Shown: positions 1 to 64,000 of the stretch, one piece after another | Layout: the number at the start of each line of letters is the position of its first letter | Position numbering within the stretch: the stretch's first letter is position 1 | Assembly (NCBI GenBank): GCA_020438295.1 | Contig: JAGQUV010000005.1 | Location: 1 to 64,000 of the forward strand | DNA length: 64,000 nucleotides | From: Solirubrobacterales bacterium | GTDB lineage: Bacteria; Actinomycetota; Thermoleophilia; Solirubrobacterales; 70-9 | Direction: 5' to 3' | The notes under the pieces: generated by a model | What the model saw: only the letters and a program-made list of their open reading frames with translations | What the model was told of the DNA's origin: nothing | Database searches by the model: none | Translations under genes and position numbers: made by a program

Positions 1-579
1 GTCGATGATCTCGGCCAGAACGTAGGAGTTGAGCGGGGTAACCTCGCTCGGCTTGACCACGATCGTGCACCCGGCCAGCATGGCCGGGGCCACCTTGGCC
101 GCGATCTGGTGGAGCGGGTAGTTCCACGGGGTGATCGCGCCCACAGTGCCGGCCGGCTCGCGCACGATCAACGAGTTGCCGAGGGTCTGCTCCCACGGCA
201 GGTGCTCGTACAGGTGCTCCATCGAGGTGAAGGTGATCGCCGGAAGCGCCGCCTGAATCATCATCGCCTCGGTTATCGGCGAGCCGAGCTCCTGAGAGAT
301 CAGCCCGGCGATCTCCTCGGCCCGGTCCTGGAGCCGCGCCCCGATCGCGGTGCAGATCTCGGCCCGCTGGCTCGGCTCGAACGCGCTCCAGACTCCGCGC
401 GCCGCGTTGGCCGCGCCCACCGCGGCGTCCACGTCGGCCTCGGTACCTGCCGGGACACTGCCCATGACCTGCTCTGTGGCCGCGTTTGTGACCTCGATCG
501 TCTCGTCCGAGTCGGGCGCCGTCCACTCCCCCCCGATGTAGAGGCTCGCGGTGTTCGATCCGGTCGTGGCCGTGGTCAT
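1..579 (-). CDS. Aldehyde dehydrogenase, N-terminal part (cut by window start)
   Basis: NAD(P)-dependent oxidation of an aldehyde to the acid. The first 193 codons are visible and the rest lies outside the window. The ALDH fold is recognised by the TPWNYPLHQ segment, whose Asn153 corresponds to the oxyanion-hole Asn of the family, and by VVKPSE, whose Lys176 contacts the cofactor. The catalytic Cys and Glu lie beyond the edge. Its ATG overlaps the TGA of the upstream GMC oxidoreductase by 4 nt (ATGA), so the two are co-translated. The GMC enzyme would make an aldehyde that this protein oxidises. The substrate (fatty aldehyde) is inferred from that neighbour only. Confidence 0.9.
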   Translation of the reverse strand, partial: MTTATTGSNTASLYIGGEWTAPDSDETIEVTNAATEQVMGSVPAGTEADVDAAVGAANAARGVWSAFEPSQRAEICTAIGARLQDRAEEIAGLISQELGSPITEAMMIQAALPAITFTSMEHLYEHLPWEQTLGNSLIVREPAGTVGAITPWNYPLHQIAAKVAPAMLAGCTIVVKPSEVTPLNSYVLAEIID

Positions 580-2540
580 GAGATCACCTCCGTCTCGGGC
601 TTGGCCGGTCGTCGCTGGCCACCGACGGCAGCCACGATCTGGTCAGCCGTACGCGACGCGAGCGCCATGATCGTGAGCATCGGGTTGGTACCCGAGGCGG
701 TGGGAAATGCGGAACCGTCCCCGATCCAGACCCCCGGCGTGTCATGGAGCTCGCCGCGGGAGTCAGCCACGCTGGTCTCCGGGTCGTCACCCATGCGGCA
801 GGTGCCCATCTGGTGCGCGGAGAACAGCCTCGCTCCCCCGGCTCTCAACGGAATCCGCGAGCTGCGGTTCACGAACGCCTCGAGGTCGTCGCCCAAACGC
901 CAGGTCGGCAGGCCTTCGGCCAGCAGGTAGATCCTTCTCGCTCCGGCGGCCTCGTGCATCTTCACCTGTGCCTCCAGCGCCCGCCTCGTGGTAGCGACGT
1001 CACGAGGCTCGGTCAACGAGTAGTACGGCTGGGCCTGACCGTCGTCGTCGATGACCACCCGGCCGTGACCGTAATCGCGGATCAGGCCGATCGTCGAAGA
1101 CGCGTTCCTGAAGTCGGCCAGTGCCGCCTTGTGCTCGGCGGCGGTCGTGAACGGTATGGCCGAGGCAGCCAGTCCGGTCGTGTACTGGGCGCCTTCGATC
1201 AGGAAGCCGTAACCGTCGTCGTCGACCCCGGGTGAGAACTGATCCACGATGCCGGCGTGCGGGGCCCCCCACCAGCCTTTCCGGTCGCTGCCGTAGTCGG
1301 CAAAGACGCTGGTGCACGGATGAAGACGCAGGTAATTCCCGGTCGCCGGTCCACCGATCTCCGAGCGCAGCAGGAGCGCCGGCGATTCGAGTGCGCCGGC
1401 CGCCACCACGACCGTCGGGGCCCTGACCGTGATCTCCGCTTCGCCGCGGCGGGCGCTGACCCCGGCGGCCCTGCCGTCTTCGAGCAGCACCCGCTCGGCG
1501 AAGCAGCCCACGACGACCTCGGCGCCGTCGTCGACCGCGTCCTGCAGGTAGGTCTTCAGGGTCGACTGTTTGGCCCCGGACTGGTCACCCCAGCCCATGA
1601 AACCGGCCATGACCGGGTCGTGGAGCTCCGGATCCCAGTTTCGCTCGACTCTCTCCCACGACCAGCCGAGCCGCTCGGCCCCCCGGCGCCACGATTCCTG
1701 GCCGGGGTTCAACTCGGAGCACTTGTCGTTGACCCCGATCCTCTGCCTAACCGCCTGCACGTGGGCCTCGAACTCCGGCGAAGTCAGATCGGTGAGCCCG
1801 TGCTCGACGGCCCATTCCTCACGGACCTCGGGTCTCGGGTCGAGGCAGTTGGTCCAGTTGATCACGGTGCCGCCGCCGAGCATCGAGCCGGCCTGGAGGC
1901 TGAGGTTGTAGTCGGCCGTCGGGGTCGGCCCTCCGCGCCAGTAGAAGCGCGAGTAGCCACCGAGCTCGGTCTGGTCGAAATCGGCCTCGTTATAGTAGCC
2001 GCCGGCCTCGAGCACGATCACCCTGAGCCCCGCCCCCGCCAGCCGCCCGGCGATCACACCACCGCCGGCGCCGGATCCGACGATCACGGCGTCGGCCTCG
2101 AGTACCTCGCCGGCGGCCGGGGTCAGCGGGGTTATCGGCTTCTCGACGTCGGGAGGCGGTGACACCGGGCCCGGAAAACCGAACTGCGGCCAGGCCGGGT
2201 TGGGCGGCAGGCCGTATGTGAAGAACAGGGTCAGGCCTTTGAGCGCGCCGATGCCGATCGCCGCGTCGCGGTTCGCCAATGACATCGTGGTCAGTGTCTG
2301 CTCACGGGAGGCCTGGGAGAATCCGGCGAACCCCTGGAGCTCGAGCCGGTCGAGCAGCTCCCCGATGCCGGCCCGGGACTCCGGCGGCATGCCTTCGATC
2401 GCCTCGAGCACGGCCTTGTCGGCTCCGACGTCGGTGGCGGTCCTGCCCCACACCCCGTGCTCGTCGGGGTCTTTCGGAATCGACGGGACAACCGTGTCGC
2501 AGAGTTCGCGCAGGGTTGCGATCTGGTTCTCGGTCAGCAC
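576..2540 (-). CDS. GMC-family oxidoreductase, long-chain fatty alcohol oxidase-like
   Basis: FAD-dependent alcohol oxidase/dehydrogenase of 654 aa. Residues 1-140 form an alpha-helical extension starting LTENQIATLRELCDTVVPS, which resembles the N-terminus of long-chain fatty alcohol oxidases rather than glucose/choline oxidases. The FAD dinucleotide motif GSGAGGG is at 155-161 and ends in VLEAGG. The C-terminal domain carries HQMGTCRMG and the GTNPMLTIMALASR segment that holds the second active-site residue of the family. The start is GTG behind a strong AGGAGGAG ribosome site. Together with the overlapping aldehyde dehydrogenase it would convert an alcohol to an acid. Family assignment is firm; the exact substrate is inferred. 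Confidence 0.88.
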   Translation of the reverse strand: MLTENQIATLRELCDTVVPSIPKDPDEHGVWGRTATDVGADKAVLEAIEGMPPESRAGIGELLDRLELQGFAGFSQASREQTLTTMSLANRDAAIGIGALKGLTLFFTYGLPPNPAWPQFGFPGPVSPPPDVEKPITPLTPAAGEVLEADAVIVGSGAGGGVIAGRLAGAGLRVIVLEAGGYYNEADFDQTELGGYSRFYWRGGPTPTADYNLSLQAGSMLGGGTVINWTNCLDPRPEVREEWAVEHGLTDLTSPEFEAHVQAVRQRIGVNDKCSELNPGQESWRRGAERLGWSWERVERNWDPELHDPVMAGFMGWGDQSGAKQSTLKTYLQDAVDDGAEVVVGCFAERVLLEDGRAAGVSARRGEAEITVRAPTVVVAAGALESPALLLRSEIGGPATGNYLRLHPCTSVFADYGSDRKGWWGAPHAGIVDQFSPGVDDDGYGFLIEGAQYTTGLAASAIPFTTAAEHKAALADFRNASSTIGLIRDYGHGRVVIDDDGQAQPYYSLTEPRDVATTRRALEAQVKMHEAAGARRIYLLAEGLPTWRLGDDLEAFVNRSSRIPLRAGGARLFSAHQMGTCRMGDDPETSVADSRGELHDTPGVWIGDGSAFPTASGTNPMLTIMALASRTADQIVAAVGGQRRPAKPETEVIS

Positions 2541-2578
2541 GAATTGACTCTCCTCCTGAGTTTGTTCGGCGGGCTTCC

Positions 2579-2584
2579 AGTCTA
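2579..2584 (-). promoter_or_regulatory. -10 box of the GMC oxidoreductase promoter
   Basis: On the minus strand TAGACT lies about 40 nt upstream of the GTG start, with the AGGAGGAG ribosome site between. No convincing -35 is seen. An inverted repeat fills the spacer, which fits a regulated promoter. Confidence 0.45.
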
Positions 2585-2614
2585 GCGCCGGTCCCCCGGC
2601 GCTACCGGACCGGT
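2584..2614. promoter_or_regulatory. Two adjacent palindromes in the divergent GMC/ALDH promoter region
   Basis: AGCGCCGG-TCCC-CCGGCGCT (perfect 8-bp arms, 2584-2603) is followed at once by ACCGG-A-CCGGT (perfect, 2604-2614). They lie between the divergent starts at 2540 and 2726 and touch the -10 box of the leftward promoter. This is the position expected for operators of a regulator such as a TetR-type repressor. No regulator gene is adjacent in the window. Confidence 0.4.
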
Positions 2615-2658
2615 TCCGAAAAAGCCGGCCGGCGGTCCAGCGGCGGCTCGCGGGCGGG

Positions 2659-2664
2659 TAAGCT
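2659..2664 (+). promoter_or_regulatory. Candidate -10 box (TAAGCT) for the 2726 aldehyde dehydrogenase
   Basis: TAAGCT fits the TAnnnT pattern seen before many genes here and would give a leader of about 55 nt containing the GGAG ribosome site. No -35 is recognisable. Confidence 0.3.
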
Positions 2665-2725
2665 TGGCGCAGACCTCCGGTCGCAGACCGGGAGACACCG
2701 TGACACCCTTGAGGATTGGAGAGAT

Positions 2726-4096
2726 ATGAGCCAGTACGCAGTCGTCAACCCGGCAACAGGCGAGACGGTCAAGGAGTACCCGACGATCTCCGACAGCGAG
2801 CTGTCCGACGCCATCGCGAGCGTCGATGAGGCTCACCGCAACTGGTCGGCGAACTCGACCCTGTCGGAGCGGACCGAGATGATCCGCAAGGTGGGCGCCC
2901 TGCACGGCGAGCGCCGCGAAGAGCTGGCCGACATCATCGTCCGGGAGATGGGCAAGCCGGTCGAGCAGGCGCTCGGCGAGGTCGACTTCTGCGTCGCGAT
3001 CTACGAGTACTACGCCGACAATGCCGAGGAATTCCTCAAGGACGAGCCGATCCCGCTGCTCGAAGGCGAAGGCACGGCGCTGATCCGGCGGAGCTCGCTG
3101 GGACCGCTGATCGGGATCATGCCCTGGAACTTCCCCTACTACCAGGTGGCCCGTTTCGCCGGACCGAACCTGACCCTCGGCAACACGGTCCTGCTCAAAC
3201 CGGCGCCCCAATGCCCGGAATCGGCCGAGGCGATCCAGGCCATGTACGACGACGCCGGCTTCCCCGAGGGGGCGTACGTCAACATCTTCGCCACCAACGA
3301 GCAGATCGCCGGGCTGATCGCCGACCCCCGGATCCGCGGAGTCTCGCTGACCGGCTCCGAGCGGGCCGGCGCCGCGGTGGCCGAGATCGCCGGGCGCAAC
3401 CTGAAGAAATGCGTACTGGAGCTGGGCGGATCGGACCCGTTCATCCTGCTCGCCACCGACGACCTGGATGAAGCGGTCGAGGCCGCGGTAGGCGCTCGGC
3501 TGGACAACAGCGGACAGGCCTGCAATGCGGCGAAGCGGTTCATCGTCGCCGACGAGCTCTACGACGATTTCCTCGAACGGTTCACCGCCGCCATGACCTC
3601 GACCGAGCCAGGGGACCCGACCGCCGAGGACGCGGCGATGGGGCCGCTCTCTTCCGAGACCGCGACCGAGCGCCTTCAGGACCAGCTGGACCGCGCGATC
3701 GCACAGGGCGCGACGGTCGTTGCCGGCGGTGACCGCGACGGCAACTACTTCAAGAGCACGGTGCTGACCGACGTTGCCCCCGATAACGACGCCTACCGTG
3801 AAGAGTTCTTCGGGCCGGTCGCCGCGGTGTACAAGGTCGGCTCCGAAGACGAGGCGATCGAGTTGGCCAACGACACTTCGTTCGGGCTCGGCTCATACGT
3901 CTTCTCGAACGACTCCGAACAGGCCGCGAGGATCGCCGACGGCCTCGACACCGGAATGGTGTTCGTCAACGGGGTCGGCCTGGACGGGGTCGAACTGCCG
4001 TTTGGCGGGGTTAAGCGTTCCGGCTTCGGACGCGAGCTCGGCCGCTACGGCATGGAGGAGTTCGTCAACAAGAAACTGATCCGGGTCGTGAAGTAG
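2726..4096 (+). CDS. NAD(P)-dependent succinate-semialdehyde/aldehyde dehydrogenase
   Basis: 456-aa ALDH-superfamily enzyme oxidising an aldehyde to its carboxylate. The usual landmarks are present: MPWNFPYYQ near residue 135, LELGG with the general base Glu232, and GQACNAAKRF with the catalytic Cys266. The NAAKRFIV context and the AFGGVKRSGFGRELG-type C-terminus are typical of the succinate-semialdehyde dehydrogenase (GabD/SSADH) branch. The start is the ATG at 2726 behind TTGGAGAG; the longer open frame upstream is arginine-rich non-coding translation. It is divergent from the GMC/ALDH pair. The physiological substrate is uncertain. Confidence 0.88.
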   Translation: MSQYAVVNPATGETVKEYPTISDSELSDAIASVDEAHRNWSANSTLSERTEMIRKVGALHGERREELADIIVREMGKPVEQALGEVDFCVAIYEYYADNAEEFLKDEPIPLLEGEGTALIRRSSLGPLIGIMPWNFPYYQVARFAGPNLTLGNTVLLKPAPQCPESAEAIQAMYDDAGFPEGAYVNIFATNEQIAGLIADPRIRGVSLTGSERAGAAVAEIAGRNLKKCVLELGGSDPFILLATDDLDEAVEAAVGARLDNSGQACNAAKRFIVADELYDDFLERFTAAMTSTEPGDPTAEDAAMGPLSSETATERLQDQLDRAIAQGATVVAGGDRDGNYFKSTVLTDVAPDNDAYREEFFGPVAAVYKVGSEDEAIELANDTSFGLGSYVFSNDSEQAARIADGLDTGMVFVNGVGLDGVELPFGGVKRSGFGRELGRYGMEEFVNKKLIRVVK

Positions 4097-4151
4097 TCAA
4101 AGCGCGGTGGGACAGGTCTCGGGAGGCTCTCCCTCCTCCGGGACCCGCGCC

Positions 4152-4265
4152 GGTCTCGGGCCGGTAGATCACGCCGATCCCTCTTTCCGGCATGGTCTGC
4201 GGCAGGGCTTGCGCCACCTTCTGGTTGGTCAGGTCGTGATCGACACAACCTACGCCGATCGGGAC
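4152..4265 (-). pseudogene. Possible decayed fragment of an erythromycin-esterase-like gene
   Basis: The minus-strand frame through this 230-nt gap reads VAQALPQTMPERGIGVIYRPET. This is strikingly like the conserved C-terminal segment of erythromycin-esterase-like proteins, as I recall it (…RAIGVIYRPETER-SHY…). Similarity stops abruptly at RPET and nothing recognisable precedes it, so no intact gene exists. In other genomes such esterase genes can sit beside the small dienelactone-hydrolase-type family represented by the next gene. The match is from memory and needs a database search. Confidence 0.35.
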
Positions 4266-4274
4266 GCGCGCACG

Positions 4275-4280
4275 TAGAAT
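4275..4280 (+). promoter_or_regulatory. Candidate -10 box (TAGAAT) for the 4326 hydrolase
   Basis: TAGAAT lies 45 nt upstream of the ATG. It matches the TAnnnT -10 pattern of this genome and predicts a leader of about 40 nt. Confidence 0.35.
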
Positions 4281-4325
4281 CGGGCCGCGGGCGCCACGCC
4301 CAGAAGTGGCCTCGGCGGACCACCC

Positions 4326-4982
4326 ATGACAGCCCAGACGATCGAGATTCCGGCGCCGCCGGTCAGTCTGACCGGAGACCTGACGGTTCCCGGCAGTCCC
4401 GCGGGCCTGGTCGTATTCGCCCACGGCAGCGGCTCGAGCCGGCTCAGCACCCGGAATCGGCAGGTCGCGACCGCGCTCAACGAACGCCATCTCGCCACGC
4501 TGCTGTTCGACCTGCTGACTCCCGGCGAGGAGTCCGATCGGTCGAACGTCTTCGACATCGAGCTGCTGGCGGGACGGCTGCTGGCGGCAACCCGCCGGGT
4601 GGCAGGTGATCCGGCCTGTTCCGGGCTCCCCCTCGGCTATTTCGGCGCCTCAACCGGCGCGGCGGCCGCGCTTTGCGCCGCGGCCGAACTCGGCGACCGC
4701 ATCGGAGCGGTGGTCTCCCGGGGAGGCCGCCCGGACATGGCCCGCCGCTGTCTGCCGGAAGTCGCCGCCCCCACCCTGCTGATCGTGGGCGGAAACGACC
4801 GCGCCGTACTGGAGCTCAACCAAACGGCTGCCCGGGCCCTCCGGTCTCCCGGCGAGATCGCGGTCATTCCCGGTGCAACCCATCTGTTCGGGGAGCCGGG
4901 CGCCCTCGACGAGGTCTCCAGGCTCGCCGGCGACTGGTTGTCCCGTTACCTGGCCGGTCCTGACCGCCCCCGGTCTCAGTAG
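4326..4982 (+). CDS. Alpha/beta hydrolase, dienelactone hydrolase-like family
   Basis: Cytosolic 218-aa serine hydrolase. The fold is shown by the oxyanion segment FAHGSGSS (31-38), the nucleophile elbow GYFGASTGAAA with Ser109, the acid in GGNDRAV (Asp158) and the base in GATHLF (His186). This small DLH subfamily often occurs beside, or fused to, phosphoribosyltransferases and erythromycin-esterase-like proteins. Here only a possible fragment of the latter is upstream. It ends by overlapping the convergent gene by 7 nt. The substrate is unknown. Confidence 0.8.
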   Translation: MTAQTIEIPAPPVSLTGDLTVPGSPAGLVVFAHGSGSSRLSTRNRQVATALNERHLATLLFDLLTPGEESDRSNVFDIELLAGRLLAATRRVAGDPACSGLPLGYFGASTGAAAALCAAAELGDRIGAVVSRGGRPDMARRCLPEVAAPTLLIVGGNDRAVLELNQTAARALRSPGEIAVIPGATHLFGEPGALDEVSRLAGDWLSRYLAGPDRPRSQ

Positions 4983-5587
4983 GCCCGGAAGCCGTCGATA
5001 TCCAGTGAGACCAGGATCGGTCGGGGCAGCGACAGCGGGGTGACCCGGCGGCGGCGCGAGACCAGCAGCCCGTCGAGCCACTCATGGTCGTACAGACGGT
5101 GGTGGGCCCGGGCAAACGGTCCCAGCATCACCTCCGCCGTGTAGTCGAGCCGGGTCAGAACCGCGTCCTCGTCGAAGTGGAAGACCTGCGTCCGACAGTG
5201 GGCCGGGATACGCGGGGGAAAATCGACGCGGAGCCTGCGCCCGCTCAGCTCGACCACGTCGACATCGTCGTCGGCGAAGACGAACGGGACGGCCAGATAG
5301 CCCCAGAGGGCGTAGCCGGCGAAGTGGACCACGTCCTGCGGGGTCCACCGGAAGCGACGGGCCATACCCGCCGGGCGCCGGTCGCTTGAGTCGAACGTGC
5401 CGATCCCGCGGAACTCGACCCGCGGATGGCCGGTCTCGGCGACCGCGGTGACCCGGCGCAGGAGGTCGGGCTGCGACTTCAGCGGCAGAGCGATACCGCC
5501 GGTCCGGAATTCGACCTCGATCCGCTCGATCTCGCGCCAGCGCTCGAGCCCTCCCTGCGCCTCTATGGCCGCATCGACCAGGCTCAC
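4976..5587 (-). CDS. Conserved hypothetical protein, lipoprotein-sorting-like beta fold
   Basis: 203-aa protein beginning VSLVDAAIEAQGGLERWREIERIEVEF. This start, followed by alternating beta-type segments (VVHFAGYALWGYLAVPF, LRVDFPP, QVFHFDEDAVLTRLDY), resembles proteins annotated as hypothetical or LolA/LppX-like. No signal peptide is visible, so it is probably cytosolic. The GTG at 5587 is chosen because it overlaps the stop of the upstream glycosylase gene (GTGA), giving translational coupling; the longer frame runs back into that gene. No function can be assigned. Confidence 0.7.
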   Translation of the reverse strand: MSLVDAAIEAQGGLERWREIERIEVEFRTGGIALPLKSQPDLLRRVTAVAETGHPRVEFRGIGTFDSSDRRPAGMARRFRWTPQDVVHFAGYALWGYLAVPFVFADDDVDVVELSGRRLRVDFPPRIPAHCRTQVFHFDEDAVLTRLDYTAEVMLGPFARAHHRLYDHEWLDGLLVSRRRRVTPLSLPRPILVSLDIDGFRAY

Positions 5588-6150
5588 CCAACCGGCTCTT
5601 TCGTGACGGCAACGCCCCGCCTCCGGTCCCGGCCACCGGGGCGCCCCCGAACCCATTCACCGAACGCGACCCACTTGGCCCGCTTGATCGCGTAGCCACC
5701 GGTTGCATTGGCGCTCGACGAGGATGGCAACCGGTAGACCGATGAACCGGCGAGCTCCCACCCGATCGGACCCTCGGCCGGATCGGCGTAGCCCAGGTGC
5801 CGGGCGACCCTCGACGCCGAATTCCCCCCGTTGAACGCGACCACGATCGGCCGGAATCGCTCGACCCTGGCCACGAAACCGGGCAGGTCGAAGTCGGCGG
5901 CGCGCAGCAGCCCGTCCGAAGATGCGGCCCGCCCCGCCACCAGGTCGGTCAGGCCCACGCCGTGGTCCAGAACGGTCCGGTCCTCGCTCGGATCGACCCG
6001 GACGCCACCGGTGAGTCCGGTCGCCCGGAGCAGGCCCCAGAAACCGTTCCGCGGGTTGGCGTAGTAGTGACCGGCCCTCGCGGACGCCTCGCTCTTCGCC
6101 GTTCCGACGAAAACGACCGTCAGGTTCTCGGAGAGGATGTCGGGCAGCAA
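5584..6150 (-). CDS. mug: G/U mismatch-specific DNA glycosylase (MUG/TDG type)
   Basis: Base-excision repair enzyme removing uracil or thymine opposite guanine. The core reads LTVVFVGTAKSEASARAGHYYANPRNGFW, where VGT…YYA-P-N-FW is the active-site block of the MUG/TDG branch. VVAFNGGNSASRVA and VYRLPSSSSAN correspond to the uracil pocket and the intercalation loop. I prefer the TTG at 6150 (188 aa), which follows GGGAGG and puts LLPDIL at the N-terminus as usual in the family. An ATG at 6234 would add 28 low-complexity residues. It overlaps the next gene by 4 nt. Confidence 0.78.
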   Translation of the reverse strand: MLPDILSENLTVVFVGTAKSEASARAGHYYANPRNGFWGLLRATGLTGGVRVDPSEDRTVLDHGVGLTDLVAGRAASSDGLLRAADFDLPGFVARVERFRPIVVAFNGGNSASRVARHLGYADPAEGPIGWELAGSSVYRLPSSSSANATGGYAIKRAKWVAFGEWVRGRPGGRDRRRGVAVTKEPVG

Positions 6151-6270
6151 GGTCCCTCCCAGCCTATCGGCGCGAACCGGTCGCAGGAACACTCCGGGCC
6201 CTGAAAGCCCGGTTCCGGCCTCCGTCCTTTCCATCGGCTAGAGTCACCCGGAAACGCAGTTGCGCTTGCG

Positions 6271-6276
6271 TAATTT
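6271..6276 (+). promoter_or_regulatory. Candidate -10 box (TAATTT) upstream of treT
   Basis: TAATTT in a locally AT-richer stretch, 26 nt before the treT ATG. The AAGGAGAG ribosome site lies between. No clear -35 is seen. Confidence 0.35.
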
Positions 6277-6302
6277 GCTTCCAAGGAGAGAGTAGCGACC
6301 GA

Positions 6303-7754
6303 ATGGCACAACCCAAGTTCGTCGAGTTCGGCTCGCAGCCGATCGAGAAGTACCGGCACGTGATGGACGGAGAATTCGAGGCCATCGCGGCAGAAATGGA
6401 AGCGGTCCGCGACCGGTTCGCGGACCGTACCGTGTGGCACGTCAACTCGACGGCGCTCGGCGGAGGGGTGGCCGAAATGCTGCGGAGCTTCCTGCCGCTG
6501 GCTTGCGACGCGGGCGCGGACAACCGGTGGGTGGTTCTGAGCGAGCGCCCGGAATTCTTCGGGATCACCAAGCGGATCCACAACAAGCTCCACGGGCATC
6601 CCGGTGACGGCGGCCCGCTCGGCGCGAAGGAACGCGACGCGTACGACGAGATCCTCGCCGACAGCGCGAAGCAGTTGGTCAAGCTGTTCGGACCCGACGA
6701 CTTCGTCTTTCTCCATGATCCGCAGACCGCGGGCCTGATTCCCGCGGTGAGCGATTCCGGCGTCGGCACGCTCTGGCGGTGCCACGTCGGGGTGGACCGG
6801 ACCAACGAAAACGTGAACGAGGCAGTGGAGTTCCTGCTCCCCTACGTCGAACAGGCCGACGCGATCGTGTTCTCGAGGCAGTCCTATGCCTGGAAGGAGC
6901 TGCCGAAGGACAAGGTGTTCCTGATGCCGCCCGCGATCGACGCCTTCTCGCCGAAGAACCAGGAGCTGGAACCGGCGGTAGTGAGCGACATCCTGGGCAC
7001 GATCGGGCTGGGCCCGGACCGGCCGGCAAGTGACCCCGAGTTCGTACGCTCGGACGGCTCGACCGGAAAGGTCGAAAGCGAGGCCGAGATTCTGCAGGTT
7101 GAGCCGCTCCCCGAAGATGCGTTCCTGATCACGCAGATCTCGCGATGGGACGTCCTGAAGGACCACGAAGGCCTGCTCAAATGCTTCTCCGAATACCTCC
7201 GGGACACCGACGTGCATCTGGCCCTGGTCGGGCCGTCGAGCGCCGGGGTGGCCGACGACCCCGAAGGCCCGGCGGTCGGCTATCGCATCTTCTCTGCCTG
7301 GAAGGAACTGCCCGACGATCTGCGCCGTCGGGTCCACATCGTCAACCTGCCGATGGACGATTTCGACGAGAACGGGGTCATGGTCAATGCGATCCAGCGC
7401 CGCTCCGACATAGTCGTGCAGAAGAGCCTGGTCGAGGGTTTCGGGCTCACGGTGTCGGAGGCCATGTGGAAGGGAAAGCCGGTCGTGGCCAGCGCGGTCG
7501 GGGGTATCCAGGATCAGATCGTCGACGGCGAGTCGGGCATCCTGATCGACGATCCGACCGATCTCGACGCATTTGCCCGGGCGTTCGGGAGACTCATCAC
7601 TGATCCGGAACTGGCGGAATCCATGGGAAATGCGGCCAGGGAGAGGGTCAAACAGCGGTTCCTGGTGATCCCCAGGCTACGCGACTACGCCCGGGTCATC
7701 CTCTCGGCCGACGCGGAGATGGCCGCACGGGAAGGCGCCCCGGAAACCTCCTGA
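6303..7754 (+). CDS. treT: Trehalose synthase TreT (trehalose glycosyltransferring synthase)
   Basis: GT4-family retaining glycosyltransferase of 483 aa that joins an NDP-glucose and glucose to trehalose. The N-terminal Rossmann domain has VWHVNSTALGGGVAEML (residues 44-60), the signature of TreT. The C-terminal domain has ISRWDVLKDHEG, VVQKSLVEGFGLTVSEAMWKGKPVVASAVGG (the E-x7-E donor-site motif) and GESGILIDD. The ATG is preceded by AAGGAGAG. Trehalose would act as a compatible solute or stress protectant. It is monocistronic as far as the window shows. Confidence 0.9.
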   Translation: MAQPKFVEFGSQPIEKYRHVMDGEFEAIAAEMEAVRDRFADRTVWHVNSTALGGGVAEMLRSFLPLACDAGADNRWVVLSERPEFFGITKRIHNKLHGHPGDGGPLGAKERDAYDEILADSAKQLVKLFGPDDFVFLHDPQTAGLIPAVSDSGVGTLWRCHVGVDRTNENVNEAVEFLLPYVEQADAIVFSRQSYAWKELPKDKVFLMPPAIDAFSPKNQELEPAVVSDILGTIGLGPDRPASDPEFVRSDGSTGKVESEAEILQVEPLPEDAFLITQISRWDVLKDHEGLLKCFSEYLRDTDVHLALVGPSSAGVADDPEGPAVGYRIFSAWKELPDDLRRRVHIVNLPMDDFDENGVMVNAIQRRSDIVVQKSLVEGFGLTVSEAMWKGKPVVASAVGGIQDQIVDGESGILIDDPTDLDAFARAFGRLITDPELAESMGNAARERVKQRFLVIPRLRDYARVILSADAEMAAREGAPETS

Positions 7755-7818
7755 AGGTAGGCGTCCCGTCCTGTCTCCTCCGCCAGCGGGCGGGCCATTC
7801 GCTTGCCGCGGGGTCGGG

Positions 7819-8193
7819 TCAGGCCTCCGGGGGTGCGTAGCGGTGGTGCAGCACCAGGGTGTTGCCGTCGAGGTCGCCGAAGAAGGCCATATGGCAGACC
7901 CCGGTGTCCATCGTGTCACCGTTGAACTCGACCCCTTTTTCCTCCAGCTCGGAACGAGCCGCTTCGACGTCGTCGACCTGTAGAGCGATCGGCGCCTTGT
8001 GGGCACTGAACTCCATGCCGAAGCCGTCCGACTGCATGACCGCGAGGGTGAGGTTCCCGGTCTCGAATTCGCCGGCCGGCATTTCGCCCCACCGTTTCGA
8101 GCGCTCGAGGCCGAGCACGTCAACATAGAACTCTGCCGCCTTTTCGAAGTCCCGGGTCGGCACTGCCACGAAGTCAACTTCGTTCACGTTCAA
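7819..8193 (-). CDS. VOC-family (glyoxalase/bleomycin resistance fold) protein
   Basis: 124-aa vicinal-oxygen-chelate protein with two beta-alpha-beta-beta-beta modules: VDFVAVPTRDFEKAAEFYVDVLGL, then CHMAFFGDLDGNTLVLHHRY. Metal-type ligands could be the central Glu of FGMEFSAH and residues near LVLHHRY, but the set does not allow a specific reaction to be named. The start is taken as TTG at 8193, placed behind GGAGGATCACCC; the upstream frame gives a proline-rich non-family sequence. It converges on treT. Confidence 0.8.
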   Translation of the reverse strand: MNVNEVDFVAVPTRDFEKAAEFYVDVLGLERSKRWGEMPAGEFETGNLTLAVMQSDGFGMEFSAHKAPIALQVDDVEAARSELEEKGVEFNGDTMDTGVCHMAFFGDLDGNTLVLHHRYAPPEA

Positions 8194-8281
8194 GGGTGAT
8201 CCTCCGTCGGTTGGTGTCTCCGGTTGCGATCCCAGCCTATCCGGGGCGGGCACCGCTGGCGCGCCCGCCCCCTCGGGCTCC

Positions 8282-8491
8282 CTACTTGTCGTACTTGAAA
8301 GAGACGTCGAGTCGAATCCGGAACTCGTCGACCTTGCCGTCGGTGATGGTCACGTCCTGCCTCACCACCTCGGCGACGCGAAGGTCGCGTACGGTGCCGC
8401 TGACCGTCTCGACCGCGTTGCGAGCGGCCTGCTCCCAGGAGTCGGAGCTTACGCCGACGACTTCGGTTACTCGATAGACGCTTTCTGACAT
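8282..8491 (-). CDS. Dodecin, flavin-storage protein
   Basis: 69-aa protein of the dodecin family, which assembles into a hollow dodecamer binding FMN or riboflavin/lumichrome. The whole family pattern is present: VYRVTEVVGVSSDSWEQAARNAVETV, then LRVAEVVRQDVTI and the final beta strand FRIRLDVSFKYDK. The Trp of SDSWEQA stacks on the isoalloxazine ring in known dodecins. The ATG at 8491 follows GAGGAGGACC. Confidence 0.92.
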   Translation of the reverse strand: MSESVYRVTEVVGVSSDSWEQAARNAVETVSGTVRDLRVAEVVRQDVTITDGKVDEFRIRLDVSFKYDK

Positions 8492-8594
8492 GAATCGGTC
8501 CTCCTCGTTTGTGGGTGGTCCCTCCCACACTCGCACTTCCGGGCCGGCTCGGCAACCGCGGCCGGGAGTCCACCGGCCGGCAGGGCAGAGGGCG

Positions 8595-9050
8595 TCAGGG
8601 GTTGACCTGGAGCTCGACGATCTGGACCCCTAGCTGCTCCATCTCGGCTTCGTAGATGCCCGTGATGTCGGCCGGGAACGAGAAGGTGACCGAGCCCCCG
8701 GCCGGCACTTCCCTGGAAATGTCGAACCCGTGGATGTGCACTTCGTCGGCGATGTCGGACCTGACCCTGAACTTGATCGGATCGCCCTCGTCGACATCGA
8801 TCCCGAGGACGCCACCGACCGGTTCACCGTTCCTGAACTCCACCGTCGGCAACTTCGGTGCGCCCGACTGCCCCGCCGGTCGGTCGTCCGGCTTCTGGCC
8901 GGTCGTTCCCTGCCCTGCGGCGGTGACCGGGGCGGCCGGCTCGACCGGGGTTGCATCGTCGGACCCACCCGGCTTGAGCAGGATGAACAGCACCACCGCT
9001 GCCGCGATCACGGCGAGCGCTGCGAGCATCGTTTTCTGGCGTGTTTCCAT
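8595..9050 (-). CDS. Membrane-anchored cupredoxin-like protein
   Basis: 151 aa: one N-terminal membrane anchor (residues 7-25), a Pro/Ala/Gly-rich linker (28-66), then a compact beta-sandwich ending EVHIHGFD…GIYEAEMEQLGVQIVELQV. This C-terminal pattern matches cupredoxin-like domains in which the usual copper Cys is absent. HIH could still bind a metal. The ATG at 9050 follows AAAGGT. It is divergent from the SCO/PCuAC copper cluster, and I infer a related extracytoplasmic role. Confidence 0.7.
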   Translation of the reverse strand: METRQKTMLAALAVIAAAVVLFILLKPGGSDDATPVEPAAPVTAAGQGTTGQKPDDRPAGQSGAPKLPTVEFRNGEPVGGVLGIDVDEGDPIKFRVRSDIADEVHIHGFDISREVPAGGSVTFSFPADITGIYEAEMEQLGVQIVELQVNP

Positions 9051-9209
9051 CAGACCTTTCCGAGACCGTGTCGGCCGGTTTCGCGTCCGGTACCAGACCG
9101 GGCGCATATGCCATTCCGGGTCGCACAGGCTAGCGGCCACACGGAACCGAAGCGACCCGGCAGGCCGCAATCCGTTCGCCGCAACAGACTCGGGGAGCGG
9201 TCGGCTCTG

Positions 9210-9215
9210 TAACAT
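9210..9215 (+). promoter_or_regulatory. Candidate -10 box (TAACAT) upstream of 9225
   Basis: TAACAT ends 9 nt before the ATG at 9225. This would give an almost leaderless transcript that fits the absence of a ribosome site. Confidence 0.35.
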
Positions 9216-9224
9216 CGGTGCCCG

Positions 9225-9530
9225 ATGAAGCGGATCCACGCAATTGCGGTTGCGCTCGCCCTGTTGGCCCTGATGGCCGTCGCCGGGCTGCTCGGGAGTG
9301 GCCTGGGCTTGCTGATGGTTTCGCCGTTCCTGGCCCTCCTGCTGCCGCTCCTGGCCGGTCTCTACCCCGGCCAGCGCGTGCTCGACGGCCTGATCGACCT
9401 GCTGGACCCGACCGGCCGACGCCGCCGGGAGCCGGGCCGGCTCCGTCGCGTCGACTTCTTCTGGCGTGGCCAGAGCGTCCGCATTGCCGGATCGATCGGC
9501 TCGCGTGGTCCTCCTGCGCTTCCTGTCTGA
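9225..9530 (+). CDS. Small membrane protein of unknown function
   Basis: 101 aa with two predicted membrane segments (residues 5-25 and 27-45), then a basic segment with DFFWRGQSVRIAGSIGSRGPP. I do not recognise a family. It has no ribosome site but has a candidate -10 box 9 nt upstream. It lies 55 nt ahead of the SCO gene, so it may head the copper cluster. The hydrophobic pattern supports a real gene. Confidence 0.55.
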   Translation: MKRIHAIAVALALLALMAVAGLLGSGLGLLMVSPFLALLLPLLAGLYPGQRVLDGLIDLLDPTGRRRREPGRLRRVDFFWRGQSVRIAGSIGSRGPPALPV

Positions 9531-9585
9531 CCGATGAGCCCGCCCGGACCCCGGTCCGGGCAATCCGCAGCGAAAGGAACCAGCA

Positions 9586-10290
9586 GTGGCAACCGACAGA
9601 GGTCGGCGGCGGCTGTCGGGGAGTAAGTCTGCACTGTGGCTCACCAGCATGATCGTCGCGCTCGGCGCGCCGCTTCTGCTTGGTGGTTGTGGTGGGGACG
9701 ACTCCCCGGAGTCGGCCGGTCCGGCGAACCAGACAGCAGGGATGACCCGAAATCCGCCATTGGAGGTGGGTGCGGCCTCCCTCCCCAACGTGAATCCCGA
9801 CCGGGAGAACCGGGGGGATCATTTCCGTGCGCCAAAGGGCGACCTGATGCTGGTCTACTTCGGTTACACGTTCTGCCCGGATGTCTGCCCGACCACTCTG
9901 GCCGACCTCCGGCTTGCCCTGGCGGACCTCACCCCGTCCGAAAGGGAACGGGTCGAAGTGGCAATGGTGACGGTGGACCCCAAGCGGGACACCGCCAAGG
10001 TGCTTAACGGGTACCTCGGCCACTTCTTCCCCCGCGATTCCTTCGCCGCGTTTCGCACCGACGATCCGGGTCGTCTGGCCCGGGTCGAAGACCAGTTCAA
10101 AGCAGCCCACGAGCTGGGCAAGCCGAAGGCCGACGGGAGCTATGAGGTTTCCCACACGGCTCAGATCTACGCGGTCGATGACCGCGGTGTCGTACCGGTC
10201 GAATGGCCGTTCGGCACCGGACCTGAAGCCGTCGCCGCCGATATCGAACGGCTGCTGGCCGAAGGCCCGTCCGGCTCGGGCGACAACTGA
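9586..10290 (+). CDS. SCO1/SenC-family copper chaperone lipoprotein
   Basis: Extracytoplasmic thioredoxin-fold protein of 234 aa that delivers copper to, or reduces, the CuA site of cytochrome oxidase. The diagnostic ligands are all present: Cys97 and Cys101 in FCPDVCP, and His190 in SHTAQIY. The N-terminus is a lipoprotein signal with lipobox LLGGC (Cys35). The start is GTG behind AAAGGAACC. It is followed by PCuAC 21 nt downstream and a cupredoxin-like gene, forming a copper delivery operon. No cytochrome oxidase subunit gene is in the window. Confidence 0.92.
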   Translation: MATDRGRRRLSGSKSALWLTSMIVALGAPLLLGGCGGDDSPESAGPANQTAGMTRNPPLEVGAASLPNVNPDRENRGDHFRAPKGDLMLVYFGYTFCPDVCPTTLADLRLALADLTPSERERVEVAMVTVDPKRDTAKVLNGYLGHFFPRDSFAAFRTDDPGRLARVEDQFKAAHELGKPKADGSYEVSHTAQIYAVDDRGVVPVEWPFGTGPEAVAADIERLLAEGPSGSGDN

Positions 10291-10311
10291 ACGATTACCA
10301 AGGAGACAACC

Positions 10312-10857
10312 ATGAAGAAGATACTGTCCATTTCCCTGCTGCTGGCTCTATTCGGCGGCCTGTTGATCGCCTGCGGCGGCGACTCGAATGACGACCAGGT
10401 CAGCGTGAGCGACGCCTGGACCCGGGTGACCGCGCCGAGCCAGACGACCGGGGCGATCTACGCGACGCTCGAGAGCCCCGACGACAACGAGCTGACCGGT
10501 GCGACCGTTCCGGACGACATCGCCGGAAAGGTCGAGCTCCACGAAACGACCGGCTCCGGCGGCGACGAAATGATGGAGGACGACGGCATGTCGGACGACG
10601 GCATGTCGGACGATTCGATGGGCGCGACCGGCGAGACCGGCATGGAGGGCCAATCGGGGAGCACGATGATGGGCATGAAACCCGTTTCCAGCATCGACCT
10701 GCCCGCCGGGGAGCAGGTGAACCTGGAGCCCGGCGGCTACCACATCATGCTGCTGGATCTGACCGGTCCGATCAGTGAAGGCGACAGCATCCCGGTAACC
10801 CTCTCGTTCGAGAGCGGCGACGACGTGACGGTCGACGCCACCGCTCGTGAGGGCTGA
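10312..10857 (+). CDS. PCuAC-family periplasmic copper chaperone lipoprotein
   Basis: 181 aa. Lipobox LLIAC with Cys21, then the PCuAC beta-sandwich: DAWTRVTAPSQTTGAIYATL, VELHETT (His77) and GGYHIMLLDL (His144, Met146), where the family binds Cu(I). An unusual insert at 84-122 contains nine Met and many Asp residues, including three near-copies of DDGMS/DDSM encoded by a 15-nt repeat, and could add extra copper sites. The ATG follows AAGGAGAC. Its partner is the SCO protein upstream, as in other bacteria where the two load CuA. Confidence 0.9.
   Translation: MKKILSISLLLALFGGLLIACGGDSNDDQVSVSDAWTRVTAPSQTTGAIYATLESPDDNELTGATVPDDIAGKVELHETTGSGGDEMMEDDGMSDDGMSDDSMGATGETGMEGQSGSTMMGMKPVSSIDLPAGEQVNLEPGGYHIMLLDLTGPISEGDSIPVTLSFESGDDVTVDATAREG
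10579..10620 (+). repeat. 15-nt tandem repeat encoding DDGMS units in PCuAC
   Basis: Two perfect copies of gacgacggcatgtcg (10579-10593, 10594-10608) and a degenerate third copy. They are in frame and encode the Met/Asp-rich loop of the copper chaperone. Confidence 0.7.
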
Positions 10858-11260
10858 ACCCGACCAAGACCGGCCGAGGCCCGCGGCAAAGCGCCGCGGG
10901 CCTCGCCTTCTGCTGCTCGCGGCGACGGCCATACTGGCGATCGCCGGAGCCGGATATCTCGTGCTCGGATCGGATGGCGACGGTACCGGGAGCGGAGAGA
11001 CCGTCCACCTCAACATTCCTGCAAACGCCAGCGACCGGCTCGCGAAGGGCCGCGACGTGCCCCAGATCCCGGACCGGATCACCGGGACGGTCGGCGACAC
11101 CCTGTTGATCCGCAACCGCGACCGATCCACTCAGGTTGTGGCCGGCTACCCGATCTCTCCCGGCCAGACCTTAAGGATCCCGCTCAACCGGGCGGGCAAC
11201 TACGAAACGACCTGCACTGCCCACGCCGACGACAGCATCGAGATGGTGATCAGCGAATAG
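10847..11260 (+). CDS. Membrane-anchored cupredoxin-like protein
   Basis: 137 aa: N-terminal basic stretch, a membrane anchor (20-40), then a cupredoxin-like beta-sandwich ending NYETTCTAHADDSIEM. Cys123, His126 and Met133 are spaced like three of the four type-1 copper ligands. The expected first His, near STQVVAG, is missing, so a normal blue-copper site is doubtful. The GTG start at 10847 overlaps the end of the PCuAC gene by 11 nt, implying co-translation in the copper operon. Confidence 0.72.
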   Translation: MRAEPDQDRPRPAAKRRGPRLLLLAATAILAIAGAGYLVLGSDGDGTGSGETVHLNIPANASDRLAKGRDVPQIPDRITGTVGDTLLIRNRDRSTQVVAGYPISPGQTLRIPLNRAGNYETTCTAHADDSIEMVISE

Positions 11261-11435
11261 CGCGGTCTACCGAGATCCGCCGCATGGAACGTCGCCTGAT
11301 CGACTGACTCAGGCCCGACCGCTCCGCCCTCCGCTCCGCGAACCGGAGACCGATCCGGAGGCCTGTCCGGTCCGGCCTCCACCGGGTGGCTGTGTGACGT
11401 TCGTCCATTTATAAGGAAAGTATTAGCAAATGCTG
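11261..11435. other. Gap between the copper cluster and the riboswitch
   Basis: No gene is seen on either strand. The last 30 nt (from about 11408) are conspicuously AT-rich compared with the surroundings and lead into the -10 box of the riboswitch transcript. Confidence 0.5.
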
Positions 11436-11441
11436 TAGGGT
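11436..11441 (+). promoter_or_regulatory. -10 box (TAGGGT) of the riboswitch/NlpC transcript
   Basis: TAGGGT lies about 7 nt before the 5' end of the conserved riboswitch fold. It has the same TAnnnT form as the other promoters here and sits at the end of an AT-rich stretch. Confidence 0.45.
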
Positions 11442-11448
11442 TCGTGAA

Positions 11449-11590
11449 CACGAAAACCCGATACGCCGAGTTTCCGAACCCGAAGTGGCTCGGAAAGCGG
11501 GGGAACCAGGTCGTTGGGGCGAATCCACCGGGTCCGGTGGGAGCGCGACTCCTAGAGCGCCAGCCCGTCAGCTAACCCCGTAGGCAGGAA
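11449..11590 (+). ncRNA. Cyclic di-AMP riboswitch (ydaO-yuaA type)
   Basis: The leader of the NlpC/P60 gene holds the conserved blocks of the ydaO motif in order: ccgagtttccgaacccgaag, gcgggggaaccagg, ggggcgaatcc, then the hallmark segment cagcccgtcagctaacccc followed by gtaggc. In actinobacteria this riboswitch typically controls cell-wall hydrolase genes and turns expression off when c-di-AMP is high. The ribosome site AAGGAG starts directly after the aptamer (11591), so ligand binding could act on translation as well as transcription. Outer boundaries are approximate. Confidence 0.9.
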
Positions 11591-11602
11591 AAGGAGATCG
11601 GC

Positions 11603-12193
11603 ATCACTCCCTCAAACTCGAAATACCGATACAGAAGTCCGAAACAGCTGGTTTCAGGCCTTGTCCTGGCCATCGGCGCCACCTTCCTGGTCTCGATCCT
11701 GGTCGGCCCCACCCCGGCCTCGGCGTCGTGCGCCAGTGCTTCCAGCGGTGGGCTGAGCCTCTCGGCCAACAAGTGCAGGCCGTTCAAGAAGGCCCGCCTG
11801 GTCCGCGGCAAGGCGATCGCGCCGTCGACCGCTCCGAGGAAAGTCAAGCAGGTGATCCGCTGGGCCAACCGGATACGCAACAAGCCGTACGTGTACGGCG
11901 GCGGCCACGCCAGCTTCAACTCATCCGGCTACGACTGCTCGGGAGCGGTCAGCTATGCGCTCAGGGGCGGCCGATTCGTTTCGAGCCCGCTCGCCTCGAC
12001 CGGCTACATGAGTTGGAAGAAGCGCGGCAAGGGCAAGTGGATAACCGTCTACTCGAATCCCGGCCACGCCTACATGGTGGTCGCCGGCCTGAGGTTCGAC
12101 ACCTCGATGACGCCCGGCGACGGGCCGGGCTGGAGCACGAGCATGCGCTCCACCCCCGGCTCGTTCACGGCCCGCCACCCCGGCCGCTACTAG
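11603..12193 (+). CDS. Secreted NlpC/P60 peptidoglycan hydrolase
   Basis: Cell-wall endopeptidase of 196 aa. After a signal peptide (basic SKYRYRSPKQ, hydrophobic 16-36, cleavage after ASA at 41) comes a linker and the NlpC/P60 domain: PYVYGGGH, catalytic Cys112 in GYDCSGAV and His155 in NPGHAYMV. No ATG, GTG or TTG occurs in frame upstream of the domain. The only codon at the right place is ATC at 11603, 6 nt after AAAGGAG and directly downstream of the riboswitch. A GTG at 11852 would remove the signal peptide. Expression is presumably governed by c-di-AMP. Confidence 0.85.
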   Translation: MTPSNSKYRYRSPKQLVSGLVLAIGATFLVSILVGPTPASASCASASSGGLSLSANKCRPFKKARLVRGKAIAPSTAPRKVKQVIRWANRIRNKPYVYGGGHASFNSSGYDCSGAVSYALRGGRFVSSPLASTGYMSWKKRGKGKWITVYSNPGHAYMVVAGLRFDTSMTPGDGPGWSTSMRSTPGSFTARHPGRY

Positions 12194-12217
12194 GTCAGTC
12201 CCCCGGCATCCCTCCCC

Positions 12218-12249
12218 GGAAACGCCCCGGCATCCGCCGGGGCGTTTCC
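12218..12249 (+). terminator. Hairpin terminator after the NlpC/P60 gene
   Basis: A perfect 14-bp stem, ggaaacgccccggc / gccggggcgtttcc, with a 4-nt loop, lies 25 nt after the stop codon. There is no T-tract, but the stem is very stable. The arms start GGAAA and end TTTCC, so it could work in either direction. Confidence 0.7.
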
Positions 12250-12348
12250 ATGTCGATGACTGATAGGTTGCGACCGCCCTCTTCCCCTCAGCCCGTGACC
12301 GGTCCGCAACACCGGGAGCCGGGCACAGAGACCTGAACCTGGAATCCG

Positions 12349-14544
12349 ATGTCCGAACGCCTAGCCAGCCTCGCCCGCGCGCTTTCACAGCACTGGAAAC
12401 GGTCGCTCGCCGTCGCCCTGCTCTGCCTGTTCGGGATCATCGCCGTCTCGGCGGCTGCCCCCGAGCCGCCCGCGGACGAGTTCGTCATCCCCGGGGCCGA
12501 ATCACAAAAAGCACTCGACCTCTTCCGGGACCACGTTCCGGCCCTGGCCGGCGCCGACGCCACTGTCGTCTTCAGCGCGGAGCAGGGCAGTCTCAGGGAG
12601 GTCTCGTCCAAGCGGGCCGTCGAGGGAGCGCTCGACGAGATCCGCGGGCTTCCCGACGTCCTGGCGGTAAGCGACCCGTATGACCCGGAGATGTCGGCGG
12701 TTTCGCCGGACGGCAGGGTGGCCTCTGCCGATGTCCGGTACAGCGTCGAACCCGGCGACGTAACCAAGTCGACCGGAGAAGCCCTGGAAGATGCGGCAAG
12801 GACGGCCGAACAGGCCGGCGTAGACGTTTCGCTAAGGGGCATCGTGGTCGATGTCGCTTCGGAGCAGGACTTCCCGGTCGGCGAACTGGTCGGTGTGCTT
12901 ATCGCGATCGTCCTGCTTTCGCTGCTGTTCCGCTCGGCCGCAGCGATGGTCGCAACCCTGGTCGGGGCGCTGATCGGCGTGATGGTCGGCCAGCTGCTGC
13001 TGGTCATCCTGGCCAGCCCGCTCGGGCTGCCCAGCTTCGCTTCGACGATCGCCGCGATGCTCGGCCTGGGAGCCGGCATCGACTACTCCCTGTTGATAAT
13101 CGGCCGCTTCAGGGAACAGGAGGCCGCCGGGGACTCGGTGCGCGATGCCACCGCCAAATCGGCCGCTACGGCCGGTTCCGCGGTCGTCGCCGCCGGCCTG
13201 ATCGTGATGGTGGCGATCGCCGGCCTGCTGGTCATCGGGATCCCGTTCGTCGGCAAGATGGGCATCGGCGCGGCGATCGCGGTAGCGGCAGTGGTCGTCT
13301 CGGCCCTGACCATCCTGCCGATCATGATCGGTGCGCTCTCGAGGTGGCTTCGCCCGAAGAAGGCCGCCCACGTGCGACCGTCGAAGGGATTCGTCAACTG
13401 GGGCCACCGGGTGACCGCCCGGCCCTGGCTTTCGATAGTCGCCGGCGCGACGGTCCTGCTGGTCTTCGCGTTCCCGATGCTGGACATGCGGCTGGGGCAG
13501 CCGGACGACGGCAACCAGCCCGAGGGCAAGACGCAACGGGTCGCCTATGACCTGCTCAGCGAGGGCTTCGGCCCGGGCTCGAACGGGCCGTTCCTGGTCG
13601 CGGTCGACCTGCCTGAGGACAAGACGGGCACAAAGGCCCAGCTGGCCGCGCTCGGTTCCAGCCTGGAGCAGGTCGAAGGAGTCGCATCGGTGTCCGCCCC
13701 TTCGCCCAGCAAAGACGGCGAGATGGCGACGATCTTCCTGGTCCCCGAGACCGCCCCCCAGGACGAGGCGACCAGCCGGCTGCTAGACACCCTGAGAAAC
13801 GAGACCATCCCCGATGCGACCGCGGGCACACCGCTCGAGGTGTACGTGGGCGGCAACACGGCCAGTTTCGAAGACATGTCGACCAAGGTAGCCGACCGGT
13901 TGCCGGTGTTCATCGCCGTCGTGATCGGCCTCTCGGTCGTGCTGCTGATGGCCGCCTTCCGTTCGTTCTGGATCCCGCTGATCTCGGCCGGCTTCAACCT
14001 GCTCTCGATCGGCGCCGCATACGGGGTCGTGGTCGCCGTGTTCCAGGACGGGATCGGCGCCAGCCTGCTCGGGGTGGACAGCGGGGTGCCGATCGTCTCG
14101 TTCATCCCCGTGATGATCTTCGCCATCCTGTTCGGGCTGAGCATGGACTACAACGTCTTCCTGCTCTCCCGCATACACGAGGCCTACAACGAAGGCGACG
14201 GCCCCCGGGACAGCGTCGTGCACGGTGTCGCCCGAATCGGCAAGGTGATCCTGTTCGCCGGGCTGATCATGGCCTCGGTCTTCACCGCTTTCGTCACCCA
14301 GCCCGACGTCATCTCGAAGATGTTCGGACTGGGGCTCGGGTTGGCCGTACTGATCGACGTGCTGTTCGTCCGGCTGGTAATCGCGCCGGCCGTGCTCACC
14401 CTGCTCGGCGATCGGGCCTGGTGGCTGCCGGGCTGGGCCGACCGGCTGATCCCGAACGTCTCGCTGGAAGGCCATCTGGTCGAGAACCGGGATCCGGTCG
14501 GCACCCCGCTCGAGCCGGATCTGGCCCAGGGCGCATCGGACTGA
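12349..14544 (+). CDS. MMPL-family RND transporter
   Basis: 731-aa integral membrane transporter. An N-terminal membrane segment (15-38) is followed by an extracytoplasmic domain, then MMPL block 1 (about 170-345, with IAAMLGLGAGIDYSLLIIGRFREQ), a second loop, and MMPL block 2 (about 510-700, with ILFGLSMDYNVFLLSRIHEAY). The paired GxGIDYSL and GLSMDYNV segments carry the acidic residues of the proton relay in this family. Substrates in actinobacteria are often lipids or drugs. The ATG at 12349 has no clear ribosome site. It probably forms a unit with the next gene, 42 nt downstream. Confidence 0.88.
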   Translation: MSERLASLARALSQHWKRSLAVALLCLFGIIAVSAAAPEPPADEFVIPGAESQKALDLFRDHVPALAGADATVVFSAEQGSLREVSSKRAVEGALDEIRGLPDVLAVSDPYDPEMSAVSPDGRVASADVRYSVEPGDVTKSTGEALEDAARTAEQAGVDVSLRGIVVDVASEQDFPVGELVGVLIAIVLLSLLFRSAAAMVATLVGALIGVMVGQLLLVILASPLGLPSFASTIAAMLGLGAGIDYSLLIIGRFREQEAAGDSVRDATAKSAATAGSAVVAAGLIVMVAIAGLLVIGIPFVGKMGIGAAIAVAAVVVSALTILPIMIGALSRWLRPKKAAHVRPSKGFVNWGHRVTARPWLSIVAGATVLLVFAFPMLDMRLGQPDDGNQPEGKTQRVAYDLLSEGFGPGSNGPFLVAVDLPEDKTGTKAQLAALGSSLEQVEGVASVSAPSPSKDGEMATIFLVPETAPQDEATSRLLDTLRNETIPDATAGTPLEVYVGGNTASFEDMSTKVADRLPVFIAVVIGLSVVLLMAAFRSFWIPLISAGFNLLSIGAAYGVVVAVFQDGIGASLLGVDSGVPIVSFIPVMIFAILFGLSMDYNVFLLSRIHEAYNEGDGPRDSVVHGVARIGKVILFAGLIMASVFTAFVTQPDVISKMFGLGLGLAVLIDVLFVRLVIAPAVLTLLGDRAWWLPGWADRLIPNVSLEGHLVENRDPVGTPLEPDLAQGASD

Positions 14545-14586
14545 ACGGTCCCGCCGGGCCCGGTCGATCGAGCGGCGGTCAGGCGT

Positions 14587-16782
14587 ATGTGGGAGAGTCT
14601 GGGACCGATGCCGTCCGATCAGCTTCCACGTGTGAGCCGAAAGCCGACCCGGCTCGTCTGGCACGGCTTCCTGGTGGTCGTGATCGATGCGGTAACCCTG
14701 TTGCTGCTGGCCCTGGTCCTTCCCGGCTTCCTGATCGACGGCACCTGGTCGGCTCTCGCCACCGCCGTCGTGGTCGGCCTGTTCAACGCCCTGATCTGGC
14801 CCGTCCTCTCGCGGTTCACGTTGAAGCTGAGCGTACTCTCGCTGGGGCTGTTCGGCCTGCTGCTCAACGCAGTGCTTGTCGCTTCGGCGATGCTGGCGAT
14901 GCCGTGGCTGACGATCTCCGGCCCGCCCGAAGCCCTCGCCATCACCTTCACCCTGGCGATCGTCAGCTCGCTGCTTTCGGCCCTGCTGGCGATCGACGAG
15001 GACAGCTCCTGGTATCTCAACGTGGTCCAACAACAGCTCCGGGTCCGCGGCAGCGTCACCGAGACGGACGTCCCGGGGGTGGTCTTCCTCGAGATCGACG
15101 GACTCGCCCACGAGGTGCTGCGTAGGGCGTTCGCCAACGGAAGCGCCCCGACGCTCGCCCAGTGGGTCCGGGACGAGAGCCACGACTTCAACCGCTGGGA
15201 GACCGACTGGTCTTCGCAGACCGGCGCCTGCCAGGCCGGCATCCTGCATGGCGACAACCACGACATGCCCGCTTTCCGCTGGTGGGAGAAGGACCGTGAC
15301 CAGGCGATCGTGACCAACCATCCCCGCGATGCGGCCGAGATCGAGCAGCGGCACTCCGACGGCGCCGGCCTGCTGTCCGCAGACGGCGCCAGCCGAGCCA
15401 ACATCCTGTCCGGCGACGCCACCCGGTCGATGCTGACCATGAGCACCGTCCTCGAGCGAAGGGGCCAGATTGGTCGCGATTACGCGGCCTACTTCGCCAA
15501 GCCGTACGGAGTGCTGAAAACCGCCGCGTTCACGGTGATCGAAATCCTCAACGAGCGACGCTCGGCCCGCAGGCAGGTCCGGACCGGTGTCGAACCGCGC
15601 ATACACCGGGGTTGGAGCTATGCCGTGATGCGTGCGTGGGCGACCGTGATCCAGCTCGACCTGCAGGTCGCCGCGGTGGTCGGCGACGTACTGGCCGGCC
15701 GCTCGGTCGTCTACACGACGTTCCTGGCCTACGACGAGGTGGCCCATCACTCGGGGATCGAGCGGCCCGACGCGCTCGAATCGCTGCGCAAGGTGGACCG
15801 CCAGATCGCCCGGGTCGTACAGGCCGCCCGGGCCGCGCCCCGCCCCTACCGGTTCGTGGTGCTTTCCGACCACGGTCAGTCGCAGGGGGCCACGTTCAAG
15901 CAGCGTTTCGGAGAGACGCTCGAAGACCTGGTGGCGAGGTCGAGCCGGGCCGATGAGGTGACCACGGTCGGCGGCGGAGAAGACGACGCCCACGCCTACC
16001 TCAACGCGACCGTCTCCGAGGCCTCGAACGAAGACTCGCTGACCGGCCGGACGATCAGGAGGGCCAGTCGCCGCAAAACGGACCGCGGCGATTTCGGCCC
16101 CGACTCGAGCGGTCGCAGGGAGGACGGAGCCGGGGACGGGGTCGACCGCGTCCCCGAGCTATCGGTCATGGCGTCGGGCTGCCTGGGTCTGATCTCCTTT
16201 CCGCGGGAGCCGGGCAGGGTCACCCGTGAGCGGCTCGACGAACTCCACCCGGAACTGATCGAGTCGCTGCGGTGCCACCCCGGGATTGGTTTCGTCCTGG
16301 TCCGCTCGGACCGGGACGGGCCGGTGGTGCTCGGCCCGGCCGGGACCAACTACCTGGCCGACGGGCGGATCGAAGGCGTAGACCCTCTGGCTCCGTTCGG
16401 GCCGAACGCCGCCGCCCACGTCAAGCGGACCGACTCGTTCACCCACTGCCCGGATCTGGTGGTCAACAGCACCTACTGGGAGGAAACGGACGAGGTCGCC
16501 GCGTTCGAGGAGCTGGTCGGCTCGCATGGCGGCATGGGCGGGTCCCAGTCCTACCCGTTCGTGCTCCATCCGGTCGATTTTGCCTGGCCCGAGCGAGAGG
16601 TGGTCGGAGCGGAGTCGGTCCACCGTCTGCTGATCGACTGGATGTCCGGCCTCGGCCTGCGGCAGGACGGCGCCGGCGCCGCGGACCGGTCGCCCGGGGT
16701 CGAAGCCGATCAGGAAAGCGCGGTCGTCTCGCCCGGATCCAGCAGGCGAACCTCGACCTCGGGGGAGCGCTCGGCTACCTGA
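14587..16782 (+). CDS. Fusion of a four-TM holin-like domain with an alkaline-phosphatase-superfamily phosphodiesterase
   Basis: 731 aa. Residues about 20-140 hold four membrane segments (HGFLVVVIDAVTLLLLALVLPG onward), resembling the mycobacterial/phage holin superfamily IV domain. From about 160 an alkaline-phosphatase-like domain follows: VVFLEIDGLAHEVL (metal Asp), WSSQTGACQAGILHG (nucleophile region), TTFLAYDEVAHHSG, FVVLSDHGQSQG and LVGSHGGMGGSQSYPF (metal His residues). The catalytic domain should be held at the membrane, possibly acting on phospholipid or wall polymer. The start may be ATG 14587 or ATG 14608. The last 73 nt overlap the convergent MBL-fold gene. Confidence 0.8.
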   Translation: MWESLGPMPSDQLPRVSRKPTRLVWHGFLVVVIDAVTLLLLALVLPGFLIDGTWSALATAVVVGLFNALIWPVLSRFTLKLSVLSLGLFGLLLNAVLVASAMLAMPWLTISGPPEALAITFTLAIVSSLLSALLAIDEDSSWYLNVVQQQLRVRGSVTETDVPGVVFLEIDGLAHEVLRRAFANGSAPTLAQWVRDESHDFNRWETDWSSQTGACQAGILHGDNHDMPAFRWWEKDRDQAIVTNHPRDAAEIEQRHSDGAGLLSADGASRANILSGDATRSMLTMSTVLERRGQIGRDYAAYFAKPYGVLKTAAFTVIEILNERRSARRQVRTGVEPRIHRGWSYAVMRAWATVIQLDLQVAAVVGDVLAGRSVVYTTFLAYDEVAHHSGIERPDALESLRKVDRQIARVVQAARAAPRPYRFVVLSDHGQSQGATFKQRFGETLEDLVARSSRADEVTTVGGGEDDAHAYLNATVSEASNEDSLTGRTIRRASRRKTDRGDFGPDSSGRREDGAGDGVDRVPELSVMASGCLGLISFPREPGRVTRERLDELHPELIESLRCHPGIGFVLVRSDRDGPVVLGPAGTNYLADGRIEGVDPLAPFGPNAAAHVKRTDSFTHCPDLVVNSTYWEETDEVAAFEELVGSHGGMGGSQSYPFVLHPVDFAWPEREVVGAESVHRLLIDWMSGLGLRQDGAGAADRSPGVEADQESAVVSPGSSRRTSTSGERSAT

Positions 16783-17465
16783 GAAGCGAATTGATGAGGC
16801 GGGTCGGTCAGGTGCCGACGCCCCCAGCGGGCCAGCCCGAACGGGAAGAAGGTGCCCCAATGGATCGGTATCGCGATCCGCGGCTCCAGCAGTTCGACCG
16901 CGGCCGCGGCGGAAGCCGGGTCGAGGTGCCCGGGACCGAGCGTGTGTCCCCAGCCCCAGACCGGGACCAGGGCGACGTCCAGGTCCCCGGCCAGATCCTC
17001 CATCCCGGGGAAAAGGTCGGTATCACCCGCGAAATAGACCCGGCTGGAACCGCAGACGACATAGCCCACGGCTTCACCGTCTTTGGCGAACGGATGGCGT
17101 CCACCTTCGTGCTCGGCGTCGACCGCGGTGACGGCCAGCGGACCGATCCGCGACGACTCCCCCACCGCCAGCGGCTCAACACCGGAGAATCCTTTGCGGC
17201 CCAGGAACGCTGCCGCGGTCGGCGGGGCGATGATCCTGATCGATTTGCCCAGCCGGCGGAGCGAGTGGAGGTCGAGATGGTCGAAGTGCTGGTGGGACAC
17301 CAGGATCGCGTCCGGCGCCAGGCGCCAGGACTCGACCGGGTCGACCTGCCGCCGCAGGTGGAACATCCGCCTGCGAAGCAGCGGGTCGGTCAAGAGGTGC
17401 ACCCCGTCGATCTCGATCGAGACGGTGGCGTGCCCGACGTATGTGATCGAACCGCGTTCGCTCAC
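16710..17465 (-). CDS. MBL-fold metal-dependent hydrolase (UlaG/NAPE-PLD-like)
   Basis: 251-aa metallo-beta-lactamase-fold enzyme. Metal ligands are clear in VSHQHFDHLD (His58, His60, Asp62, His63), in VYFAGDTDLF (Asp) and in IAIPIHWGTFFPFG (His). The overall pattern (ITYVGHATVSIEIDGVHLLTDP at the N-terminus) belongs to the branch containing UlaG lactonase and NAPE-phospholipase D-like proteins. The substrate is unknown. It is the last gene of a minus-strand cluster. Its ATG overlaps the stop of the upstream membrane-protein gene (ATGA), and its 3' end overlaps the convergent fusion gene by 73 nt. Confidence 0.85.
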   Translation of the reverse strand: MSERGSITYVGHATVSIEIDGVHLLTDPLLRRRMFHLRRQVDPVESWRLAPDAILVSHQHFDHLDLHSLRRLGKSIRIIAPPTAAAFLGRKGFSGVEPLAVGESSRIGPLAVTAVDAEHEGGRHPFAKDGEAVGYVVCGSSRVYFAGDTDLFPGMEDLAGDLDVALVPVWGWGHTLGPGHLDPASAAAAVELLEPRIAIPIHWGTFFPFGLARWGRRHLTDPPHQFASQVAERSPEVEVRLLDPGETTALS

Positions 17466-17755
17466 CGGTAGCTGCCGTAGCCACGACCGCTGTCGGCCCG
17501 GGAGGTCCGTGAGTACGACAGCACGTCTACCACGAACGCAAAGATCACGATGAACCAGGCGAACCCTTCGACCCCGTCACCGATTTCCCACATGACCACG
17601 TAAGCGAGGGTCGTCCACGGCAGCAGGAAGAACCCGAGCACCGGCAGGATCCAGCCACCGTCGAATGCCTGCGCGATCCAGTCCGAGAAGAGGAGTATGA
17701 AAAAGAGCGCCAGCCGGGGGGAGATCAGCGCGAACAGGACCACGAAGCAACCCAT
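17462..17755 (-). CDS. Small membrane protein of unknown function
   Basis: 97 aa with three likely membrane segments (residues 3-25, 34-55, 62-82) and a polar Arg/Ser/Gly/Tyr-rich tail. FFLLPWTTLAYVVMWEIGDGVEGFAW resembles small proteins annotated as hypothetical membrane proteins in actinobacteria. Its stop overlaps the MBL gene start by 4 nt, and the YihY-like gene ends only 4 nt upstream, so the three are one transcription unit. Confidence 0.7.
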   Translation of the reverse strand: MGCFVVLFALISPRLALFFILLFSDWIAQAFDGGWILPVLGFFLLPWTTLAYVVMWEIGDGVEGFAWFIVIFAFVVDVLSYSRTSRADSGRGYGSYR

Positions 17756-17759
17756 CGGC

Positions 17760-18698
17760 TCAACCTACTCCACCACTCGACCGGATGCGGCTCCGCCACG
17801 GCCTGGCCCGGAAGGTCGCGGCGAAGTGCGCCCCGAGCACGATCGCGATCGAAGCCAGGTTGAGGAACAGCAGCGTGCCCAGGAACCCGGCCAGAACCCC
17901 GTATACGGAACTGCCGCCGCCGGTCAGACCGAACCAGAGCCGTAACCCGACTGTCACCAGGCCACCGAGCACGACTGTGACCCCGGCGCCGAGAAAGGCG
18001 CTCTTGGCCGGAGTCTCACCGGGATTCAGGACCCAGAACAGCCAGGCGAAGAAGAGCAGCCCGACCACCGCGCTCCCGATCGGGCCTCCGAGCGGACCGG
18101 CGAGAAAGCTGAGCAGGCCACTGTCGGCCACCGCCTCGTTCAATGTCCCGGAGATTCCGAGGCCGACCATCAGCAGCACGACCGGCAGGGTAACCGCGGT
18201 TATCAGGATGTCGAGCAGCTTGTTCTTCGGAAACGGCGGTCCGTCCTGCTCGGTCTCGTTGGCGGTCTCGACCGCGTGACGGATGGCACCGACGGCCGCG
18301 CTCCCGGAATAGAGCAGGATCGCCGCCGTCGCGACGCCCAGCCTGCCGGCTCCCCGGGTCAGGTCGTCCAGCAGGTCGCTGATCTCCCTCCGTCCGGCCA
18401 CCTCGTCCAGCGGGAGGTTGTCGATCAGTTCATCGATCAGGTCGTTGCGGACCTCGGGAGTATCGAAGACGTTGCTGAGCACCCAGACGGCCAGCAGGAG
18501 CAGCGCCGGGAAGGCCAGCAGGACGTAGAAGCTGAGTTGCGCCGCCTGCCTGGTGCCGGCGGCCCGGTCGAACGAGAGGATCGCCGTCCGGATGACGGCC
18601 CAGGTCCGCCTCAGGCCACGGTTGAGCGTCTCGGAAATGCCGGCCGACTCAGTTCCCCATGCCGATGCTGGCCTCGGTCCACCGAACGGTGATCGCAT
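17760..18698 (-). CDS. YihY/BrkB-family inner membrane protein
   Basis: 312 aa with six predicted membrane segments. The family pattern is present: RQAAQLSFYVLLAFPALLLLAVWVL near residue 55, YSGSAAVGAIRHAVETANE, and GSSVYGVLAGFLGTLLFLNLASIAIVLGAHF near the C-terminus. The family was long annotated as RNase BN by mistake; its true function (transport or lipid export) is unsettled. Start ATG 18698 gives a 50-nt overlap with the preceding gene; no better start is seen between. Confidence 0.85.
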   Translation of the reverse strand: MRSPFGGPRPASAWGTESAGISETLNRGLRRTWAVIRTAILSFDRAAGTRQAAQLSFYVLLAFPALLLLAVWVLSNVFDTPEVRNDLIDELIDNLPLDEVAGRREISDLLDDLTRGAGRLGVATAAILLYSGSAAVGAIRHAVETANETEQDGPPFPKNKLLDILITAVTLPVVLLMVGLGISGTLNEAVADSGLLSFLAGPLGGPIGSAVVGLLFFAWLFWVLNPGETPAKSAFLGAGVTVVLGGLVTVGLRLWFGLTGGGSSVYGVLAGFLGTLLFLNLASIAIVLGAHFAATFRARPWRSRIRSSGGVG

Positions 18699-19077
18699 AC
18701 AGGATCACCAGGTCGATCGCGATGAAGATCAGGCTGAGAGCGGGCCGGGCCGACAGGGTGAGGAAGTCGGAGACCGTGTGTATCAGGATCAGGATGATCG
18801 CCAGCAGCCTGGCCCACTCGCGTCCCTGGATCAGCGCGGCACCGGTCCAGACCTTGATTACCCCGATCACGATCCAGAATATCCCGACCGCCTGGAAACT
18901 GGCCAGGTAGACCTCGCCGCTGGTGCCCTGCGTTATGTACTCATCGTCAAACGCTGCAGCAAGCCCGGCGATCACACTGAAGATCCCGACCAGGATCAGC
19001 ATGATGCCGGCAAAGGCAACCCATGAAGCCCAGGCACCGGACCCGCCGGGTGAGCTGGAACCGCTTGTCTCAGACAC
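18649..19077 (-). CDS. DUF7144-type four-TM membrane protein
   Basis: 142 aa, four membrane segments (about 17-42, 58-78, 88-108, 112-130). The layout GIFSVIAGLAAAFDDEYI…FWIVIGVIKVWTGAALIQGREWAR matches actinobacterial DUF7144 membrane proteins. Start GTG at 19077 behind GAAGGAGAAAA. The function is unknown. It overlaps the downstream YihY-like gene. Confidence 0.75.
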   Translation of the reverse strand: MSETSGSSSPGGSGAWASWVAFAGIMLILVGIFSVIAGLAAAFDDEYITQGTSGEVYLASFQAVGIFWIVIGVIKVWTGAALIQGREWARLLAIILILIHTVSDFLTLSARPALSLIFIAIDLVILYAITVRWTEASIGMGN

Positions 19078-19145
19078 TTTTCTCCTTCGCCAAGTTTGCC
19101 GTTGACTTCGTCAGGACCGCTTGCGGCCGTCGCCTAGCCTATCCG

Positions 19146-20111
19146 CTACCCGGCGATGCAGCGGAACGAGATGTGGCAGGTCGAGCTTTCGACCGTCTCC
19201 GGGATCCTGGCCGCCGGCCGGTACCTGCTGCAGTAGTTCTCGGCACACAGGAACGACCCGCCCTTGAGCACCTTGCGAGGGATCCCGCTGGCCGGGTCGC
19301 GCGAGGCTTCGGCCCCCGGGCCGAGCGGATCGACCGGCGCGCAGCACGATTTCGCCGGCTCGCCGTGTCTGTTCGAGAACCAGGTCGCGGTCCACTCCCA
19401 GGCGTTCCCGGTCATTTCGAACAGGCCGAACGGGTTCGCCGGAAACGACCTCACCGGAACCGTGCCCGGCCGGCGGGGCCCGCCGGGCCGGGGCCTGAAC
19501 TTCCACGGGAACTCGCCGATCCAGCGGTTCATACGCTCCTCGCCACCGGGTGAGAGCTCGTCGCCCCAGCTGAACTCAAGGCCTTCGAGCCCGCCCCGGG
19601 CGGCCCGCTCCCACTGGGCCTCGGTCGGTAGTGATTTCCCGGCCCAGCGTGCGTAGGCGTCGGCATCCTGAAAGCTGACCTGGGTGACCGGATGGTCCTC
19701 CTTGCCTTCGAGGTCGCTCTGCGGTCCCCAGGGGTGCCTCCAGTCTGCACCCGGGGTCCAGGCCCACCAGCCCATCGGGTTGCCGAGGTCCACCGGGCCG
19801 GCCGGCTTGTCGAAAGTGATCGAGCCGGGCACCAGCAGCGCAGGATCTGCACCCGGGTACATGGCCGGGTCGGGCGCCTTCTCGGCCGTGGTCACGTGCC
19901 CGGTCTCCGTCACGAAGCGATCGAACTCGGCGTTGGTCACCGCGGTCTCGTCCATCCAGAACCCGCTGACCGCGACCGGTCCCGCCGGCGCCTCCTCGGG
20001 GTAGTGGTCGTCGCTGCCCATCTCGAAAGTGCCTTCCGGGACCCACCTCATACCCGGGTACGGGGGATCGTCGGCCGGGTGCCGCAGATCTGTCTCAGTC
20101 GGGGAATCCAT
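19146..20111 (-). CDS. Formylglycine-generating enzyme (SUMF1/FGE) family protein
   Basis: 321-aa FGE-sulfatase-fold protein. The N-terminal block MRWVPEGTFEMGSDDHYPEEAP, the middle HPVTQVSFQDADAYARWAGKSLPTEAQWERAARGG and NPFGLFEMTGNAWEW define the family. The copper-binding catalytic pair is present as Cys289 and Cys294 in GGSFLCAENYC, and C-terminal SSTCHISFRC is retained. A true FGE converts Cys to formylglycine in sulfatases, but no sulfatase with CxPxR is in the window. The ATG has its own leaderless -10 box. Confidence 0.88.
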   Translation of the reverse strand: MDSPTETDLRHPADDPPYPGMRWVPEGTFEMGSDDHYPEEAPAGPVAVSGFWMDETAVTNAEFDRFVTETGHVTTAEKAPDPAMYPGADPALLVPGSITFDKPAGPVDLGNPMGWWAWTPGADWRHPWGPQSDLEGKEDHPVTQVSFQDADAYARWAGKSLPTEAQWERAARGGLEGLEFSWGDELSPGGEERMNRWIGEFPWKFRPRPGGPRRPGTVPVRSFPANPFGLFEMTGNAWEWTATWFSNRHGEPAKSCCAPVDPLGPGAEASRDPASGIPRKVLKGGSFLCAENYCSRYRPAARIPETVESSTCHISFRCIAG

Positions 20112-20118
20112 GCCGCTA

Positions 20119-20124
20119 AGGCTA
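20119..20124 (-). promoter_or_regulatory. Leaderless promoter -10 box (TAGCCT) of the FGE-like gene
   Basis: TAGCCT ends 7 nt before the ATG at 20111 with no ribosome site between. It overlaps the stop region of the preceding hydrolase gene, so the FGE-like gene can be transcribed alone. Confidence 0.5.
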
Positions 20125-21012
20125 TCTGTCCGGGTCCGCCGGCCCCCCGGCCGACGGGGGCCCCGGCCCGATGCCGTGCTGCTCGAGGAAATCGGCGATC
20201 ACGCGGGAAAGACGACTGCCGCGCCAGGCCAGGGGCGGTTCGTCGTCGTCTTCGGAGACCAGGGTCGCCGAACCGAGCGCGTCGGCGTAGCGGCTGGCCA
20301 CTTCGTACGGGTGGCCGGGGTCGAACCGGTCGTGACTTGCGATGACCAGTGCCGGAGCGGTCACCTGCCCGAGGTCGACGATCCGGTCGAAAGGGCTGGA
20401 AACGGGGACCTGGCGCAATGCTTCGGCCACCGCGTCACGCCGTCTATGGAGTCCGGCCCGGTCCCGGGCCAGGCGCTCGGCGGTCGCGGCCGCCCCTTCG
20501 TCGTCGAACCCCTCTGCCGCGACCAGCCCGTAGGCCTCCGGTCCCTCCTGTTCCAGGACGCGGGCCCTCCGTTCCCACTCGTGCAGGTCCGATCGGCGAC
20601 TTTCCCCGACGTAGACCGGCCCGATCAGGATCAGGGCCGCCAGCCGGGCGGGGTTGGCCAGCGCCCACGAAGCCGCGGTGTGGCTGCCCATCGAGTGACC
20701 CCCGACTACCAGCGGCCCGTCCGCGCACTGTGAATCGATCACCCGCTCCAGGTCGTGGGTCAGCCGGGCGTAGTCGTATCCGTCGCCGGCCGGGTCCGAT
20801 ACCCCGTGTCCGCGCGCGTCGTAGGTGACTACCCGGTAGCCCCGGCGGGCCAGCGCGGTCGAGCCGTGGAGCACGTACCTCCGGGTAGCCGACAGCCCGT
20901 GGCAGAGGACCACGTCGGGGCCATCCCCGATCGTCTCGCCGCGGAGCAGCGGCCCCTCCCCACTGACGGTGAACTCGGTCGGGACCGGCGCAGGAGGGCT
21001 GATCGCGCTCAG
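20122..21012 (-). CDS. Alpha/beta hydrolase with probable CTG start
   Basis: Serine hydrolase. HG-x-SATRRYV (oxyanion), YDARGHGVSDP, the elbow GGHSMGSHTA (Ser107 counted from the CTG) and SHDRFDP (acid) are visible. The first GTG (20913) would start directly at VVLCHG and delete the first two beta strands. Upstream codons in frame read TEFTVSGEGPLLRGETIGDGPD, clearly family-like, back to CTG at 21012-21010. That CTG overlaps the TGA of the cyclophilin gene as CTGA. I therefore extend the gene to 297 codons with CTG as likely initiator. The substrate is unknown. Confidence 0.75.
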   Translation of the reverse strand: MSAISPPAPVPTEFTVSGEGPLLRGETIGDGPDVVLCHGLSATRRYVLHGSTALARRGYRVVTYDARGHGVSDPAGDGYDYARLTHDLERVIDSQCADGPLVVGGHSMGSHTAASWALANPARLAALILIGPVYVGESRRSDLHEWERRARVLEQEGPEAYGLVAAEGFDDEGAAATAERLARDRAGLHRRRDAVAEALRQVPVSSPFDRIVDLGQVTAPALVIASHDRFDPGHPYEVASRYADALGSATLVSEDDDEPPLAWRGSRLSRVIADFLEQHGIGPGPPSAGGPADPDR

Positions 21013-21644
21013 CCCTTCACGAGCGTGGCTTTCTCGATCACCACGTCCCTGGTCGGCTGCTCGTCGGCGCCGCCGAGCGCACCGATCGCCTCGACCACGT
21101 CCATCCCGCTCTCGACCTTCCCGACCAGCGCGTATTCTGGGGGCAGGCTCCGCCCACCGGCGCCGGTGACTACGTAGAACTGACTGCCCGATGTGCCGGC
21201 CGCCTCGGATCCGGACTTCGCCATCGCCACCACCCCCGGGGTGTACTCGAGGTCCCGGGGTGGCGCCTCGACCACCTTGTATCCGGGCCCGCCGGTTCCG
21301 TCGCCGAGCGGGTCGCCCCCCTGGATCACGAAATCGGGCACGATCCGGTGGAAACCGAGTCCGTCGTAGAAGCCCTGTTCGGCCAGGTAGGCGAAGTTGT
21401 TCGCGGTCACCGGCGCCCGCTCGGTGTCGAGCGCGATCGTGAAGTCTCCCTCGCTCGTCTCCATGGTCACCGAAGCCGGCTGCCCTTGCTCGACCACCTG
21501 GTCGGGGCGGTCGAGTCGTTCCGTCTTGACCACCGGTGCGTCCGGCCCGTCGTCGTCGCCCTGGCCGACCAGCACCACGACCACCACCGCGATCATCAGC
21601 AGCCCGGCCACCAGCAGGGTCGTCAGCTTGCTCCGAGCGCTCAT
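21009..21644 (-). CDS. Membrane-anchored cyclophilin-type peptidyl-prolyl isomerase
   Basis: 211 aa: one N-terminal membrane anchor (about 7-27), a linker, and the cyclophilin domain with VTANNFAYLAEQGFYDGLGFHRIVPDFVIQGGDPLGDGTGGPGY and GSQFYVV, covering the catalytic Arg (FHRI) and Gln/Phe positions. It should assist folding of exported proteins on the outer face of the membrane. ATG 21644 is chosen because a -10 box ends 8 nt before it and MSARSKL leads into the anchor. It is the first gene of the minus-strand run down to 16710. Confidence 0.88.
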   Translation of the reverse strand: MSARSKLTTLLVAGLLMIAVVVVVLVGQGDDDGPDAPVVKTERLDRPDQVVEQGQPASVTMETSEGDFTIALDTERAPVTANNFAYLAEQGFYDGLGFHRIVPDFVIQGGDPLGDGTGGPGYKVVEAPPRDLEYTPGVVAMAKSGSEAAGTSGSQFYVVTGAGGRSLPPEYALVGKVESGMDVVEAIGALGGADEQPTRDVVIEKATLVKG

Positions 21645-21652
21645 CGGGGCAG

Positions 21653-21658
21653 AGGCTA
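21653..21658 (-). promoter_or_regulatory. Leaderless promoter -10 box (TAGCCT) of the cyclophilin gene
   Basis: TAGCCT followed by 8 nt and the ATG at 21644. There is no ribosome site. Confidence 0.45.
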
Positions 21659-21725
21659 GACCATCACCCTGGTGCCCGTCGGCGCCCGGGCGACGCTCTT
21701 TCGGGCCCCGGTGGCACGCAGTTGG

Positions 21726-21731
21726 CATGAT
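21726..21731 (+). promoter_or_regulatory. Weak leaderless -10 box (CATGAT) of the 21738 methyltransferase
   Basis: CATGAT followed by 6 nt and GTG at 21738. It deviates from TAnnnT at the first base but sits at the same distance as the other leaderless promoters, and there is no ribosome site. Confidence 0.3.
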
Positions 21732-21737
21732 CCGGGC

Positions 21738-22394
21738 GTGGCTGAACCCCATACCCCGCCCAACCGCCGGGTGATACTGGCCGGCAAGACGATCAGCTCG
21801 ATCGTGGCCAATGCCCCGTGGGCCTGGCCGCTGATCAGGCGCCCCGTGACGCGGTTCTTCGACTCGGCCGCGCAGGGCTGGGACTCCCGCACCGGGTCGG
21901 CCTCTTCGGAACGGCTCGCCGCGCTCGCCTCGGCCGTCCTGGAGGTCGATCGCTCCCCCGAGCGCATCCTGGACATCGGCTGCGGTACCGGGTCCGCGAC
22001 CGTCTTCCTGGCCCGCGAATTCCCCAGAGCCACGATTCGCGGGGTCGATATCTCACCGGCAATGATCCACGAGGCCCGCAAGAAGGTCGGTCTGGACCCC
22101 GAGGCGCGAATCGCTTTCCGGGAGGGCGACGCGTCGCAGCTTCCGTTCCCCGACGCCGGCTTCGACCTGGTCACCCAGAACAACATGCCGGTCTTCTTCG
22201 GTGAGATCTCCAGGGTCCTGCGTCCCGGCGGGTACGTGGTCATCGCTTCGAGCCTCGGCCGCCGCACGCCGTTCAGCACACCGGAATCGCTGATCCGCCG
22301 TAAGTTCCGGCGCCACGGGATCGTGACCACCGGGACCGGCGCAGCCGGGGCGGGCACCTGGTTGGTGGGTCGCAAGGAGCCCCAGGCCCGATGA
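21738..22394 (+). CDS. Class I SAM-dependent methyltransferase
   Basis: 218-aa methyltransferase with motif I ILDIGCGTGSATVFLA, motif II RGVDISPAMIHEARK, FREGDASQLPFPDAGFDLVT and motif for strand 5 VLRPGGYVVIAS. It resembles UbiE/COQ5-like small-molecule methyltransferases; the acceptor is unknown. GTG 21738 is chosen over an in-frame start at 21672 because the extra residues are not family-like and a weak leaderless -10 precedes the GTG. Its stop overlaps the lipid kinase ATG (ATGA), placing it first in the murT-gatD operon. Confidence 0.8.
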   Translation: MAEPHTPPNRRVILAGKTISSIVANAPWAWPLIRRPVTRFFDSAAQGWDSRTGSASSERLAALASAVLEVDRSPERILDIGCGTGSATVFLAREFPRATIRGVDISPAMIHEARKKVGLDPEARIAFREGDASQLPFPDAGFDLVTQNNMPVFFGEISRVLRPGGYVVIASSLGRRTPFSTPESLIRRKFRRHGIVTTGTGAAGAGTWLVGRKEPQAR

Positions 22395-23290
22395 GCCCGC
22401 TGACCGAGCCCAACCTGCTTCTGATCGTCAACCCGAGCGCCGGAACCGGTCGCTCCGCCCGGATCCTGCCCGAGGTGGAACGCAGGCTGGACGACCTGCG
22501 CCAGGTGTTCCGGGTCGAACGGACCCGTTCGCTGGAACACGGTATCGACCTGGCGCTGGACGCGATCGAGGCCCGCGAGATCCCGGTGGTGGTCAGCGGT
22601 GACGGGCTGATCGGCGCGATCGGCGGTGCAGTCGCCGGCTCGGCCGTCCCGATCGGGATCATCCCCGGAGGCCGGGGCAACGACCTGGCCAGGGGCCTCG
22701 GCATCCCCCTAGACCCGGCCGAAGCGGTCGACTGCCTGGTCGCCGGGCGGGTCAGGCGGATCGACGTCGGGGAGGCCAACGGCGAACGATTCCTCGGGAT
22801 CGCATCGGTCGGATTCGATTCCGAGGCCAACCGAATCGCCAACGAGGCCCGGCTCCTGAAAGGGAACCTCGTCTACGCGTACGCCGCGCTCAGGGCACTG
22901 GCCCGGTGGAAACCGGCCCGGTTCACCCTGGCCGAGGGAGAGATCCGGTCCCGCTTCACCGGCTACACGGTCGCCGTGGCCAACAACCGCTTCTACGGCG
23001 GGGGCATGATGGTCGCCCCCGAGGCCGAAATCGACGACGGGAAGTTCGACCTGATCACGGTCAGCGACAGCTCGAAAGTGCGCTTCCTGCTCAACCTGCC
23101 GAAGGTGTTCAAAGGGACGCACGTCGAGCTGGAGGACTCGGTCTCACAGCGCCGGGTCTCCCGTCTGGAGGTCAGCGCCAGCCGTCCGATGACCGTCTAT
23201 GCCGACGGCGACCCGCTGACCGAGCTCCCGGCACGGTTCAGGATCCTGCCGGAGGCGCTCGGGGTGATCGTGCCCGGGGACGAAGCTTGA
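22391..23290 (+). CDS. Diacylglycerol kinase-family lipid kinase
   Basis: 299 aa of the DAGK catalytic-domain family (DgkB/YegS type): LLIVNPSAGTGRSARILPEV at the N-terminus, PVVVSGDGLIGAIGGAV (equivalent of the GGDGT nucleotide loop, here SGDGL), IIPGGRGNDLARGLGIP, and C-terminal PMTVYADGDPLTELPARFRI. It phosphorylates a lipid alcohol such as diacylglycerol or a related substrate at the membrane. The SGDGL variant of the loop is unusual. It overlaps both neighbours by 4 nt (ATGA upstream, TTGA downstream). Confidence 0.85.
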   Translation: MSPLTEPNLLLIVNPSAGTGRSARILPEVERRLDDLRQVFRVERTRSLEHGIDLALDAIEAREIPVVVSGDGLIGAIGGAVAGSAVPIGIIPGGRGNDLARGLGIPLDPAEAVDCLVAGRVRRIDVGEANGERFLGIASVGFDSEANRIANEARLLKGNLVYAYAALRALARWKPARFTLAEGEIRSRFTGYTVAVANNRFYGGGMMVAPEAEIDDGKFDLITVSDSSKVRFLLNLPKVFKGTHVELEDSVSQRRVSRLEVSASRPMTVYADGDPLTELPARFRILPEALGVIVPGDEA

Positions 23291-24639
23291 TCCGGCTCAA
23301 GGCCGCTTTCGCCCGGCTGATCGGCCGTTTGATCCGCTTCACCGGCAGGGGTGGCGGAACTACGCTGCCGGGAAGGGTGCTGCTCAAGCTCGATCGCGAC
23401 GCGGTGGACAAACTCGGCGCCGGCCTGAGCGAAGGATCGACCCTGATCAGCGCGACCAACGGCAAGACCACCACCGCCTCCATGCTGGCCGTGATCCTCG
23501 CGGCCGAAGGCCGGCACCCGGTCCACAACCGCACCGGCTCGAACATGAACTGGGGCGTGGCCACCGCCCTGCTCGAACAGGACGGAGACGAAGGCCTGTT
23601 CGAGGTCGACGAGGCCTGGTTGGCCGAAACCGCATCACGGCTCGACCCCCACACCATTCTGCTGGCGAATCTCTTCCGCGACCAACTGGACCGATACGGG
23701 GAGACCGAGGCTCTGGCCGACGCCTGGCTCGGATTGGCCCGGGAACGGGCCGCGTCTACGACGTTCGTCCTCAACGCCGACGACCCGCTGGTCGCCGACA
23801 TCGGCCGGGCAAGCGGACCGGACACCAGCTATTTCGGGATCGAGGACGGTTCGGTGGCGTCGGCCGAGCTCCAGCACGCCAGCGACGCCAAGAACTGTCG
23901 CGTCTGCGGCGCCGAGCTCACCTACGAGCTGGCCTTCGTGGGCCATCTCGGCCACTACCGATGCCCCTCCTGCGGGATGGTACGCCCGGCACCCGAGGTC
24001 AGCGCCCACGAGGTCAGGCTCACCGGAATGACCGGACTCGGCGCCCGCATCCGGTCCCCGGAGGGGTCGGCCGAGCTCGAGCTGCCCCTGCCCGGGCTCT
24101 ACAACCTGTACAACGCGCTCGGCGCAATAGCCACCGCCCGGGCGCTGGGGATCCCGGTCGGGGCGGCGGTCGCGAGCCTCGCCTCGATGAAGGCCGTGTT
24201 CGGGCGGGTCGAGCGGATCCCGGTCGGCAGCACCGAGCTTTCGATCCTGCTGATCAAGAACCCGGCCGGTGCGAACGAGGTCCTGCGCACCCTCGCCCTG
24301 GAGCCGGAGCCGGTCGACCTCTGGGTCGGGCTGAACGACCGGATCGCCGATGGCCGTGACGTCTCCTGGATCTGGGACGCCGACTTCGAGGAGCTGGCCG
24401 ACCGGGTGCGATCGGTCGTCTGCGCCGGTACCAGGGCTCCGGAGATGGCGGTCCGCCTGAAGTACGCCGGCTGGCCCACCGAGCGGATCGAGGTGGTCGG
24501 TGAACTCGACCGCAGCCTGGAACGGGCATTGGAGGCGCGACCCGGCCGGCTGTTCGCACTGCCTACCTACACCGCCCTGCTCGAGCTTCGCCAGCTGCTC
24601 GCCGACCGCTACGACGCCGACCGTTACTGGCAAGGTTGA
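23287..24639 (+). CDS. murT: Lipid II isoglutaminyl synthase, MurT subunit
   Basis: 450-aa Mur-ligase-like ATPase that activates the D-Glu carboxylate of lipid II so GatD can amidate it. Central domain: ISATNGKTTTASML (P-loop about 55-62) and FEVDEAWL. A four-Cys zinc ribbon interrupts it (Cys204, Cys207, Cys226, Cys229: CRVCG…CPSCG), a hallmark of MurT. The C-terminal DUF1727 domain has LWVGLNDRIADGRDVSWIWDADFE, which contributes an Asp to the GatD active site in the known complex. Start TTG 23287 overlaps the previous stop (TTGA). Confidence 0.92.
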   Translation: MIRLKAAFARLIGRLIRFTGRGGGTTLPGRVLLKLDRDAVDKLGAGLSEGSTLISATNGKTTTASMLAVILAAEGRHPVHNRTGSNMNWGVATALLEQDGDEGLFEVDEAWLAETASRLDPHTILLANLFRDQLDRYGETEALADAWLGLARERAASTTFVLNADDPLVADIGRASGPDTSYFGIEDGSVASAELQHASDAKNCRVCGAELTYELAFVGHLGHYRCPSCGMVRPAPEVSAHEVRLTGMTGLGARIRSPEGSAELELPLPGLYNLYNALGAIATARALGIPVGAAVASLASMKAVFGRVERIPVGSTELSILLIKNPAGANEVLRTLALEPEPVDLWVGLNDRIADGRDVSWIWDADFEELADRVRSVVCAGTRAPEMAVRLKYAGWPTERIEVVGELDRSLERALEARPGRLFALPTYTALLELRQLLADRYDADRYWQG

Positions 24640-25376
24640 GACTCCCCGGCGACTGGTGCTCGGAAGCGTCGATCTGGCAGCTGGTCGAGTCCTGCGGCTA
24701 CTCGGCCGACCTGGAGGCCTGGCACGACCTGGCCCGCAACAGTCGTACCGGGGTCCTCGACCTGGGCTGCGGGATCGGCCGTGTCGCCCACGATCTGGCC
24801 CGATCCGGTATCCCGGTCACCGGGATCGACCTGGACGCGGGCATCGTCGCCGACTTCAATCGGCTCTCGCCTGAGCCGGGCACCCGGGCATTGGCCGGTG
24901 ACGCAGCCGATCCGGAGCTGCCCGGTGGTCACTTCGACCGGATCATCGCGCCTCAGCAGCTGCTCCAGATACTGGGTGGCCGCCAGCACCGTGAGGCTCT
25001 GATCACCGCCACCGCCTCGAGGCTCACCGCCGGGGGCGTCGCCGCGTTCGCCTTTTCGGAGGAACTGCCCGCCGAGAGCGTCGAGCCGGTCCTGATGCCG
25101 GACCTCCGCGAAGTCGAAACCTGGATCTATTCGAGCCGCCCGGTCCGGCTCGAGGCCGGGCCCGACTCGGTCACTGTCCACCGGCTTCGGCAGCGGGTCT
25201 CGCCGGACGGCGAACTGGTCGAGACCCGAGACCGGACCACGCTCGCCCGACTCACCCGGGACGAGTTGGCCGATGAGCTGATCGCCGCCGGCCTCGGGCC
25301 CAGCGGCTGGATCGAGGTTCCGGCGACCGACCTGCACGTCGCCTCGGTGATCGCGATAGCCGGTCCGGTCGGCTGA
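24636..25376 (+). CDS. SAM-dependent methyltransferase embedded between murT and gatD
   Basis: 246 aa, class I methyltransferase fold: VLDLGCGIGRVAHDLARSGIPVTGIDLD (motifs I-II), GDAADPELPGGHFDRIIAPQQLLQIL, then LTAGGVAAFAFSEEL. The C-terminal half (EVETWIYSSRPVRLEAGPDSVTVHRLRQRV…TLARLTRDELADEL) is a beta-rich methyltransferase tail. Start TTG 24636 overlaps the murT stop (TTGA), so it is translated with MurT. The acceptor is unknown; the context suggests lipid II, a lipid intermediate or a cell-wall precursor. Confidence 0.8.
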   Translation: MRLPGDWCSEASIWQLVESCGYSADLEAWHDLARNSRTGVLDLGCGIGRVAHDLARSGIPVTGIDLDAGIVADFNRLSPEPGTRALAGDAADPELPGGHFDRIIAPQQLLQILGGRQHREALITATASRLTAGGVAAFAFSEELPAESVEPVLMPDLREVETWIYSSRPVRLEAGPDSVTVHRLRQRVSPDGELVETRDRTTLARLTRDELADELIAAGLGPSGWIEVPATDLHVASVIAIAGPVG

Positions 25377-25380
25377 GCCG

Positions 25381-25386
25381 TATGGT
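25381..25386 (+). promoter_or_regulatory. Leaderless promoter -10 box (TATGGT) of gatD
   Basis: TATGGT begins 5 nt after the methyltransferase stop and is followed by 6 nt and the gatD ATG. This would be an internal promoter giving a leaderless gatD mRNA. Confidence 0.5.
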
Positions 25387-25392
25387 CTGCTG

Positions 25393-26130
25393 ATGCGACT
25401 TCGCCTGCTCAGTCTCTATCCGGACCAGATGAACATCTATGCCGACCGGGGGAACCTCACCTTCCTCCGCAAGCGCTGCGAATGGCGCGGGATCGGGTTC
25501 GAGCTGACCCGATGCGGCATCGGGGACCGGTTCGACCCGGAAGCGCACGACCTGATCTACATCGGCGGCGGTCAGGACCGCGACCAGAAAGCGGTCGCCG
25601 AGGACCTGGTCAGGAACAAGCGGGACCAGATGTTTCTGGCCCACGAAGGTGGCGCGGTGATCCTCGCGGTCTGCGGCGGATACCAGTTGCTGGGCCGCTC
25701 CTACCAGCTCGAGGACGAGCAGATCGAAGGCCTCGGCCTGGCCGGCCTCGAGACCGTTCGTGATCCAGGCCCGCGGCTGATCGGGCCGGTCTCGATCACG
25801 GTCGAGATCGACGACACCGAGCGGGTCGTCGCCGGCTTCGAGAACCATGGCGGCAGGACCTGGCTCGATCCCGGCTGCCGGCCGCTGGGAACGGTTCGCT
25901 CGGGCTACGGCAACAACGGAAAGGACGGCCTCGAAGGCGTCCGCGACGGAAATCTGATCGGGACATACCTGCATGGCCCGCTGCTCCCCAAGAATGCGTG
26001 GCTCGCCGACCACCTGATCGGACTGGCCCTCGAGCACGGCGGCAGCGGCCGGGTGGAGCTCGAACCTCTGGACGACCGGCTGGAGTCTGCCGCCCACCGG
26101 TCGGCGCTGAGCGCGGCCGACGCGCGCTGA
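25393..26130 (+). CDS. gatD: Lipid II isoglutaminyl synthase, glutamine amidotransferase subunit GatD
   Basis: 245-aa class I glutamine amidotransferase of the CobQ/CobB-like branch, partner of MurT. It hydrolyses glutamine and passes ammonia to MurT for amidation of the second stem residue of peptidoglycan. The nucleophile Cys94 is in AVCGGYQLLG and the His194 base in GTYLHGPLLPKN. PRLIG near 127-131 holds the substrate-binding Arg region of known GatD proteins. There is no ribosome site; a -10 box ends 6 nt before the ATG. It is separated from murT by one methyltransferase gene. Confidence 0.92.
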   Translation: MRLRLLSLYPDQMNIYADRGNLTFLRKRCEWRGIGFELTRCGIGDRFDPEAHDLIYIGGGQDRDQKAVAEDLVRNKRDQMFLAHEGGAVILAVCGGYQLLGRSYQLEDEQIEGLGLAGLETVRDPGPRLIGPVSITVEIDDTERVVAGFENHGGRTWLDPGCRPLGTVRSGYGNNGKDGLEGVRDGNLIGTYLHGPLLPKNAWLADHLIGLALEHGGSGRVELEPLDDRLESAAHRSALSAADAR

Positions 26131-26148
26131 CCTGCGCCGGCGCCTGGC

Positions 26149-26580
26149 TCAGCGGCCGGACGAGCCGAAACCGCTCTCGGCCCGCTCGCTCTCGCTCAGG
26201 CTTTGCGCCTTTTCGGGCTCGGCCGGGGCGACCGGGACGACTACCAGCTGGGCGATGCGGTCACCGGGCTCGATCCGGAATACCTCAGCCGGATCGTTGT
26301 TGAGCAGCAGTACCTTTATCTCTCCGCGGTAGCCGGAATCGATCAGGCCGGGCGAGTTGACCACCGAGATCCCGTGCCGGCGTGCCATTCCCGATCGCGG
26401 CAGGACCAGCCCAGCGTGGCCTTCCGGGATCTCGACCGCCACCCCCGTCCCGACCTGCCACCGCTCCCCCGGGCCGATGTGGGCGGCCTCGGATGCATGG
26501 AGGTCGAGTCCGGCATCGCCCTGATGGGCCCGGTCCGGCAGCATGGCCCGGTCGTTCAGCATCTGGAATCTCAGCCGCAT
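26149..26580 (-). CDS. dut: dUTP diphosphatase
   Basis: 143-aa trimeric dUTPase converting dUTP to dUMP, which keeps uracil out of DNA. All five motifs are in order: DAGLDL (22-27), LPRSGMA (60-66), NSPGLIDSGYRGEI (75-88), GDRIAQLVV (106-114) and the glycine-rich tail AESGFGSSG (134-142). The ATG has a leaderless -10 box. It lies 38 nt downstream of hflX on the same strand and is convergent with gatD (18-nt gap). Confidence 0.95.
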   Translation of the reverse strand: MRLRFQMLNDRAMLPDRAHQGDAGLDLHASEAAHIGPGERWQVGTGVAVEIPEGHAGLVLPRSGMARRHGISVVNSPGLIDSGYRGEIKVLLLNNDPAEVFRIEPGDRIAQLVVVPVAPAEPEKAQSLSESERAESGFGSSGR

Positions 26581-26586
26581 CGCGCC

Positions 26587-26592
26587 ACCATA
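26587..26592 (-). promoter_or_regulatory. Leaderless promoter -10 box (TATGGT) of dut
   Basis: TATGGT followed by 6 nt and the dut ATG, the same hexamer and distance as at gatD. Confidence 0.5.
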
Positions 26593-26618
26593 CCCGAGCC
26601 GCCGCGGCGTTGACCGGC

Positions 26619-27941
26619 TCAGCCCACCGCCAGGTCGTCGAAGCGGTGGAGCTCACCGAGCGGCAGCCTCGTCCGGACCCGGACCCCTTCGGGCCCTTCT
26701 TCGCGGGCCACTTTGCCGGCCACTTCGTGGAGCTCGTGCAGCCGGGCCCCTTCGGAGTAGGGCACCAGCAGCTCCACCGGGGCCATGGTCTGTTCGAAGG
26801 CAGACTCGATCGCCGATCGAAGCTCATCGAGGCCCTCGCCGGTGACGGCCGAAATCTGGACCGCCTCGGGCCGCCTGATCCGGGCTTCGACCCTGGCCTC
26901 TTCGTCCAGCAGGTCGATCTTGTTCAGCACCAGCAGCCGTGGCTTGTCACCGGCCCCGATCTCGTCCAGGACCTGGTCGGCCGCCAGCAGCTCGGCCCGC
27001 TTGTGCTCCTCGGGCGAAGAGGCATCTACCACCTGGACGATCAGGTCGGCCAGGACGGTCTCCTCGAGGGTTGCCTTGAACGCCTCGACCAGCTGGTGTG
27101 GGAGCTTCTCGATGAAGCCGACCGTATCGGTGACCAGATAGCGCCGGGATTCGTACTCGAACGCCCTGGTGGTCGGATCGAGCGTGTGGAAAAGCCGATC
27201 GCCGACTCCAACCTCGGCCCCGGTCAGGGCGTTCAGCAGGGTCGACTTACCGGCGTTCGTATATCCGGCCAGCGCGACCTGGGGAAGCGAAGAGTCCTGC
27301 CGGCGACTGCGCATCACCCCGCGATTTTTCTCGACCGCCTTGAGCCTCGTCCTGAGCGAGGCGATCCGGTCGCGGGCCAGACGACGGTCGGTCTCGATCT
27401 GCGACTCGCCCGGCCCCCGAGTGCCGATTCCGGCCCCGAGCCGCTCCAGGTGGGTCCACAGCCCGCGCATACGGGCCAGGTTGTACTCGAGCTGGGCCAG
27501 TTCGACCTGGAGCTTGCCCTCGGCCGAATGAGCGTGGTCGGCGAAGATGTCGAGGATCACCGCGGTGCGGTCGATCACCGGCACCCCCAATTCGGCCTCC
27601 AGGTTGCGCTCCTGGCGTGGCGCCAGCTCGTCGTCGCAGGCGACCAGGTTGGCTCCGCTCCGCTCGATCGCCTGCTTCGCCTCGGCCAGCTTGCCCTGGC
27701 CGAAATAGCGGTCGGGGTCGGGCTCGCTCCTCTGCTGGATCATCTCCCCTGCGGTGACCACCCCGGCCGTGCGCAGCAGTTCTTTCAGCTCGTCGACCTC
27801 ACCTCCACCGGTGCGGTCGACCGCGATTACCAGCGCCCGCTGGCGGGCCCGCCTGGAGACGGCGTCGTCGGTCGGGATGCCGGCCACCTCCCGCCCCCGG
27901 CCATCGGGCCGGCCCGGTGCGCCGTTTCGAGCATTTTCCAT
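26619..27941 (-). CDS. hflX: Ribosome-associated GTPase HflX
   Basis: 440-aa GTPase that binds the 50S subunit and splits stalled or stressed ribosomes. The N-terminal nucleotide-binding region contains GGGEVDELKELLRTAG and DRTAVILDIFADHAHSAEGKLQVELAQLEYNLARM; the GTPase domain has G1 LAGYTNAGKSTLLNALT, G3 TDTVGFIEKLP and G4 LNKIDLL. The start is set at ATG 27941 because a TAGAAT -10 box ends 7 nt before it; the ATG at 27950 lies inside that box. It is divergent from the epimerase gene. Confidence 0.92.
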   Translation of the reverse strand: MENARNGAPGRPDGRGREVAGIPTDDAVSRRARQRALVIAVDRTGGGEVDELKELLRTAGVVTAGEMIQQRSEPDPDRYFGQGKLAEAKQAIERSGANLVACDDELAPRQERNLEAELGVPVIDRTAVILDIFADHAHSAEGKLQVELAQLEYNLARMRGLWTHLERLGAGIGTRGPGESQIETDRRLARDRIASLRTRLKAVEKNRGVMRSRRQDSSLPQVALAGYTNAGKSTLLNALTGAEVGVGDRLFHTLDPTTRAFEYESRRYLVTDTVGFIEKLPHQLVEAFKATLEETVLADLIVQVVDASSPEEHKRAELLAADQVLDEIGAGDKPRLLVLNKIDLLDEEARVEARIRRPEAVQISAVTGEGLDELRSAIESAFEQTMAPVELLVPYSEGARLHELHEVAGKVAREEGPEGVRVRTRLPLGELHRFDDLAVG

Positions 27942-27948
27942 TGAACTC

Positions 27949-27954
27949 ATTCTA
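27949..27954 (-). promoter_or_regulatory. Leaderless promoter -10 box (TAGAAT) of hflX
   Basis: TAGAAT followed by 7 nt and ATG 27941, which fixes the start codon choice. Confidence 0.5.
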
Positions 27955-28022
27955 GGGGCCGCCCCCGGCGATCGGGCCGACCGCGGCTCCGGCCGCCGTG
28001 GTGCCGCCCGGGCCGGAGCCGC

Positions 28023-28028
28023 TAACCT
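28023..28028 (+). promoter_or_regulatory. Leaderless promoter -10 box (TAACCT) of the epimerase gene
   Basis: TAACCT followed by 7 nt and ATG 28036. There is no ribosome site. Confidence 0.5.
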
Positions 28029-28035
28029 GAATTCC

Positions 28036-29025
28036 ATGAAGATCTTCATGACCGGCGCCACCGGATTCATCGGCGGGGCGACCGCCAGGCATCTGACCGA
28101 GCAGGGCCACGAACTGACCTGTCTGGTCCGCAATCGCGACCGGGCGACCGGGCTGGCCGGGCTCGGGTGCGAACTGGTCGACGGGGACCTTTCCGACCGG
28201 AGCCGCCTGGCCGACCAGATGGACGGCGCCGACGCAGTCGTCCACGGGGCCGCCATATACGAAGTCGGTATCCCCGCATCCCGCAGGCAGGCACTCGTCG
28301 ATGCCAACGTGACCGGCACGGCGAACGTCCTCAACGCCTGCCTCGATGCCGGTGTGCCGAAGGTCGTCTACGTCTCGACCTGCGGCGTGTTCGGCAACAC
28401 CCATGGCGAGGTAGTTGACGAGAACTACGAACGCAGCGATCTCGAATTCGATTCGGTCTACGAGGAGACCAAGTACGAAGCTCACCTGATCGCCAGGAAT
28501 CTGATCGAGGAAAGGGACCTCCCCTGCGTGATCGTGCAGCCCGGCGGGGTCTACGGTCCGGATGACCATTCGGCCCTGGGTCAACAGATCAGCAAGTTCC
28601 TCGACGGCAAGCTGCCGATGATCCCGTTCGGGACACTGGGCATGGGCGTGACCCACGTCGAAGACATTGCCGCCGGGATCGCGCTGGCGCTCGACAAGGG
28701 CGAGATTGGCCAGTCGTACATTCTCAATGCCGAGAACGTGACCATGCGACAGTTGATCGAGGTTGCCGGATCCACCGCCGGAAAGAAGGCCCCCTCCCGG
28801 GACATGCCGACCGGACTGCTGAAGCTGCTGCGGCCGATCGGACCGCTGGTCGGGAAGGTCATGGGTCAGCCGCCCAACCTGTCCGAGCTGATCAGCACCG
28901 CCGACGGAGTTACCATCTGGGCAACCAGCGACAAGGCTCGGAAAGAACTCGGCTTCCGCCCCCGCGACCTGGCCACCGGAATGCACGACATGCTGGCCGC
29001 CGAGGGTCGCCTGAGCGGCTCCTGA
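28036..29025 (+). CDS. NAD-dependent epimerase/dehydratase (extended SDR)
   Basis: 329-aa extended short-chain dehydrogenase. The NAD(P) motif is GATGFIGGATARHL (7-20). The catalytic Ser/Thr is in VYVSTCGVFGN and the YxxxK pair in YEETKYEAHL. VVIVQPGGVYGPDDHS-like segments and the C-terminal WATSDKARKELGFRPRDLATGM are typical of the dihydroflavonol-reductase/hopanoid-associated epimerase (HpnA-like) branch. The substrate is unknown. It is monocistronic with a leaderless promoter. Confidence 0.87.
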   Translation: MKIFMTGATGFIGGATARHLTEQGHELTCLVRNRDRATGLAGLGCELVDGDLSDRSRLADQMDGADAVVHGAAIYEVGIPASRRQALVDANVTGTANVLNACLDAGVPKVVYVSTCGVFGNTHGEVVDENYERSDLEFDSVYEETKYEAHLIARNLIEERDLPCVIVQPGGVYGPDDHSALGQQISKFLDGKLPMIPFGTLGMGVTHVEDIAAGIALALDKGEIGQSYILNAENVTMRQLIEVAGSTAGKKAPSRDMPTGLLKLLRPIGPLVGKVMGQPPNLSELISTADGVTIWATSDKARKELGFRPRDLATGMHDMLAAEGRLSGS

Positions 29026-29146
29026 TCCCTCGTCCGGGTTTCTGGCCGATCACCGAAAGGGCTGGACGTCGGCCGGTCCGGACGCTACGCTCTCGGCACT
29101 CGAGTCAGTCTGGTCCGATCTCGTCCCCACGATAAGGAGTCGCCTC

Positions 29147-29998
29147 ATGAAGGTGTGCCGTGCCGTTCTCCGGGCCGTTTTCCTCGTTGCGCTGCTCGTC
29201 CTGGTGCCGACCGCAGTTGCGGCTTGCGGAGGTGACGAAACGTCGGACGAGAGCCAGAGCATCGTCTTCATTGCATCGAACGCCGACAACGGCATCGCCG
29301 TAACCGGTCCCCCGACCGCCGAATCGGGGAGAACCGAGATCTCACTGAACAACGAGTCCGAAAAGGCCGCCGACCTGCAGCTGCTCCGCGTGGAAGGTGA
29401 CCATTCAGCCGACGAGGTGGCCGCCGCCCTCACCGGTGCCACCCGCGGGCAACCGCTGCCGGACTGGTTCTTCGCAGGCGGCGGCGTCGGCCTCACCGGG
29501 CCTGGAGAGAGCCAGACGGTAACCCAGATCCTGGAGCCCGGCACCTACTATGCGTTCGACACGAACTCGCGCACGACATCGCCCGAACTGGGCAGCGAGC
29601 TGACCGTTTCCGGTGACCCGTCGGACCAAACGCTGGAAGCGGATGCGACCGTTTCCGCGTTCGAGTACGACTTCAAGGCCGACGGCCTGACCACCGGCGA
29701 CAACGAGGTCCTCTTCGAGAACACCGGCTCCCAGCCCCACCACGTGATCTACGCGCCGATCGTCGGGGACGCCACCCGGAGCGAGATCGAGAAGGCGATC
29801 AGGGAGGACCAGGCGCAGCCTCCGATCGATCTCGAGAACGAGCGGGCGACCGCGGTGCTCGACAGCGGTGGCAGGCAGCTGGTCGACCTCGACTTCGCCG
29901 AACCGGGCCGCTACGCGCTGCTCTGTTTCGTCAGCGACCGTCAGGGCGGGCCGCCGCACGCCTTCAAGGGGATGATCGCCGAGGTGGACGTCGAGTAG
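29147..29998 (+). CDS. Lipoprotein with C-terminal cupredoxin-like domain
   Basis: 283 aa. Signal peptide with lipobox VAAC (Cys26). Two beta-rich halves: residues about 38-160, and a second domain ending GSQPHHVIYAPI…RYALLCFVSDRQGGPPHAFKGM. The His, Cys, His and Met of that block resemble a type-1 copper set, though Cys-to-His spacing (11) is longer than in plastocyanins and matches a group of actinobacterial hypothetical cupredoxins. The ATG follows ATAAGGAG. It may be a copper or electron-transfer protein on the cell surface. Confidence 0.7.
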   Translation: MKVCRAVLRAVFLVALLVLVPTAVAACGGDETSDESQSIVFIASNADNGIAVTGPPTAESGRTEISLNNESEKAADLQLLRVEGDHSADEVAAALTGATRGQPLPDWFFAGGGVGLTGPGESQTVTQILEPGTYYAFDTNSRTTSPELGSELTVSGDPSDQTLEADATVSAFEYDFKADGLTTGDNEVLFENTGSQPHHVIYAPIVGDATRSEIEKAIREDQAQPPIDLENERATAVLDSGGRQLVDLDFAEPGRYALLCFVSDRQGGPPHAFKGMIAEVDVE

Positions 29999-30030
29999 CC
30001 ACCGGGCTGCCCGCCGGGCGACCGGCGCGG

Positions 30031-31200
30031 TCAGGCCAGGTGTTCGCGCAGGCGCTCGAGCGCCTCGGTCAACCTGGAATCCGGGGTGGTCAGGGAGATC
30101 CGGAAGTACCCCTCGCCGCTCCGGCCGTACATCGACCCGGGCGAGACCACGACCGCCGCTTCTTCGAGGACCATCTCGGCGAACGAGGTCGAGCTGTGCC
30201 CGTCGGGAACCGGGGCCCAGACGTAGATCGTGCCTTTGGGCGAGGCGACGTCGACCCCGATCGCGCGCAGCGTCTCGACCACGAGATCCCGTCGCCTGGA
30301 ATAGATCGCGTTCATCTCGTCCAGCGGACCGCGCGGACCGGTGAGCGCGGCGGCCGCGGCCAGCTGGATCGCGTCGAAAAGGCCCGAATCGACGTTGGTC
30401 TTGAGTCGCCAGTAGGCCGAGATTGCGTCTGCGTTTCCGAGGATCGCCCCGACCCTCCAGCCGGTCATGTTGAAGCCCTTCGACAGCGAGAAGACCTCGA
30501 CTCCGACCTCTTTCGCACCATCGGTGGCCAGGAAGCTCGGGGCGACGTACCCGTCATAGGTCGTCTCGGAGTAGGCGTTGTCGTGCACGACCAGGATCTC
30601 GTTCTCCCGGGCGAACGCGACCACCTCCTCGAAGAACCCTTCGGGAACGACCGCTCCGCTGGGATTGTTCGGGTAGTTCAGGAACAGCAGACGCGCCCGC
30701 TCGCGGGTGAGCCGGTCGATCGCCCCGAGGTCGGGAGCGAAATCGCGCTTCGGCAGCAGCGGCAGCAGGACCACCTCGGCGCCGGCCAGGATCGGCCCGC
30801 CGGTGTAGACCGGGTAACCGGGATCGGAAGCCAGGGCGACGTCGCCCGGGTCCAGGAAGGCGAAGCAGAGGTTGTAGATGCATTCCTTGGCCCCGATCGC
30901 CGGGATTACCTCGGAGCCGGGGTCGATATCGACCCCGAATCGCTCGAGATAGAAATCGGAGAAAGCCTGGCGGAACTCCTCGCGACCCCGGTTGCTCGGG
31001 TACTTCTGGTTCGCGTTCTCGGCAACCGCGGCCTGCATCGCCTCCACAATGTGCGGATAGGTGGCCATGTCCGGGTCACCAATCCCGAGGCTGATCACAT
31101 CGATCCCGGCGGCCCGTTTGTCGGCGATCCGGCGTTCCAGCTCGGCGAACATGTACGGAGGCATCGCCTCGAGTCTTTTGGATGGGTCTGTGAGCGCCAA
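30031..31200 (-). CDS. dapL: LL-diaminopimelate aminotransferase
   Basis: 389-aa class I/II PLP aminotransferase converting tetrahydrodipicolinate directly to LL-diaminopimelate with glutamate, bypassing DapC/D/E. The pattern LGIGDPDMATYPHIVEAM, YPSNRGREEFRQAF, NYPNNPSGAV and the PLP lysine in SLSKGFNMTGWRVG are those of DapL. Start TTG 31200 lies behind AGGAGGAGAACAG. dapF is directly upstream in the same transcript (63-nt gap), as expected since DapF uses the product. No dapC, dapD or dapE gene is in the window. Confidence 0.88.
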   Translation of the reverse strand: MALTDPSKRLEAMPPYMFAELERRIADKRAAGIDVISLGIGDPDMATYPHIVEAMQAAVAENANQKYPSNRGREEFRQAFSDFYLERFGVDIDPGSEVIPAIGAKECIYNLCFAFLDPGDVALASDPGYPVYTGGPILAGAEVVLLPLLPKRDFAPDLGAIDRLTRERARLLFLNYPNNPSGAVVPEGFFEEVVAFARENEILVVHDNAYSETTYDGYVAPSFLATDGAKEVGVEVFSLSKGFNMTGWRVGAILGNADAISAYWRLKTNVDSGLFDAIQLAAAAALTGPRGPLDEMNAIYSRRRDLVVETLRAIGVDVASPKGTIYVWAPVPDGHSSTSFAEMVLEEAAVVVSPGSMYGRSGEGYFRISLTTPDSRLTEALERLREHLA

Positions 31201-31263
31201 CTGTTCTCCTCCTCTTGTCTTCTGGCCGTGGTCAGGCGGTCGCCGGGCCTCGCCGGCGCCGTT

Positions 31264-32109
31264 TCAATCCGGGATTCCGTCCAGCGACTCGATCATCTCC
31301 GGGGAAAACCGGCCACTCAGGATCGGTTCCGCCCAACCGCTCAGGGTCACGTCGAGTTCCGGGCTTATCTCCACCTGGAGCTCGCCCCCGTCGAGCTCGA
31401 CCGTGACCGGGCTCTCGGCGCCGGAGAGGAATGCGGCCACCGCCGCGCCGGTGGCCCCGGTGCCGGACGAAAGAGTCTCACCGACGCCCCGCTCGAAGAT
31501 CCGGGCCCTGACCCGTGAGCCCGAAGCCCGGAAGAACGAGACGTTGGTGCGGTTCGGGAACAGCTCGCTATTCTCGATGGACGGCCCCAGCAGCTCCAGG
31601 TCCAGCTCCTCCAGCCCCGAACCGACCTCGATCGCGCACTGCGGGTTGCCGATCGAAACATGCCGGAACGACCAGTCCTGGCCTCCCGAATTGACCGTAC
31701 CCCGGCCGTCGCTGTCGCCGCTCGGGTAGTCGTCCGATTCGGTCGTGGCGCGGCCGAGTTCCACCGAACAGGTGCGCTCGGAAGTGATCGTAGGGGTCAC
31801 CGGGCCCGACTCGGTAAGGATCGTGAACGAGTCCAGGTCGGTCCAGCCGTGCCGCCTGAGGTAGAGGATCGCCTCCCGCGCACCGTTCCCCGACAGCTCG
31901 GCCTCCGATCCGTCCGGGTTGAAAATCCGCAGCCCGGCGACGTAGTCGGGCTGGTCGCTGGCCGAGATCAGCAGGATCCCGTCGGAGCCGACGCCGAAGT
32001 GGGGATCGCAGATCCGCTGGATCCGCTGCTGGGTCAGGTCCCACGGCAGTACCTCCTGCTCGAGGATCACGTAGTCGTTCCCCAGGGCTTGCCATTTCTC
32101 GAACTTCAT
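31264..32109 (-). CDS. dapF: Diaminopimelate epimerase-family protein with Ser in place of both catalytic Cys
   Basis: 281 aa, DapF fold: KFEKWQALGNDYVILE at the N-terminus, FNPDGSEAELSGNGAREAILYLRR and GVGETLSSGTGATGAAVA in the second half. In characterised DapF these two blocks read CGNGAR and CGTGA, each with a catalytic Cys. Here both are Ser (Ser73 and Ser215), and the codons (TCG, TCC) are unambiguous. The rest of the active site, including GNPQ and ERGVGET, is intact. It may epimerise by a modified mechanism, act on another substrate, or be supported by another enzyme. ATG 32109 is preferred to TTG 32121. Confidence 0.88.
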   Translation of the reverse strand: MKFEKWQALGNDYVILEQEVLPWDLTQQRIQRICDPHFGVGSDGILLISASDQPDYVAGLRIFNPDGSEAELSGNGAREAILYLRRHGWTDLDSFTILTESGPVTPTITSERTCSVELGRATTESDDYPSGDSDGRGTVNSGGQDWSFRHVSIGNPQCAIEVGSGLEELDLELLGPSIENSELFPNRTNVSFFRASGSRVRARIFERGVGETLSSGTGATGAAVAAFLSGAESPVTVELDGGELQVEISPELDVTLSGWAEPILSGRFSPEMIESLDGIPD

Positions 32110-32122
32110 CCGGACTGCCAAC

Positions 32123-33067
32123 CTACCCAGTCGCCCGGATCCGACGCGGTCCGGTGGTCCGGCTGTCGGCCAGCCCGATCACCTCGGCGGCCAGCTCGCG
32201 GTCGTCGCGTCCGCCCCGTTCGAAGACCTCGACCCCGTCCATGCGCCGCATCCAGGTCATCTGCCGTCTGCCGTATCGCCGGTGCAGCGAGATCACCTTG
32301 TCCAGGTCGCCGTCGATGAACTCGTGGAACCCGAGCGCCGCGCGGGCCGTGCGCGATGCTCCGGCGGCCAGCGCGGCTGCCGCTTCCTCTGCCGCCCCGG
32401 CCTGGGCCATCAGATCAACCCGTTCCCTGATCCGGGCGGTCAGGTTCTCGTCGGAATCGGTGATCCCGGCAAGCACGGCCGGCCGTCTCAGGTGCGAGGT
32501 CCAGAGCTCTCCGCCACCGACGTGGTCGGGCGCCGGCTCCTGCCCGTCCCGCAGTAGCTCGGTCGCGCGGGCTACGCGCTGGCTGTCGTTCCGGTGGATC
32601 GATCCCCGGAGCCGCTCCGGGAGCTCTTTGTGCATGGCCGCCGAACCACGCCGTTCGAGCTCCGACTCGACCTCGATCCGGATCCGCTCTGGGACCGGCG
32701 AGCGAAGATCGATTTCGGTCAACGCGGCGCGCAGGTAGAGCCCGGTACCGCCGACCAGGATCGGGCGACGGCCTTGGTCCAGCGCGGCGTCGATCTCGGC
32801 CTGGGCCAGCTCGGCATAGCGGCCGGCGCTGAACTGCCGGTCGACCGGGACGAACCCCAGCAGCCTGTGCTCGAGCTCGGCCCGCTGTTCTGCGGTCGCG
32901 GCCCCGCTCAGTACCTCCAGGCCGCGGTATACCTGGATCGCGTCGCAGTTGACCGCAACTGGATGCTCACCCCTGGCCCTCAGCTGCCTGGCGATCTCGA
33001 CAGCCACCCCGGTCTTGCCGGTCCCGGTCGGGCCGAACAGCGCGATCAGCACCGGCCCGGCGCTCAA
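32123..33067 (-). CDS. miaA: tRNA dimethylallyltransferase
   Basis: 314-aa enzyme adding a dimethylallyl group to N6 of A37 in tRNAs reading UNN codons. The P-loop LFGPTGTGKTGVAVEIA (9-25), the DAIQVYRGLEVLSGAAT substrate segment, GGTGLYLRAAL and the C-terminal RYGRRQMTWMRRM are family landmarks. The second threonine of the family's usual GPTASGKT loop is replaced by the GTGKT form. Start TTG 33067 overlaps the miaB stop (TTGA), so MiaA is made with MiaB, the enzyme acting on its product. Confidence 0.93.
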   Translation of the reverse strand: MSAGPVLIALFGPTGTGKTGVAVEIARQLRARGEHPVAVNCDAIQVYRGLEVLSGAATAEQRAELEHRLLGFVPVDRQFSAGRYAELAQAEIDAALDQGRRPILVGGTGLYLRAALTEIDLRSPVPERIRIEVESELERRGSAAMHKELPERLRGSIHRNDSQRVARATELLRDGQEPAPDHVGGGELWTSHLRRPAVLAGITDSDENLTARIRERVDLMAQAGAAEEAAAALAAGASRTARAALGFHEFIDGDLDKVISLHRRYGRRQMTWMRRMDGVEVFERGGRDDRELAAEVIGLADSRTTGPRRIRATG

Positions 33068-34386
33068 GCTCCGATACCGCTCAGCAGGCGTTCGTTGCCG
33101 GAAAGCGTTTGCGAGGTAGCCGCCTCAATCTCGACCTCAACCAGTTTCCCGGGTTCGGCCGCGCCCTCGAAGTTGACCGCCTTGTTGTGACGGCTCCTGC
33201 CCCGCAGCCGAGTCGGGTCGCTGCGGCTCGGCCCCTCGACCAGGACCTCCATCGACCTGCCGACGAAGCGCTGCGCCCGCTCCCTGGCGCGCTCCTGCAC
33301 CAGGTCGACCAGTTCCGCCATCCTCTCCTTCTTGACCGGGTGGGGAACCTGTCCGTCCATATCCGCGGCCGCCGTCCCCCGCCGGGGCGAGTAGCCGAAG
33401 GTGAACGCGCCGTCATAGCCGACCCGGTCCACGACTTCGAGCGTCTGCCGGAAGTCCCGGTCGGTCTCGCCGGGGAAGCCGACGATGATGTCGGTGGTCA
33501 GGCCGCAGTCGGGGATGCGCTCCCGGATCATCGCGACCCGGTCGAGATAGCGCTCGCGGTCGTAGGTGCGCCGCATCTTCTTAAGGATGGTGCTCGACCC
33601 GGACTGCAGCGGCAGGTGGATGTGCTCGCAGAGCGCCGGAAGCTCGGCGTGGGCCTCGATCACGTCCTCTCGCATGTCCTTCGGATGGGGGCTCGTGTAG
33701 CGGATGCGCTCGATCCCTTCAACCGAGTCGATCCGGCGCAGGAGGTCCGAAAACCGGATCCGGCTAGCGGACGGCAGGTCCCGGCCATAGCTGTTCACGT
33801 TCTGGCCCAGCAGCGTGACCTCGCGGACGCCGTCGGCGGCCAGCCTCTCGACCTCTTCGACCAGCAGCGACGGGTCGCGGCTCTGCTCGCGGCCCCGGGT
33901 CGACGGCACGATGCAGTAGGTGCAGACGCAGTTGCAGCCCTGGGAGATCTGCAGCCAGCCCTGGAACGGGCGGGCACGGTTCGCCGGCAGGTCGCCGGCG
34001 AACTCCTCGAACTCGAAGTAGCCCTGGGCGGTGATCGAATCGGAGTTCAGGAACTCGGCCAGGCGGTGGATCTGGCCCGGTCCGAAAGCCACGTCCACGA
34101 ACGGGAACCGCCGGAACACCTCCTCCTTGACCGACTGTGCCCAGCAGCCTCCCACCCCGACCACGCGGGCCGGGTCTTCGCCCTTCAGCCGCTTGGCCTC
34201 CCCGAGGTGGGAGATGAACCGGTTGTCGGCGTTTTCACGGATCGAACAGGTGTTGAACAAGATCAGGTCGGCCTGCTCGCGGCGCTCGACCTCCTCGTAA
34301 CCGAGCGAGGTCAGCATCCCTTTCATCCGCTCGGAGTCGTGCTCGTTCATCTGGCACCCGAACGTGGTCACGTGGAACCGCTTCAT
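33064..34386 (-). CDS. miaB: tRNA-2-methylthio-N6-dimethylallyladenosine synthase
   Basis: 440-aa radical-SAM methylthiotransferase adding a methylthio group at A37 after MiaA. The N-terminal UPF0004 domain binds an auxiliary Fe-S cluster through Cys11, Cys47 and Cys81. The radical-SAM cluster uses CNCVCTYC (Cys151, Cys155, Cys158). A TRAM domain lies at the C-terminus (RFVGRSMEVLVEG…LVEVEI). The ATG has a leaderless -10 box and starts the miaB-miaA-dapF-dapL operon. Confidence 0.95.
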   Translation of the reverse strand: MKRFHVTTFGCQMNEHDSERMKGMLTSLGYEEVERREQADLILFNTCSIRENADNRFISHLGEAKRLKGEDPARVVGVGGCWAQSVKEEVFRRFPFVDVAFGPGQIHRLAEFLNSDSITAQGYFEFEEFAGDLPANRARPFQGWLQISQGCNCVCTYCIVPSTRGREQSRDPSLLVEEVERLAADGVREVTLLGQNVNSYGRDLPSASRIRFSDLLRRIDSVEGIERIRYTSPHPKDMREDVIEAHAELPALCEHIHLPLQSGSSTILKKMRRTYDRERYLDRVAMIRERIPDCGLTTDIIVGFPGETDRDFRQTLEVVDRVGYDGAFTFGYSPRRGTAAADMDGQVPHPVKKERMAELVDLVQERARERAQRFVGRSMEVLVEGPSRSDPTRLRGRSRHNKAVNFEGAAEPGKLVEVEIEAATSQTLSGNERLLSGIGA

Positions 34387-34393
34387 CGACGCG

Positions 34394-34399
34394 AGCTTA
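34394..34399 (-). promoter_or_regulatory. Leaderless promoter -10 box (TAAGCT) of miaB
   Basis: TAAGCT followed by 7 nt and the miaB ATG at 34386. Confidence 0.5.
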
Positions 34400-34457
34400 C
34401 CGGGACCGGCACCGGACCACGCAGTCCGGATCGGTCAGCGAAACCGAATGGCGGCCG

Positions 34458-34748
34458 CTAGAACCGGGCCGGGACCGCGAGCGGGGCGACCGCCGACTCC
34501 TGCGGGCCGACCGAGGTCTCCTCGCCGGGGATGTGGGACTCGCCGTGCTCGCGCTCTTCCTGCTCCTGCACCGAGAGCTTGACCGCAAAAGTCGTCGTTC
34601 CAGCGACCAGCACCACCGAGAACACGATCATCCCGATCAGGGCGCCCCGGCTGGGGAAGTCCTTGTACCGCAGGCCCGCGAAACTGACCACCACCGCGGT
34701 CACGGCCAGTACGATGCCGAAAATCATAAAGACGGTCTTGACCTCCAT
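34458..34748 (-). CDS. Small two-TM membrane protein of unknown function
   Basis: 96 aa: membrane segments at about 6-26 and 37-57, then a charged segment (SVQEQEEREHGESHIPGEE) and a hydrophobic end. No family is recognised. A TAGCAT box ends 9 nt upstream of the ATG and no ribosome site is present. It stands alone between rny and miaB. Confidence 0.6.
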   Translation of the reverse strand: MEVKTVFMIFGIVLAVTAVVVSFAGLRYKDFPSRGALIGMIVFSVVLVAGTTTFAVKLSVQEQEEREHGESHIPGEETSVGPQESAVAPLAVPARF

Positions 34749-34757
34749 CTGCCGGGC

Positions 34758-34763
34758 ATGCTA
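34758..34763 (-). promoter_or_regulatory. Candidate near-leaderless -10 box (TAGCAT) of the 34748 gene
   Basis: TAGCAT followed by 9 nt and ATG 34748, leaving a leader of about 2 nt. Confidence 0.35.
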
Positions 34764-34817
34764 CCGGCTCCGGCGGCAGCATTGCCCCTAGGCCTCGGCC
34801 TGGACCCGGAGCCGGCT

Positions 34818-36317
34818 TCAGCGAGCGATCCCGGTCGATCTCAACTCGCGGATGACCGTGATCTTGATCTGCCCCGGGTACTCCATCTCCCGCTCTATCG
34901 CACCCGCGATCTCATGTGAAATCAGGGCCACCGCCCGGTCGTCGACCCGCCCGGGATCGACCATCACCCTGACCTCACGTCCGGCCTGGATCGCGAAAAC
35001 CTTGTGAACGCCCTCGTGGCGCATCGCGATCTCCTCCAGCTCGGAAAGCCTGGTCACGTACTGCTCCAGCGAATCGCCGCGCGCTCCGGGCCGGGCCCCC
35101 GAGATCGCATCGGCCGCCTGCACGATCACCGCCTCCACCGTCACCGGCTCGATTTCGTTGTGGTGGGCCTCTATGGCGTGGGTGATCGCATCGATCTCCT
35201 CGTAGCGCCGGGCCAGCCGGGCGCCCACGGCGGCGTGCGTCCCTTCGACTTCGTGGCTGACCGCTTTGCCTATGTCGTGCAACAGCGCGGCCCGGCGTGC
35301 CACCTCGACCGAAGCCCCGATCTCGGCCGCCATCATCGCGGCCAGGTGCGCGCATTCGACCAGATGGGCCAGGACGTTCTGGCTGTAACTGGTACGGAAC
35401 CGGAGCCGGCCGAGCAGCCTGACCAGTTCCGGGTGGACGCCGGTCACCCTGGCGTCCAGCAGTGCCGACTCGGCGGCCTCAATCATCGTGTCGTCGAGCT
35501 CCGTGACCGCCTGCTCGTACGCCGCTTCGCAGGAAGCGGGGTGAATCCGGCCGTCGGCGATCAGCTTCTCGAGCGCGATCCTGGCCACCTCCCGCCGGAC
35601 CCCGTCGAAACTCGACAGCACCACGGTCTCGGGCGTGTCGTCGATGATGATGTCGACCCCGGTCAACGCCTCGAGCGCCCGGATGTTGCGGCCCTCGCGG
35701 CCGATGATCCGGCCCTTCATGTCTTCGCTTGGCAGGTCGATCGTGGTCGTGTTGCTCTCAACCGACTGAGCTGAGGCCAGGCGCTGCATCGCCACGGCCA
35801 GGATCCCGCGCGCCCTGCGCTCGGATTCCAGCCGGGCCTCCTCCTCGACCCTTCGGATGGTCAGCCCGGCCTGACGCTGGGCCTCGTGCTCCACTTCCTC
35901 GAGCAGGGCCTGGCGGGCCTCCGGCCGGGTCAGGCCCGAGATCCGCTCCAGTTCTCCGAGCTGTCGTTCGCGGGCAGACGCGATCTCGGCCCCGGCCCGG
36001 TCCAGTTCCGCCTCGCGCCGGTCGACCGCCGCCGCCCGTCGCTCGGCCTCCCGGAGCTGCGTACGAGCCGACTCCAGATCGCGCAGCGCCCTCTCCTCGA
36101 GCCTGACGATTTCCTCCCGGCGGGCCCTCAGCTCTGCCTCCTGCGTCAGCACTCGGCCGCCGGGGTCGTGCCCGTCGACGCTCGGCTCGGCCCCGGTCAC
36201 GGCGTCCGCCACCCGCGGCGATCGTCCCGTCGGCGCTTCCTCCTCCGGACCGGTCCCGCCGGGACCGGGCAACAACCATCGGGGGATGATCGATTTCAAG
36301 TCCATCCTTCCCGCCAC
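34818..36317 (-). CDS. rny: Ribonuclease Y lacking the usual membrane anchor
   Basis: Endoribonuclease initiating mRNA decay, about 499 aa. A coiled-coil region (about 55-175) is followed by a KH domain (STTTIDLPSEDMKGRIIGREGRNIRALEALTGVDIIID, about 195-260) and an HD domain with ARRAALLHDIGKAVSHEVEGTHA. Canonical RNase Y begins with a transmembrane helix; here the N-terminus is only DLKSIIPRWLLPGPGG followed by a Pro/Gly/Glu-rich stretch, so the protein is probably soluble or peripherally bound. GTG 36317 or ATG 36305 are possible starts. It lies between recX and miaB. Confidence 0.92.
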   Translation of the reverse strand: MAGRMDLKSIIPRWLLPGPGGTGPEEEAPTGRSPRVADAVTGAEPSVDGHDPGGRVLTQEAELRARREEIVRLEERALRDLESARTQLREAERRAAAVDRREAELDRAGAEIASARERQLGELERISGLTRPEARQALLEEVEHEAQRQAGLTIRRVEEEARLESERRARGILAVAMQRLASAQSVESNTTTIDLPSEDMKGRIIGREGRNIRALEALTGVDIIIDDTPETVVLSSFDGVRREVARIALEKLIADGRIHPASCEAAYEQAVTELDDTMIEAAESALLDARVTGVHPELVRLLGRLRFRTSYSQNVLAHLVECAHLAAMMAAEIGASVEVARRAALLHDIGKAVSHEVEGTHAAVGARLARRYEEIDAITHAIEAHHNEIEPVTVEAVIVQAADAISGARPGARGDSLEQYVTRLSELEEIAMRHEGVHKVFAIQAGREVRVMVDPGRVDDRAVALISHEIAGAIEREMEYPGQIKITVIRELRSTGIAR

Positions 36318-36432
36318 AATCTACCGACCGGGCCATGGGCCCAGAACCCGGTGGCCGGCCCGCCGGGCCGCCGTCACTGCCGTCGGTTGACGGCCCGGGC
36401 GCAAACCGGTCAGGCCCACGCCGGCACCGGGC

Positions 36433-36882
36433 TCAGTGGTCCGGCCCGGCCCTCCGGATCGCCGCGTAGGCGTCCTCGGCGCTGTAGCCGCGACGGGCCA
36501 GCATGCCCAGCGCCCTGCTCCGCCCGCGATCGTCTCCGAGCTCGACCCGCTTTTCGGCCAGCAACCGGGCCGCACGGTCGACCTCGGTTCCATCGCCCGG
36601 CTGTTCCAGCGCGGAGCCGATCAGATCGGACCGGATCCCCCGGCGTCGCAGAGCCTGTTCGATGCGGTCGTTGCCCCAGCCGGACAGCTGACGCTTGTCT
36701 GCGGTGAAGGCCTCCGCGAACCGGGCGTCATCGAGGGCGAGGTTCTCGGTCAGGTAGGCGATTACCCGGGCCCGTTCGTCCGGCCCGGCCTCCCGCTGTT
36801 CAAGCCACCGTTCCATCTCAGCAACCGTGCGCTCCCTGCGACCGATCGCCGCCAGCGCTCCCGCGAGTAGCTCGTCCGACAA
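36433..36882 (-). CDS. recX: RecA regulatory protein RecX
   Basis: 149-aa helical-repeat protein that binds RecA filaments and limits recombinase activity. The RecX pattern is recognisable as RRERTVAEMERWLEQRE, VIAYLTENLALDDARFAEAFTADK, and GNDRIEQALRRRGI. The start is TTG 36882 with GGAG 5 nt upstream, 17 nt after the recA stop. The frame also contains a CTG overlapping the recA stop as CTGA, a second candidate. Co-transcribed with recA and therefore under the LexA box. Confidence 0.85.
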   Translation of the reverse strand: MSDELLAGALAAIGRRERTVAEMERWLEQREAGPDERARVIAYLTENLALDDARFAEAFTADKRQLSGWGNDRIEQALRRRGIRSDLIGSALEQPGDGTEVDRAARLLAEKRVELGDDRGRSRALGMLARRGYSAEDAYAAIRRAGPDH

Positions 36883-36899
36883 GGAGGCTCCGGCTTCGC

Positions 36900-38051
36900 T
36901 CAGGCGGCGCGCTTCTGGTCCGTGGCAGCGACCTCCGAGGCACCATCGGCTGCTTCCGGCCCGCCTTCCGCGGCTCCGGCCTCACCGGCCCCGGGCTCTT
37001 CCAGGCTGCCGCCGTTACGGGTGATGCCCAGCGTCTCCAGGATCCGGCCCTCGATCTCGTCGGCGATGTCCGGGTTCTCGGCCAGGAACTGCTTCGAGTT
37101 GGCCCGCCCCTGACCCAGCCGGGTGTCGCCGTACGAGAAGAACGAGCCCGATTTCTGAACCAGGTCGTGATCGATACCGAGATCGATCAGGCTGCCCTCG
37201 CGGGATATGCCCTGGCCGTACTCGATGTCGAACTCGGCCTGCTTGAAAGGCGCGGCGACCTTGTTCTTCACCACCTTGACCCGGACCCGGTTGGCGATCG
37301 CCTCGGTGCCGTCCTTGAGGGTCTCGATCCGGCGAATGTCGAGCCGCTGTGAGGAGTAGAACTTGAGTGCCCGGCCACCCGGCTGGGTTTCCGGGGAGCC
37401 GAACGAGACGCCGATCTTCTCCCGGATCTGGTTGGTGAACAGGCAGAGGGTGTTGGCCCGGTTCAGGTTGCCGGCCAGCTTGCGCAGGGCCTGTGACATC
37501 AGCCTCGCCTGGAGGCCTACCGTGACCTCCCCCATCTGGCCCTCGAGCTCCGAGCGCGGGGTGAGCGCAGCGACCGAATCGATCGCGACCACATCTACCG
37601 CGCCCGAGCGGGTCAGCACATCGACGATCTCGAGCGCCTGCTCGCCGTAGTCGGGCTGGGAGATCAGCAACTCGTCGGTGTTGACTCCGATCCGCCGGGC
37701 GTACTCGGGGTCGATCGCGTGCTCGGCATCGACGAACGCGCAGACCCCGCCCCGCTTCTGGGCCTCGGCGATGATGTGGTAGACCATCGTCGTCTTGCCC
37801 GACGACTCCGGTCCGAAGATCTCGACTATGCGGCCCCTGGGGATACCGCCGACCCCGAGCGCTATGTCGAGCGGTAGCGCACCGGTCGAGATCGCTTCTA
37901 TGTTGACCGCGGCACGATCACCCAGGGTCATCAGCGAACCCGCTCCGAACTCCTTCTCGATCTGACGCTTGGCCGCATCGAGCGCGGCCGTACGGGCCTT
38001 GGCCTCCTTGTCGGTGGCCGGTTCCATGTCGTTCGTGCGGTTCTCGCTCAT
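36900..38051 (-). CDS. recA: Recombinase RecA
   Basis: 383-aa DNA recombinase. Walker [34 protein letters not shown] (Walker B and the adjacent loop), [29 protein letters not shown] and the C-terminal GRILETLGI are all canonical. The acidic/alanine-rich tail ends in AATDQKRAA. It catalyses strand exchange and acts as co-protease for LexA. A perfect LexA-type box overlaps its promoter, and recX follows. Confidence 0.98.
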
Positions 38052-38117
38052 CTCTCAATCACCTCGCCGCCGCCCTTCACGGGGCAGCACTCGTCGTCCG
38101 TTTTCTGTGGTCTGAAG

Positions 38118-38131
38118 CGAACATAGGTTCG
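38118..38131 (-). promoter_or_regulatory. LexA/SOS box overlapping the recA -10 hexamer
   Basis: CGAAC-CTAT-GTTCG on the minus strand matches the Gram-positive/actinobacterial LexA consensus CGAAC-N4-GTTCG exactly. TATGTT within the box (38125-38120) is a good -10 hexamer, so LexA binding would block RNA polymerase. It lies 66 nt upstream of the recA ATG. Confidence 0.88.
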
Positions 38132-38313
38132 AATGGGGACCTTATGCGCTCGGTCGGACGTCAAAACCCGGTGTCCGGCCGGTCCAGACGATCGGCCGTC
38201 CGCGCTCACGAATGTGTGACCACAGCAACGTTTGCGCGACCCCGCAGCACCATTCTCCGGCCGCCCCCGGGGCAGGTGAGCGCCGGCCGGCCGGCGGCAG
38301 GGCCGGTTCGGCC

Positions 38314-38319
38314 TAGTAT
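38314..38319 (+). promoter_or_regulatory. Leaderless promoter -10 box (TAGTAT) of the acetyltransferase gene
   Basis: TAGTAT followed by 6 nt and ATG 38326. Confidence 0.5.
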
Positions 38320-38325
38320 TGGGAA

Positions 38326-38883
38326 ATGCCCGGCCTGGGGGAAAAGGAGAAGATGCTCACCGGCCTCCCCTATCGCGCCGATGATCCCGAGTTGGTGGAC
38401 GACCGGCACCGCTGCCGGCTGGTCCTCGAGGAATTCAACCGGCTGCCGAAGCGCGAGCTGGAGCAGACCGAGCTCGGCCGGCTGTTCGCCTCGGTCGGCG
38501 AGCAGACCTATGCGGAGCGTCCGTTCCTATGTGACTACGGCTACAACATCTCGATCGGCAGCAGGTCGTTCATCAACTACCGGGCGACCGTCCTCGACTG
38601 CGCCAGGGTGACGATCGGCGATGAAGTCCAGATCGCCGCCGCCGTCCAGCTCCTGACCGCCGAACACCCGCTGGACCCGGTCGCCCGGCGGTCCGGGAGC
38701 GAGACGGCCCGTCCGATCACGATCGGTGACGGCGTCTGGATCGGCGGCGGAGCGATCGTCTGCCCCGGGGTGACGGTCGGTGAGAATTCGGTGATCGGCG
38801 CCGGAAGCGTGGTGACCCGCGACGTCGGACCGGGGGTGCTCGCGGTGGGCAACCCCTGCCGCGAGATCCGCCGGCTCGCCTGA
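38326..38883 (+). CDS. Maltose/galactoside O-acetyltransferase (LbH family)
   Basis: 185-aa hexapeptide-repeat acetyltransferase. The N-terminal EKEKMLTGLPYRADDPELVDDRHRCRLVLEEFN is the Maa/NodL/LacA domain. The left-handed beta-helix follows (ISIGSRSFINYRATVLDCARVTIGDEVQI) with the catalytic His in LLTAEHPLD, and GVWIGGGAIVCPGVTVGENSVIGAGSVVTRDV. It transfers acetyl from acetyl-CoA to a sugar. Starting at ATG 38326 retains the family's first residues. Divergent from recA and convergent with cinA. Confidence 0.9.
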   Translation: MPGLGEKEKMLTGLPYRADDPELVDDRHRCRLVLEEFNRLPKRELEQTELGRLFASVGEQTYAERPFLCDYGYNISIGSRSFINYRATVLDCARVTIGDEVQIAAAVQLLTAEHPLDPVARRSGSETARPITIGDGVWIGGGAIVCPGVTVGENSVIGAGSVVTRDVGPGVLAVGNPCREIRRLA

Positions 38884-38933
38884 CCCGGCCGGGCGGTCGT
38901 TCGGCCGCCGGCGAACCGGCGCTGCGTAGCCGG

Positions 38934-40226
38934 CTATCCGCCCAGCAGCCGCCGGAGCAGATGCATGCCGACCAGCGCAGAGCGTTCGCGGACGTCTCGC
39001 CGGCCTCCCGGGATCACCGGCGAGACCGCCCGGCTCTCGCCTCCAGCGGTTCGTGCGTTGAAGCAGACCAGGCCGACCGGCTTTTCTTCAGTGCCGCCCC
39101 CGGGCCCGGCGATCCCGGTGACCGAAACCGCGACGTCCGCCTCGAACCGCTCCAGCGCCCCGATCGCCATCGCCTCGGCGACCTCGTCAGACACCGCTCC
39201 GTACCGGGAGAGCAGATCCGGGTCGACGCCGAGCAGCCCGGACTTCGACCGGTCGGAATATGTGACCGCGCCCCCCGCGAAGTAGTCGGATGAACCGGGT
39301 ATGTCGGCGATCCTGGCCGCCAGCAGCCCGGCGCTGCACGACTCGGCCAGGCCCAGCCGGTGCTCCTGAAGCAGCCCGGCCACCACTTCGTCGATCGTGG
39401 TCCCGTCGAGGCTGTACAGGGAGCGGGGGAAGCGGCTCTGGAGCTCGTCCCTCAGCGCGTCGGCGGCCGCCTCGGCGCCGTCCCGGTAGCGGACGTCGAT
39501 CTCGACCTCTCCCTTCCTCAGGCAGGTCGTGATTTCGAGGTCGTCCAGTGTGCCGCCGTCGGCCTCGATCCCGCGAAGCTCCATCGCCAGCTCGGACTCC
39601 GGCGTGCCGAACATCCGCAGCCGGTAGGAATGTAGCGGCGTGGCCCGTGCGAGCACCTCCTTCACCTGCGGCAGTTCCAGCGCGCTCGACCACATCGGCT
39701 TCAGCTCCCGCGGCGGCCCCGGCAAGACCAGCACCAGCTGCCCGTCCGGTCCGGGCACGACCAGGCCGGGTGCGGTGCCGACCGGGTCCAGCGCGGTGGC
39801 TCCGCGCGGCACCATCGCCTGCTTGCGATTGGCCGCGTTCACCCCCTCGGCGCTCACCGTCATCGCGGTAGAAGCCGCAAACCGGCTGAGGATCTGCTGG
39901 ATCTTCCGCTCCATCCCCCGGTCCAGCTCGAGTTCCCGGCCGGTGAATTCGGCGACCACCTCGGCGGTCAGGTCGTCGGCGGTCGGTCCGAGCCCCCCGG
40001 TCGTGATGATCAGGTCGATGCCGACCGCTCGCATGTGTTCGAGCACATTGCGGAGGTCTTCGCGGTGGTCGGCGACCACCACGATCTCGGCCAGCTCGAC
40101 CCCGAGCGAGGTCAGCTGCTCCGAGAGCCAGGGCCCGTTGCGGTCCTGGATGGTCGCGGTGAGCACCTCGGTGCCGGTCACCAGGATCCCGGCCCGGAGC
40201 GGGCCTCGCTGATTCGGCTCGGTCAT
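38934..40226 (-). CDS. cinA: CinA-like protein (competence/damage-inducible; NMN deamidase domain)
   Basis: 430 aa with two domains: N-terminal molybdopterin-binding-like domain (GILVTGTEVLTATIQDRNGPWLSEQL, TTGGLGPTADDLTAEVVAEF) linked to ADP-ribose/NMN metabolism, and C-terminal CinA/PncC amidase domain (LGLAESCSAGLLAARIADIPGSSDYFAGGAVTYSDRSK, SVTGIAGPGGGTEEKPVGLV). It probably recycles NMN; in some bacteria it is co-expressed with recA. Here it is a separate unit with a leaderless -10 box, which fixes the ATG at 40226. Confidence 0.92.
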   Translation of the reverse strand: MTEPNQRGPLRAGILVTGTEVLTATIQDRNGPWLSEQLTSLGVELAEIVVVADHREDLRNVLEHMRAVGIDLIITTGGLGPTADDLTAEVVAEFTGRELELDRGMERKIQQILSRFAASTAMTVSAEGVNAANRKQAMVPRGATALDPVGTAPGLVVPGPDGQLVLVLPGPPRELKPMWSSALELPQVKEVLARATPLHSYRLRMFGTPESELAMELRGIEADGGTLDDLEITTCLRKGEVEIDVRYRDGAEAAADALRDELQSRFPRSLYSLDGTTIDEVVAGLLQEHRLGLAESCSAGLLAARIADIPGSSDYFAGGAVTYSDRSKSGLLGVDPDLLSRYGAVSDEVAEAMAIGALERFEADVAVSVTGIAGPGGGTEEKPVGLVCFNARTAGGESRAVSPVIPGGRRDVRERSALVGMHLLRRLLGG

Positions 40227-40233
40227 GTTCCGG

Positions 40234-40239
40234 ACCCTA
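40234..40239 (-). promoter_or_regulatory. Leaderless promoter -10 box (TAGGGT) of cinA
   Basis: TAGGGT followed by 7 nt and the cinA ATG. It lies in the 47-nt gap after the ftsK stop. Confidence 0.5.
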
Positions 40240-40273
40240 CCGCCCGGGGTGACCGGGCGGGCCGGCACGGCGA

Positions 40274-42964
40274 TCAGTCCCGATCGTCGTCGACCGTTTC
40301 GCCGTCGCCGTTTCCGGCGAGAACCGTGACCGGTTCTGCCTCGGCCGGCGGATCGTCCCCGCCGGTCGAGCCGGCGTCTTCGGACTCACGGCCGCGCCCG
40401 GCTTCCGGCGCGGGCTCGGCCCGGGGATCGGAGCCGGCCAGGACGCGTGGCAGGTCCGCCGCGGTAATCAGCACCTGCCGGGGCTTCGAGCCCTCGTACC
40501 CGGAGATCACGCCACGTCGCTCGAGCATGTCGACCAACCGCCCGGCCCGCGTGTAGCCGACCCGAAGGCGGCGCTGGATCATCGAGACCGAGGCCGTTTC
40601 GGTATCGACCACCAGCTGGATCGCCTGGTCGAGCAGGTCGTCCTGGTCGGGGTCGAACTCGCCTTCGGCGGCCTCTTCCTTGCCCGGTTCGCGTTCGTTC
40701 AGCAGTTCCTGCTCGAACTCGGGCTCACCCTGCGCCGACCAGTAGTCGGTGATCCGTGCGATCTCCTCTTCGGTCACAAACGCGCCCTGGATGCGCTGCA
40801 GCTTCGAGGTGCCGGGGCCCCTGAACAACATGTCGCCCTGGCCGAGCAGGGCCTCGGCGCCACCCTGGTCGAGGATCACCCGCGAGTCGGTCTGCGAGGA
40901 GACCGCGAACGCGATCCTCGAAGGGATGTTCACCTTGATCGTGCCGGTGATGATGTCGGTCGACGGTCGCTGGGTGGCCAGGACGAGGTGGATCCCGGTC
41001 GCCCGCGACTTCTGGGCCAGCCGGATGATCGATGCCTCGACGTCGGCCGGCGCCACCATCATCAGGTCGGCCAGTTCGTCGATCACGCAGAGGATGTGAG
41101 GCAGCTTCGGCTCGCCCGCCTTTTCCTGGATCGCGTTGTAGTCGGCGATGTTGCGCGCCCGGCTGCCCTTCATCAGTCCGTAGCGCGTCTCCATCTCGGC
41201 GATCAGGTTGGACAGCACGTTGGCGGCCAGCTTGGGATTGGTGACCACCGGGGTCAGCAGGTGTGGGACCGCCTCGTAGTGGTTGAGCTCGACCTGCTTG
41301 GGGTCGACCAGCACCAGCCTGACCTCGTTCGGCGAAGAATGCATCAGGATCGAGGAGAGGATCGCGTTGACGCAACCGGACTTGCCCGATCCGGTCGTGC
41401 CGGCGACCAGGACGTGCGGCATCGTCGCCAGGTCGGTGGATACCGGCTTCCCGTCGATGCCCTTGCCCAGCCAGGCGAGCAGCGGAGAGGCCTTGACCGA
41501 CGGTTTGGCGTAGATGTCACCCAGCCTGACCATGTTGCGGCTCGAGTTCGGCACCTCGACGCCGACCGCCTGCTTGCCCGGAATCGGCGCGAGGATCCGA
41601 ATGTCGGTGGAGGCCAGGGCGTAAGCGAGGTCGTTGGCCAGTTCGCTGACCTTCTTGACCTTGGTGCCGGGGGCCAGCTGGAGCTCGAACCGGGAAACGT
41701 GCGGACCGGAAACGACACCGACTATCGAGGCCTCGACCCCGAAGTGCCCCAGGGTCTCGACCAGCTTTCGGGCCAGTTCCTTCTGGGCCGCGGGGTCCGG
41801 TCCGGCGCCCCTCGTGCCACGCTCGAGCGCCTTGAGCGGCGGGTTCCTGTATTTCACCTCGGCCGCGACCGTAGCGCCCCGCTTCTTGCCCATCGGGGTC
41901 AGCGGAAGCTGGTCGGGGGCCGGTCCGGTGTCATCGTTCTCCGATGCCGGGCCGCCGGCCTTGACCTCGTCTTCGAGTTCGGTGAGCTCTTCGTCGAAGT
42001 CGTCGCTGATCGTCTCGCTCGAGTCACCGGGGCGTTCGGCCGCTCCGTCGGCCTGCCGGTCGTCCGGGCCCCGGTCTCCGAAGATCGGGATCGGCTCGAG
42101 CTTCTCGGTCCGGTCCGAGACCGTCGGCTGCCCACCTCGTTCGCCCCAGATATCGACCTCGACCGGCGAGGCGTCCGTTTCCGAGGGTTCGACTTCCGCG
42201 GCCAGCTCGCCGGTTTCGGGGTCGAAGGCCGGCAGCCGATCGTCCACGGGACCGAAACCATCGGTATCCCCATGCCCGACCGCGGTCGCCTCTTCCTCGA
42301 GGATGCCCCGTCGGGCAAGGACGCGGGTCGCCTCGGCCGAACTGGACCCGGCCTGCCTGATCACGTGACCGCTCCGGGTCAGAACGGCGGCGATCGAGGT
42401 GCCGGTCAGAAGCAGCAGCCCGCCGGCCAGGGCGAAGATCGCGATCAGATGGGCCCCGAACGGCTGCAGCAGGGTCGCGGAGGCCCAGTACAGCGACTCG
42501 CCCAGCAGACCACCGTGCTCGGGGAACCAGCCGGGATCGAAATAGGTGACGCCCCGGGGCCGCCCGCCGGCCAGGCCCAGCGTCCCGGCGGCCAGAGCCA
42601 GCAGCAGCCCGCCGGCCAGCAGGGCCGCGCCGGTCCGGAGCGGGCGGACCGCCGGCAGGGCCGGGCGCATCGTCACGATCGCGGCGACCGCGAACAGGGC
42701 TAGCGGCACGATCAGCGTAAGCGCACCGAACAGGTACTCCAGCCCGTCCCTGATCCCGGTACCGAGCTTGCCTCCGTCCCAGCCCAGGTACAGCACGAAG
42801 ACCAGGTAGATCCCCAGCAGGGCGCAGCCGAGGCCGATCAGGTCGAGTTGCCGCTGGTCCATCGGCTGCTTGATCTCGGCCTGCCCGGCCTTGCCCTTCG
42901 CGGGCTTCCCGGCACGTTTAGCCGGGCGGCGCTTCGGGCCCCGCCGGTTTCTGCGTACGAACAT
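40274..42964 (-). CDS. ftsK: DNA translocase FtsK/SpoIIIE
   Basis: 896-aa septal DNA pump. Four or five N-terminal membrane segments (about 35-190) anchor it at the division site, followed by an acidic linker (about 230-370). The motor has the alpha domain (ELARKLVETLGHFGVEASIVG), Walker A VAGTTGSGKSGCVNAIL, and VRLVLVDPKQVELNHYE…ILCVIDELADLMM (Walker B). The C-terminal gamma winged helix (TASVSMIQRRLRVGYTRAGRLVDMLERRGVI) reads polar DNA sequences. The ATG follows GAAGGAAAAA. Confidence 0.96.
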   Translation of the reverse strand: MFVRRNRRGPKRRPAKRAGKPAKGKAGQAEIKQPMDQRQLDLIGLGCALLGIYLVFVLYLGWDGGKLGTGIRDGLEYLFGALTLIVPLALFAVAAIVTMRPALPAVRPLRTGAALLAGGLLLALAAGTLGLAGGRPRGVTYFDPGWFPEHGGLLGESLYWASATLLQPFGAHLIAIFALAGGLLLLTGTSIAAVLTRSGHVIRQAGSSSAEATRVLARRGILEEEATAVGHGDTDGFGPVDDRLPAFDPETGELAAEVEPSETDASPVEVDIWGERGGQPTVSDRTEKLEPIPIFGDRGPDDRQADGAAERPGDSSETISDDFDEELTELEDEVKAGGPASENDDTGPAPDQLPLTPMGKKRGATVAAEVKYRNPPLKALERGTRGAGPDPAAQKELARKLVETLGHFGVEASIVGVVSGPHVSRFELQLAPGTKVKKVSELANDLAYALASTDIRILAPIPGKQAVGVEVPNSSRNMVRLGDIYAKPSVKASPLLAWLGKGIDGKPVSTDLATMPHVLVAGTTGSGKSGCVNAILSSILMHSSPNEVRLVLVDPKQVELNHYEAVPHLLTPVVTNPKLAANVLSNLIAEMETRYGLMKGSRARNIADYNAIQEKAGEPKLPHILCVIDELADLMMVAPADVEASIIRLAQKSRATGIHLVLATQRPSTDIITGTIKVNIPSRIAFAVSSQTDSRVILDQGGAEALLGQGDMLFRGPGTSKLQRIQGAFVTEEEIARITDYWSAQGEPEFEQELLNEREPGKEEAAEGEFDPDQDDLLDQAIQLVVDTETASVSMIQRRLRVGYTRAGRLVDMLERRGVISGYEGSKPRQVLITAADLPRVLAGSDPRAEPAPEAGRGRESEDAGSTGGDDPPAEAEPVTVLAGNGDGETVDDDRD

Positions 42965-43036
42965 GGCTTTTTCCTTCTACGAAGAGCCGTTTTCCCCTTC
43001 CCGGCGCCAGCCACCGGCTTCCGTTTCGCCGGTCCG

Positions 43037-43042
43037 TAGAAT
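43037..43042 (+). promoter_or_regulatory. Leaderless promoter -10 box (TAGAAT) of the response regulator
   Basis: TAGAAT followed by 7 nt and ATG 43050. There is no ribosome site. Confidence 0.5.
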
Positions 43043-43049
43043 CTGGCCA

Positions 43050-43742
43050 ATGGCCCATGACGAAGACCAGCGCGGTGGCCGGATCCTGATAGTCGAAGAC
43101 GATCTCGACATCGTCGACGTCCTGCGCCGCACCCTCCGCGGCGAGGGATACGAGGTCCGGGCGGCCGGAGACGGGTCCGAAGGACTCGAGATCGCGGCCG
43201 ATTTCCTGCCCGACCTGGTCGTCCTGGACCTGGGACTCCCCGACATGGACGGCCTCGAGGTCTGCTCACGCCTTCGCCAGGACAGCGAAGTGCCGATCCT
43301 GATGCTGACCGCCCGCGCCGGCACCGAAGACCGGGTGACCGGACTGGACCAGGGTGCCGACGACTATCTCGTCAAACCGTTCGAGCGCAGCGAACTGCTG
43401 GCCCGGATCAGGGCGCTGCTGAGAAGGCACCCTCCCCGCGGGTCCGCCATGGTCACGGTCGGCGACCTCCGCCTCAACCCCGACTCCCAGGAGGCTACCC
43501 GTGGCGACCGCGAGATCGAGCTGACCAAGCGGGAGTTCGAGTTGCTCGAATACCTGATGAGAAACCGGCGCCTCGTGATATCCCGCGAGCGCCTGCTGGA
43601 AGAGGTCTGGGGATACGACCCTCTCGATGAGACCAACACGATCGATGTCTTCATCTCCAACCTCCGCCGCAAGCTCGAGGAAGGCGGCGAGCCGCGAATC
43701 CTCCACACCAAGCGCGGAGCCGGTTACGTAATCAAGGCTTGA
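43050..43742 (+). CDS. OmpR/PhoB-family response regulator
   Basis: 230-aa transcription factor. Receiver domain: ILIVEDDLDIVDVL (acidic pocket), phospho-acceptor Asp in LVVLDLGLPDMDG, LMLTARAG, and DYLVKPFERSELLARIRALLRR. The C-terminal winged helix (EIELTKREFELLEYLMRNRRLVISRERLLEEVWGY…RKLEEGGEPRILHTKRGAGYVI) binds DNA repeats. Its stop overlaps the start of the kinase gene (TTGA). The stimulus is unknown. Confidence 0.95.
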   Translation: MAHDEDQRGGRILIVEDDLDIVDVLRRTLRGEGYEVRAAGDGSEGLEIAADFLPDLVVLDLGLPDMDGLEVCSRLRQDSEVPILMLTARAGTEDRVTGLDQGADDYLVKPFERSELLARIRALLRRHPPRGSAMVTVGDLRLNPDSQEATRGDREIELTKREFELLEYLMRNRRLVISRERLLEEVWGYDPLDETNTIDVFISNLRRKLEEGGEPRILHTKRGAGYVIKA

Positions 43743-45217
43743 GCGTGTCGCCGCTGGCCATACCGCGCCGTTTCCGCAGGTGGCTCTCGAGCCTGCCGAT
43801 CCGGTGGAAGCTGGCCGCGGTGACCTCGGGGCTGACCTTCATCATCCTGCTGGCCTTCGGTTTCGCGGTGGGACAGCTGACCACGCAACAGCTGCGCGAC
43901 AACTACGCGGCCGACACCAAAGCGAAGGCGGCTGAGCTGTCGCAGGTGCTCCGTGAGCGCAACATCATCACCGCCAGCTCGGCGCCGAACTCGCTGCTGG
44001 CCCCGCTGCTCAGGTCGGTCAACGGCACCGCCGACGTGATCCTCAGGGCCAACGGCAGCCGCTACGCGATCCGGGGAGAGCCCGGGCTCGGACCCCTGAC
44101 CGGCGAAGGCGTAAAAACCGTCGGCGATCTCCAGGTCTCGACCGTGGCCCTGAACGACCCCGTTGCCGGCATCTACCCGATCGCCTGGGTGCGCTACGGA
44201 CGCTCTATAGACCGCCTCAACGCCTCGATCGCCCGGATCTGGATCTCGATCCTCGCCGGCGCCCTCGGCGCGACCCTGCTGGCCGCGCTCGGCGGCGTGA
44301 TGCTCGCCCGCCGCGCGATGCGGCCGATCGCCGACCTGACCACGGCCGCCGGCGAGATCGCCCGGACCCGCGACCCCGAAGTCACGCTCAAAGACCCGGT
44401 CAGCGAAGACGAGGTGGCAGAGCTGACCCGCTCGTTCAACGAGATGCTGCACGAACTCTCGCTGGCCAGGACCGAGCGGGAATCGGCGCTCAACCGGCAA
44501 CGCGCGTTCATCGCCGACGCCTCACACGAACTGCGCACCCCACTGACCAGCGTCCTGGCCAATCTGGAGCTGCTGGACCACTCGCTGGAGGGCCAGGGCC
44601 GCGAACTGGACCTCGAGAGCGTCGAATCGGCGCTGCGCTCGTCCAAGCGAATGCGCCGACTGGTGGCCGACCTGCAGATCCTGGCCCGGGCCGACAGCGA
44701 CCACGACCGCGAGCTGGAAGCGGGTGACCTTACCTCGATCGCCCGGCATGCGGTCGATGAACTGGATCCGCTCACCGACGACCACACCGTCCTGCTAAAC
44801 GCCCCCGAGCCGGTTCCGGTCTGCGGCGACGGCGACCGGCTCCACCGCATCGTCACGAACCTGGTCGACAACGCGGTGCGGCACACGCCTTCGGGTTGTA
44901 CGGTCGAGGTGCGGGTCGAGGCGGACCGGGACTCCGGCAGCGCCAGGCTGATCGTCGACGACGACGGACCGGGCATTCCCGACGAGCTGCGGCCCCGGAT
45001 ATTCGACCGCTTCGTGCGCAGCGACGGACCGTCCGACCGGACGCAGGGAGACGGTACCGGCCTCGGCCTGGCGATCGTCCAGGCGATCGCCCAGCGACAC
45101 GGCGGCTCGGCCCGGGTCAGTGACTCACCGAAGGGCGGCGCGGAGTTCATAGTCGAGCTGCCGCTGCGCCAGACGGATCAAGAGGAAAGCGTAAGGGAAC
45201 CTTTAGCGCCGATTTAG
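43739..45217 (+). CDS. Sensor histidine kinase with HAMP domain
   Basis: 492 aa. Two membrane segments (about 22-47 and 170-193) enclose a 120-residue extracytoplasmic sensor. HAMP follows (MRPIADLTTAAGEIARTRDPEV), then the dimerisation helix with phospho-His in ADASHELRTPLTSVLANLELL, N box RIVTNLVDNAVRHT, G1 IVDDDGPGIP and G2 DGTGLGLAIVQAIAQRHGG. Translation starts at TTG 43739 (overlapping the regulator stop) or GTG 43745. It pairs with the response regulator. The signal cannot be told from the sequence. Confidence 0.95.
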   Translation: MSVSPLAIPRRFRRWLSSLPIRWKLAAVTSGLTFIILLAFGFAVGQLTTQQLRDNYAADTKAKAAELSQVLRERNIITASSAPNSLLAPLLRSVNGTADVILRANGSRYAIRGEPGLGPLTGEGVKTVGDLQVSTVALNDPVAGIYPIAWVRYGRSIDRLNASIARIWISILAGALGATLLAALGGVMLARRAMRPIADLTTAAGEIARTRDPEVTLKDPVSEDEVAELTRSFNEMLHELSLARTERESALNRQRAFIADASHELRTPLTSVLANLELLDHSLEGQGRELDLESVESALRSSKRMRRLVADLQILARADSDHDRELEAGDLTSIARHAVDELDPLTDDHTVLLNAPEPVPVCGDGDRLHRIVTNLVDNAVRHTPSGCTVEVRVEADRDSGSARLIVDDDGPGIPDELRPRIFDRFVRSDGPSDRTQGDGTGLGLAIVQAIAQRHGGSARVSDSPKGGAEFIVELPLRQTDQEESVREPLAPI

Positions 45218-45312
45218 TGCGGCGACCTATCTTTACCGACGGACGAGACACACGGACCTGCCGGGGATCTCCCCCAGACTGCCTCGGCAGGTTCGGACTT
45301 ACAAGCAACAAC

Positions 45313-45358
45313 GACCGTCGGGCCACCCTCCCCCTTTGGGTCCGGCGGTCTTGTTGTT
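45313..45358 (+). terminator. Bidirectional intrinsic terminator between the two-component system and rnj
   Basis: A 12-bp stem with three wobble or near pairs (gaccgtcgggcc / ggtccggcggtc) and a 13-nt loop is followed by ttgttgttt on the plus strand. On the minus strand the same stem is followed by gttgttgcttgt. It sits between convergent genes. Confidence 0.75.
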
Positions 45359-45404
45359 TCTGCCGGCCGCCAACCGGTGTCACCGACGCCGGTCCGCCGC
45401 CGCC

Positions 45405-47066
45405 TCAGACCTCGACCACGACCGGCACCACCATCGGGCGGCGCTTCAGTCGCTTGTGGATGAACCCGGCGACCGCGTCGTGAAGGTCGGACTGGATCAG
45501 GTCGTGGTTCCTGACCCTGGCATCGGCCGATTTCTCGAGCGAATCCTCGACCAGGTCCTTGAGCTCGTCATTGAGTCCTATCTCTTCGTCGAGCGCCACA
45601 ATGCCGCGCGAGATGATCTCCGGGTCGACCACGACCTCGCCGTCTTCGGCGGCGATCGTCGCCACGATCACCACGATGCCGTCGCCCGATATCGTGCGGC
45701 GGTCCCTCAGCGAGGCGTCGTTGGGGTCGGCCAGTTCGATCCCGTCGACGAAGATGATCCCGGAGCGCTCTTCCTCACCGAATGACGCGCTGTCGGCTCC
45801 CACCTCGAGCGGCAGACCGTTCCGGCCGCGGAAGATGTTCTCCGGCGGGACGCCGACCGACTCGGCCAGTTCCGAGTGGAGGCGGATCCGCTGGAAGTCG
45901 CCGTGCACCGGGAAGACGTATTTCGGCTTGGTCAGGTTCAGCATCATCTTGATCTCCTCTCTCCAGCCGTGGCCCGAGGCGTGAATCGGAGCGTCTTTCG
46001 CGGTGATCACCGAGGCGCCGATCTCGTAGATCCGGTCGATCGTCTCGTTTACCGCCCGCTCATTGCCGGGGACCGGGGTCGCCGAGAAGACGACCGTGTC
46101 GCCGGAGTGGAGCTCGACGTCGCGATGATCGTTGTTGGCCATGCGGCGGAGGGCGGAGAACGGCTCCCCCTGTGATCCGGTCGAGATCACGATGACCCGT
46201 TCGTCGGGGAAGTCCTCGATGTCCCGCGGCTGGATCAGTATCCCTTCGGGCGCGTTGGCGATCCCCAGGTTCGAGGCGATGTTGAAGTTCTTGCGCATCG
46301 ACCTCCCCAGCAGCGCGACCTTGCGATCGAGCCTGACCGCGGCGTCGATCACCTGCTGCACCCGGTGGATGTTCGAGGCGAATGAGGTGACGATGATGCG
46401 GCCCTTGCAGCGGGAGAACTCCTCGATCAGGGCCGGGCCGACGCTCGATTCCGACGGTGAGACACCGGGCCGGTCGGCGTTGGTCGAATCGCCGGCCAGG
46501 ACCAGCAGGCCTTCGCTCCCGAGTCTGGCCAGACGGGCGACGTCGGCGGGGCGGCCGTCGACCGGCGTCTGGTCGAACTTGTAGTCGCCGGTGAAGAAGA
46601 CCGAACCGATGTCGGTCGTGATGATCACGCCGCGCATGTCGGGTATCGAATGGGCCAGGTGGACGAGCTCGATCGAGAAGGGCCCGGCCTCGACCACCTG
46701 GCCGGTCGGCAGCTCGGTCAGCGGTGCCCCGCCGAGCTTGTGTTCGTCGAGCTTGGAACGGACCATGCCGACGGTCAGCATGCCGCCGTAGATCACTTTC
46801 GGAAAGCCGATCTCCCTCAACACGTAAGGCAGCGCACCGACGTGGTCCTCGTGGCCATGGGTCAGCACAATCGCCTCGATGTCGTCGGCACGGTCGCGCA
46901 GGTAACTGAAATCCGGCAGGACGAGATCGATGCCGAGCATCTCCGGGGTCGGGAACATCAGCCCGGTGTCGACCACCACGATCTTGCCGCGATACTCGAC
47001 CACCATCATGTTCTTGCCGATCTCGCCCAGCCCGCCGAGCGGGAGCAGTCTGATCTTCTCGGCCAT
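45405..47066 (-). CDS. rnj: Ribonuclease J
   Basis: 553-aa metallo-beta-lactamase/beta-CASP nuclease with 5'-to-3' exo- and endonuclease activity. The zinc motif LTHGHEDHVGALPY (HxHxDH), FFTGDYKFDQTPVDG, the beta-CASP block (FASNIHRVQQVIDAAVRLDRKVALLGRSM), and IHASGHGWREEIKMMLNLTKPKYVFPVHGD are characteristic. The ATG overlaps the dapA stop by 1 nt (TAATG). Together with RNase Y and PNPase it completes the mRNA-decay set in this window. Confidence 0.95.
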   Translation of the reverse strand: MAEKIRLLPLGGLGEIGKNMMVVEYRGKIVVVDTGLMFPTPEMLGIDLVLPDFSYLRDRADDIEAIVLTHGHEDHVGALPYVLREIGFPKVIYGGMLTVGMVRSKLDEHKLGGAPLTELPTGQVVEAGPFSIELVHLAHSIPDMRGVIITTDIGSVFFTGDYKFDQTPVDGRPADVARLARLGSEGLLVLAGDSTNADRPGVSPSESSVGPALIEEFSRCKGRIIVTSFASNIHRVQQVIDAAVRLDRKVALLGRSMRKNFNIASNLGIANAPEGILIQPRDIEDFPDERVIVISTGSQGEPFSALRRMANNDHRDVELHSGDTVVFSATPVPGNERAVNETIDRIYEIGASVITAKDAPIHASGHGWREEIKMMLNLTKPKYVFPVHGDFQRIRLHSELAESVGVPPENIFRGRNGLPLEVGADSASFGEEERSGIIFVDGIELADPNDASLRDRRTISGDGIVVIVATIAAEDGEVVVDPEIISRGIVALDEEIGLNDELKDLVEDSLEKSADARVRNHDLIQSDLHDAVAGFIHKRLKRRPMVVPVVVEV

Positions 47067-47932
47067 TACAGGTCGATCCCGGCTTCCGACAACAGACTCC
47101 TGATTTCGTCCTTCTCGGCCCGGGTGGCCTCCACCATCGGCAACCTCATCCGGGCCGGGCAGATCCCGGCCATCTCGAGTGCGGCCTTGACCGGAATCGG
47201 GTTGGTGGTGACCGACATCGCCCGGTAGACCGGATCGAGCGAGGCATCGACCGCCTCCGCCCCGGTCTCGTCCCCGGCCTGGTGAAGGTCCCAGATCTCG
47301 CGCATGCGATCGCCGGCCAGATGGGAGGCGACCAGGATCCCGGCCGCTCCGCCGAGCTTCAGGACGTCCATGAACGAGGTGTCGTTGCCGGCTATCAGTT
47401 CCATGCCGGGGATCGGCTCGAGTTCGTCCTCGTTGGCTTGCTTGACCCCGACCACCGTGGGGATCTCGGCGAGCTCAGCCAGGAATCCCGGGTCCATGTT
47501 GACCACCACTCGCGAGGGGATGTTGTAGAGGATCAGCGGCAGATCCGGCGAGCCCCCGGCAACCGCCTCGAAATGCGCCCGCAGACCGGCCTGGTTGGGC
47601 CGGTTGTAGTACGGGGTGACCACCAGGCCGGCGTCGGCCCCGGCGTCGGCCGCCGCCTTGGTCAGCTCGACCGAGTGCCTGGTGTCGTTCGAGCCGCTGC
47701 CCAGGATCACCGTGGCCTCGTCGCCGACCTCTTCGATGACCGCGCCGAGCAGGGCCAGCTTTTCGTCGTCGTCGAGCGTCGGCGACTCGCCGGTGGTTCC
47801 GGCCACCACCAGGCCGTGCGAGCCGTGCTCGACCAGATGCCGGGCCAGATTGCGGCTCGCGGCAAGGTCGACGGCACCGTCTTCGCCGAACACGGTTGCC
47901 ATCGCGGTAATCACACCCCGGATCTCGTTCAC
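47066..47932 (-). CDS. dapA: 4-hydroxy-tetrahydrodipicolinate synthase
   Basis: 288-aa TIM-barrel aldolase condensing pyruvate with aspartate semialdehyde, the first committed step to diaminopimelate and lysine. The Schiff-base lysine is in VVGVKQANED, the catalytic Tyr in LVVTPYYNRPNQ, and GTTGESPTLDDDEK is the pyruvate-binding loop. The start is set at GTG 47932 (NEIRGVITAM) because a TAGGGT -10 box ends 7 nt before it; the GTG at 47941 lies within the box. Co-transcribed with rnj. The short VKQA-type active-site motif is a normal variant. Confidence 0.93.
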   Translation of the reverse strand: MNEIRGVITAMATVFGEDGAVDLAASRNLARHLVEHGSHGLVVAGTTGESPTLDDDEKLALLGAVIEEVGDEATVILGSGSNDTRHSVELTKAAADAGADAGLVVTPYYNRPNQAGLRAHFEAVAGGSPDLPLILYNIPSRVVVNMDPGFLAELAEIPTVVGVKQANEDELEPIPGMELIAGNDTSFMDVLKLGGAAGILVASHLAGDRMREIWDLHQAGDETGAEAVDASLDPVYRAMSVTTNPIPVKAALEMAGICPARMRLPMVEATRAEKDEIRSLLSEAGIDL

Positions 47933-47939
47933 GGCAGGC

Positions 47940-47945
47940 ACCCTA
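47940..47945 (-). promoter_or_regulatory. Leaderless promoter -10 box (TAGGGT) of dapA-rnj
   Basis: TAGGGT followed by 7 nt and GTG 47932, in the gap after the amidase stop. Confidence 0.5.
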
Positions 47946-47978
47946 TTCGATCAAGATCCGGTCGCCGCACACATCGGC

Positions 47979-49442
47979 CTACTCTCCGTCCGCGAATACA
48001 CGAGGGCGGCGGTCGGCCCACGGATAGGCCTGCTCGAGCTGGGCAGCGATCCTGACCAACACGTCCTCGCGCCAGATCGGGGCCACCAACTGGATTCCGA
48101 TCGGTAGTCCCTCGGTGCTCTCGGCCAGGGGCAACGAGATCGCCGGCTGGCCGGTCGCGTTGAACAGCCCGGTGAACGCGGCGAACTTGCGCGCCTCCTC
48201 TATGGCCACCATGGGATCGGGACCGGAGTCGTCGAAGGTGCCGAGCGGCTGGGGGATATCGCCGAGGGTGGGTGTGAGGATCAGGTCGAAGCCGAAGCCC
48301 TGGTACATCCCGGCGATCATCCTGGTCAGCAGCTGGTGCTGGGACACCGCGGCGAGGTATGCCGCCCCGGTCACCTTGCGGCCTCGCTCGATCAGCGCCC
48401 AGGTCAGCGGTTCGACGTCTTCAGGGGTCAGCTCCCGGCCGGCGATCGCGCCGATCAGCTCGGCCGTCTGCGCCTGGCCGGAGGCCCAGCGGTCGATGAA
48501 GGTCTCGAACAAGTCGACCTCGTCGAACGCCGAAGGCATCTCCGGGCGGACGATCTCATGGCCGACCGCCTCCATCTGCGCGGCCGCCGCCTCGGCCGCC
48601 TCAACCACCGCCGGAGCCGGTGTATCGCCGGTCAGGGGGTCGGTCAGCAGCGCGATCCGGAGCTTGCCGGGATCACGCCCGACCTCCTCGGCATAGGGCC
48701 GCTCCGGCAGCGGTGTTCCGTACGGGTCGCCCGGCTCGGGGCCACTGACCCAGTCGAGCATGGTCCCGATGTCGCGGATCGACTTGGCCAGAACGAACTC
48801 GCAGACCAGGCCCGACATCGAATCGCCGACCAGCGGCGCCTCGGAAACCCGGGCCCGGCTCGGCTTCAGCCCGACCAGGCCGTTGACCGAAGCCGGGATC
48901 CTGATCGAACCACCGCCGTCGTTGGCGTGGGCGATCGGAACGATACCCGCCGCCACCGCCGCCCCGGACCCCCCGCTCGAGCCGCCCGGCCCGCGGGTCG
49001 TGTCCCAGGGATTGCGGGTCGGGCCGTAGGCGTCCGGTTCGGCCGTCGGCAGGATCCCCCACTCCGGCGTGTTCGTCTTTCCGATCGTGATCAGGCCGGC
49101 ACTCTTGAACCGGAGCGCGAGTGCTGTATCGACCGGGTGCCGCATACCGATCTCCTTGAGCAGCCGGTTCCCGGCGTGGTACGGCTGCCCGGCCAGCGAC
49201 GCTCCGAGATCTTTCAGAAGAAACGGGACACCCCGGAACGGGCCCTCCGGAAGCTCGCCGGCCGCCGCCTCGCGGGCCTCCTCGTAGAGCGGGTGGATGA
49301 TCGCGTTCAGCTCGGGGTTGACCGCCTCGGCCCGTTCGATCGCGCCTTCGACCAGTTCTTCCGGCCCCACTTCACCGGAGCTGACCAGCTCGGCCTGGGC
49401 GGTCGCGTCGAGATGGCTTACCTGGCTGCTGGTGGTGCTCAT
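47979..49442 (-). CDS. Amidase-signature-family amidase
   Basis: 487-aa serine amidase. The Ser-cisSer-Lys triad is visible: Lys77 in PFLLKDLG, the GPGGSSGGSGAAVA block (Ser155/156) and Ser179 in DGGGSIRIPAS. The sequence resembles aryl-acylamidase/6-aminohexanoate-cyclic-dimer-hydrolase-like members more than GatA, which would normally sit with gatB/gatC. Its ATG overlaps the dapB stop by 1 nt, so it is translated with dapB and ends 47 nt before dapA. The substrate is unknown; operon position hints at amide turnover near the wall or lysine pathway. Confidence 0.88.
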   Translation of the reverse strand: MSTTSSQVSHLDATAQAELVSSGEVGPEELVEGAIERAEAVNPELNAIIHPLYEEAREAAAGELPEGPFRGVPFLLKDLGASLAGQPYHAGNRLLKEIGMRHPVDTALALRFKSAGLITIGKTNTPEWGILPTAEPDAYGPTRNPWDTTRGPGGSSGGSGAAVAAGIVPIAHANDGGGSIRIPASVNGLVGLKPSRARVSEAPLVGDSMSGLVCEFVLAKSIRDIGTMLDWVSGPEPGDPYGTPLPERPYAEEVGRDPGKLRIALLTDPLTGDTPAPAVVEAAEAAAAQMEAVGHEIVRPEMPSAFDEVDLFETFIDRWASGQAQTAELIGAIAGRELTPEDVEPLTWALIERGRKVTGAAYLAAVSQHQLLTRMIAGMYQGFGFDLILTPTLGDIPQPLGTFDDSGPDPMVAIEEARKFAAFTGLFNATGQPAISLPLAESTEGLPIGIQLVAPIWREDVLVRIAAQLEQAYPWADRRPRVFADGE

Positions 49443-50113
49443 CAGAGGAGATTCTCCAATCCGACCGTGAACCGGTCATCGAGTTCACCGACCCTCCTCA
49501 CCGCCAGGACGACGCCCGGCATGAACGAGGATCGGTCGATGCTGTCATGACGTATCGAGAGGGTCTGGCCTTCGCCGCCGAAGATGACCTCCTGGTGGGC
49601 GACAAGTCCCGGCAGCCGGACCGAGTGGATCGGCTGGTGGACGTTCCCGCCGGCCCGGTCGATCAGTTCTGCGGTTCGCCTGGCCGTGCCGGACGGGGCG
49701 TCGAGCTTGTCCGGGTGATGGAGCTCGACGATCTCGCACTCCGGCATGTGGCGAGCCACCTGCTCGGACAGGGTCATCAGCAGCACGGCGCCGATCGCAA
49801 AGTTCGGGGCGACGAAGCAGTTGGCGCCGGCCCCGGCGGTCTCGGCGGCCTGACGCAGGGCGTCGAGGTCGAACCCGGTCGCTCCGACCACCACGTGGAC
49901 GCCGGCCTCGAGGCAGGTCCGGGCGTTGTCCAGGGCCGTATCCGGCGTGCTGAACTCGACCAGCACCTCGGCATCCTCGATCACGTCGGCCAGTTCGACC
50001 CCGAGCGCAGGATCGGCCCCGCCGACCAGCTCCAGCCCAACGGCCTGCTCCACCGCGTCGCAGGTGGTGGCCCCCATCCGGCCGGCCGCTCCGGCGACCG
50101 CAACCCTGGTCAC
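49442..50113 (-). CDS. dapB: 4-hydroxy-tetrahydrodipicolinate reductase
   Basis: 223-aa NAD(P)H reductase, second step of the diaminopimelate pathway. The nucleotide loop VAVAGAAGRMG is at the N-terminus. The catalytic segment ELHHPDKLDAPSGTA carries the His-His, Lys and SGTA substrate-binding residues, and FVAPNFAIGAVLL and GGEGQTLSIRHDSIDRSSFMPGVV complete the family pattern. The start is GTG 50113, about 6 nt after GGAG; the longer upstream frame is part of the preceding peptidase gene. It is slightly shorter than typical DapB (about 240-270 aa). Confidence 0.92.
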   Translation of the reverse strand: MTRVAVAGAAGRMGATTCDAVEQAVGLELVGGADPALGVELADVIEDAEVLVEFSTPDTALDNARTCLEAGVHVVVGATGFDLDALRQAAETAGAGANCFVAPNFAIGAVLLMTLSEQVARHMPECEIVELHHPDKLDAPSGTARRTAELIDRAGGNVHQPIHSVRLPGLVAHQEVIFGGEGQTLSIRHDSIDRSSFMPGVVLAVRRVGELDDRFTVGLENLL

Positions 50114-50144
50114 GACCGGCTCCGAGCCACGGCAACGCTGCCGC

Positions 50145-51419
50145 TCACGCGGCCAGCCCCTCGGCCACCGACCCGGCCGCGCCGCGGAACCGCTGTTCGT
50201 CGCGGCCCACGCAGGCCGCCGAGAGGCGTTCGGGGCCGTACAACTCCGCGGCCAGTTCTGAGAGGTCGTCCACCTCGACAGCATCGACCCTGGCCAGCAT
50301 CTCGTCAAGGGTCAGCAGCGGGATACCATGCAGGACCGACCGGGCGATCCTCGACATCCGCGCCGCGGTCGATTCCTCGGCCAGCACAAGCCGGCCCTTG
50401 ACGTGTTCCTTGGCCCGGTCGATCTCTTCGGGGGCCACCGGTACCGCCCTGATCCGGTCCAGCTCGGTCCCGATTATGGAGCAGGCCTCTTCCACGTTTT
50501 CCTCACGGGTTCCCACGTACAGCGCGGCCATTCCGGTCTCGGTGTACTGCTCGGAGTAGGTCCCGACCGAGTAGGCCAGCCCGCGCTGTTCGCGGATCTC
50601 CCGAAACAGCCTGGACGAGCTCGACCCTCCGAGGATCGAATCGAGCACCGAAAGGGCGAACCGTCGCTCGTCGGCGCGGTTGATTCCCGGTCCGCCGAAA
50701 CAGATGTGGTACTGCTCAGTGTCCTTGGTCGCGAAGACGATGCGACCGTCGGCGGGCGGTTGCTCAGGCCTGAGGGTTTCGGCCCCGTCGCCCGCCTCCG
50801 GTACCAGTCGCTCGGCCAGGGCGACGATCTGCTCGTGGTCGAGGCTGCCGGCCGCCGCGACCACTATGTTGCCGCCGGTATAGCGGCCGGCGTGGTACTC
50901 GGCGATCTCCGGCACCGGGATGGTGGCGATCACCTCGGACCGGCCCAGGATCCGCCGGCCGAGCGGCGTGTCGCCGAAAACCGCGTCGGCCAGGTAGTCG
51001 TGCACCCGGTCCGATGGCTCGTCTTCGTACATCGCGATCTCTTCGAGCACGACCTCGCGCTCCGAATCGACCTCGGGAAAGGTCGATTCGAGCAGCATCT
51101 CGCCCAGCAGGCCGAATACCTGTTCGGTGTGCTCGTCCAGGTACCGCGCGTAGAGGTGGGTCGACTCCTTGCCGGTGGCGGCGTTGAACGAGGCACCGAG
51201 CCCGTCGAACCGCTCGGAGATCTCGATCGCGCTGTAGTTCGGCGTGCCTTTGAACAGCAGGTGCTCGAGAAAGTGGGAGACCCCCGCCTGGGCGGGGGTC
51301 TCGTCACGTGAGCCGGTTCGGACCCAGAATCCGAGGGCGACCGAGCGCACCGAGGGCACTTCCTCGGTAATCACCCGGACGCCGGACGGCGTCTCTGTGA
51401 GCCGGGCCGACCCGTTCAT
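50145..51419 (-). CDS. M16-family zinc metallopeptidase
   Basis: 424-aa insulinase-like peptidase. The inverted zinc motif HFLEH is in AGVSHFLEHLLFKG, with the downstream Glu in EREVVLEEIAMYEDEP, and the C-terminal half (GIPLLTLDEMLARVDAVEVDDL) is the second M16 domain. The start lies directly against the pnp stop (no gap), a placement common in bacteria, where the pair pnp-M16 is conserved. It may process peptides or assist protein quality control. Confidence 0.92.
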   Translation of the reverse strand: MNGSARLTETPSGVRVITEEVPSVRSVALGFWVRTGSRDETPAQAGVSHFLEHLLFKGTPNYSAIEISERFDGLGASFNAATGKESTHLYARYLDEHTEQVFGLLGEMLLESTFPEVDSEREVVLEEIAMYEDEPSDRVHDYLADAVFGDTPLGRRILGRSEVIATIPVPEIAEYHAGRYTGGNIVVAAAGSLDHEQIVALAERLVPEAGDGAETLRPEQPPADGRIVFATKDTEQYHICFGGPGINRADERRFALSVLDSILGGSSSSRLFREIREQRGLAYSVGTYSEQYTETGMAALYVGTREENVEEACSIIGTELDRIRAVPVAPEEIDRAKEHVKGRLVLAEESTAARMSRIARSVLHGIPLLTLDEMLARVDAVEVDDLSELAAELYGPERLSAACVGRDEQRFRGAAGSVAEGLAA

Positions 51420-53663
51420 CTAGTTGCGGCGATCGCGATCTCCGCGATCGCGGCGGCGCCGGCTGCCGTCACGGCCGCCGCGTCCGCCACCGTCACGGCC
51501 GCCGCGTCCGCCACCGCTGGAAAGCGCCGAGATCTCCTCCTTGGACTTGCCTTCGATCGCCGGGTCATCGGTCATGCGCAGGCCGATCCGGCCACGCTCG
51601 CGATCGACCTCGGCCACCGTAACGTCGATCTCCTGCCCGGATTCGAGCACCTCTTCAACCGTCTCGACCCGTCCCCCGGGCTTGACGTTGGAGATGTGCA
51701 GCAGGCCGTCGGTGCCCTTGGTCAGCTCGACGAAGGCGCCGAACGTGGTCGTCTTGACGACCTTGGCGCCGGGGTACCGGTCGCCGATCTCGGCCTCCTT
51801 GGTCATCGATTCGATCCGGGCCACCGCGTCTTCGACCTGGGTCCCGGTCGGAGCGTAGATCCTGATCGTGCCGTCGTCTTCGACGTCGATCTCGGCCTCG
51901 AACTCCTCGCAGAGGCTGCGGATCGTCTCACCGCCCTTGCCGATCACCGCACCGATCTTCTCCTGGTCGATCTTGATCGACTCGATCCGGGGCGCGTGCG
52001 GCGACATCTCCTCGCGCGGGCCGTCGATCGCCTCGGCCATCCGGTCGAGGATGAACAGACGGCCCTTGCGAGCCTGTTCGAGCGCATCGGCGAGGATGTC
52101 AAAGGTGACTCCGGTGATCTTGATGTCCATCTGCAGGGCGTTGATCCCGTCGGCCGAACCGGCGACCTTGAAGTCCATGTCGCCGAGATGGTCCTCCACG
52201 CCGGCGATGTCGGTCAGGACGATGTAGTCGTCGCCCTCCTTGATCAGGCCCATCGCCACTCCGGCGACCGCACTGGACACCGGCACGCCGGCGGCCTGCA
52301 TCGCCATCGACGAGGCGCAGACCGAGCCCATCGATGACGAACCGTTGGACTCGAGCGTCTCGGAGACCGCCCGCAGCACATACGGGAACTGCTCCTGGTC
52401 CGGTACCGAAGGCGCCAGGGCACGCTCGGCCAGCGCACCGTGACCGATGTCGCGGCGCTTCGGTCCACGCATGAAGCCGGCCTCTCCCACCGAGAACGGC
52501 GGGAAGTTGTAGTGATGGAAGAAGGTCTTGGTCGTTTCGCGACCGAGACCGTCGATCCGCATGTCCATGCGGGTCGTGCCCAGCGTTACGTTGCCCAGGA
52601 TCTGGGTCTCGCCACGCGTGAACAGGGCCGAGCCGTGAACCCGCGGCGAGACGTCGACCTCGCATTCGATCGGCCGGATCTCGTCCTGGGCGCGACCGTC
52701 CGGTCGCTTCTTGTCGACCGCGATCGCCTTGCGGATGGTGTCCTTCTCGATCGAGTCGAACGCGGCGCCGACCTCGGACTTGCGGGCGGCATCGGCGTCG
52801 GCATCGTCGCTGTCCGGGGCGTACCGGGCGATCACGTCGGCCTTGACCCCGTCGATCGCCTCGTAGCGCTCGAGCTTGCCGGTGGTCGCGATCGCATCGA
52901 CCAGCGCCTGGCCGTGCGAGGACCTGATCTCGGACAGTAGGCCCTCGTCGATGCTCGGGGCCTCTACGACCAGCTTCTCCTTGCCGACCTTCTGACGCAG
53001 CTCTTCGATCGTCGCAGTCAGCTTCTTGATCTCACCGTGGGCGATGTCCAGCGCGTCGAGGATCTCGGCCTCGCTGACGCCGTGGGCACCGGCCTCGACC
53101 ATCAGGATGGCCTCGTCCGTCCCGGCCACGATCAGGTCGAGATCGAGGTTCTCGTGGTCTTCCTCGTTCGGGTTGACCACGAAGTCGCCGTCGAGCTTGC
53201 CGATCCGCACCGCGCCGACGTGCTTGGCGACCGGGATCTCCGAAATCGCCAGCGCCGCCGAGGCGCCGTTCATCGCCAGGATGTCGTACGGGTGCTCCTG
53301 GTCGACCGACATCGGGATGGTGACCAGCTGGGTTTCGTAGTGCCATCCCTTGGGGAACAGCGGCCGGATCGGCCGGTCGATCATGCGGGCGGTCAGGGTG
53401 GCCTTCTCACCGGCCCTCGCCTCGCGACGGAAGAACGACCCGGGGATCTTGCCCACGGCGTACATGCGTTCCTCGACGTCTACGGTCAGGGGAAGGAAGT
53501 CCACGTCACGCAGACCACCCATGGTCGCGGTTGACAGGACCTGAGTGTCGCCTGACTTGACGACAACAGCGCCACTGGCCTGCTTGGCGAGCTTTCCGGT
53601 CTCAAACGAGATCTCGTCATCGCCAATCTGCGCAGTGACGCGCGTAACTTCAAAAATGCTCAT
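51420..53663 (-). CDS. pnp: Polynucleotide phosphorylase
   Basis: 747-aa 3'-to-5' exoribonuclease and polymerase. Two RNase PH domains (about 1-230 and 320-550, the second with FFHHYNFPPFSVGEAGFMRGPKRRDIGHGALAERAL and ITDIAGVEDHLGDMDFKVAG-type blocks), KH (about 555-615, KIGAVIGKGGETIRSL) and S1 (about 620-690). A Gly/Arg/Asp tail follows, containing GGRGGRDGGGRGGRDG and ending RRRRDRGDRDRRN. The leader contains two hairpins, the second just 5' of the GGAGG ribosome site, which could allow autoregulation. Confidence 0.96.
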   Translation of the reverse strand: MSIFEVTRVTAQIGDDEISFETGKLAKQASGAVVVKSGDTQVLSTATMGGLRDVDFLPLTVDVEERMYAVGKIPGSFFRREARAGEKATLTARMIDRPIRPLFPKGWHYETQLVTIPMSVDQEHPYDILAMNGASAALAISEIPVAKHVGAVRIGKLDGDFVVNPNEEDHENLDLDLIVAGTDEAILMVEAGAHGVSEAEILDALDIAHGEIKKLTATIEELRQKVGKEKLVVEAPSIDEGLLSEIRSSHGQALVDAIATTGKLERYEAIDGVKADVIARYAPDSDDADADAARKSEVGAAFDSIEKDTIRKAIAVDKKRPDGRAQDEIRPIECEVDVSPRVHGSALFTRGETQILGNVTLGTTRMDMRIDGLGRETTKTFFHHYNFPPFSVGEAGFMRGPKRRDIGHGALAERALAPSVPDQEQFPYVLRAVSETLESNGSSSMGSVCASSMAMQAAGVPVSSAVAGVAMGLIKEGDDYIVLTDIAGVEDHLGDMDFKVAGSADGINALQMDIKITGVTFDILADALEQARKGRLFILDRMAEAIDGPREEMSPHAPRIESIKIDQEKIGAVIGKGGETIRSLCEEFEAEIDVEDDGTIRIYAPTGTQVEDAVARIESMTKEAEIGDRYPGAKVVKTTTFGAFVELTKGTDGLLHISNVKPGGRVETVEEVLESGQEIDVTVAEVDRERGRIGLRMTDDPAIEGKSKEEISALSSGGGRGGRDGGGRGGRDGSRRRRDRGDRDRRN
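51468..51515. repeat. Perfect 24-nt tandem duplication in the pnp C-terminal tail
   Basis: gtcacggccgccgcgtccgc followed by cacc is repeated exactly twice in tandem (51468-51491, 51492-51515). It encodes the GGRGGRDG unit of the basic tail. The perfect identity suggests recent slippage or strong codon constraint. Confidence 0.75.
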
Positions 53664-53681
53664 TCTGTTTTTACGTCCTCC

Positions 53682-53742
53682 AGCCGCCCGGATGGCGGCT
53701 TATGTCTTTAGAACCTTGGTTCTCTTATCGTCGCTAAGGGTA
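53682..53742 (-). promoter_or_regulatory. pnp leader: -10 box and two hairpins
   Basis: On the minus strand TACCCT (53742-53737) is a candidate -10. It is followed by a 5-bp hairpin AGAAC-CAAG-GTTCT and then a 7-bp hairpin AGCCGCC-atccg-GGCGGCT (53700-53682) that abuts the GGAGG ribosome site. Similar leader stems are used for pnp autocontrol in E. coli; that role here is inferred. Confidence 0.4.
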
Positions 53743-53856
53743 CAGCGTCAGGCGATTCGCGGAATTCAGGGGGACTCGGTCAAACAGCGAGTCGAACGAG
53801 CGTCGACGAAGTCCGGACGCTCCGGGGTCGTGCCCGGGGGCGCCCGCCTGCTCAGA

Positions 53857-54303
53857 TCAGATGTTCTCGAGGATCAGCTGCGGCGACGGAATGTCGAGCG
53901 GTGTGTCGGTCTCGTAGACCCATTCGACCCTGCCTTCGCGGTCGACCAGGACCAGCGAGCGGTTCGCGGTGCCGTAGCCGTCGATGTAGGCGCCGTAAGA
54001 CGAGGCGACCGCACCTTTTGGTTCGAAGTCGGCCAGCAGCGTGGTCTCGATCCCGAGATGGTCGCGAAAGGCCTTGTGGGCGAACGCCGAGTCGACGCTG
54101 ATCCCGATCAGGGTGATACCCGCTTCATCGAGATCCGGCTCGATGTCGCCGTAGACGGTCAGCTGGTTGGTGCAGGTGGGGCTGAAATCGAGCGGATAGA
54201 ACGCGATCAGGAGCCTGCGGCCACTGAAGTCCGACAGCGAGACCAGCGTGCCGGTGTGGTCCGGCAAGGTGAAATCGGGGGCTTTCTCGCCGATCTCGAT
54301 CAA
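53857..54303 (-). CDS. 1-Cys peroxiredoxin (AhpC/TSA family)
   Basis: 148-aa thiol peroxidase reducing H2O2 or alkyl hydroperoxides. The fold starts EIGEKAPDFTLPDHTG; the peroxidatic Cys44 is in the FSPTC variant of the PxxxTxxC loop, and no other Cys exists, so it must rely on an external thiol reductant. LVDREGRVEWVYETD completes the fold. The start is TTG at 54303. It is inserted between rpsO and pnp, which are normally adjacent. Confidence 0.88.
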   Translation of the reverse strand: MIEIGEKAPDFTLPDHTGTLVSLSDFSGRRLLIAFYPLDFSPTCTNQLTVYGDIEPDLDEAGITLIGISVDSAFAHKAFRDHLGIETTLLADFEPKGAVASSYGAYIDGYGTANRSLVLVDREGRVEWVYETDTPLDIPSPQLILENI

Positions 54304-54370
54304 GTCGGTTCCCGGAAGTGACGGAGTCCGGCCACGTCGGCGTCAGGCGATACGAAGCGCGGGGCCGCGC

Positions 54371-54640
54371 CTAGTGGCGGAGCCCGAGTTCGGCGACCAG
54401 CTCGCGGTAGCGATCCACGTCGGTCCGCTCGAGGTATCGGAGCAGGCGACGGCGCTTGCCGACCATCATCAGCAGGCCGCGGCGGGAATGGTGGTCCTTG
54501 CCGTGCTCCCGCAGGTGCCCGGTCAGGTCGTTGATCCGCTCGGTCAGCAGGGCCACCTGGACCTCGGCAGAGCCGGTGTCGCCGTCCTTGCGGCCGTACT
54601 TGCCGATCACTTCGGCCTTGTCGTCTTTGGTGAGGGTCAT
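54371..54640 (-). CDS. rpsO: Ribosomal protein S15
   Basis: 89 aa, the usual length. [68 protein letters not shown] is the standard S15 core that binds the central domain of 16S rRNA. The ATG follows AAGGAACG. It sits between ribF and the peroxiredoxin. Confidence 0.98.
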
Positions 54641-54667
54641 ATCGTTCCTTGGTTCGGGGCCACGGGT

Positions 54668-55573
54668 TCAGCCCCGCTCAGGCCGCTGGAAGCTAGCACA
54701 GATGCGCCTGGTCGCCTCCACATCCCGGGTCATCTGGGCGATCAGCTCATCGGCCGAGTCGAACCGCCGCTCGCCCCGCAGGCGCTCGACGAACGCGACC
54801 CTGAGTTCCTTGCCGTACAGGTCGACGTCCTGGTCGATCAGGTGGGTCTCGATCAGCACGCCCCTCCCACTCTCGAAGGTCGGCCTGACCCCGATGTTGA
54901 CCGCCGCGGGCAGGCCGTTGGCGAACGCGGCGAAAACTCCGTGGCCGGGTATCACCAGACGGTCGTCGGGCACGATGTTGGCTGTGGGGAAGCCGAGTTC
55001 ACGGCCCCGCTGGTCGCCGGCGATGACCGTCCCTTCGATCATGAACGGCACCCCGAGGCACCTGCGCGCCTGCTCGAGCTCGCCGGCCGTGACCAGCGCC
55101 CTGATCCGGGTCGAGGAAACGATCTCTCCGTCGACCTCGACCAGCGGCTCGACCCGGGTCTCGAACTCGGGCCGCAGCGCCAGCATCTCGGGCGTGCCTT
55201 TCGCCTTCGCCCCGAAACGGAAGTTGTCACCGACCGAGACCTGCTCGGCCCCGAGCCGCGAGATCAGGATGTCCTCGATGAACGCGTCGGCAGTGATCTT
55301 GGTGAATTCCCGGTCGAACGGGATCACGATCAGCTCGTCCACCCCGAGACCGTCCAGCACGTCGCGCTTGACCACGAACGGCATCAACAGCTTCGGAGCG
55401 GCGGCCGGGTGGAGCACCTCCAGCGGATGCGGCTCGAAGGTCAGGACCGTGTCGGCGCCCCTGATCACCGCCCGGTGGCCGACGTGGACCCCGTCGAACG
55501 TGCCGATCGCGACCTTGCGCCGCCGGTGCACGGCATCGCCCAGCTCGGTGACCCTGATCACCGCTGCCGCCAC
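54668..55573 (-). CDS. ribF: Bifunctional riboflavin kinase/FMN adenylyltransferase
   Basis: 301-aa enzyme making FMN and FAD. The adenylyltransferase half has VAIGTFDGVHVGHRAVI and the ISSTRIR-like element IVSSTRIRALVTAGELEQARRCLG. The kinase half has GTVIAGDQRGRELGFPTANI (Gly-rich loop and metal Thr) and VLIETHLIDQDVDLYGKELRVAFVERLRGERRF. GTG start at 55573; the truB stop is 17 nt upstream. Placement after truB is the conserved order. Confidence 0.95.
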   Translation of the reverse strand: MAAAVIRVTELGDAVHRRRKVAIGTFDGVHVGHRAVIRGADTVLTFEPHPLEVLHPAAAPKLLMPFVVKRDVLDGLGVDELIVIPFDREFTKITADAFIEDILISRLGAEQVSVGDNFRFGAKAKGTPEMLALRPEFETRVEPLVEVDGEIVSSTRIRALVTAGELEQARRCLGVPFMIEGTVIAGDQRGRELGFPTANIVPDDRLVIPGHGVFAAFANGLPAAVNIGVRPTFESGRGVLIETHLIDQDVDLYGKELRVAFVERLRGERRFDSADELIAQMTRDVEATRRICASFQRPERG

Positions 55574-55589
55574 TCCGCCGGGGGCCCGC

Positions 55590-56456
55590 TCATGCCCGGG
55601 GCTCCATCACGACTTCGGCCTTCACTATGTCGTGCCCGCAACTGGCCACGGCGATCAGGGTACCCGCGTTGGCCAGGGCGACGGGGTCACCCGCCTCCTG
55701 CCCGGCCGACCGGGCCCGGGCGGATTCCGGCCCGGGGACCACCCGGCCGGACTCGAACGGCAGAGTCTGCCCGTGGCCGATCCGATCTGCCTCTTCATCC
55801 GATATCTCGATCCTCGGAAGGAACGAGAGCGCCTCGAGCGGGCTGAGTACTGTCCCGGCCCGGTCGATCCCGATCGGGCCCACCGCGATCCGTCTCAGCT
55901 GCTCGCAGTACGCGTCGGACAGCGTCTCGACCAGAGTCCGGACGTACGTCCCCGAACTGCACTCGATCTCGTAGCGGGCCGTCCCCCCGCCGGCACCTAC
56001 CAGCTCGGCCCGGTAGATCTCGACCTGTCTGGACGGGCGGTCCACCGTCTCCCCGCGATGGGCCTTCCTGTAAAGGCGCTCCCCGCCGACCTTGACCGCC
56101 GAGGTCATCGGCACGGTCTGCACGACCGTGCCGGTGGCGATCTCCAGATCGTCGGGGACCAGGCCGGTCTCGGTCAGCTCTCCTTCCGGGTCGCCGGTGC
56201 TGGAGCGCCAGCCCAGCCGGGCGGTGGCGAGATAGGTCTTCGGCAGACCTTGCAGGTAGCGCTGGAGCCTCGTGGCCCGGCCCAGCAGGATGGTCAGGAG
56301 CCCGGTCGCGAACGGATCCAGGGTGCCGGCGTGACCGGCCTTTCCGCCGCGCTCACGGCGGATCGCCGCGACCGCGTCATGTGACGTGATGCCGGCCGGC
56401 TTGTCGTACACGAGCACACCGGTTTCCGGCCCGTCGCTTGCCGCCCCGGTAGCCAT
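55590..56456 (-). CDS. truB: tRNA pseudouridine-55 synthase
   Basis: 288-aa enzyme forming pseudouridine in the T-arm of tRNAs. The catalytic Asp47 is in KAGHAGTLDPFATGLL; VYDKPAGITSHDAV at the N-terminus and RYEIECSSGTYVRTL are further landmarks. The ATG follows the nrnA stop by 11 nt. Confidence 0.95.
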   Translation of the reverse strand: MATGAASDGPETGVLVYDKPAGITSHDAVAAIRRERGGKAGHAGTLDPFATGLLTILLGRATRLQRYLQGLPKTYLATARLGWRSSTGDPEGELTETGLVPDDLEIATGTVVQTVPMTSAVKVGGERLYRKAHRGETVDRPSRQVEIYRAELVGAGGGTARYEIECSSGTYVRTLVETLSDAYCEQLRRIAVGPIGIDRAGTVLSPLEALSFLPRIEISDEEADRIGHGQTLPFESGRVVPGPESARARSAGQEAGDPVALANAGTLIAVASCGHDIVKAEVVMEPRA

Positions 56457-56467
56457 GGCGGCCGGCT

Positions 56468-57481
56468 TCAGCCGGCGGGCTGCCGGTCGAGGCCACGACA
56501 GATCTCGCTGACGATCTGATCGAACCCGAGCTCGGTCGAGCAGCCGGCCGCCTTGACGTGGCCGCCGCCGCCGAACATCCGGGCCAGGGCCGAGACGTCG
56601 GTTCCGGTGTCCCCGGCCCTCAGGCTGATCTTGCGGGCCGCGCGGCCGCGGCTCACCTGGTCCCGGATCACCGCCGCGACCCTGATCCCTTCGATCGACC
56701 GGAGGTGATCAACTATGCCCTCGGTCATCTCCTCGCCGGCCCCGGCCGCTTCGTAGTCTTCGGCCGTTATGTAGGTGGTGATCAGGTCGCCGCCACAGTG
56801 GAACTCGATTCCGTCCAGGGCCCTGCTCAGGAGTCGGGCCTTTTCGATCGGGACGCTCTCGTACAGCCGCTGGTTGACATCGTCCACGTCGACCCCGGCC
56901 TCGATCAGCGCGGCGGCCACTTCGTGGGTCCGCGGGGTGGTCGCGTCGTACATGAACTTGCCGGTGTCGGTGACGATCCCGATGTAAAGCGCCCTGGCCA
57001 TCGCCGGAGTCATCCTGACGTTGAGCAGCAGCGCCAGTTCGTAAATGATCTCGGCCGTACACGAAGCTCCCGAGTCGACGTAGTTGAGGTCGCCGAACCC
57101 GGTGTTGTCGTGGTGGTGGTCGATGTTCACGACCTGTTGCCCGCCCGAGCTCAGGAAATCGACCGGCATCCGTTCGATGTTGCCGCAGTCGAGGAATACC
57201 ACCACCCGGTCGCGCAGGTCGGCCGGCGGTTCGTGAAAGACCTCCTCGAGCGGCATCTGGCGGTATTCGATCGGCAGCGGGAACTCCTTGGCCGCAAGGA
57301 ACATCACCGAGTCCCTGCCCAGGGCATCCAGCAGGTAGTGGGCGCCGAGCAGCGAGCCGAGCGCGTCGCCGTCGGGGCCTTCGTGGGTGGTCAGCAGGAA
57401 CTTCCCGTTGTTCCTGAACAGTTCGGCAATCGATTCGAGGTCGCCGATCCGGACCGGATCCTGTGTCGCCACCCGGTTCAC
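56468..57481 (-). CDS. nrnA: Bifunctional oligoribonuclease/PAP phosphatase NrnA
   Basis: 337-aa DHH/DHHA1-family phosphoesterase. Manganese ligands are in THEGPDGDALGS and VVNIDHHHDNTGFGD (DHH), with VFLDCGN between. The C-terminal DHHA1 domain has RKISLRAGDTGTDVSALARMFGGGGHVKAAG. It degrades 2-5 nt RNAs and dephosphorylates pAp. GTG start overlaps the rbfA stop (GTGA). Confidence 0.92.
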   Translation of the reverse strand: MNRVATQDPVRIGDLESIAELFRNNGKFLLTTHEGPDGDALGSLLGAHYLLDALGRDSVMFLAAKEFPLPIEYRQMPLEEVFHEPPADLRDRVVVFLDCGNIERMPVDFLSSGGQQVVNIDHHHDNTGFGDLNYVDSGASCTAEIIYELALLLNVRMTPAMARALYIGIVTDTGKFMYDATTPRTHEVAAALIEAGVDVDDVNQRLYESVPIEKARLLSRALDGIEFHCGGDLITTYITAEDYEAAGAGEEMTEGIVDHLRSIEGIRVAAVIRDQVSRGRAARKISLRAGDTGTDVSALARMFGGGGHVKAAGCSTELGFDQIVSEICRGLDRQPAG

Positions 57482-57831
57482 GGTCGCTCCTCGGCAGGAT
57501 CTGCCTCCAGGAGCGCCGAGATCCGCATCCCCGTCTCGACCGACTCGTCGTATTCGAACCTGAGCGTGGGCGTGTGTTTCATGTGTGTCTCGGCGGCGAT
57601 CCGGCTCTGCAGCAGGCCGTGTGCACTCCTCAGCGCGTCGAGTGCTCCGGCTCGCGACTCCTCGTCCCCGAGCGAGGTGATGTATACCCGCGCCGATCGC
57701 AGGTCGGGGCTCGCATCGACCGAGGTCACGGTGACCATCTCGAGCCGGGGATCGCTCATATCGGACGCAATGGTGCCGCTGATCACTTCCCGCAGCACCT
57801 GATTGACCCTTCTCATTCGTGAAGTGGCCAT
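57478..57831 (-). CDS. rbfA: 30S ribosome-binding factor A
   Basis: 117-aa KH-type factor for maturation of the 16S rRNA 5' end. TSRMRRVNQVLREVISGTIASDMSDPRLEMVTVTSVDASPDLRSARVYITSLGDE matches the family throughout. ATG 57831 is chosen, 5 nt after the infB stop; the longer frame reads into infB. Confidence 0.92.
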   Translation of the reverse strand: MATSRMRRVNQVLREVISGTIASDMSDPRLEMVTVTSVDASPDLRSARVYITSLGDEESRAGALDALRSAHGLLQSRIAAETHMKHTPTLRFEYDESVETGMRISALLEADPAEERP

Positions 57832-57836
57832 GTCGC

Positions 57837-60175
<2,339 letters not shown>

Positions 60176-60179
<4 letters not shown>

Positions 60180-61834
60180 TCGGCCTGATCATCTCCGGTC
60201 GCTTCGGCCTCCATGGCCTCTTCGTCCGCTTCGGCCTCCGTGGCCTCTTCGTCCGCATCGGTTTCCACGGTCTGTTCCGCTGCCTCGGCCTCGTCGGATT
60301 GTCCGGCGGCTTCGTCCTGAACGGCTGCCTCGGCTTCGTCGCCCGGTCCGGCCTCCTCGATCTCCTCGGCTACGCCGGCCTCCTCGATCTCGCCGGCCTC
60401 TTCGGTTGCGCCGGCCTGTTCGACCGCGTCGGCCTGTTCAACCGCTTCCGCCTCCCCTTCGTCGCTGGGCTCGACGAACGAGGCCTCGGCCGCCTCGGCC
60501 ATCGCGGCCACCGCAGCCTCGTCCGACTCGGGGTCGGCCAGCAGCGCGACTTCCTCGTCGTCCAGCCCGGCCAGGACGCCGACGTGGCTGGTGCCGAACC
60601 GGGAAAGCGCCTGGTGCTGGGGAAGGCCGCAGTAGGTGGAGCCGCCCACGGCGGCGTTCGGGCAGCGGCGCCCGCTCGAGAGCACCGCCATGCAGCGCCC
60701 GTCGAACTCCTCTTCGCCCTCGTATTCGTGCTGGCTTTCCTCTTTGGCGAACTCGCTCTCCGACTTGATGTCGACCCGCCAGCCGGTCAGGCGGGCGGCG
60801 AGTCGCGCGTTCTGGCCGTCGCGCCCGATCGCCAGCGAGAGCTGGTCGTCCGGTACGACCACGGTCGCCTGCATCTCGTCATCGTCGACCAGGACCTCGC
60901 GGACCCGGGCCGGCGATAGGGCCTTGGCGACGAACCGGGCCGGCTCTTCGTTGTAGGGAATGATGTCGATCTTCTCGCCGCGCAGTTCCGACACGACCAT
61001 GCGGACCCGGGAACCCCTGGGACCGACGCAGGCACCAACCGGGTCGACGCCGTCGGCATGGGAGACCACGGCGATCTTCGACCGGTAGCCGGGCTCACGG
61101 GCGACCCCGACGATCTCGACCAGCTTGTCGGCGATCTCGGGAACTTCGAGTTCGAACAGTCCCTTGATCAGATCGGGGCTGCGCCTCGAGACGACGATGC
61201 TCGGCCCCTTGGCCGATTCCGAAACGTCGGTAATCACGGCTTTGACCCTCATCCCGTGGTCGTAGCGTTCGCTGTAGACCTGCTCCGACTTGGGCAGCAG
61301 GGCCTCGACCCGCTCGCGCAGCTGGACCAGCGTGTACCGCTTGTCCGACTGCTGGATCAGGCCGGTGATCAGCTCACCGACCCGGTCGTGATACTCCTCG
61401 TACATCATCTGGCGCTCGGCTTCGCGGATCCGCTGGTAGATGACCTGCTTGGCAGTCTGGGCCGCGATCCGCCCGAAGTCGTCGGGAGTGACATCCCGCG
61501 ACGTGATCTGGTCTTCGTACGGCGCCAGCACCTCGGGGTCGAGCTCCGGTTCCTCGGGCTCGCGCATCTCGCCGGTCTCGGGATCGATCGTCCGTTCCTG
61601 CTCGGCGATCGCCTCCTCGAGCAGCTTCTCCTCGAGCTCGGCCGGCAGGATCAGCTCGAACACGCGGAAGTCACCCGTCTCATGGTCGAGGTCGACCCGG
61701 GCGTAACGGGCCGCTCCGGGGCTCTTGCGGTAGGCCGAGAGCAGGGCGTCGGCCAGCGCGTCCATCAGCGTGTCGGCCGCGATGCCCTTTTCCTGCTCCA
61801 GCACTCGTACCGCGTCAACAATCTCCTGGGTCAC
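60176..61834 (-). CDS. nusA: Transcription factor NusA with added zinc knuckle and acidic tail
   Basis: 552-aa elongation/termination factor. N-terminal RNA-polymerase-binding domain (about 1-150), S1 (about 150-225), KH1 (about 250-310) and KH2 (about 320-360, [26 protein letters not shown]). Beyond the usual end lies Cys381-x9-Cys391-x10-Cys402-x4-His407 ([19 protein letters not shown] onward), like the short knuckles of DUF5763-type proteins, then an Ala/Glu-rich tail to 552. GTG start 61834 behind AAGGAG overlaps the rimP stop (GTGA). Confidence 0.95.
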
Positions 61835-62268
61835 TTGGCTGCTCCTTCTGCGGTGTCTGGTACGAGATGAGAGCGAGCGACGCTCCCGTAGGGAATGCGG
61901 ACTTCGCGGCCGTCGAATCCGAGGGCCACTTCCTGGTCTTCGGCTTCGAGGATCGTCCCGGTGAAGTTCCGACGGTCCTCGATCGGCTCGACCGTCCTGA
62001 CCTTGGCCCTGCGACCCTTGAACCGGACAAAGTGCTCCGGACGGGTCAGCGGCCTTTCCGGGCCTGGTGAAGACACCTCCAGCGAATGCTCGACCAACAG
62101 GTCGGTCAGGTTCGAGGTGACCCGCTGGCAGAGCTCGAGGGTGACCCCGTCCGGGTGATCGATGAACAAGCGTAGAGAGTCTCCTCCGGCCTGCTCCAGA
62201 GCCAGAAATTCGATCTCGGGATCGATTCCGGCGAGCCGCTGTTCGATTTCTGTTGAGTCGGGTTTCAT
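61831..62268 (-). CDS. rimP: Ribosome maturation factor RimP
   Basis: 145-aa factor for 30S assembly. EQRLAGIDPEIEFLALEQAGGDSLRLFIDHPDGVTLELCQRVTSNLTDLL is the N-terminal domain, with EVSSPGPERPLTRPEHF and a C-terminal SH3-like part. ATG 62268 follows GAAGGAACC. It heads the large rimP-nusA-infB operon, whose leader holds a promoter and a terminator-like hairpin. Confidence 0.92.
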   Translation of the reverse strand: MKPDSTEIEQRLAGIDPEIEFLALEQAGGDSLRLFIDHPDGVTLELCQRVTSNLTDLLVEHSLEVSSPGPERPLTRPEHFVRFKGRRAKVRTVEPIEDRRNFTGTILEAEDQEVALGFDGREVRIPYGSVARSHLVPDTAEGAAK

Positions 62269-62291
62269 CTGGTTCCTTCGACCTGAGGGCC

Positions 62292-62315
62292 AAAAAAAAG
62301 CGGGCAAGGCCCACT
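62292..62315 (-). terminator. Terminator-like hairpin in the rimP-nusA leader (possible attenuator)
   Basis: On the minus strand AGTGGGC-CTT-GCCCGCT is directly followed by eight T residues, a textbook intrinsic terminator. It lies 23 nt before the rimP ATG and downstream of the good promoter at 62348-62376, so it is inside the rimP leader. A competing GGGCC/GGCCC pairing around the T-tract would exclude it. It could also end dtd transcripts. Confidence 0.75.
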
Positions 62316-62347
62316 TTTCGACAAAGCTGGAGGGGAAAAGCTCTCTC

Positions 62348-62376
62348 AGTATAGCCCCACTCCGGCTCCAGGCCAA
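62348..62376 (-). promoter_or_regulatory. Housekeeping-type promoter of rimP-nusA-infB
   Basis: On the minus strand TTGGCC (-35, 62376-62371), 17-nt spacer, TATACT (-10, 62353-62348). Both hexamers and spacing fit a sigma-70-type promoter. The predicted start is near 62341, giving a leader of about 73 nt. Confidence 0.65.
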
Positions 62377-62403
62377 GCCCGGCTCCGGGGCGGCCGGGAC
62401 CGG

Positions 62404-62820
62404 TCAGACCTCGATCAGGACGGTGACCGGTCCGTCACCATTCATGTCTACCCGCATGTCGGCTCCGAACCGACCCGCCTTCGCGTCCAGCAGGCGACAG
62501 ACCAGTTCGTAGAGCGGCTCGGCGATATCACCCGGCGCTGCCCCGATCCAGCTCGGCCGGTTGCCCTTGGAGGTGTCTCCGTACAGCGTGAACTGGCTCA
62601 CGCAAAGGGCCTCGCGATCCCCGAGCGGCTCGTTCATCCGGCCCTCCCGGTCGGCAAAGATCCGCAGCCGCCTCAGCTTCGAGGCCATTTTCTCGGCTTC
62701 ACGCTCGGTATCCCCGGCCGCGACGCCGAGCAGGACCAGCATGCCCGGACCGATCCGCGATATCTCTTCGTCCCCGACCGAGACCGCGGCCGCGCTTACC
62801 CGCTGGACGACTGCCTTCAA
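62404..62820 (-). CDS. dtd: D-aminoacyl-tRNA deacylase
   Basis: 138-aa chirality-proofreading enzyme removing D-amino acids from tRNA. KAVVQRVSAAAVSVGDEEISRIGPGMLVLLGV, the catalytic SQFTLYGDTSKGNRPSW and the C-terminal MNGDGPVTVLIE motif are complete. The ATG overlaps the coaBC stop (ATGA). Confidence 0.95.
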   Translation of the reverse strand: MKAVVQRVSAAAVSVGDEEISRIGPGMLVLLGVAAGDTEREAEKMASKLRRLRIFADREGRMNEPLGDREALCVSQFTLYGDTSKGNRPSWIGAAPGDIAEPLYELVCRLLDAKAGRFGADMRVDMNGDGPVTVLIEV

Positions 62821-64000
62821 TTCCGGCCCGGATTGTTCAGCTCGACAACCCGGTCGAGTATCCGCCCGGCTATCTCCGCCTTCGACGCGACCGGAACCCG
62901 CTCGGTCTCCCCGGCGGTGATCAGGGTCACCTCGTTGCGGTCGGAGTCGAACCCGATCGCCGGGTCGGACACGTCGTTGAGCACGATCAGGTCGGCCCCC
63001 TTTTCGGCCAGCTTGCCACGTGCCCTCGTCTCGGCCTCGCCGCCATGTTCGGCGGCAAAGCCGACCACCGTCTGGCCCGGCCGCCGGGATGCCGCCAGTC
63101 CGGCCAGGATGTCCTCGGTCGGCTGCAGGCTGATCGTCAGCTCGCCTCGATCGCGGCCGAGCTTGTCCCGGGACGGCTCCACCGGCCGGAAGTCGGCCGG
63201 AGCCGCCGCCATAATCAGGAGGTCACATTCCGGGAACCGCTCGCGGCAGGCCTCGGCCAGGCCGCCGGTGTCCTCGACGTCGATCCGCTCTACCCCCGGT
63301 GGCGACTCCAGCCCGACGTTCGCGGCGATCACCGTGACGTCGGCTCCGCGCCGCCGGGCCGCCCCGGCCAGCGCGAAGCCCATCCGCCCACTCGAGCGGT
63401 TGCCCAGGAACCGGACGGGATCGATCGCCTCCCGGGTTCCGCCGGCGGTGACCAGGACCCTGACGCCGCTCATCTCGCTGTCGCCCCCCTCCTCGGCCAG
63501 GGTCGCCTCGACCCGTTCCAGCAACGCGGCCGGCTCGGGAAGCCGGCCGACCCCATACTCGCCTTTCGAGGCCAGCGATCCCTCCCCCGGCTCGATCACT
63601 TCGACCCCCCTCGAGCGCAGAGTGGCCAGGTTGTCCTGGGTCGCGGCGCTCTGATACATGCGGTCGTTCATCGCCGGGGCGATCATCTTCGGTGCCCGGC
63701 AGGCCAGGAATGCGGTGGTGACGATTGAATCGGCCTGACCGGTGGCCAGTTTGGCGATCGTGTTGGCCGAGGCCGGCGCCAAAAGGTAGAGGTCGGCCGC
63801 CTCGGCCACTGCAAGATGGCCGATCGGCTCATGGTCGGGCATGGGCTGGCCGGGGAACGCGCCCCGCATCGGGTCACGTTCGAACTCGGAGGTCAGGACC
63901 GGAGCACCGAGAATGCCCTCGAACGTGTCGGGCCCTACGAAACGCCTTGCGGCGGCGGTCATCAAGACCCTGACCGAATGCCCGTTGCCGGTCGCCAGCC
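62817..64000 (-). CDS. coaBC: Bifunctional phosphopantothenoylcysteine decarboxylase/ligase (N-terminus outside window)
   Basis: Coenzyme A biosynthesis. The visible part begins inside the CoaC flavoprotein domain (MTAAARRFVGPDTFEGILG) with LLAPASANTIAKLATGQADSIVTT and the active-site MIAPAMNDRMYQS. The CoaB ligase follows: VRVLVTAGGTREAIDPVRFLGNRSSGRMGFALA and LTISLQPTEDILAGLAA. The first 25 or so residues, with the flavin-binding GGIA segment, lie beyond the right edge. Its stop overlaps the dtd start. Confidence 0.95.
   Translation of the reverse strand, partial: LATGNGHSVRVLMTAAARRFVGPDTFEGILGAPVLTSEFERDPMRGAFPGQPMPDHEPIGHLAVAEAADLYLLAPASANTIAKLATGQADSIVTTAFLACRAPKMIAPAMNDRMYQSAATQDNLATLRSRGVEVIEPGEGSLASKGEYGVGRLPEPAALLERVEATLAEEGGDSEMSGVRVLVTAGGTREAIDPVRFLGNRSSGRMGFALAGAARRRGADVTVIAANVGLESPPGVERIDVEDTGGLAEACRERFPECDLLIMAAAPADFRPVEPSRDKLGRDRGELTISLQPTEDILAGLAASRRPGQTVVGFAAEHGGEAETRARGKLAEKGADLIVLNDVSDPAIGFDSDRNEVTLITAGETERVPVASKAEIAGRILDRVVELNNPGRN

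What the first reader, a model, noticed from the sequence alone, without database searches (positions are those of the whole stretch)
21738..26130. MurT/GatD operon with an embedded methyltransferase and a lipid kinase
Seen: methyltransferase, DAGK-family kinase, murT, methyltransferase and gatD are consecutive, four of them joined by 4-nt ATGA/TTGA overlaps. Known: MurT and GatD act as one complex amidating lipid II. Inference: the methyltransferase translated between the two subunits may modify the same lipid-linked substrate, a wall modification that to my knowledge is not described.
Basis: partly seen in the sequence, partly recalled or inferred. Interest (0 to 1): 0.75.

Follow-up and report, generated by a model that had tools for sequence, protein, structure and literature searches.

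The report
Methyltransferase conserved inside murT–gatD operon
In one class of soil and water actinobacteria, a gene for a methyl-adding enzyme sits, conserved and overlapping its neighbour, between the two genes that amidate the cell-wall precursor; it may add a methyl group to the same precursor, but some genomes keep it without the two wall genes, so what it acts on is still unknown.

Summary
In this Solirubrobacterales genome the order is methyltransferase (MTa) – YegS/DAGK-type lipid kinase – murT – methyltransferase (MTb) – gatD. Three 4-nt overlaps join the first four genes; gatD follows after 16 nt. MurT and GatD carry the catalytic residues of lipid II isoglutaminyl synthase. MTb lies directly downstream of murT, same strand, in at least 79 of 91 sampled order genomes holding either gene and at least 25 of 26 genomes of a second family of the class. 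Literature searches found no report of this. MTb keeps its SAM site and is under purifying selection. Its closest curated family (daptide methyltransferase) and most characterised fold neighbours methylate primary amines. Gene content speaks against MTb being a MurT/GatD subunit: nine sampled genomes have murT–gatD without MTb, two lack murT and gatD but keep MTb overlapping the kinase, three keep kinase–MTb–gatD with murT elsewhere. I favour an envelope-precursor N-methyltransferase, possibly acting on the free amine of meso-DAP (about 0.4 for a peptidoglycan precursor); substrate and chemistry are untested.

The parts
21738..22394 (+). MTa: small UbiE-like class I SAM methyltransferase, first gene of the unit; found upstream mainly in the same family (f1)
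   Evidence: ORF; Methyltransf_25/11; upstream in f1 relatives with 53-83% identity, plus one 40% hit in f4
22391..23290 (+). DAGK/YegS-family lipid kinase; ATGA overlap with MTa
   Evidence: PF19279 and PF00781; TIGR00147 over cut-off; 4wer/DgkB/YegS structures; present upstream of murT across families f1-f3
23287..24639 (+). murT: Mur-ligase-like catalytic subunit of lipid II isoglutaminyl synthase, TTG start, TTGA overlap with DAGK
   Evidence: PF08353 119 bits; NF045635 254.7 bits; aligned nearly full length to 6fqb and 6gs2 MurT with NGKTTT, DE, the Cys4 zinc ribbon and the NDxxADGxDxSW motif kept
24636..25376 (+). MTb: class I SAM-dependent methyltransferase between murT and gatD, TTG start, TTGA overlap with murT
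   Evidence: Methyltransf_25 44.9 bits; orthologues in the same slot; model pLDDT 95.6, pTM 0.92; dN/dS 0.28 against its closest relative
25393..26130 (+). gatD: glutamine amidotransferase subunit, starts 16 nt after the MTb stop
   Evidence: PF07685 122 bits; NF045636 169.5 bits; aligned to 6gs2/5n9m GatD with the CGGYQ nucleophile region and the YLHGPxLPKN motif kept
30031..32121 (-). Neighbourhood: LL-diaminopimelate aminotransferase (30031-31200) and DapF (31264-32121), DAP-supply genes 4-6 kb from gatD
   Evidence: NF006756 and TIGR00652 over cut-off

Best explanation
This is a conserved envelope operon of Thermoleophilia (lipid kinase - murT - MTb - gatD). MurT/GatD amidates the D-isoglutamate of lipid-linked peptidoglycan precursor, as in other Gram-positives (residues shown, activity inferred). 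MTb is an active, separate SAM-dependent methyltransferase, made in step with MurT through overlapping translation. It most likely methylates a primary amine on a peptidoglycan precursor; the best candidate is the free amine of the meso-DAP residue, or else a de-N-acetylated sugar. It would work beside, and independently of, the amidation complex. Shown: genes, conservation, predicted fold, SAM motif, presence independent of murT/gatD. Inferred: enzymatic activity, N rather than O or C chemistry, peptidoglycan precursor as substrate, meso-DAP as site.
For: murT-MTb-gatD order across three families of the order and again in family f5, where no DAGK match lies within the fetched stretch, so the wall pair is the constant partner there. 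A start codon giving the 4-nt murT/MTb overlap is present in 32 loci (start choice favoured overlaps). In three genomes murT moved away but DAGK-MTb-gatD stayed joined. SAM-site glycines G44, G46 and G48, and W14, E18, D25 and R185, are invariant in 43 sequences; f5 shares E18, Y22, D25, W29 and an M[QN]TxQxL motif. Closest curated family is daptide_MTase, up to 108 bits over about 200 of 243 positions, an enzyme that N,N-dimethylates a primary amine (PMC10036551). Fold neighbours are CypM, TylM1, DesVI, CalS10, KedS8, CcbJ, MtfA (Z 21-24, 2.4-3.9 A), N-methyltransferases by title or general knowledge. DapF and LL-DAP aminotransferase genes nearby; meso-DAP in Solirubrobacter hydrolysates (PMC10722151).
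Against: G297 and G369 keep MTb (overlapping DAGK) without murT or gatD, so the link with the wall pair is not obligatory. In the order the lipid kinase is nearly as constant a neighbour as murT. Solirubrobacter carries MTb paralogues elsewhere, one beside a phosphopantetheinyl transferase gene, so the family can serve other substrates. The fold group also holds C-methyltransferases (PsmD, SeMT, SgMT). MTb evolves faster than its neighbours (dN/dS 0.28 against about 0.15). Published stem-peptide methylation is reported on Glu, mDAP or terminal Ala and, in P. aeruginosa, as O-methylation, not on the amine.
Confidence: 0.4

Rival explanations
1. MTb acts on a membrane lipid: with the DAGK/YegS kinase it makes or edits a (phospho)lipid, for example by methylating the amine of an aminophospholipid, and shares the operon with murT/gatD because all serve envelope growth.
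For: In G297 and G369 MTb stays joined to the kinase where murT and gatD are missing; kinase present upstream through most of f1-f3; an unidentified aminophospholipid is reported in a Solirubrobacter species (PMC10722151).
Against: In all eight f5 loci read, MTb sits between murT and gatD with no DAGK match in the stretch; the kinase occurs without MTb in G005, G007, G016, G020 and G458. The fold is not specific to lipid methyltransferases.
Confidence: 0.2
2. MTb methylates a soluble metabolite or low-molecular-weight thiol unrelated to the wall; its place in the operon is a frozen gene order that gives coupled translation but no shared substrate.
For: MTb and murT/gatD each occur without the other; paralogues lie in other contexts; bacillithiol N-methyltransferase NmbA shares nearest structural neighbours with MTb (3D2L, CypM, CcbJ; PMC12719100).
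Against: The slot after murT is held in at least 104 sampled genomes of two lineages and the MTb-gatD link survived murT relocation, which is much for a gene with no common role.
Confidence: 0.28
3. MTb is a regulatory or structural third subunit of the MurT/GatD complex rather than a free enzyme.
For: The gene lies between those of the two subunits with overlapping frames.
Against: murT-gatD without MTb occurs in nine sampled genomes (G005, G007, G016, G020, G021, G024, G027, G030, G458); MTb without either occurs in two; the SAM site is fully conserved; the solved complex is a GatD/MurT pair (PMC6113224).
Confidence: 0.05

Closest known systems
MurT/GatD lipid II isoglutaminyl synthase operon (S. 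aureus, S. pneumoniae, M. tuberculosis)
   Same: Same two subunits; catalytic motifs of both kept.
   Different: In the described operons murT and gatD are neighbours; here a methyltransferase gene separates them and a lipid kinase gene precedes them.
Daptide-type RiPP methyltransferase (NF041820, MpaM)
   Same: Closest curated model; near full-length match, 46 to 108 bits.
   Different: Below the 175-bit cut-off; no daptide genes recognised among the neighbours; the slot is in a wall operon.
CypM / TylM1 / CcbJ / MtfA natural-product N-methyltransferases
   Same: Same whole-chain fold, Z 21-24; act on amines of peptides, amino sugars or small molecules.
   Different: Only 16-20% identity; secondary-metabolite enzymes, not tied to murT/gatD.
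Reported methylation of stem peptides (M. smegmatis lipid II; P. aeruginosa muropeptides)
   Same: Methyl groups on peptidoglycan precursors or stem peptides exist (PMC12632261, PMC9239049).
   Different: Reported on Glu, mDAP or terminal Ala (O-methylation in P. aeruginosa) in other organisms; no methyltransferase named in the passages read; no link to MTb shown.

Membership tests
MurT (lipid II isoglutaminyl synthase, catalytic subunit) | Mur ligase middle domain plus MurT_C (PF08353) over the curated cut-off | tested here: met
   PF08353 118.9 bits vs 25; PF08245 66.5 bits vs 24
MurT (lipid II isoglutaminyl synthase, catalytic subunit) | Nucleotide motif, Mg-binding Glu (E108), Cys4 zinc ribbon, Asp349 context | tested here: met
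   Aligned to 6gs2_B: SATNGKTTT, EVDEAW, CRVCG...CPSCG and LNDRIADGRDVSWIWD present; roles from PMC6113224
GatD (glutaminase subunit) | Cys94 nucleophile, His189 and HGP motif | tested here: met
   AVCGGYQLLG and GTYLHGPLLPKN aligned to 6gs2_A/5n9m_A
MurT/GatD equivalog (NCBIfam NF045635/NF045636) | Score over the curated equivalog cut-off | tested here: not met
   254.7 vs 800 and 169.5 vs 400 bits; the Staphylococcus-specific models also score below cut-off. So filed by Pfam domain and motifs, not as these equivalogs
MurT/GatD | Amidation of lipid II in vitro | not testable with these tools
   needs enzyme assay
Class I SAM-dependent methyltransferase | GxGxG SAM motif, acidic residue after strand 2, Rossmann-like fold | tested here: met
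   MTb G44/G46/G48 and D65 invariant, D67 nearly invariant; fold
Daptide methyltransferase NF041820 | Score over 175 bits | tested here: not met
   45.6 to 107.9 bits in five members of the MTb family
CypM/TylM1-type amine N-methyltransferase | Methyl transfer to an amine | not testable with these tools
   fold agrees; the group also holds C-methyltransferases
YegS/DAGK lipid kinase | DAGK_cat and YegS_C domains over cut-off | tested here: met
   88.5 and 151.9 bits
YegS/DAGK lipid kinase | Canonical GDGT at the active-site loop | tested here: not met
   GDG kept in 35 of 35, but the next residue is L, V or M in at least 30 of 35

The most novel reading that the evidence does not exclude
MTb is a dedicated peptidoglycan-precursor methyltransferase that N-methylates the free amine of meso-DAP (or a sugar amine) on UDP-MurNAc peptide or lipid I/II, a new cell-wall modification and an enzyme for precursor methylation.
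Probability: 0.25. Interest if true: 0.8.

Novelty: new variant of a known kind. Interest (0 to 1): 0.5.

Why it matters
Methyl groups on wall precursors have been reported without a known function. A methyltransferase held in the murT–gatD slot across much of a bacterial class, including cultured Patulibacter, Conexibacter and Solirubrobacter, gives a specific candidate enzyme. The natural absences (MTb without murT/gatD, and the reverse) make the question testable by comparing strains. If the amine of meso-DAP is methylated it would bear on cross-linking and on recognition of DAP-type peptidoglycan.

Tried and rejected
(1) Chance neighbourhood: rejected, adjacency holds in at least 104 sampled genomes. 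(2) MTb as an obligatory MurT/GatD subunit: rejected on gene content. (3) Decayed gene: rejected, SAM motif intact and dN/dS 0.28. (4) Presence of the arrangement in the rest of the phylum: among 296 genomes, hits outside the class were weaker (E 1e-20 to 1e-30, mostly part-length); adjacency to murT was checked for two of these genomes only, G252 (murT on another contig) and G087 (no murT match). (5) Trees of MurT and MTb including f5: the sampled MTbs form one clade against three outgroup sequences (support 0.99), but two broken MurT fragments distort the MurT tree and f6/f8/f9 lie between, so ancestral origin with losses versus transfer of the operon is unresolved. (6) Paper searches for a methyltransferase with MurT/GatD or for peptidoglycan methyltransferases returned nothing on this locus. 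(8) The order that f5 belongs to could not be named.
Full report
WHAT IS THERE. MTa 21738-22394, DAGK 22391-23290, murT 23287-24639 and MTb 24636-25376 are joined by ATGA, TTGA and TTGA overlaps; gatD, 25393-26130, begins 16 nt after the MTb stop. Pfam and NCBIfam name them as a UbiE-like methyltransferase, a YegS/DAGK lipid kinase, MurT, a class I methyltransferase and GatD. MurT and GatD align along nearly their whole length with the solved S. pneumoniae and S. aureus complexes. They keep the nucleotide motif, the Asp-Glu pair, the four zinc-ribbon cysteines, the NDxxADGxDxSW stretch and, in GatD, the CGGYQ nucleophile region and HGP motif (roles from PMC6113224). They score below the NCBIfam equivalog cut-offs, so the filing rests on domains and motifs. 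The genome is a Solirubrobacterales/Thermoleophilia MAG by its nearest named relatives.

CONSERVATION. In the same genus MTb lies directly after murT in 14 of 17 genomes with a murT locus. In 200 sampled genomes of the class, restricted to the order and family f5, 79 order genomes and 25 of 26 f5 genomes have MTb directly downstream on the same strand. Some further rows were cut by the output limit: G085 was confirmed adjacent, and G385, G465 and G351 were not checked. Among named genomes the order DAGK–murT–MTb–gatD is found in Patulibacter americanus (L080), Solirubrobacter soli (L096) and Candidatus S. pratensis (L093), and murT–MTb–gatD in Conexibacter sp. S30A1 (L089). A start codon placing MTb 4 nt inside murT exists in 32 loci (my start choice preferred overlaps, but an in-frame start codon had to be there). 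In f5, eight of eight loci read have murT–MTb–gatD with no kinase match nearby. The f5 MTbs are far in sequence but share E18, Y22, D25, W29 and an M[QN]TxQxL motif with the order.

THE PARTNERS ARE SEPARABLE. Nine sampled genomes have murT–gatD and lack MTb: G005, G007, G016, G020, four genomes of family f4 and G458. Two, G297 (96% complete) and G369 (94%), have no murT and no gatD match in the genome yet keep MTb overlapping the kinase gene (for G297). In G324, G325 and G485 murT has moved to another contig while kinase–MTb–gatD stay together. So MTb is not an obligatory part of the MurT/GatD machine and cannot need its product everywhere.

THE ENZYME. A2, 43 MTb sequences, has invariant SAM-motif glycines and conserved W14, E18, D25, Q108/Q111 and R183/R185. 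Against the closest relative (L068) MTb has dN/dS 0.28, the other four genes about 0.15. The AlphaFold2 model has mean pLDDT 95.6 and pTM 0.92. Its nearest solved chains are CypM (Z 23.8, 2.4 Å, 221 residues), TylM1, DesVI, CcbJ, CalS10, KedS8, glycine sarcosine N-methyltransferase and MtfA. These are N-methyltransferases by title or general knowledge, although C-methyltransferases (PsmD, SeMT, SgMT) share the fold. The closest curated family is the daptide methyltransferase (45.6 to 107.9 bits, cut-off 175), which dimethylates a terminal primary amine (PMC10036551). I therefore favour methylation of a primary amine. In a DAP-type wall precursor the free primary amine is that of meso-DAP (established biochemistry); meso-DAP is reported for Solirubrobacter (PMC10722151), and LL-DAP aminotransferase and DapF are encoded 4-6 kb away. 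This last step is inference.

WHAT IS KNOWN. The paper searches found no paper on this arrangement; the library holds open-licence papers only. Methylation of stem-peptide Glu, mDAP or terminal Ala in M. smegmatis lipid II and O-methylation of the terminal Ala in P. aeruginosa are documented with function unknown (PMC12632261, PMC9239049). The proposed kind of modification therefore has precedent, while no methyltransferase is named in the passages I read.

VERDICT. Confidence in a peptidoglycan-precursor substrate is about 0.4, in a lipid substrate about 0.2, in an unrelated soluble substrate about 0.28.

Noticed in passing
L184 (G297) 6380-7989; L207 (G369) 6290-7950: Two Solirubrobacterales genomes (94-96% complete) have no murT or gatD match but keep MTb overlapping the DAGK gene, next to dut/hflX in G297.
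   Followed up: yes
window 22391-23290: The lipid kinase family has GDG followed by L, V or M instead of the usual T at the active-site loop in most of 35 relatives, so its activity or substrate may differ from DgkB.
   Followed up: partly
L072 6384-6968; L081 about 3220-3840: In some Thermoleophilaceae-like genomes an extra ORF lies between murT and MTb; in L072 it matches gamma-glutamylamine cyclotransferase (GGACT, PF06094, 27 bits). The L081 insert was not scanned.
   Followed up: partly
L215 5653-6366; L099 6983-7717; L108 6989-7714: Solirubrobacter genomes carry a second MTb paralogue away from murT; the one in S. soli overlaps a phosphopantetheinyl transferase gene.
   Followed up: partly
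L107: A record titled Bifidobacterium breve MAG carries the full DAGK-murT-MTb-gatD operon of Solirubrobacterales and is probably mislabelled or contaminated.
   Followed up: no
L209 5523-6878; L211 5585-6946; L210: In G485, G325 and G324 murT sits alone near what look by eye like maf and ndk genes, away from DAGK-MTb-gatD.
   Followed up: partly
window 19146-20111 and 21009-21644: A formylglycine-generating-enzyme-like gene and a cyclophilin-type peptidyl-prolyl isomerase gene lie divergently upstream of the operon.
   Followed up: no

What the first reader, a model, noticed from the sequence alone, without database searches (positions are those of the whole stretch)
31264..32109. DapF with both catalytic cysteines replaced by serine
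Seen: the two active-site blocks read ELSGNGAREA (Ser73) and LSSGTGATGA (Ser215). Known: in characterised diaminopimelate epimerases both positions are the Cys pair that removes and donates the alpha proton. Inference: either a Ser/Ser epimerase with a shifted mechanism, a change of substrate, or an inactive paralogue. The gene is otherwise intact and sits beside dapL, which makes its substrate LL-DAP. I recall similar sequences in Thermoleophilia, which would make it lineage-wide.
Basis: partly seen in the sequence, partly recalled or inferred. Interest (0 to 1): 0.85.

Follow-up and report, generated by a model that had tools for sequence, protein, structure and literature searches.

The report
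DAP epimerase with two catalytic serines
An essential cell-wall and lysine enzyme (DapF), known for its two catalytic cysteines, carries serine at both places here and in large branches of at least four bacterial phyla that still appear to depend on it, so either serine can do this difficult chemistry or the textbook mechanism is incomplete.

Summary
The gene at 31264-32109 (-) encodes a full-length DapF with Ser73 and Ser215 where characterised enzymes have the catalytic Cys pair. It does not look like a pseudogene or paralogue: it is the genome's only detected DapF, under purifying selection, in a conserved miaB-miaA-dapF-dapL cluster, with every DAP-contacting residue kept. All 60-odd DapFs I read from its order (Solirubrobacterales) are Ser/Ser. 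Conexibacter woesei (closed genome, wall shown to contain meso-DAP) has only a Ser/Ser DapF, a LysA and no DAP dehydrogenase above cut-off. So these proteins very probably make meso-DAP. The state changed at least five times, nearly always at both sites; 7 of 316 distinct sequences are mixed. No other residue change is shared by all Ser/Ser clades. Best reading: an active DAP epimerase with a Ser/Ser acid-base pair, although engineered Cys-to-Ser mutants of relatives are nearly dead. I found no solved natural Ser/Ser DapF and no description in the open-licence papers searched. Activity and the serines' role are inferred, not shown.

The parts
31264..32109 (-). dapF, Ser/Ser-type diaminopimelate epimerase, 281 aa from ATG (frame open to a TTG at 32121)
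31891..31893 (-). Ser73 codon (TCG), at the place of the first catalytic Cys
   Evidence: sequence; alignment
31465..31467 (-). Ser215 codon (TCC), at the place of the second catalytic Cys
   Evidence: sequence; alignment
30031..31200 (-). dapL, LL-diaminopimelate aminotransferase, makes the substrate
   Evidence: NF006756 528.6 bits over cut-off 507; adjacency kept in relatives
32123..33067 (-). miaA, upstream neighbour, part of the conserved gene order
   Evidence: TIGR00174 135.8 bits, a little under its cut-off
33064..34386 (-). miaB, part of the conserved gene order
   Evidence: TIGR01574 496.7 bits

Best explanation
This is the organism's working diaminopimelate epimerase. It takes the LL-DAP made by the neighbouring DapL and inverts one alpha-carbon to give meso-DAP for the wall (MurE) and for lysine (LysA). 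[quoted passage not shown] Shown here: the Ser pair, its invariance, sole-copy status in sampled genomes, retained DAP-contacting residues, and repeated paired switching between Cys/Cys and Ser/Ser. Inferred: that the protein is active, and that the two serines themselves are the acid and the base.
For: (1) Sole candidate in a meso-DAP maker. G206 is one contig of 6,359,369 bases, exactly the published length of the Conexibacter woesei genome; that paper reports peptidoglycan type A1gamma with meso-DAP and calls meso-DAP diagnostic for all Solirubrobacterales (PMC3035278). G206 has one DapF, Ser/Ser, LysA over cut-off, no DAP dehydrogenase over cut-off, and MurE over cut-off with the DNPR motif that I recall for DAP-adding MurE. 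Solirubrobacter cells also contain meso-DAP (PMC10722151). (2) Fifteen Ser/Ser genomes of the class, nine single-contig: one DapF each, LysA in all, no DAP dehydrogenase over cut-off in any. In other phyla 10 of 11 Ser/Ser genomes have a single DapF, and LysA is over cut-off in 12 of 14. (3) Residues that contact both ends of DAP (Asn15, Asn68, Asn193, Glu210, Arg211; Asn159 outside one three-member clade; Asn79 at 88-100%) are conserved in the Ser/Ser clades; PddB, which left DAP for another substrate, lost the distal ones (PMC8225329). (4) Purifying selection, dN/dS 0.04-0.23. (5) The gene order miaB-miaA-dapF-dapL is shared by Ser/Ser and Cys/Cys Thermoleophilia: replacement in place. (6) Both sites move together: 171 Ser/Ser, 138 Cys/Cys, 5 Ser/Cys, 2 Cys/Ser; in 6 independent pairs the second site follows in about 5 and never opposes (p 0.06). 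The replacement is always Ser, never another residue, which points to a role for the hydroxyl.
Against: Engineered Cys-to-Ser changes nearly kill relatives: under 0.1% left in PddB, with the same reported for M. tuberculosis DapF (PMC8225329); HisR C67S and C209S greatly reduced (PMC11602996). Ser has a much higher pKa, which a review gives as a reason why Cys is favoured (PMC8142540). No residue change other than the two Ser is common to all Ser/Ser clades, so no compensating group is visible. I found no assay of a natural Ser/Ser DapF. An unrecognised racemase in these genomes is not excluded.
Confidence: 0.72

Rival explanations
1. It is an active DAP epimerase, but the serines only position the substrate or a water; another group (a water, the substrate's own amine, or a conserved residue such as Cys38) moves the proton.
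For: Ser is a poor base and single Cys-to-Ser mutants of relatives are nearly inactive (PMC8225329). Cys38 is 98-100% conserved in Ser/Ser clades but only about 50% in Cys/Cys DapFs outside the class.
Against: Cys38 is also conserved in the Cys/Cys DapFs of the same class (97%) and is replaced by Ser in 2% of one Ser/Ser clade. No new acid or base is shared by all Ser/Ser clades. Both faces switch together and always to Ser, which suggests that the hydroxyls matter.
Confidence: 0.15
2. Inactive or moonlighting protein: the fold is kept for a non-catalytic role (E. coli DapF is known to bind RppH), and an unrecognised racemase makes meso-DAP.
For: Loss of both catalytic thiols; nearly dead Ser mutants in relatives. 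RppH-DapF complexes exist in the PDB (6d13, 6vck). Unknown PLP racemases were not searched for.
Against: Substrate-contact residues stay conserved over four phyla, which a non-catalytic role would not require. The gene stays next to dapL. The same replacement happened several times. No DAP dehydrogenase over cut-off in 15 genomes.
Confidence: 0.07
3. The protein changed substrate or reaction (another amino-acid racemase, or an elimination as in Ser/Thr hydroxyproline dehydratases).
For: In the proline racemase superfamily a catalytic Ser with Thr goes with dehydration (PMC4113996); DapF relatives with other substrates exist (PddB, HisR, O-ureidoserine racemase).
Against: The distal-carboxylate contacts lost in PddB are all kept. 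LL-DAP has no beta-hydroxyl to eliminate. The organisms would then lack any recognised DAP epimerase although the order has meso-DAP walls.
Confidence: 0.06

Closest known systems
Diaminopimelate epimerase DapF (EC 5.1.1.7), Cys/Cys type (H. influenzae, E. coli, A. thaliana, Anabaena)
   Same: Two-domain fold (Z 31-37 over 259-276 residues for most DapF chains), DAP-contacting residues, gene neighbourhood in related lineages, family models over cut-off
   Different: Both catalytic Cys are Ser; expected to be blind to thiol chemistry
Engineered C73S and C217S H. influenzae DapF (2q9h, 2q9j)
   Same: Same fold with Ser at one of the two positions
   Different: Made in the laboratory, one site only; such mutations hinder catalysis (PMC12039745)
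Proline racemase superfamily members with Ser/Cys (4-hydroxyproline 2-epimerase B9JQV3) or Ser/Thr (trans-3-hydroxyproline dehydratase B9K4G4)
   Same: Related fold (4lb0 Z 25.4, 4k7g Z 25.6); natural Ser as a catalytic residue; the Ser/Cys enzyme still epimerises (PMC4113996)
   Different: The epimerase has only one Ser, its partner is Cys; different substrate; 13% identity
Aspartate/glutamate racemases with Cys/Thr (EcL-DER, MMP0739)
   Same: A cofactor-independent racemase with one Cys replaced by a hydroxyl residue (PMC8142540)
   Different: Different enzyme family; one Cys remains; EcL-DER works in one direction and MMP0739 is predicted to
C. glutamicum DapF with redox switch
   Same: Homologous enzyme in another Actinomycetota lineage
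   Different: Its two catalytic Cys form a disulfide under H2O2 and activity is lost (PMC5296763); a Ser/Ser enzyme cannot do this

Membership tests
DapF (diaminopimelate epimerase) | Matches the curated family model over its cut-off across the full length | tested here: met
   TIGR00652 185.5 bits vs 114.65, residues 5-271 to profile 1-267 of 270; PF01678, two stretches
DapF (diaminopimelate epimerase) | Two-domain DapF fold | tested here: met
   Model pLDDT 96.5; best matches are DapF structures, Z up to 37
DapF (diaminopimelate epimerase) | Pair of catalytic Cys, one on each face of the substrate | tested here: not met
   Ser/Ser. I therefore file it as a variant type of DapF by descent, not as an ordinary member by mechanism
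DapF (diaminopimelate epimerase) | Residues that bind both ends of DAP (Asn11, Asn64, Asn75, Asn157, Asn190, Glu208, Arg209 of H. influenzae) | tested here: met
   All present in the window protein and conserved in its order (roles from PMC8225329). Gln44 is Gly here, as in about half of the Cys/Cys DapFs outside the class
DapF (diaminopimelate epimerase) | Orthology: same locus and tree position among Cys/Cys DapFs | tested here: met
   Nested among Thermoleophilia DapFs; same gene order in Cys/Cys relatives
DapF (diaminopimelate epimerase) | Interconverts LL-DAP and meso-DAP | not testable with these tools
   Indirect only: sole candidate in organisms with meso-DAP walls
Proline racemase superfamily (Ser/Cys and Ser/Thr types) | Sequence match to that family rather than DapF | tested here: not met
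   Pfam scan gives only PF01678; 11-18% identity to proline-racemase structures
Non-DAP racemases of DapF type (PddB) | Loss of the distal DAP-carboxylate contacts | tested here: not met
   Asn68, Asn159, Asn193 and Arg211 all present in the window protein and its order

The most novel reading that the evidence does not exclude
A cofactor-free amino-acid epimerase that runs two-base proton transfer with two serine hydroxyls, reached several times in evolution by paired exchange of both catalytic residues, and the only route to meso-DAP in large parts of Acidobacteriota, Nitrospirota, Chloroflexota and the order Solirubrobacterales.
Probability: 0.65. Interest if true: 0.87.

Novelty: new variant of a known kind. 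Interest (0 to 1): 0.76.

Why it matters
The DapF mechanism is a textbook case: a thiolate must deprotonate a very weak carbon acid, and Cys-to-Ser mutants are used as near-dead forms for crystals. Natural Ser/Ser enzymes that appear to be the sole epimerase of whole lineages say that something other than the thiol does much of the work. They give a direct way to ask what: wild type, S-to-C and S-to-A versions of one protein, and Cys/Cys orthologues from sister families at the same locus. It also matters in practice. DapF is a proposed drug target through thiol-reactive inhibitors such as aziridino-DAP, and C. glutamicum DapF is shut off by H2O2 through a disulfide (PMC5296763); Ser/Ser enzymes should escape both. 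Annotation that demands the Cys pair would wrongly call these organisms unable to make meso-DAP.

Tried and rejected
Second DapF in the own genome: none found, though the assembly is 87% complete. Stop codons reported inside some relatives (TGA in G115/G145) as possible selenocysteine at the catalytic site: rejected, the TGA is not at either catalytic codon; these are plain Ser. DAP dehydrogenase as a bypass: no match over cut-off in 15 genomes, only weak partial hits. A compensating residue common to all Ser/Ser clades: searched over all aligned positions, none found. All Ser/Ser DapFs as one clade: rejected by the AU test (p 8e-57); one Ser/Ser clade within Thermoleophilia is not rejected (p 0.18), and one gain followed by several reversals to Cys/Cys cannot be ruled out. 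Nitrospira defluvii paper for a size match to G424: not held. Literature: ten searches of the open-licence library found no description of a natural Ser/Ser DapF; subscription papers, UniProt and HAMAP notes were not available, so someone may have remarked on it. MurE of the own genome was not found over cut-off, perhaps an assembly gap. Model coordinates are not exposed by the tools, so no distances were measured.

Full report
What is there. The window's minus strand holds dapF at 31264-32109 (ATG start, 281 aa; the frame extends to a TTG at 32121, 285 aa), between miaA and dapL. Residue numbers below use the 285-aa form unless stated. The two motifs read AELSGNGAR and GETLSSGTGA. In alignments to solved DapFs the two serines sit on the catalytic cysteines. 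Family models are passed comfortably. The AlphaFold2 model is confident (pLDDT 96.5, pTM 0.92) and its best matches are DapF structures, among them ones with bound substrate analogues or product (9mro, 3ejx, 5m47).

How far it reaches. In the class sample 139 of 149 genomes have a DapF. Every DapF read from the own family and from the other three families of the order is Ser/Ser. Family f7 of the class is also Ser/Ser; f5, f6, f8 and f10 are Cys/Cys; f9 is Cys/Cys except for one genus with Ser/Cys. Named loci place the order as Solirubrobacterales (Patulibacter americanus DSM 16676, Conexibacter sp., Solirubrobacter sp.). The same scan turned up Ser/Ser DapFs in Nitrospira and other Nitrospirota, a Chloroflexi, a Latescibacteria, a Deltaproteobacteria and an Acidobacteria bin. 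Surveys of three phyla confirmed this. Acidobacteriota: 58 Ser/Ser, 10 Cys/Cys and 2 Cys/Ser among 70 loci read. Nitrospirota: the 23 best-matching survey loci are all Ser/Ser, the lower-scoring ones nearly all Cys/Cys. Chloroflexota: 11 Ser/Ser and 19 Cys/Cys, the query locus included. These searches were seeded with Ser/Ser proteins, so they show reach, not prevalence. Over all distinct sequences in the tree set: 171 Ser/Ser, 138 Cys/Cys, 5 Ser/Cys, 2 Cys/Ser.

Evolution. A maximum-likelihood tree of 122 representatives, built without the two catalytic columns, needs five changes of the Ser/Ser label on well-supported branches. One clade for all Ser/Ser rows is rejected (p 8e-57). Within Thermoleophilia a single Ser/Ser clade is not rejected (p 0.18). 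Whether there were five gains, or fewer gains with reversals to Cys/Cys, is open. Site 1 is mostly an AGC codon in the Nitrospirota-Chloroflexota clade and TCN elsewhere, which fits separate origins. In independent pairs the two sites change together in about five of six and never in opposite directions (p 0.06). Constraint on the protein is strong: dN/dS 0.04 to 0.23 in nine pairs, some with saturated synonymous sites.

Is it working? The strongest case is Conexibacter woesei. I identify genome G206 with it because its single contig is 6,359,369 bases, the published length. Its wall is A1gamma with meso-DAP, and the paper states the same diamino acid for all Solirubrobacterales (PMC3035278). 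Its only DapF is Ser/Ser, it has LysA, and it has no DAP dehydrogenase over cut-off. Fourteen further Ser/Ser genomes of the class, the window's own and eight single-contig ones among them, show the same pattern of one DapF, LysA and no DAP dehydrogenase. Outside the class, 10 of 11 Ser/Ser genomes have one DapF, and 12 of 14 have LysA over cut-off. The residues that bind DAP in the H. influenzae structure are kept, including the distal-carboxylate contacts that PddB lost when it left DAP (PMC8225329). The gene sits in the same miaB-miaA-dapF-dapL order as the Cys/Cys orthologues of sister families. I conclude that the protein is the DAP epimerase of its organism; this is inference, not assay.

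How it would work. The simplest scheme keeps the DapF cycle (closure on LL-DAP, proton removal on one face, return on the other) with Ser73 and Ser215 (ATG numbering) as acid and base. Against this stands the chemistry: Ser is a much weaker acid than Cys, and Cys-to-Ser mutants of relatives are nearly dead (PMC8225329; PMC11602996). In its favour, the replacement is always Ser and never Ala, Gly or Asn; both faces switch together; and in the related proline racemase group a natural Ser/Cys pair does epimerise 4-hydroxyproline (PMC4113996). No further residue change is common to all Ser/Ser clades. Either the active site needs little adjustment, for instance because the closed, dry pocket and the protonated substrate amine do most of the work, or each clade found its own. 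A possible reason for the switch is escape from oxidation: C. glutamicum DapF loses activity to H2O2 through a disulfide between its two catalytic Cys (PMC5296763). This is a hypothesis; I did not test a link with oxygen use.

What is known. The solved DapFs matched are Cys/Cys or engineered single mutants, as far as their titles and the alignments shown tell. A 2021 review of proton-transfer racemases names Cys/Cys as the rule and Cys/Thr as exceptions among cofactor-independent amino-acid racemases; the passages I read name no Ser/Ser case (PMC8142540). The paper searches found no description of a natural Ser/Ser DapF, but they covered open-licence papers only. I rate it a new variant of a known kind: DapF by descent, fold, substrate contacts and context, with the defining catalytic pair replaced.

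Limits. The own genome is an 87%-complete assembly in 165 contigs. A few carry extra DapF copies: Nitrospirota G243, G376 and G394 carry a distant Cys/Cys copy beside the Ser/Ser one, and the MAG G180 of the own order has a divergent Cys-containing copy. Activity, the role of the two serines and the geometry of the pocket were not measured.

Noticed in passing
window 22906-24639 (+) and 25393-26130 (+): A MurT-type ligase (MurT_C) and a GATase_3 amidotransferase, the kind of pair that amidates D-Glu of lipid II, lie a few kb from dapL-dapF; suggests amidated peptidoglycan.
   Followed up: partly
L285 (G258), L287 (G287); L281, L284, L289: A divergent DapF branch in Acidobacteriota ('YERGVE' motif) holds Cys/Ser pairs and a separate small Ser/Ser clade; these rows have Val at the position of the DAP-contacting Asn157.
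   Followed up: partly
L007, L009, L019, L021, L026 (family f9 of the class): A natural Ser/Cys DapF group nested among Cys/Cys relatives: an intermediate or an alternative end state.
   Followed up: partly
G243 (L248, L314), G376 (L249, L313), G394 (L250, L358): Three Nitrospirota genomes carry a distant Cys/Cys DapF besides the Ser/Ser one, next to lysA in G376: a natural two-copy comparison.
   Followed up: partly
G397 (L237, L312): A Nitrospirota genome with two DapF genes, both Ser/Ser.
   Followed up: no
G016, G028, G064, G089 (class of the window): Genomes at least 96% complete in which no DapF was found at all; how they make meso-DAP, if they do, is unexplained.
   Followed up: no
L315 (G180:C165): An extra, very divergent DapF-like gene with Cys at both sites in one MAG of the window's order (4% contamination); may be foreign.
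   Followed up: no

What the first reader, a model, noticed from the sequence alone, without database searches (positions are those of the whole stretch)
62269..62380. Candidate attenuator controlling rimP-nusA-infB
Seen: promoter TTGGCC-17-TATACT, then AGTGGGC/GCCCGCT hairpin with eight T, then the rimP ribosome site. GGGCC within the stem can instead pair with GGCCC after the T-tract, so two structures are mutually exclusive. Inference: read-through of a terminator made or suppressed by NusA itself, a feedback loop for the operon encoding it.
Basis: partly seen in the sequence, partly recalled or inferred. Interest (0 to 1): 0.7.

Follow-up and report, generated by a model that had tools for sequence, protein, structure and literature searches.

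The report
Attenuator before rimP-nusA-infB, with antiterminator stem
Just before the ribosome- and transcription-factor genes rimP, nusA and infB, this actinobacterium carries a built-in "stop here" RNA hairpin of a kind already known in other bacteria, and in its class of relatives the hairpin's base can instead pair with the very start of the RNA, which suggests how the stop signal may be turned down.

Summary
On the minus strand a promoter, a GTGGGC/GCCCGC hairpin and T8 lie between dtd and rimP. This is the rimP-leader attenuator described by Naville & Gautheret (2010; terminator stem GGGc...gCCC, NusA feedback proposed). NusA autoregulation through this leader is reported in B. subtilis and proposed in E. 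coli and S. agalactiae. Here T8 is the only A/T run of 7 or more in 64 kb of 68% GC DNA. The stem pattern occurs once per genome, at rimP, in 14 of 18 genus genomes. Promoter and terminator are conserved through Thermoleophilia whatever gene lies upstream. A different competitor is supported: the 5'-terminal GCUUUUC pairs with GAAAAGU at the base of the terminator's 5' arm. This stem (P1) changes in concert with its partner across five families (own pairing beats 2000 of 2000 shuffles; best of 120 family permutations). At the decision point it contests only the U-proximal base of the terminator. I read it as an antiterminator tuned by NusA. NusA as the signal is inferred, not shown.

The parts
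62371..62376 (-). -35-like hexamer TTGGCC
   Evidence: weakly conserved: 14 of 36 family f1 leaders have 4 or more of 6 at spacer 15-19
62348..62353 (-). -10 hexamer TATACT, context GGCTATACT
   Evidence: TATACT in 35 of 36 family f1 leaders, median 37 nt before the GGG of the terminator
62335..62341 (-). P1 5' arm GCTTTTC, at the predicted 5' end of the transcript: proposed antiterminator arm
   Evidence: window helix score 6.5; covariation across families
62313..62319 (-). P1 3' arm GAAAAGT, shared with the base of the terminator's 5' arm
62299..62315 (-). terminator hairpin AGTGGGC-CTT-GCCCGCT (rimP-leader GGGC...GCCC motif)
   Evidence: motif as in PMC2965389
62292..62299 (-). T8 tract; stop site inferred near 62292
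   Evidence: only A/T run of 7 or more in the window
62287..62291 (-).
62274..62278 (-). ribosome binding site AAGGA
61831..62268 (-). rimP, 145 aa; its stop overlaps the nusA GTG start
   Evidence: RimP_N and RimP C-terminal domains; RimP models
60176..61834 (-). nusA, GTG start
   Evidence: NusA_N and KH_5; TIGR01953, 363 bits
57837..60179 (-). infB (IF-2); its start overlaps the nusA stop
62404..62820 (-). dtd, upstream neighbour on the same strand, not part of the leader
   Evidence: Tyr_Deacylase; not found upstream of the same leader in many relatives

Best explanation
Transcription of rimP-nusA-infB starts at the GGCTATACT promoter and meets an intrinsic terminator about 50 nt later, before the rimP start codon. 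Read-through at this rimP-leader attenuator sets expression of the whole overlapping operon. In Thermoleophilia the first nucleotides of the transcript (window GCUUUUC) can pair with GAAAAGU, the base of the terminator's 5' arm (stem P1). While P1 holds, only the upper GGGC/GCCC part of the hairpin forms, which leaves it about 2 nt further from the RNA 3' end, nearer to pause than to release geometry; when P1 opens, the full stem forms against the U-tract and RNA polymerase releases. NusA, made from the operon, would favour the full hairpin and pausing at the U-tract, closing a negative feedback loop. Shown here: promoter, terminator and P1 conservation, and P1 covariation. Inferred: the start site, termination, P1 as an antiterminator, and NusA as the signal.
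For: Terminator. It is a single-copy pattern before rimP in 14 of 18 genus genomes, and a GGG...CCC stem with T-run is found before rimP in 115 of 123 distinct loci and in most Actinomycetota families sampled. It stays with rimP while the upstream gene changes: dtd is upstream in 23 of 35 f1 loci but in 0 of 48 f2 and 0 of 17 f6 loci. Promoter conserved. P1: fraction with a strong helix, own / cross-family swap / shuffle, is 0.90/0.34/0.05 (f2), 1.00/0.48/0.14 (f3), 0.88/0.12/0.03 (f8), 0.61/0.37/0.18 (f1); mean helix score 5.72 own against 4.83 sd 0.08 shuffled, and the own-family assignment ranks 1 of 120. In nascent RNA the arm is paired upstream more than in shuffles in f1, f2, f3, f6 and f8. 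At the decision point GGG is in the terminator with P about 1 in f1, f2 and f8, but the stem base is split; window P1 0.81, terminator base 0.32. Precedent: PMC2965389, B. subtilis NusA autoregulation (PMC12288461), S. agalactiae short and long rimP transcripts (PMC4448216).
Against: No RNA data for any of these organisms. The whole-leader fold is not unusual (z -0.89), and the P1 stem alone in the window is weak (-3.6 kcal/mol, z -0.92). P1 is not universal: a phylum-wide duplex test shows no excess, and several f1 genera fit it poorly. f6 fails the strict test (no strong uninterrupted helix) and passes only when one mismatch is allowed. A purely sequence-based alignment of the 5' arms failed to register them across families and gave little excess, so the P1 case rests on the search-with-swap tests. 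NusA dependence is taken from other phyla.
Confidence: 0.6

Rival explanations
1. Plain rimP-leader: a NusA-sensitive intrinsic terminator with no functional antiterminator. P1 is a by-product of a pyrimidine-rich start region facing a purine-rich stem base.
For: Naville & Gautheret saw no antiterminator in the general rimP-leader; the phylum-wide test is negative; P1 is weak in the window.
Against: Swap controls between families, all with purine-rich arms, are clearly below own pairing, with compensatory differences such as GCUUUCG/CGAAAGU, CAUUUC/GAAAUG, ACUUUCA/UGAAGGU and ACUGCGA/UCGGAGU.
Confidence: 0.22
2. P1 is not an antiterminator: it stacks on the terminator core, or folds the 5' end, to protect the RNA or to help the hairpin form.
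For: P1 and the GGGC/GCCC core can coexist side by side (-10.0 kcal/mol against -10.8 for the best alternative).
Against: P1's 3' arm overlaps the U-proximal base pairs of the terminator, and its 5' arm resembles the terminator's 3' arm, as expected for competition.
Confidence: 0.1
3. The hairpin is the 3' terminator of the coaBC-dtd operon.
For: dtd lies directly upstream on the same strand.
Against: The conserved promoter lies between dtd and the hairpin, and the same leader sits before rimP where dtd is not upstream.
Confidence: 0.04
4. One reading: GGGCC in the stem pairs with GGCCC after the T-tract to prevent termination.
For: The five pairs exist.
Against: Less stable than the terminator, made too late, and mostly absent outside the genus.
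Confidence: 0.02

Closest known systems
rimP-leader attenuator (Naville & Gautheret 2010, PMC2965389)
   Same: GGGc...gCCC terminator stem with a U-tract, just before rimP of a rimP-nusA-infB operon; NusA proposed as regulator
   Different: Here a 5'-terminal stem (P1) competes for the stem base and covaries; the paper reported no visible antiterminator in the general form
NusA autoregulation of the B. subtilis nusA operon by leader attenuation (reviewed in PMC12288461)
   Same: Same gene; an intrinsic terminator in the leader controls read-through
   Different: NusA stimulation is reported there and only inferred here; this is a high-GC actinobacterium with very few U-tract terminators in the window
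S. agalactiae gbs0413-0418 (rimP-nusA-infB) leader (PMC4448216)
   Same: Intrinsic terminator 31 nt after the start site; short and long transcripts
   Different: RNA evidence exists there; no P1 described in the passage read
Classical antiterminator/terminator leaders
   Same: An upstream segment pairs with the terminator's 5' arm
   Different: Only the lower stem is contested; no ligand-binding, leader-peptide or tRNA element was identified

Membership tests
rimP-leader attenuator (PMC2965389) | terminator stem with GGGc...gCCC | tested here: met
   GGGC CTT GCCC at 62312-62302
rimP-leader attenuator (PMC2965389) | U-stretch directly after the stem | tested here: met
   T8 62299-62292
rimP-leader attenuator (PMC2965389) | 4-130 nt before rimP in a rimP-nusA-infB operon | tested here: met
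   23 nt between T8 and ATG; rimP, nusA and infB identified
rimP-leader attenuator (PMC2965389) | motif specific to the rimP leader | tested here: met
   one match per genome, at rimP, in 14 of 18 genus genomes
rimP-leader attenuator (PMC2965389) | no visible antiterminator in the general form (a reported property rather than a definition) | tested here: not met
   P1 supported in Thermoleophilia
rimP covariance model of Rfam (RF01770 as I recall the number) | match to the model | tested here: inconclusive
   no match at E up to 10; gammaproteobacterial rimP leaders fetched here did not match at gathering score either, so the scan has little power
NusA-autoregulated attenuator | termination in the leader rises with NusA | not testable with these tools
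   needs in vitro transcription or NusA depletion
Antiterminator-type attenuator | mutually exclusive upstream helix supported by covariation | tested here: met
   overlap is with the stem base only, and function is untested

The most novel reading that the evidence does not exclude
A clade-wide attenuator in which the extreme 5' end of the transcript sets how far the terminator stem closes towards the U-tract, turning one hairpin between pause and release geometry. Since P1 begins at about the first nucleotides of the RNA, choice of start site as well as NusA could tune the operon.
Probability: 0.25. Interest if true: 0.6.

Novelty: new variant of a known kind. Interest (0 to 1): 0.42.

Why it matters
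NusA feedback on its own operon is known from Proteobacteria and Firmicutes, and the general rimP-leader was reported without a visible switch. A covarying competitor stem in a high-GC class gives a concrete, testable mechanism, and the persistence of this one U-tract terminator suggests that the loop is old and under selection.

Tried and rejected
GGGCC/GGCCC switch: drawn and scored, rejected. Terminator of dtd: rejected. Phylum-wide duplex test for an antiterminator: no excess, so P1 is claimed only for Thermoleophilia. MAFFT alignment for covariation misregistered the arms; replaced by a search with identical freedom for own and swapped arms. An outer helix between the leader and the sequence after the T-tract, seen by eye in f1, was not pursued. 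Rfam: nothing credible in the window. Resemblance of AGUACCGAGAG in some f2 leaders to the sarcin-ricin loop was considered and left as a likely coincidence. Paper searches found no later description of an antiterminator in the general leader in the library held.

Full report
What is there. The window lies in a 2.15 Mb draft genome whose nearest relatives are Solirubrobacterales (Thermoleophilia, Actinomycetota); the nearest named record found is a Thermoleophilia MAG with 90% identical RimP. On the minus strand the order is coaBC, dtd, a 135-nt gap, rimP, nusA, infB. The rimP stop overlaps the nusA GTG start and the nusA stop overlaps the infB start, so one leader can govern all three. The gap holds TTGGCC-17-TATACT, the hairpin AGTGGGC-CTT-GCCCGCT, T8, and the rimP ribosome site.

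More than chance. The hairpin alone has z -3.1. Its pattern occurs once in the window and never in 100 shuffles. T8 is the only A or T run of seven or more in 64 kb at 67.9% GC, and no other strong hairpin+T site exists on either strand by my scan. In the genus the strict pattern occurs exactly once per genome in 14 of 18 genomes, each time next to rimP.

Conservation. I read the sequence before rimP in relatives of the same genus, family, order, class and phylum. A GGG...CCC stem with a T-run was found before rimP in 115 of 123 distinct loci of the first set (a loose regex, so a few hits are doubtful), and in most other Actinomycetota families, though not in three genomes of family f27 and some others. 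The -10 is conserved too: TATACT in 35 of 36 f1 leaders, TGC before a TA...T hexamer in most f2 and f8 leaders, TGA before TATAAT or TATACT in most f6 leaders. dtd lies upstream in 23 of 35 f1 loci but in none of 48 f2 or 17 f6 loci, so the element belongs to rimP, not to the gene before it.

The known kind. Naville & Gautheret (PMC2965389) ranked rimP first among genes with predicted attenuators, found the unusual GGGc...gCCC stem, saw no antiterminator in the general form, and named NusA as the best candidate regulator. A 2025 review states that B. subtilis NusA is autoregulated by NusA-stimulated termination in its leader (PMC12288461). In S. agalactiae RNA-seq shows termination 31 nt after the start of this operon (PMC4448216), and that paper cites work on NusA feedback in E. 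coli.

GGGCC 62312-62308 can pair with GGCCC 62291-62287, but at -8.4 against -9.7 kcal/mol for the terminator. GGCCC directly after the T-tract occurs in 31% of f1 leaders, 8% of f3 and none of f2, f6 or f8. It is transcribed after the stop site, so it cannot prevent termination. I reject it as the switch.

A different competitor. Reading the leaders side by side showed that the first nucleotides of the predicted RNA complement the base of the terminator's 5' arm: GCUUUUC/GAAAAGU in the window, GCUUUCG/CGAAAGU in f2, ACUUUCA/UGAAGGU in f3, CAUUUC/GAAAUG in f8, ACUGCGA/UCGGAGU (one G.G mismatch) in f6. I tested this with controls given the same freedom of search. A strong uninterrupted helix was found for own arms, arms swapped from other families, and shuffled leaders in 0.90, 0.34 and 0.05 of f2; 1.00, 0.48 and 0.14 of f3; 0.88, 0.12 and 0.03 of f8; 0.61, 0.37 and 0.18 of f1; f6 has none by this strict measure. 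Allowing one mismatch, own pairs score 5.72 against 4.83 (sd 0.08, largest 5.10) over 2000 shuffles of partners, and matching each family's leaders with its own arms ranks first of 120 family permutations. Folding the nascent RNA gives the same direction in f1, f2, f3, f6 and f8. A phylum-wide duplex test shows no excess, so the claim is limited to Thermoleophilia; related species are not independent, and a plain sequence alignment could not register the 5' arms.

How it may work. With RNA visible up to the T-tract, the GGG of the terminator is paired in nearly all f1, f2 and f8 ensembles, while the stem base is split between terminator and P1; in the window P1 has 0.81 and the terminator base 0.32. 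The states P1 plus GGGC/GCCC and full terminator plus a small 5' hairpin are nearly equal in energy (-10.0 and -10.8). [quoted passage not shown] Reported values are 7-9 nt for intrinsic terminators and 11-12 nt for pause sites (PMC8060035). I infer that P1 shifts the balance from release towards pausing and read-through, and that NusA shifts it back. None of these functional steps is shown here.

Verdict. The attenuator reading is well supported (about 0.9), P1 as a real conserved pairing in Thermoleophilia is well supported (about 0.8), P1 as an antiterminator and NusA as the signal are likely but inferred (about 0.6). It is a new variant of a known kind.

Noticed in passing
62292-62299: The only A/T homopolymer run of 7 or more in a 64-kb window of 67.9% GC DNA, and it is the attenuator's T-tract.
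   Followed up: yes
L087, L096, L117, L119, L124 and other leaders, just before the terminator: GTAC or GTACC is enriched before the stem in f2 (GTAC 0.46 against 0.11 in shuffles), f6 (0.53 against 0.13), gammaproteobacterial leaders (7 of 7), f23 and f26, but is not in the window's own leader; possibly a protein site.
   Followed up: partly
L240, L244, L247: Some f6 leaders carry a second GTGGGT...CCCAC hairpin with T's further upstream, so perhaps tandem terminators.
   Followed up: no
L250, L254, L263: Several f69 leaders have a different hairpin before rimP (GTCGGTG...CACCGACTTTT) without the GGGC motif.
   Followed up: no
60176-60820: NusA has a long acidic C-terminal tail and a Cys-rich stretch ([27 protein letters not shown]); Pfam gives only insignificant zinc-finger-like hits.
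   Followed up: partly
f2 and f3 leaders, between the P1 arms: A variable GC-rich hairpin sits between the P1 arms in many f2 and f3 leaders (for example CCGGC...GCCGG) and is short or missing in the window's genus.
   Followed up: no
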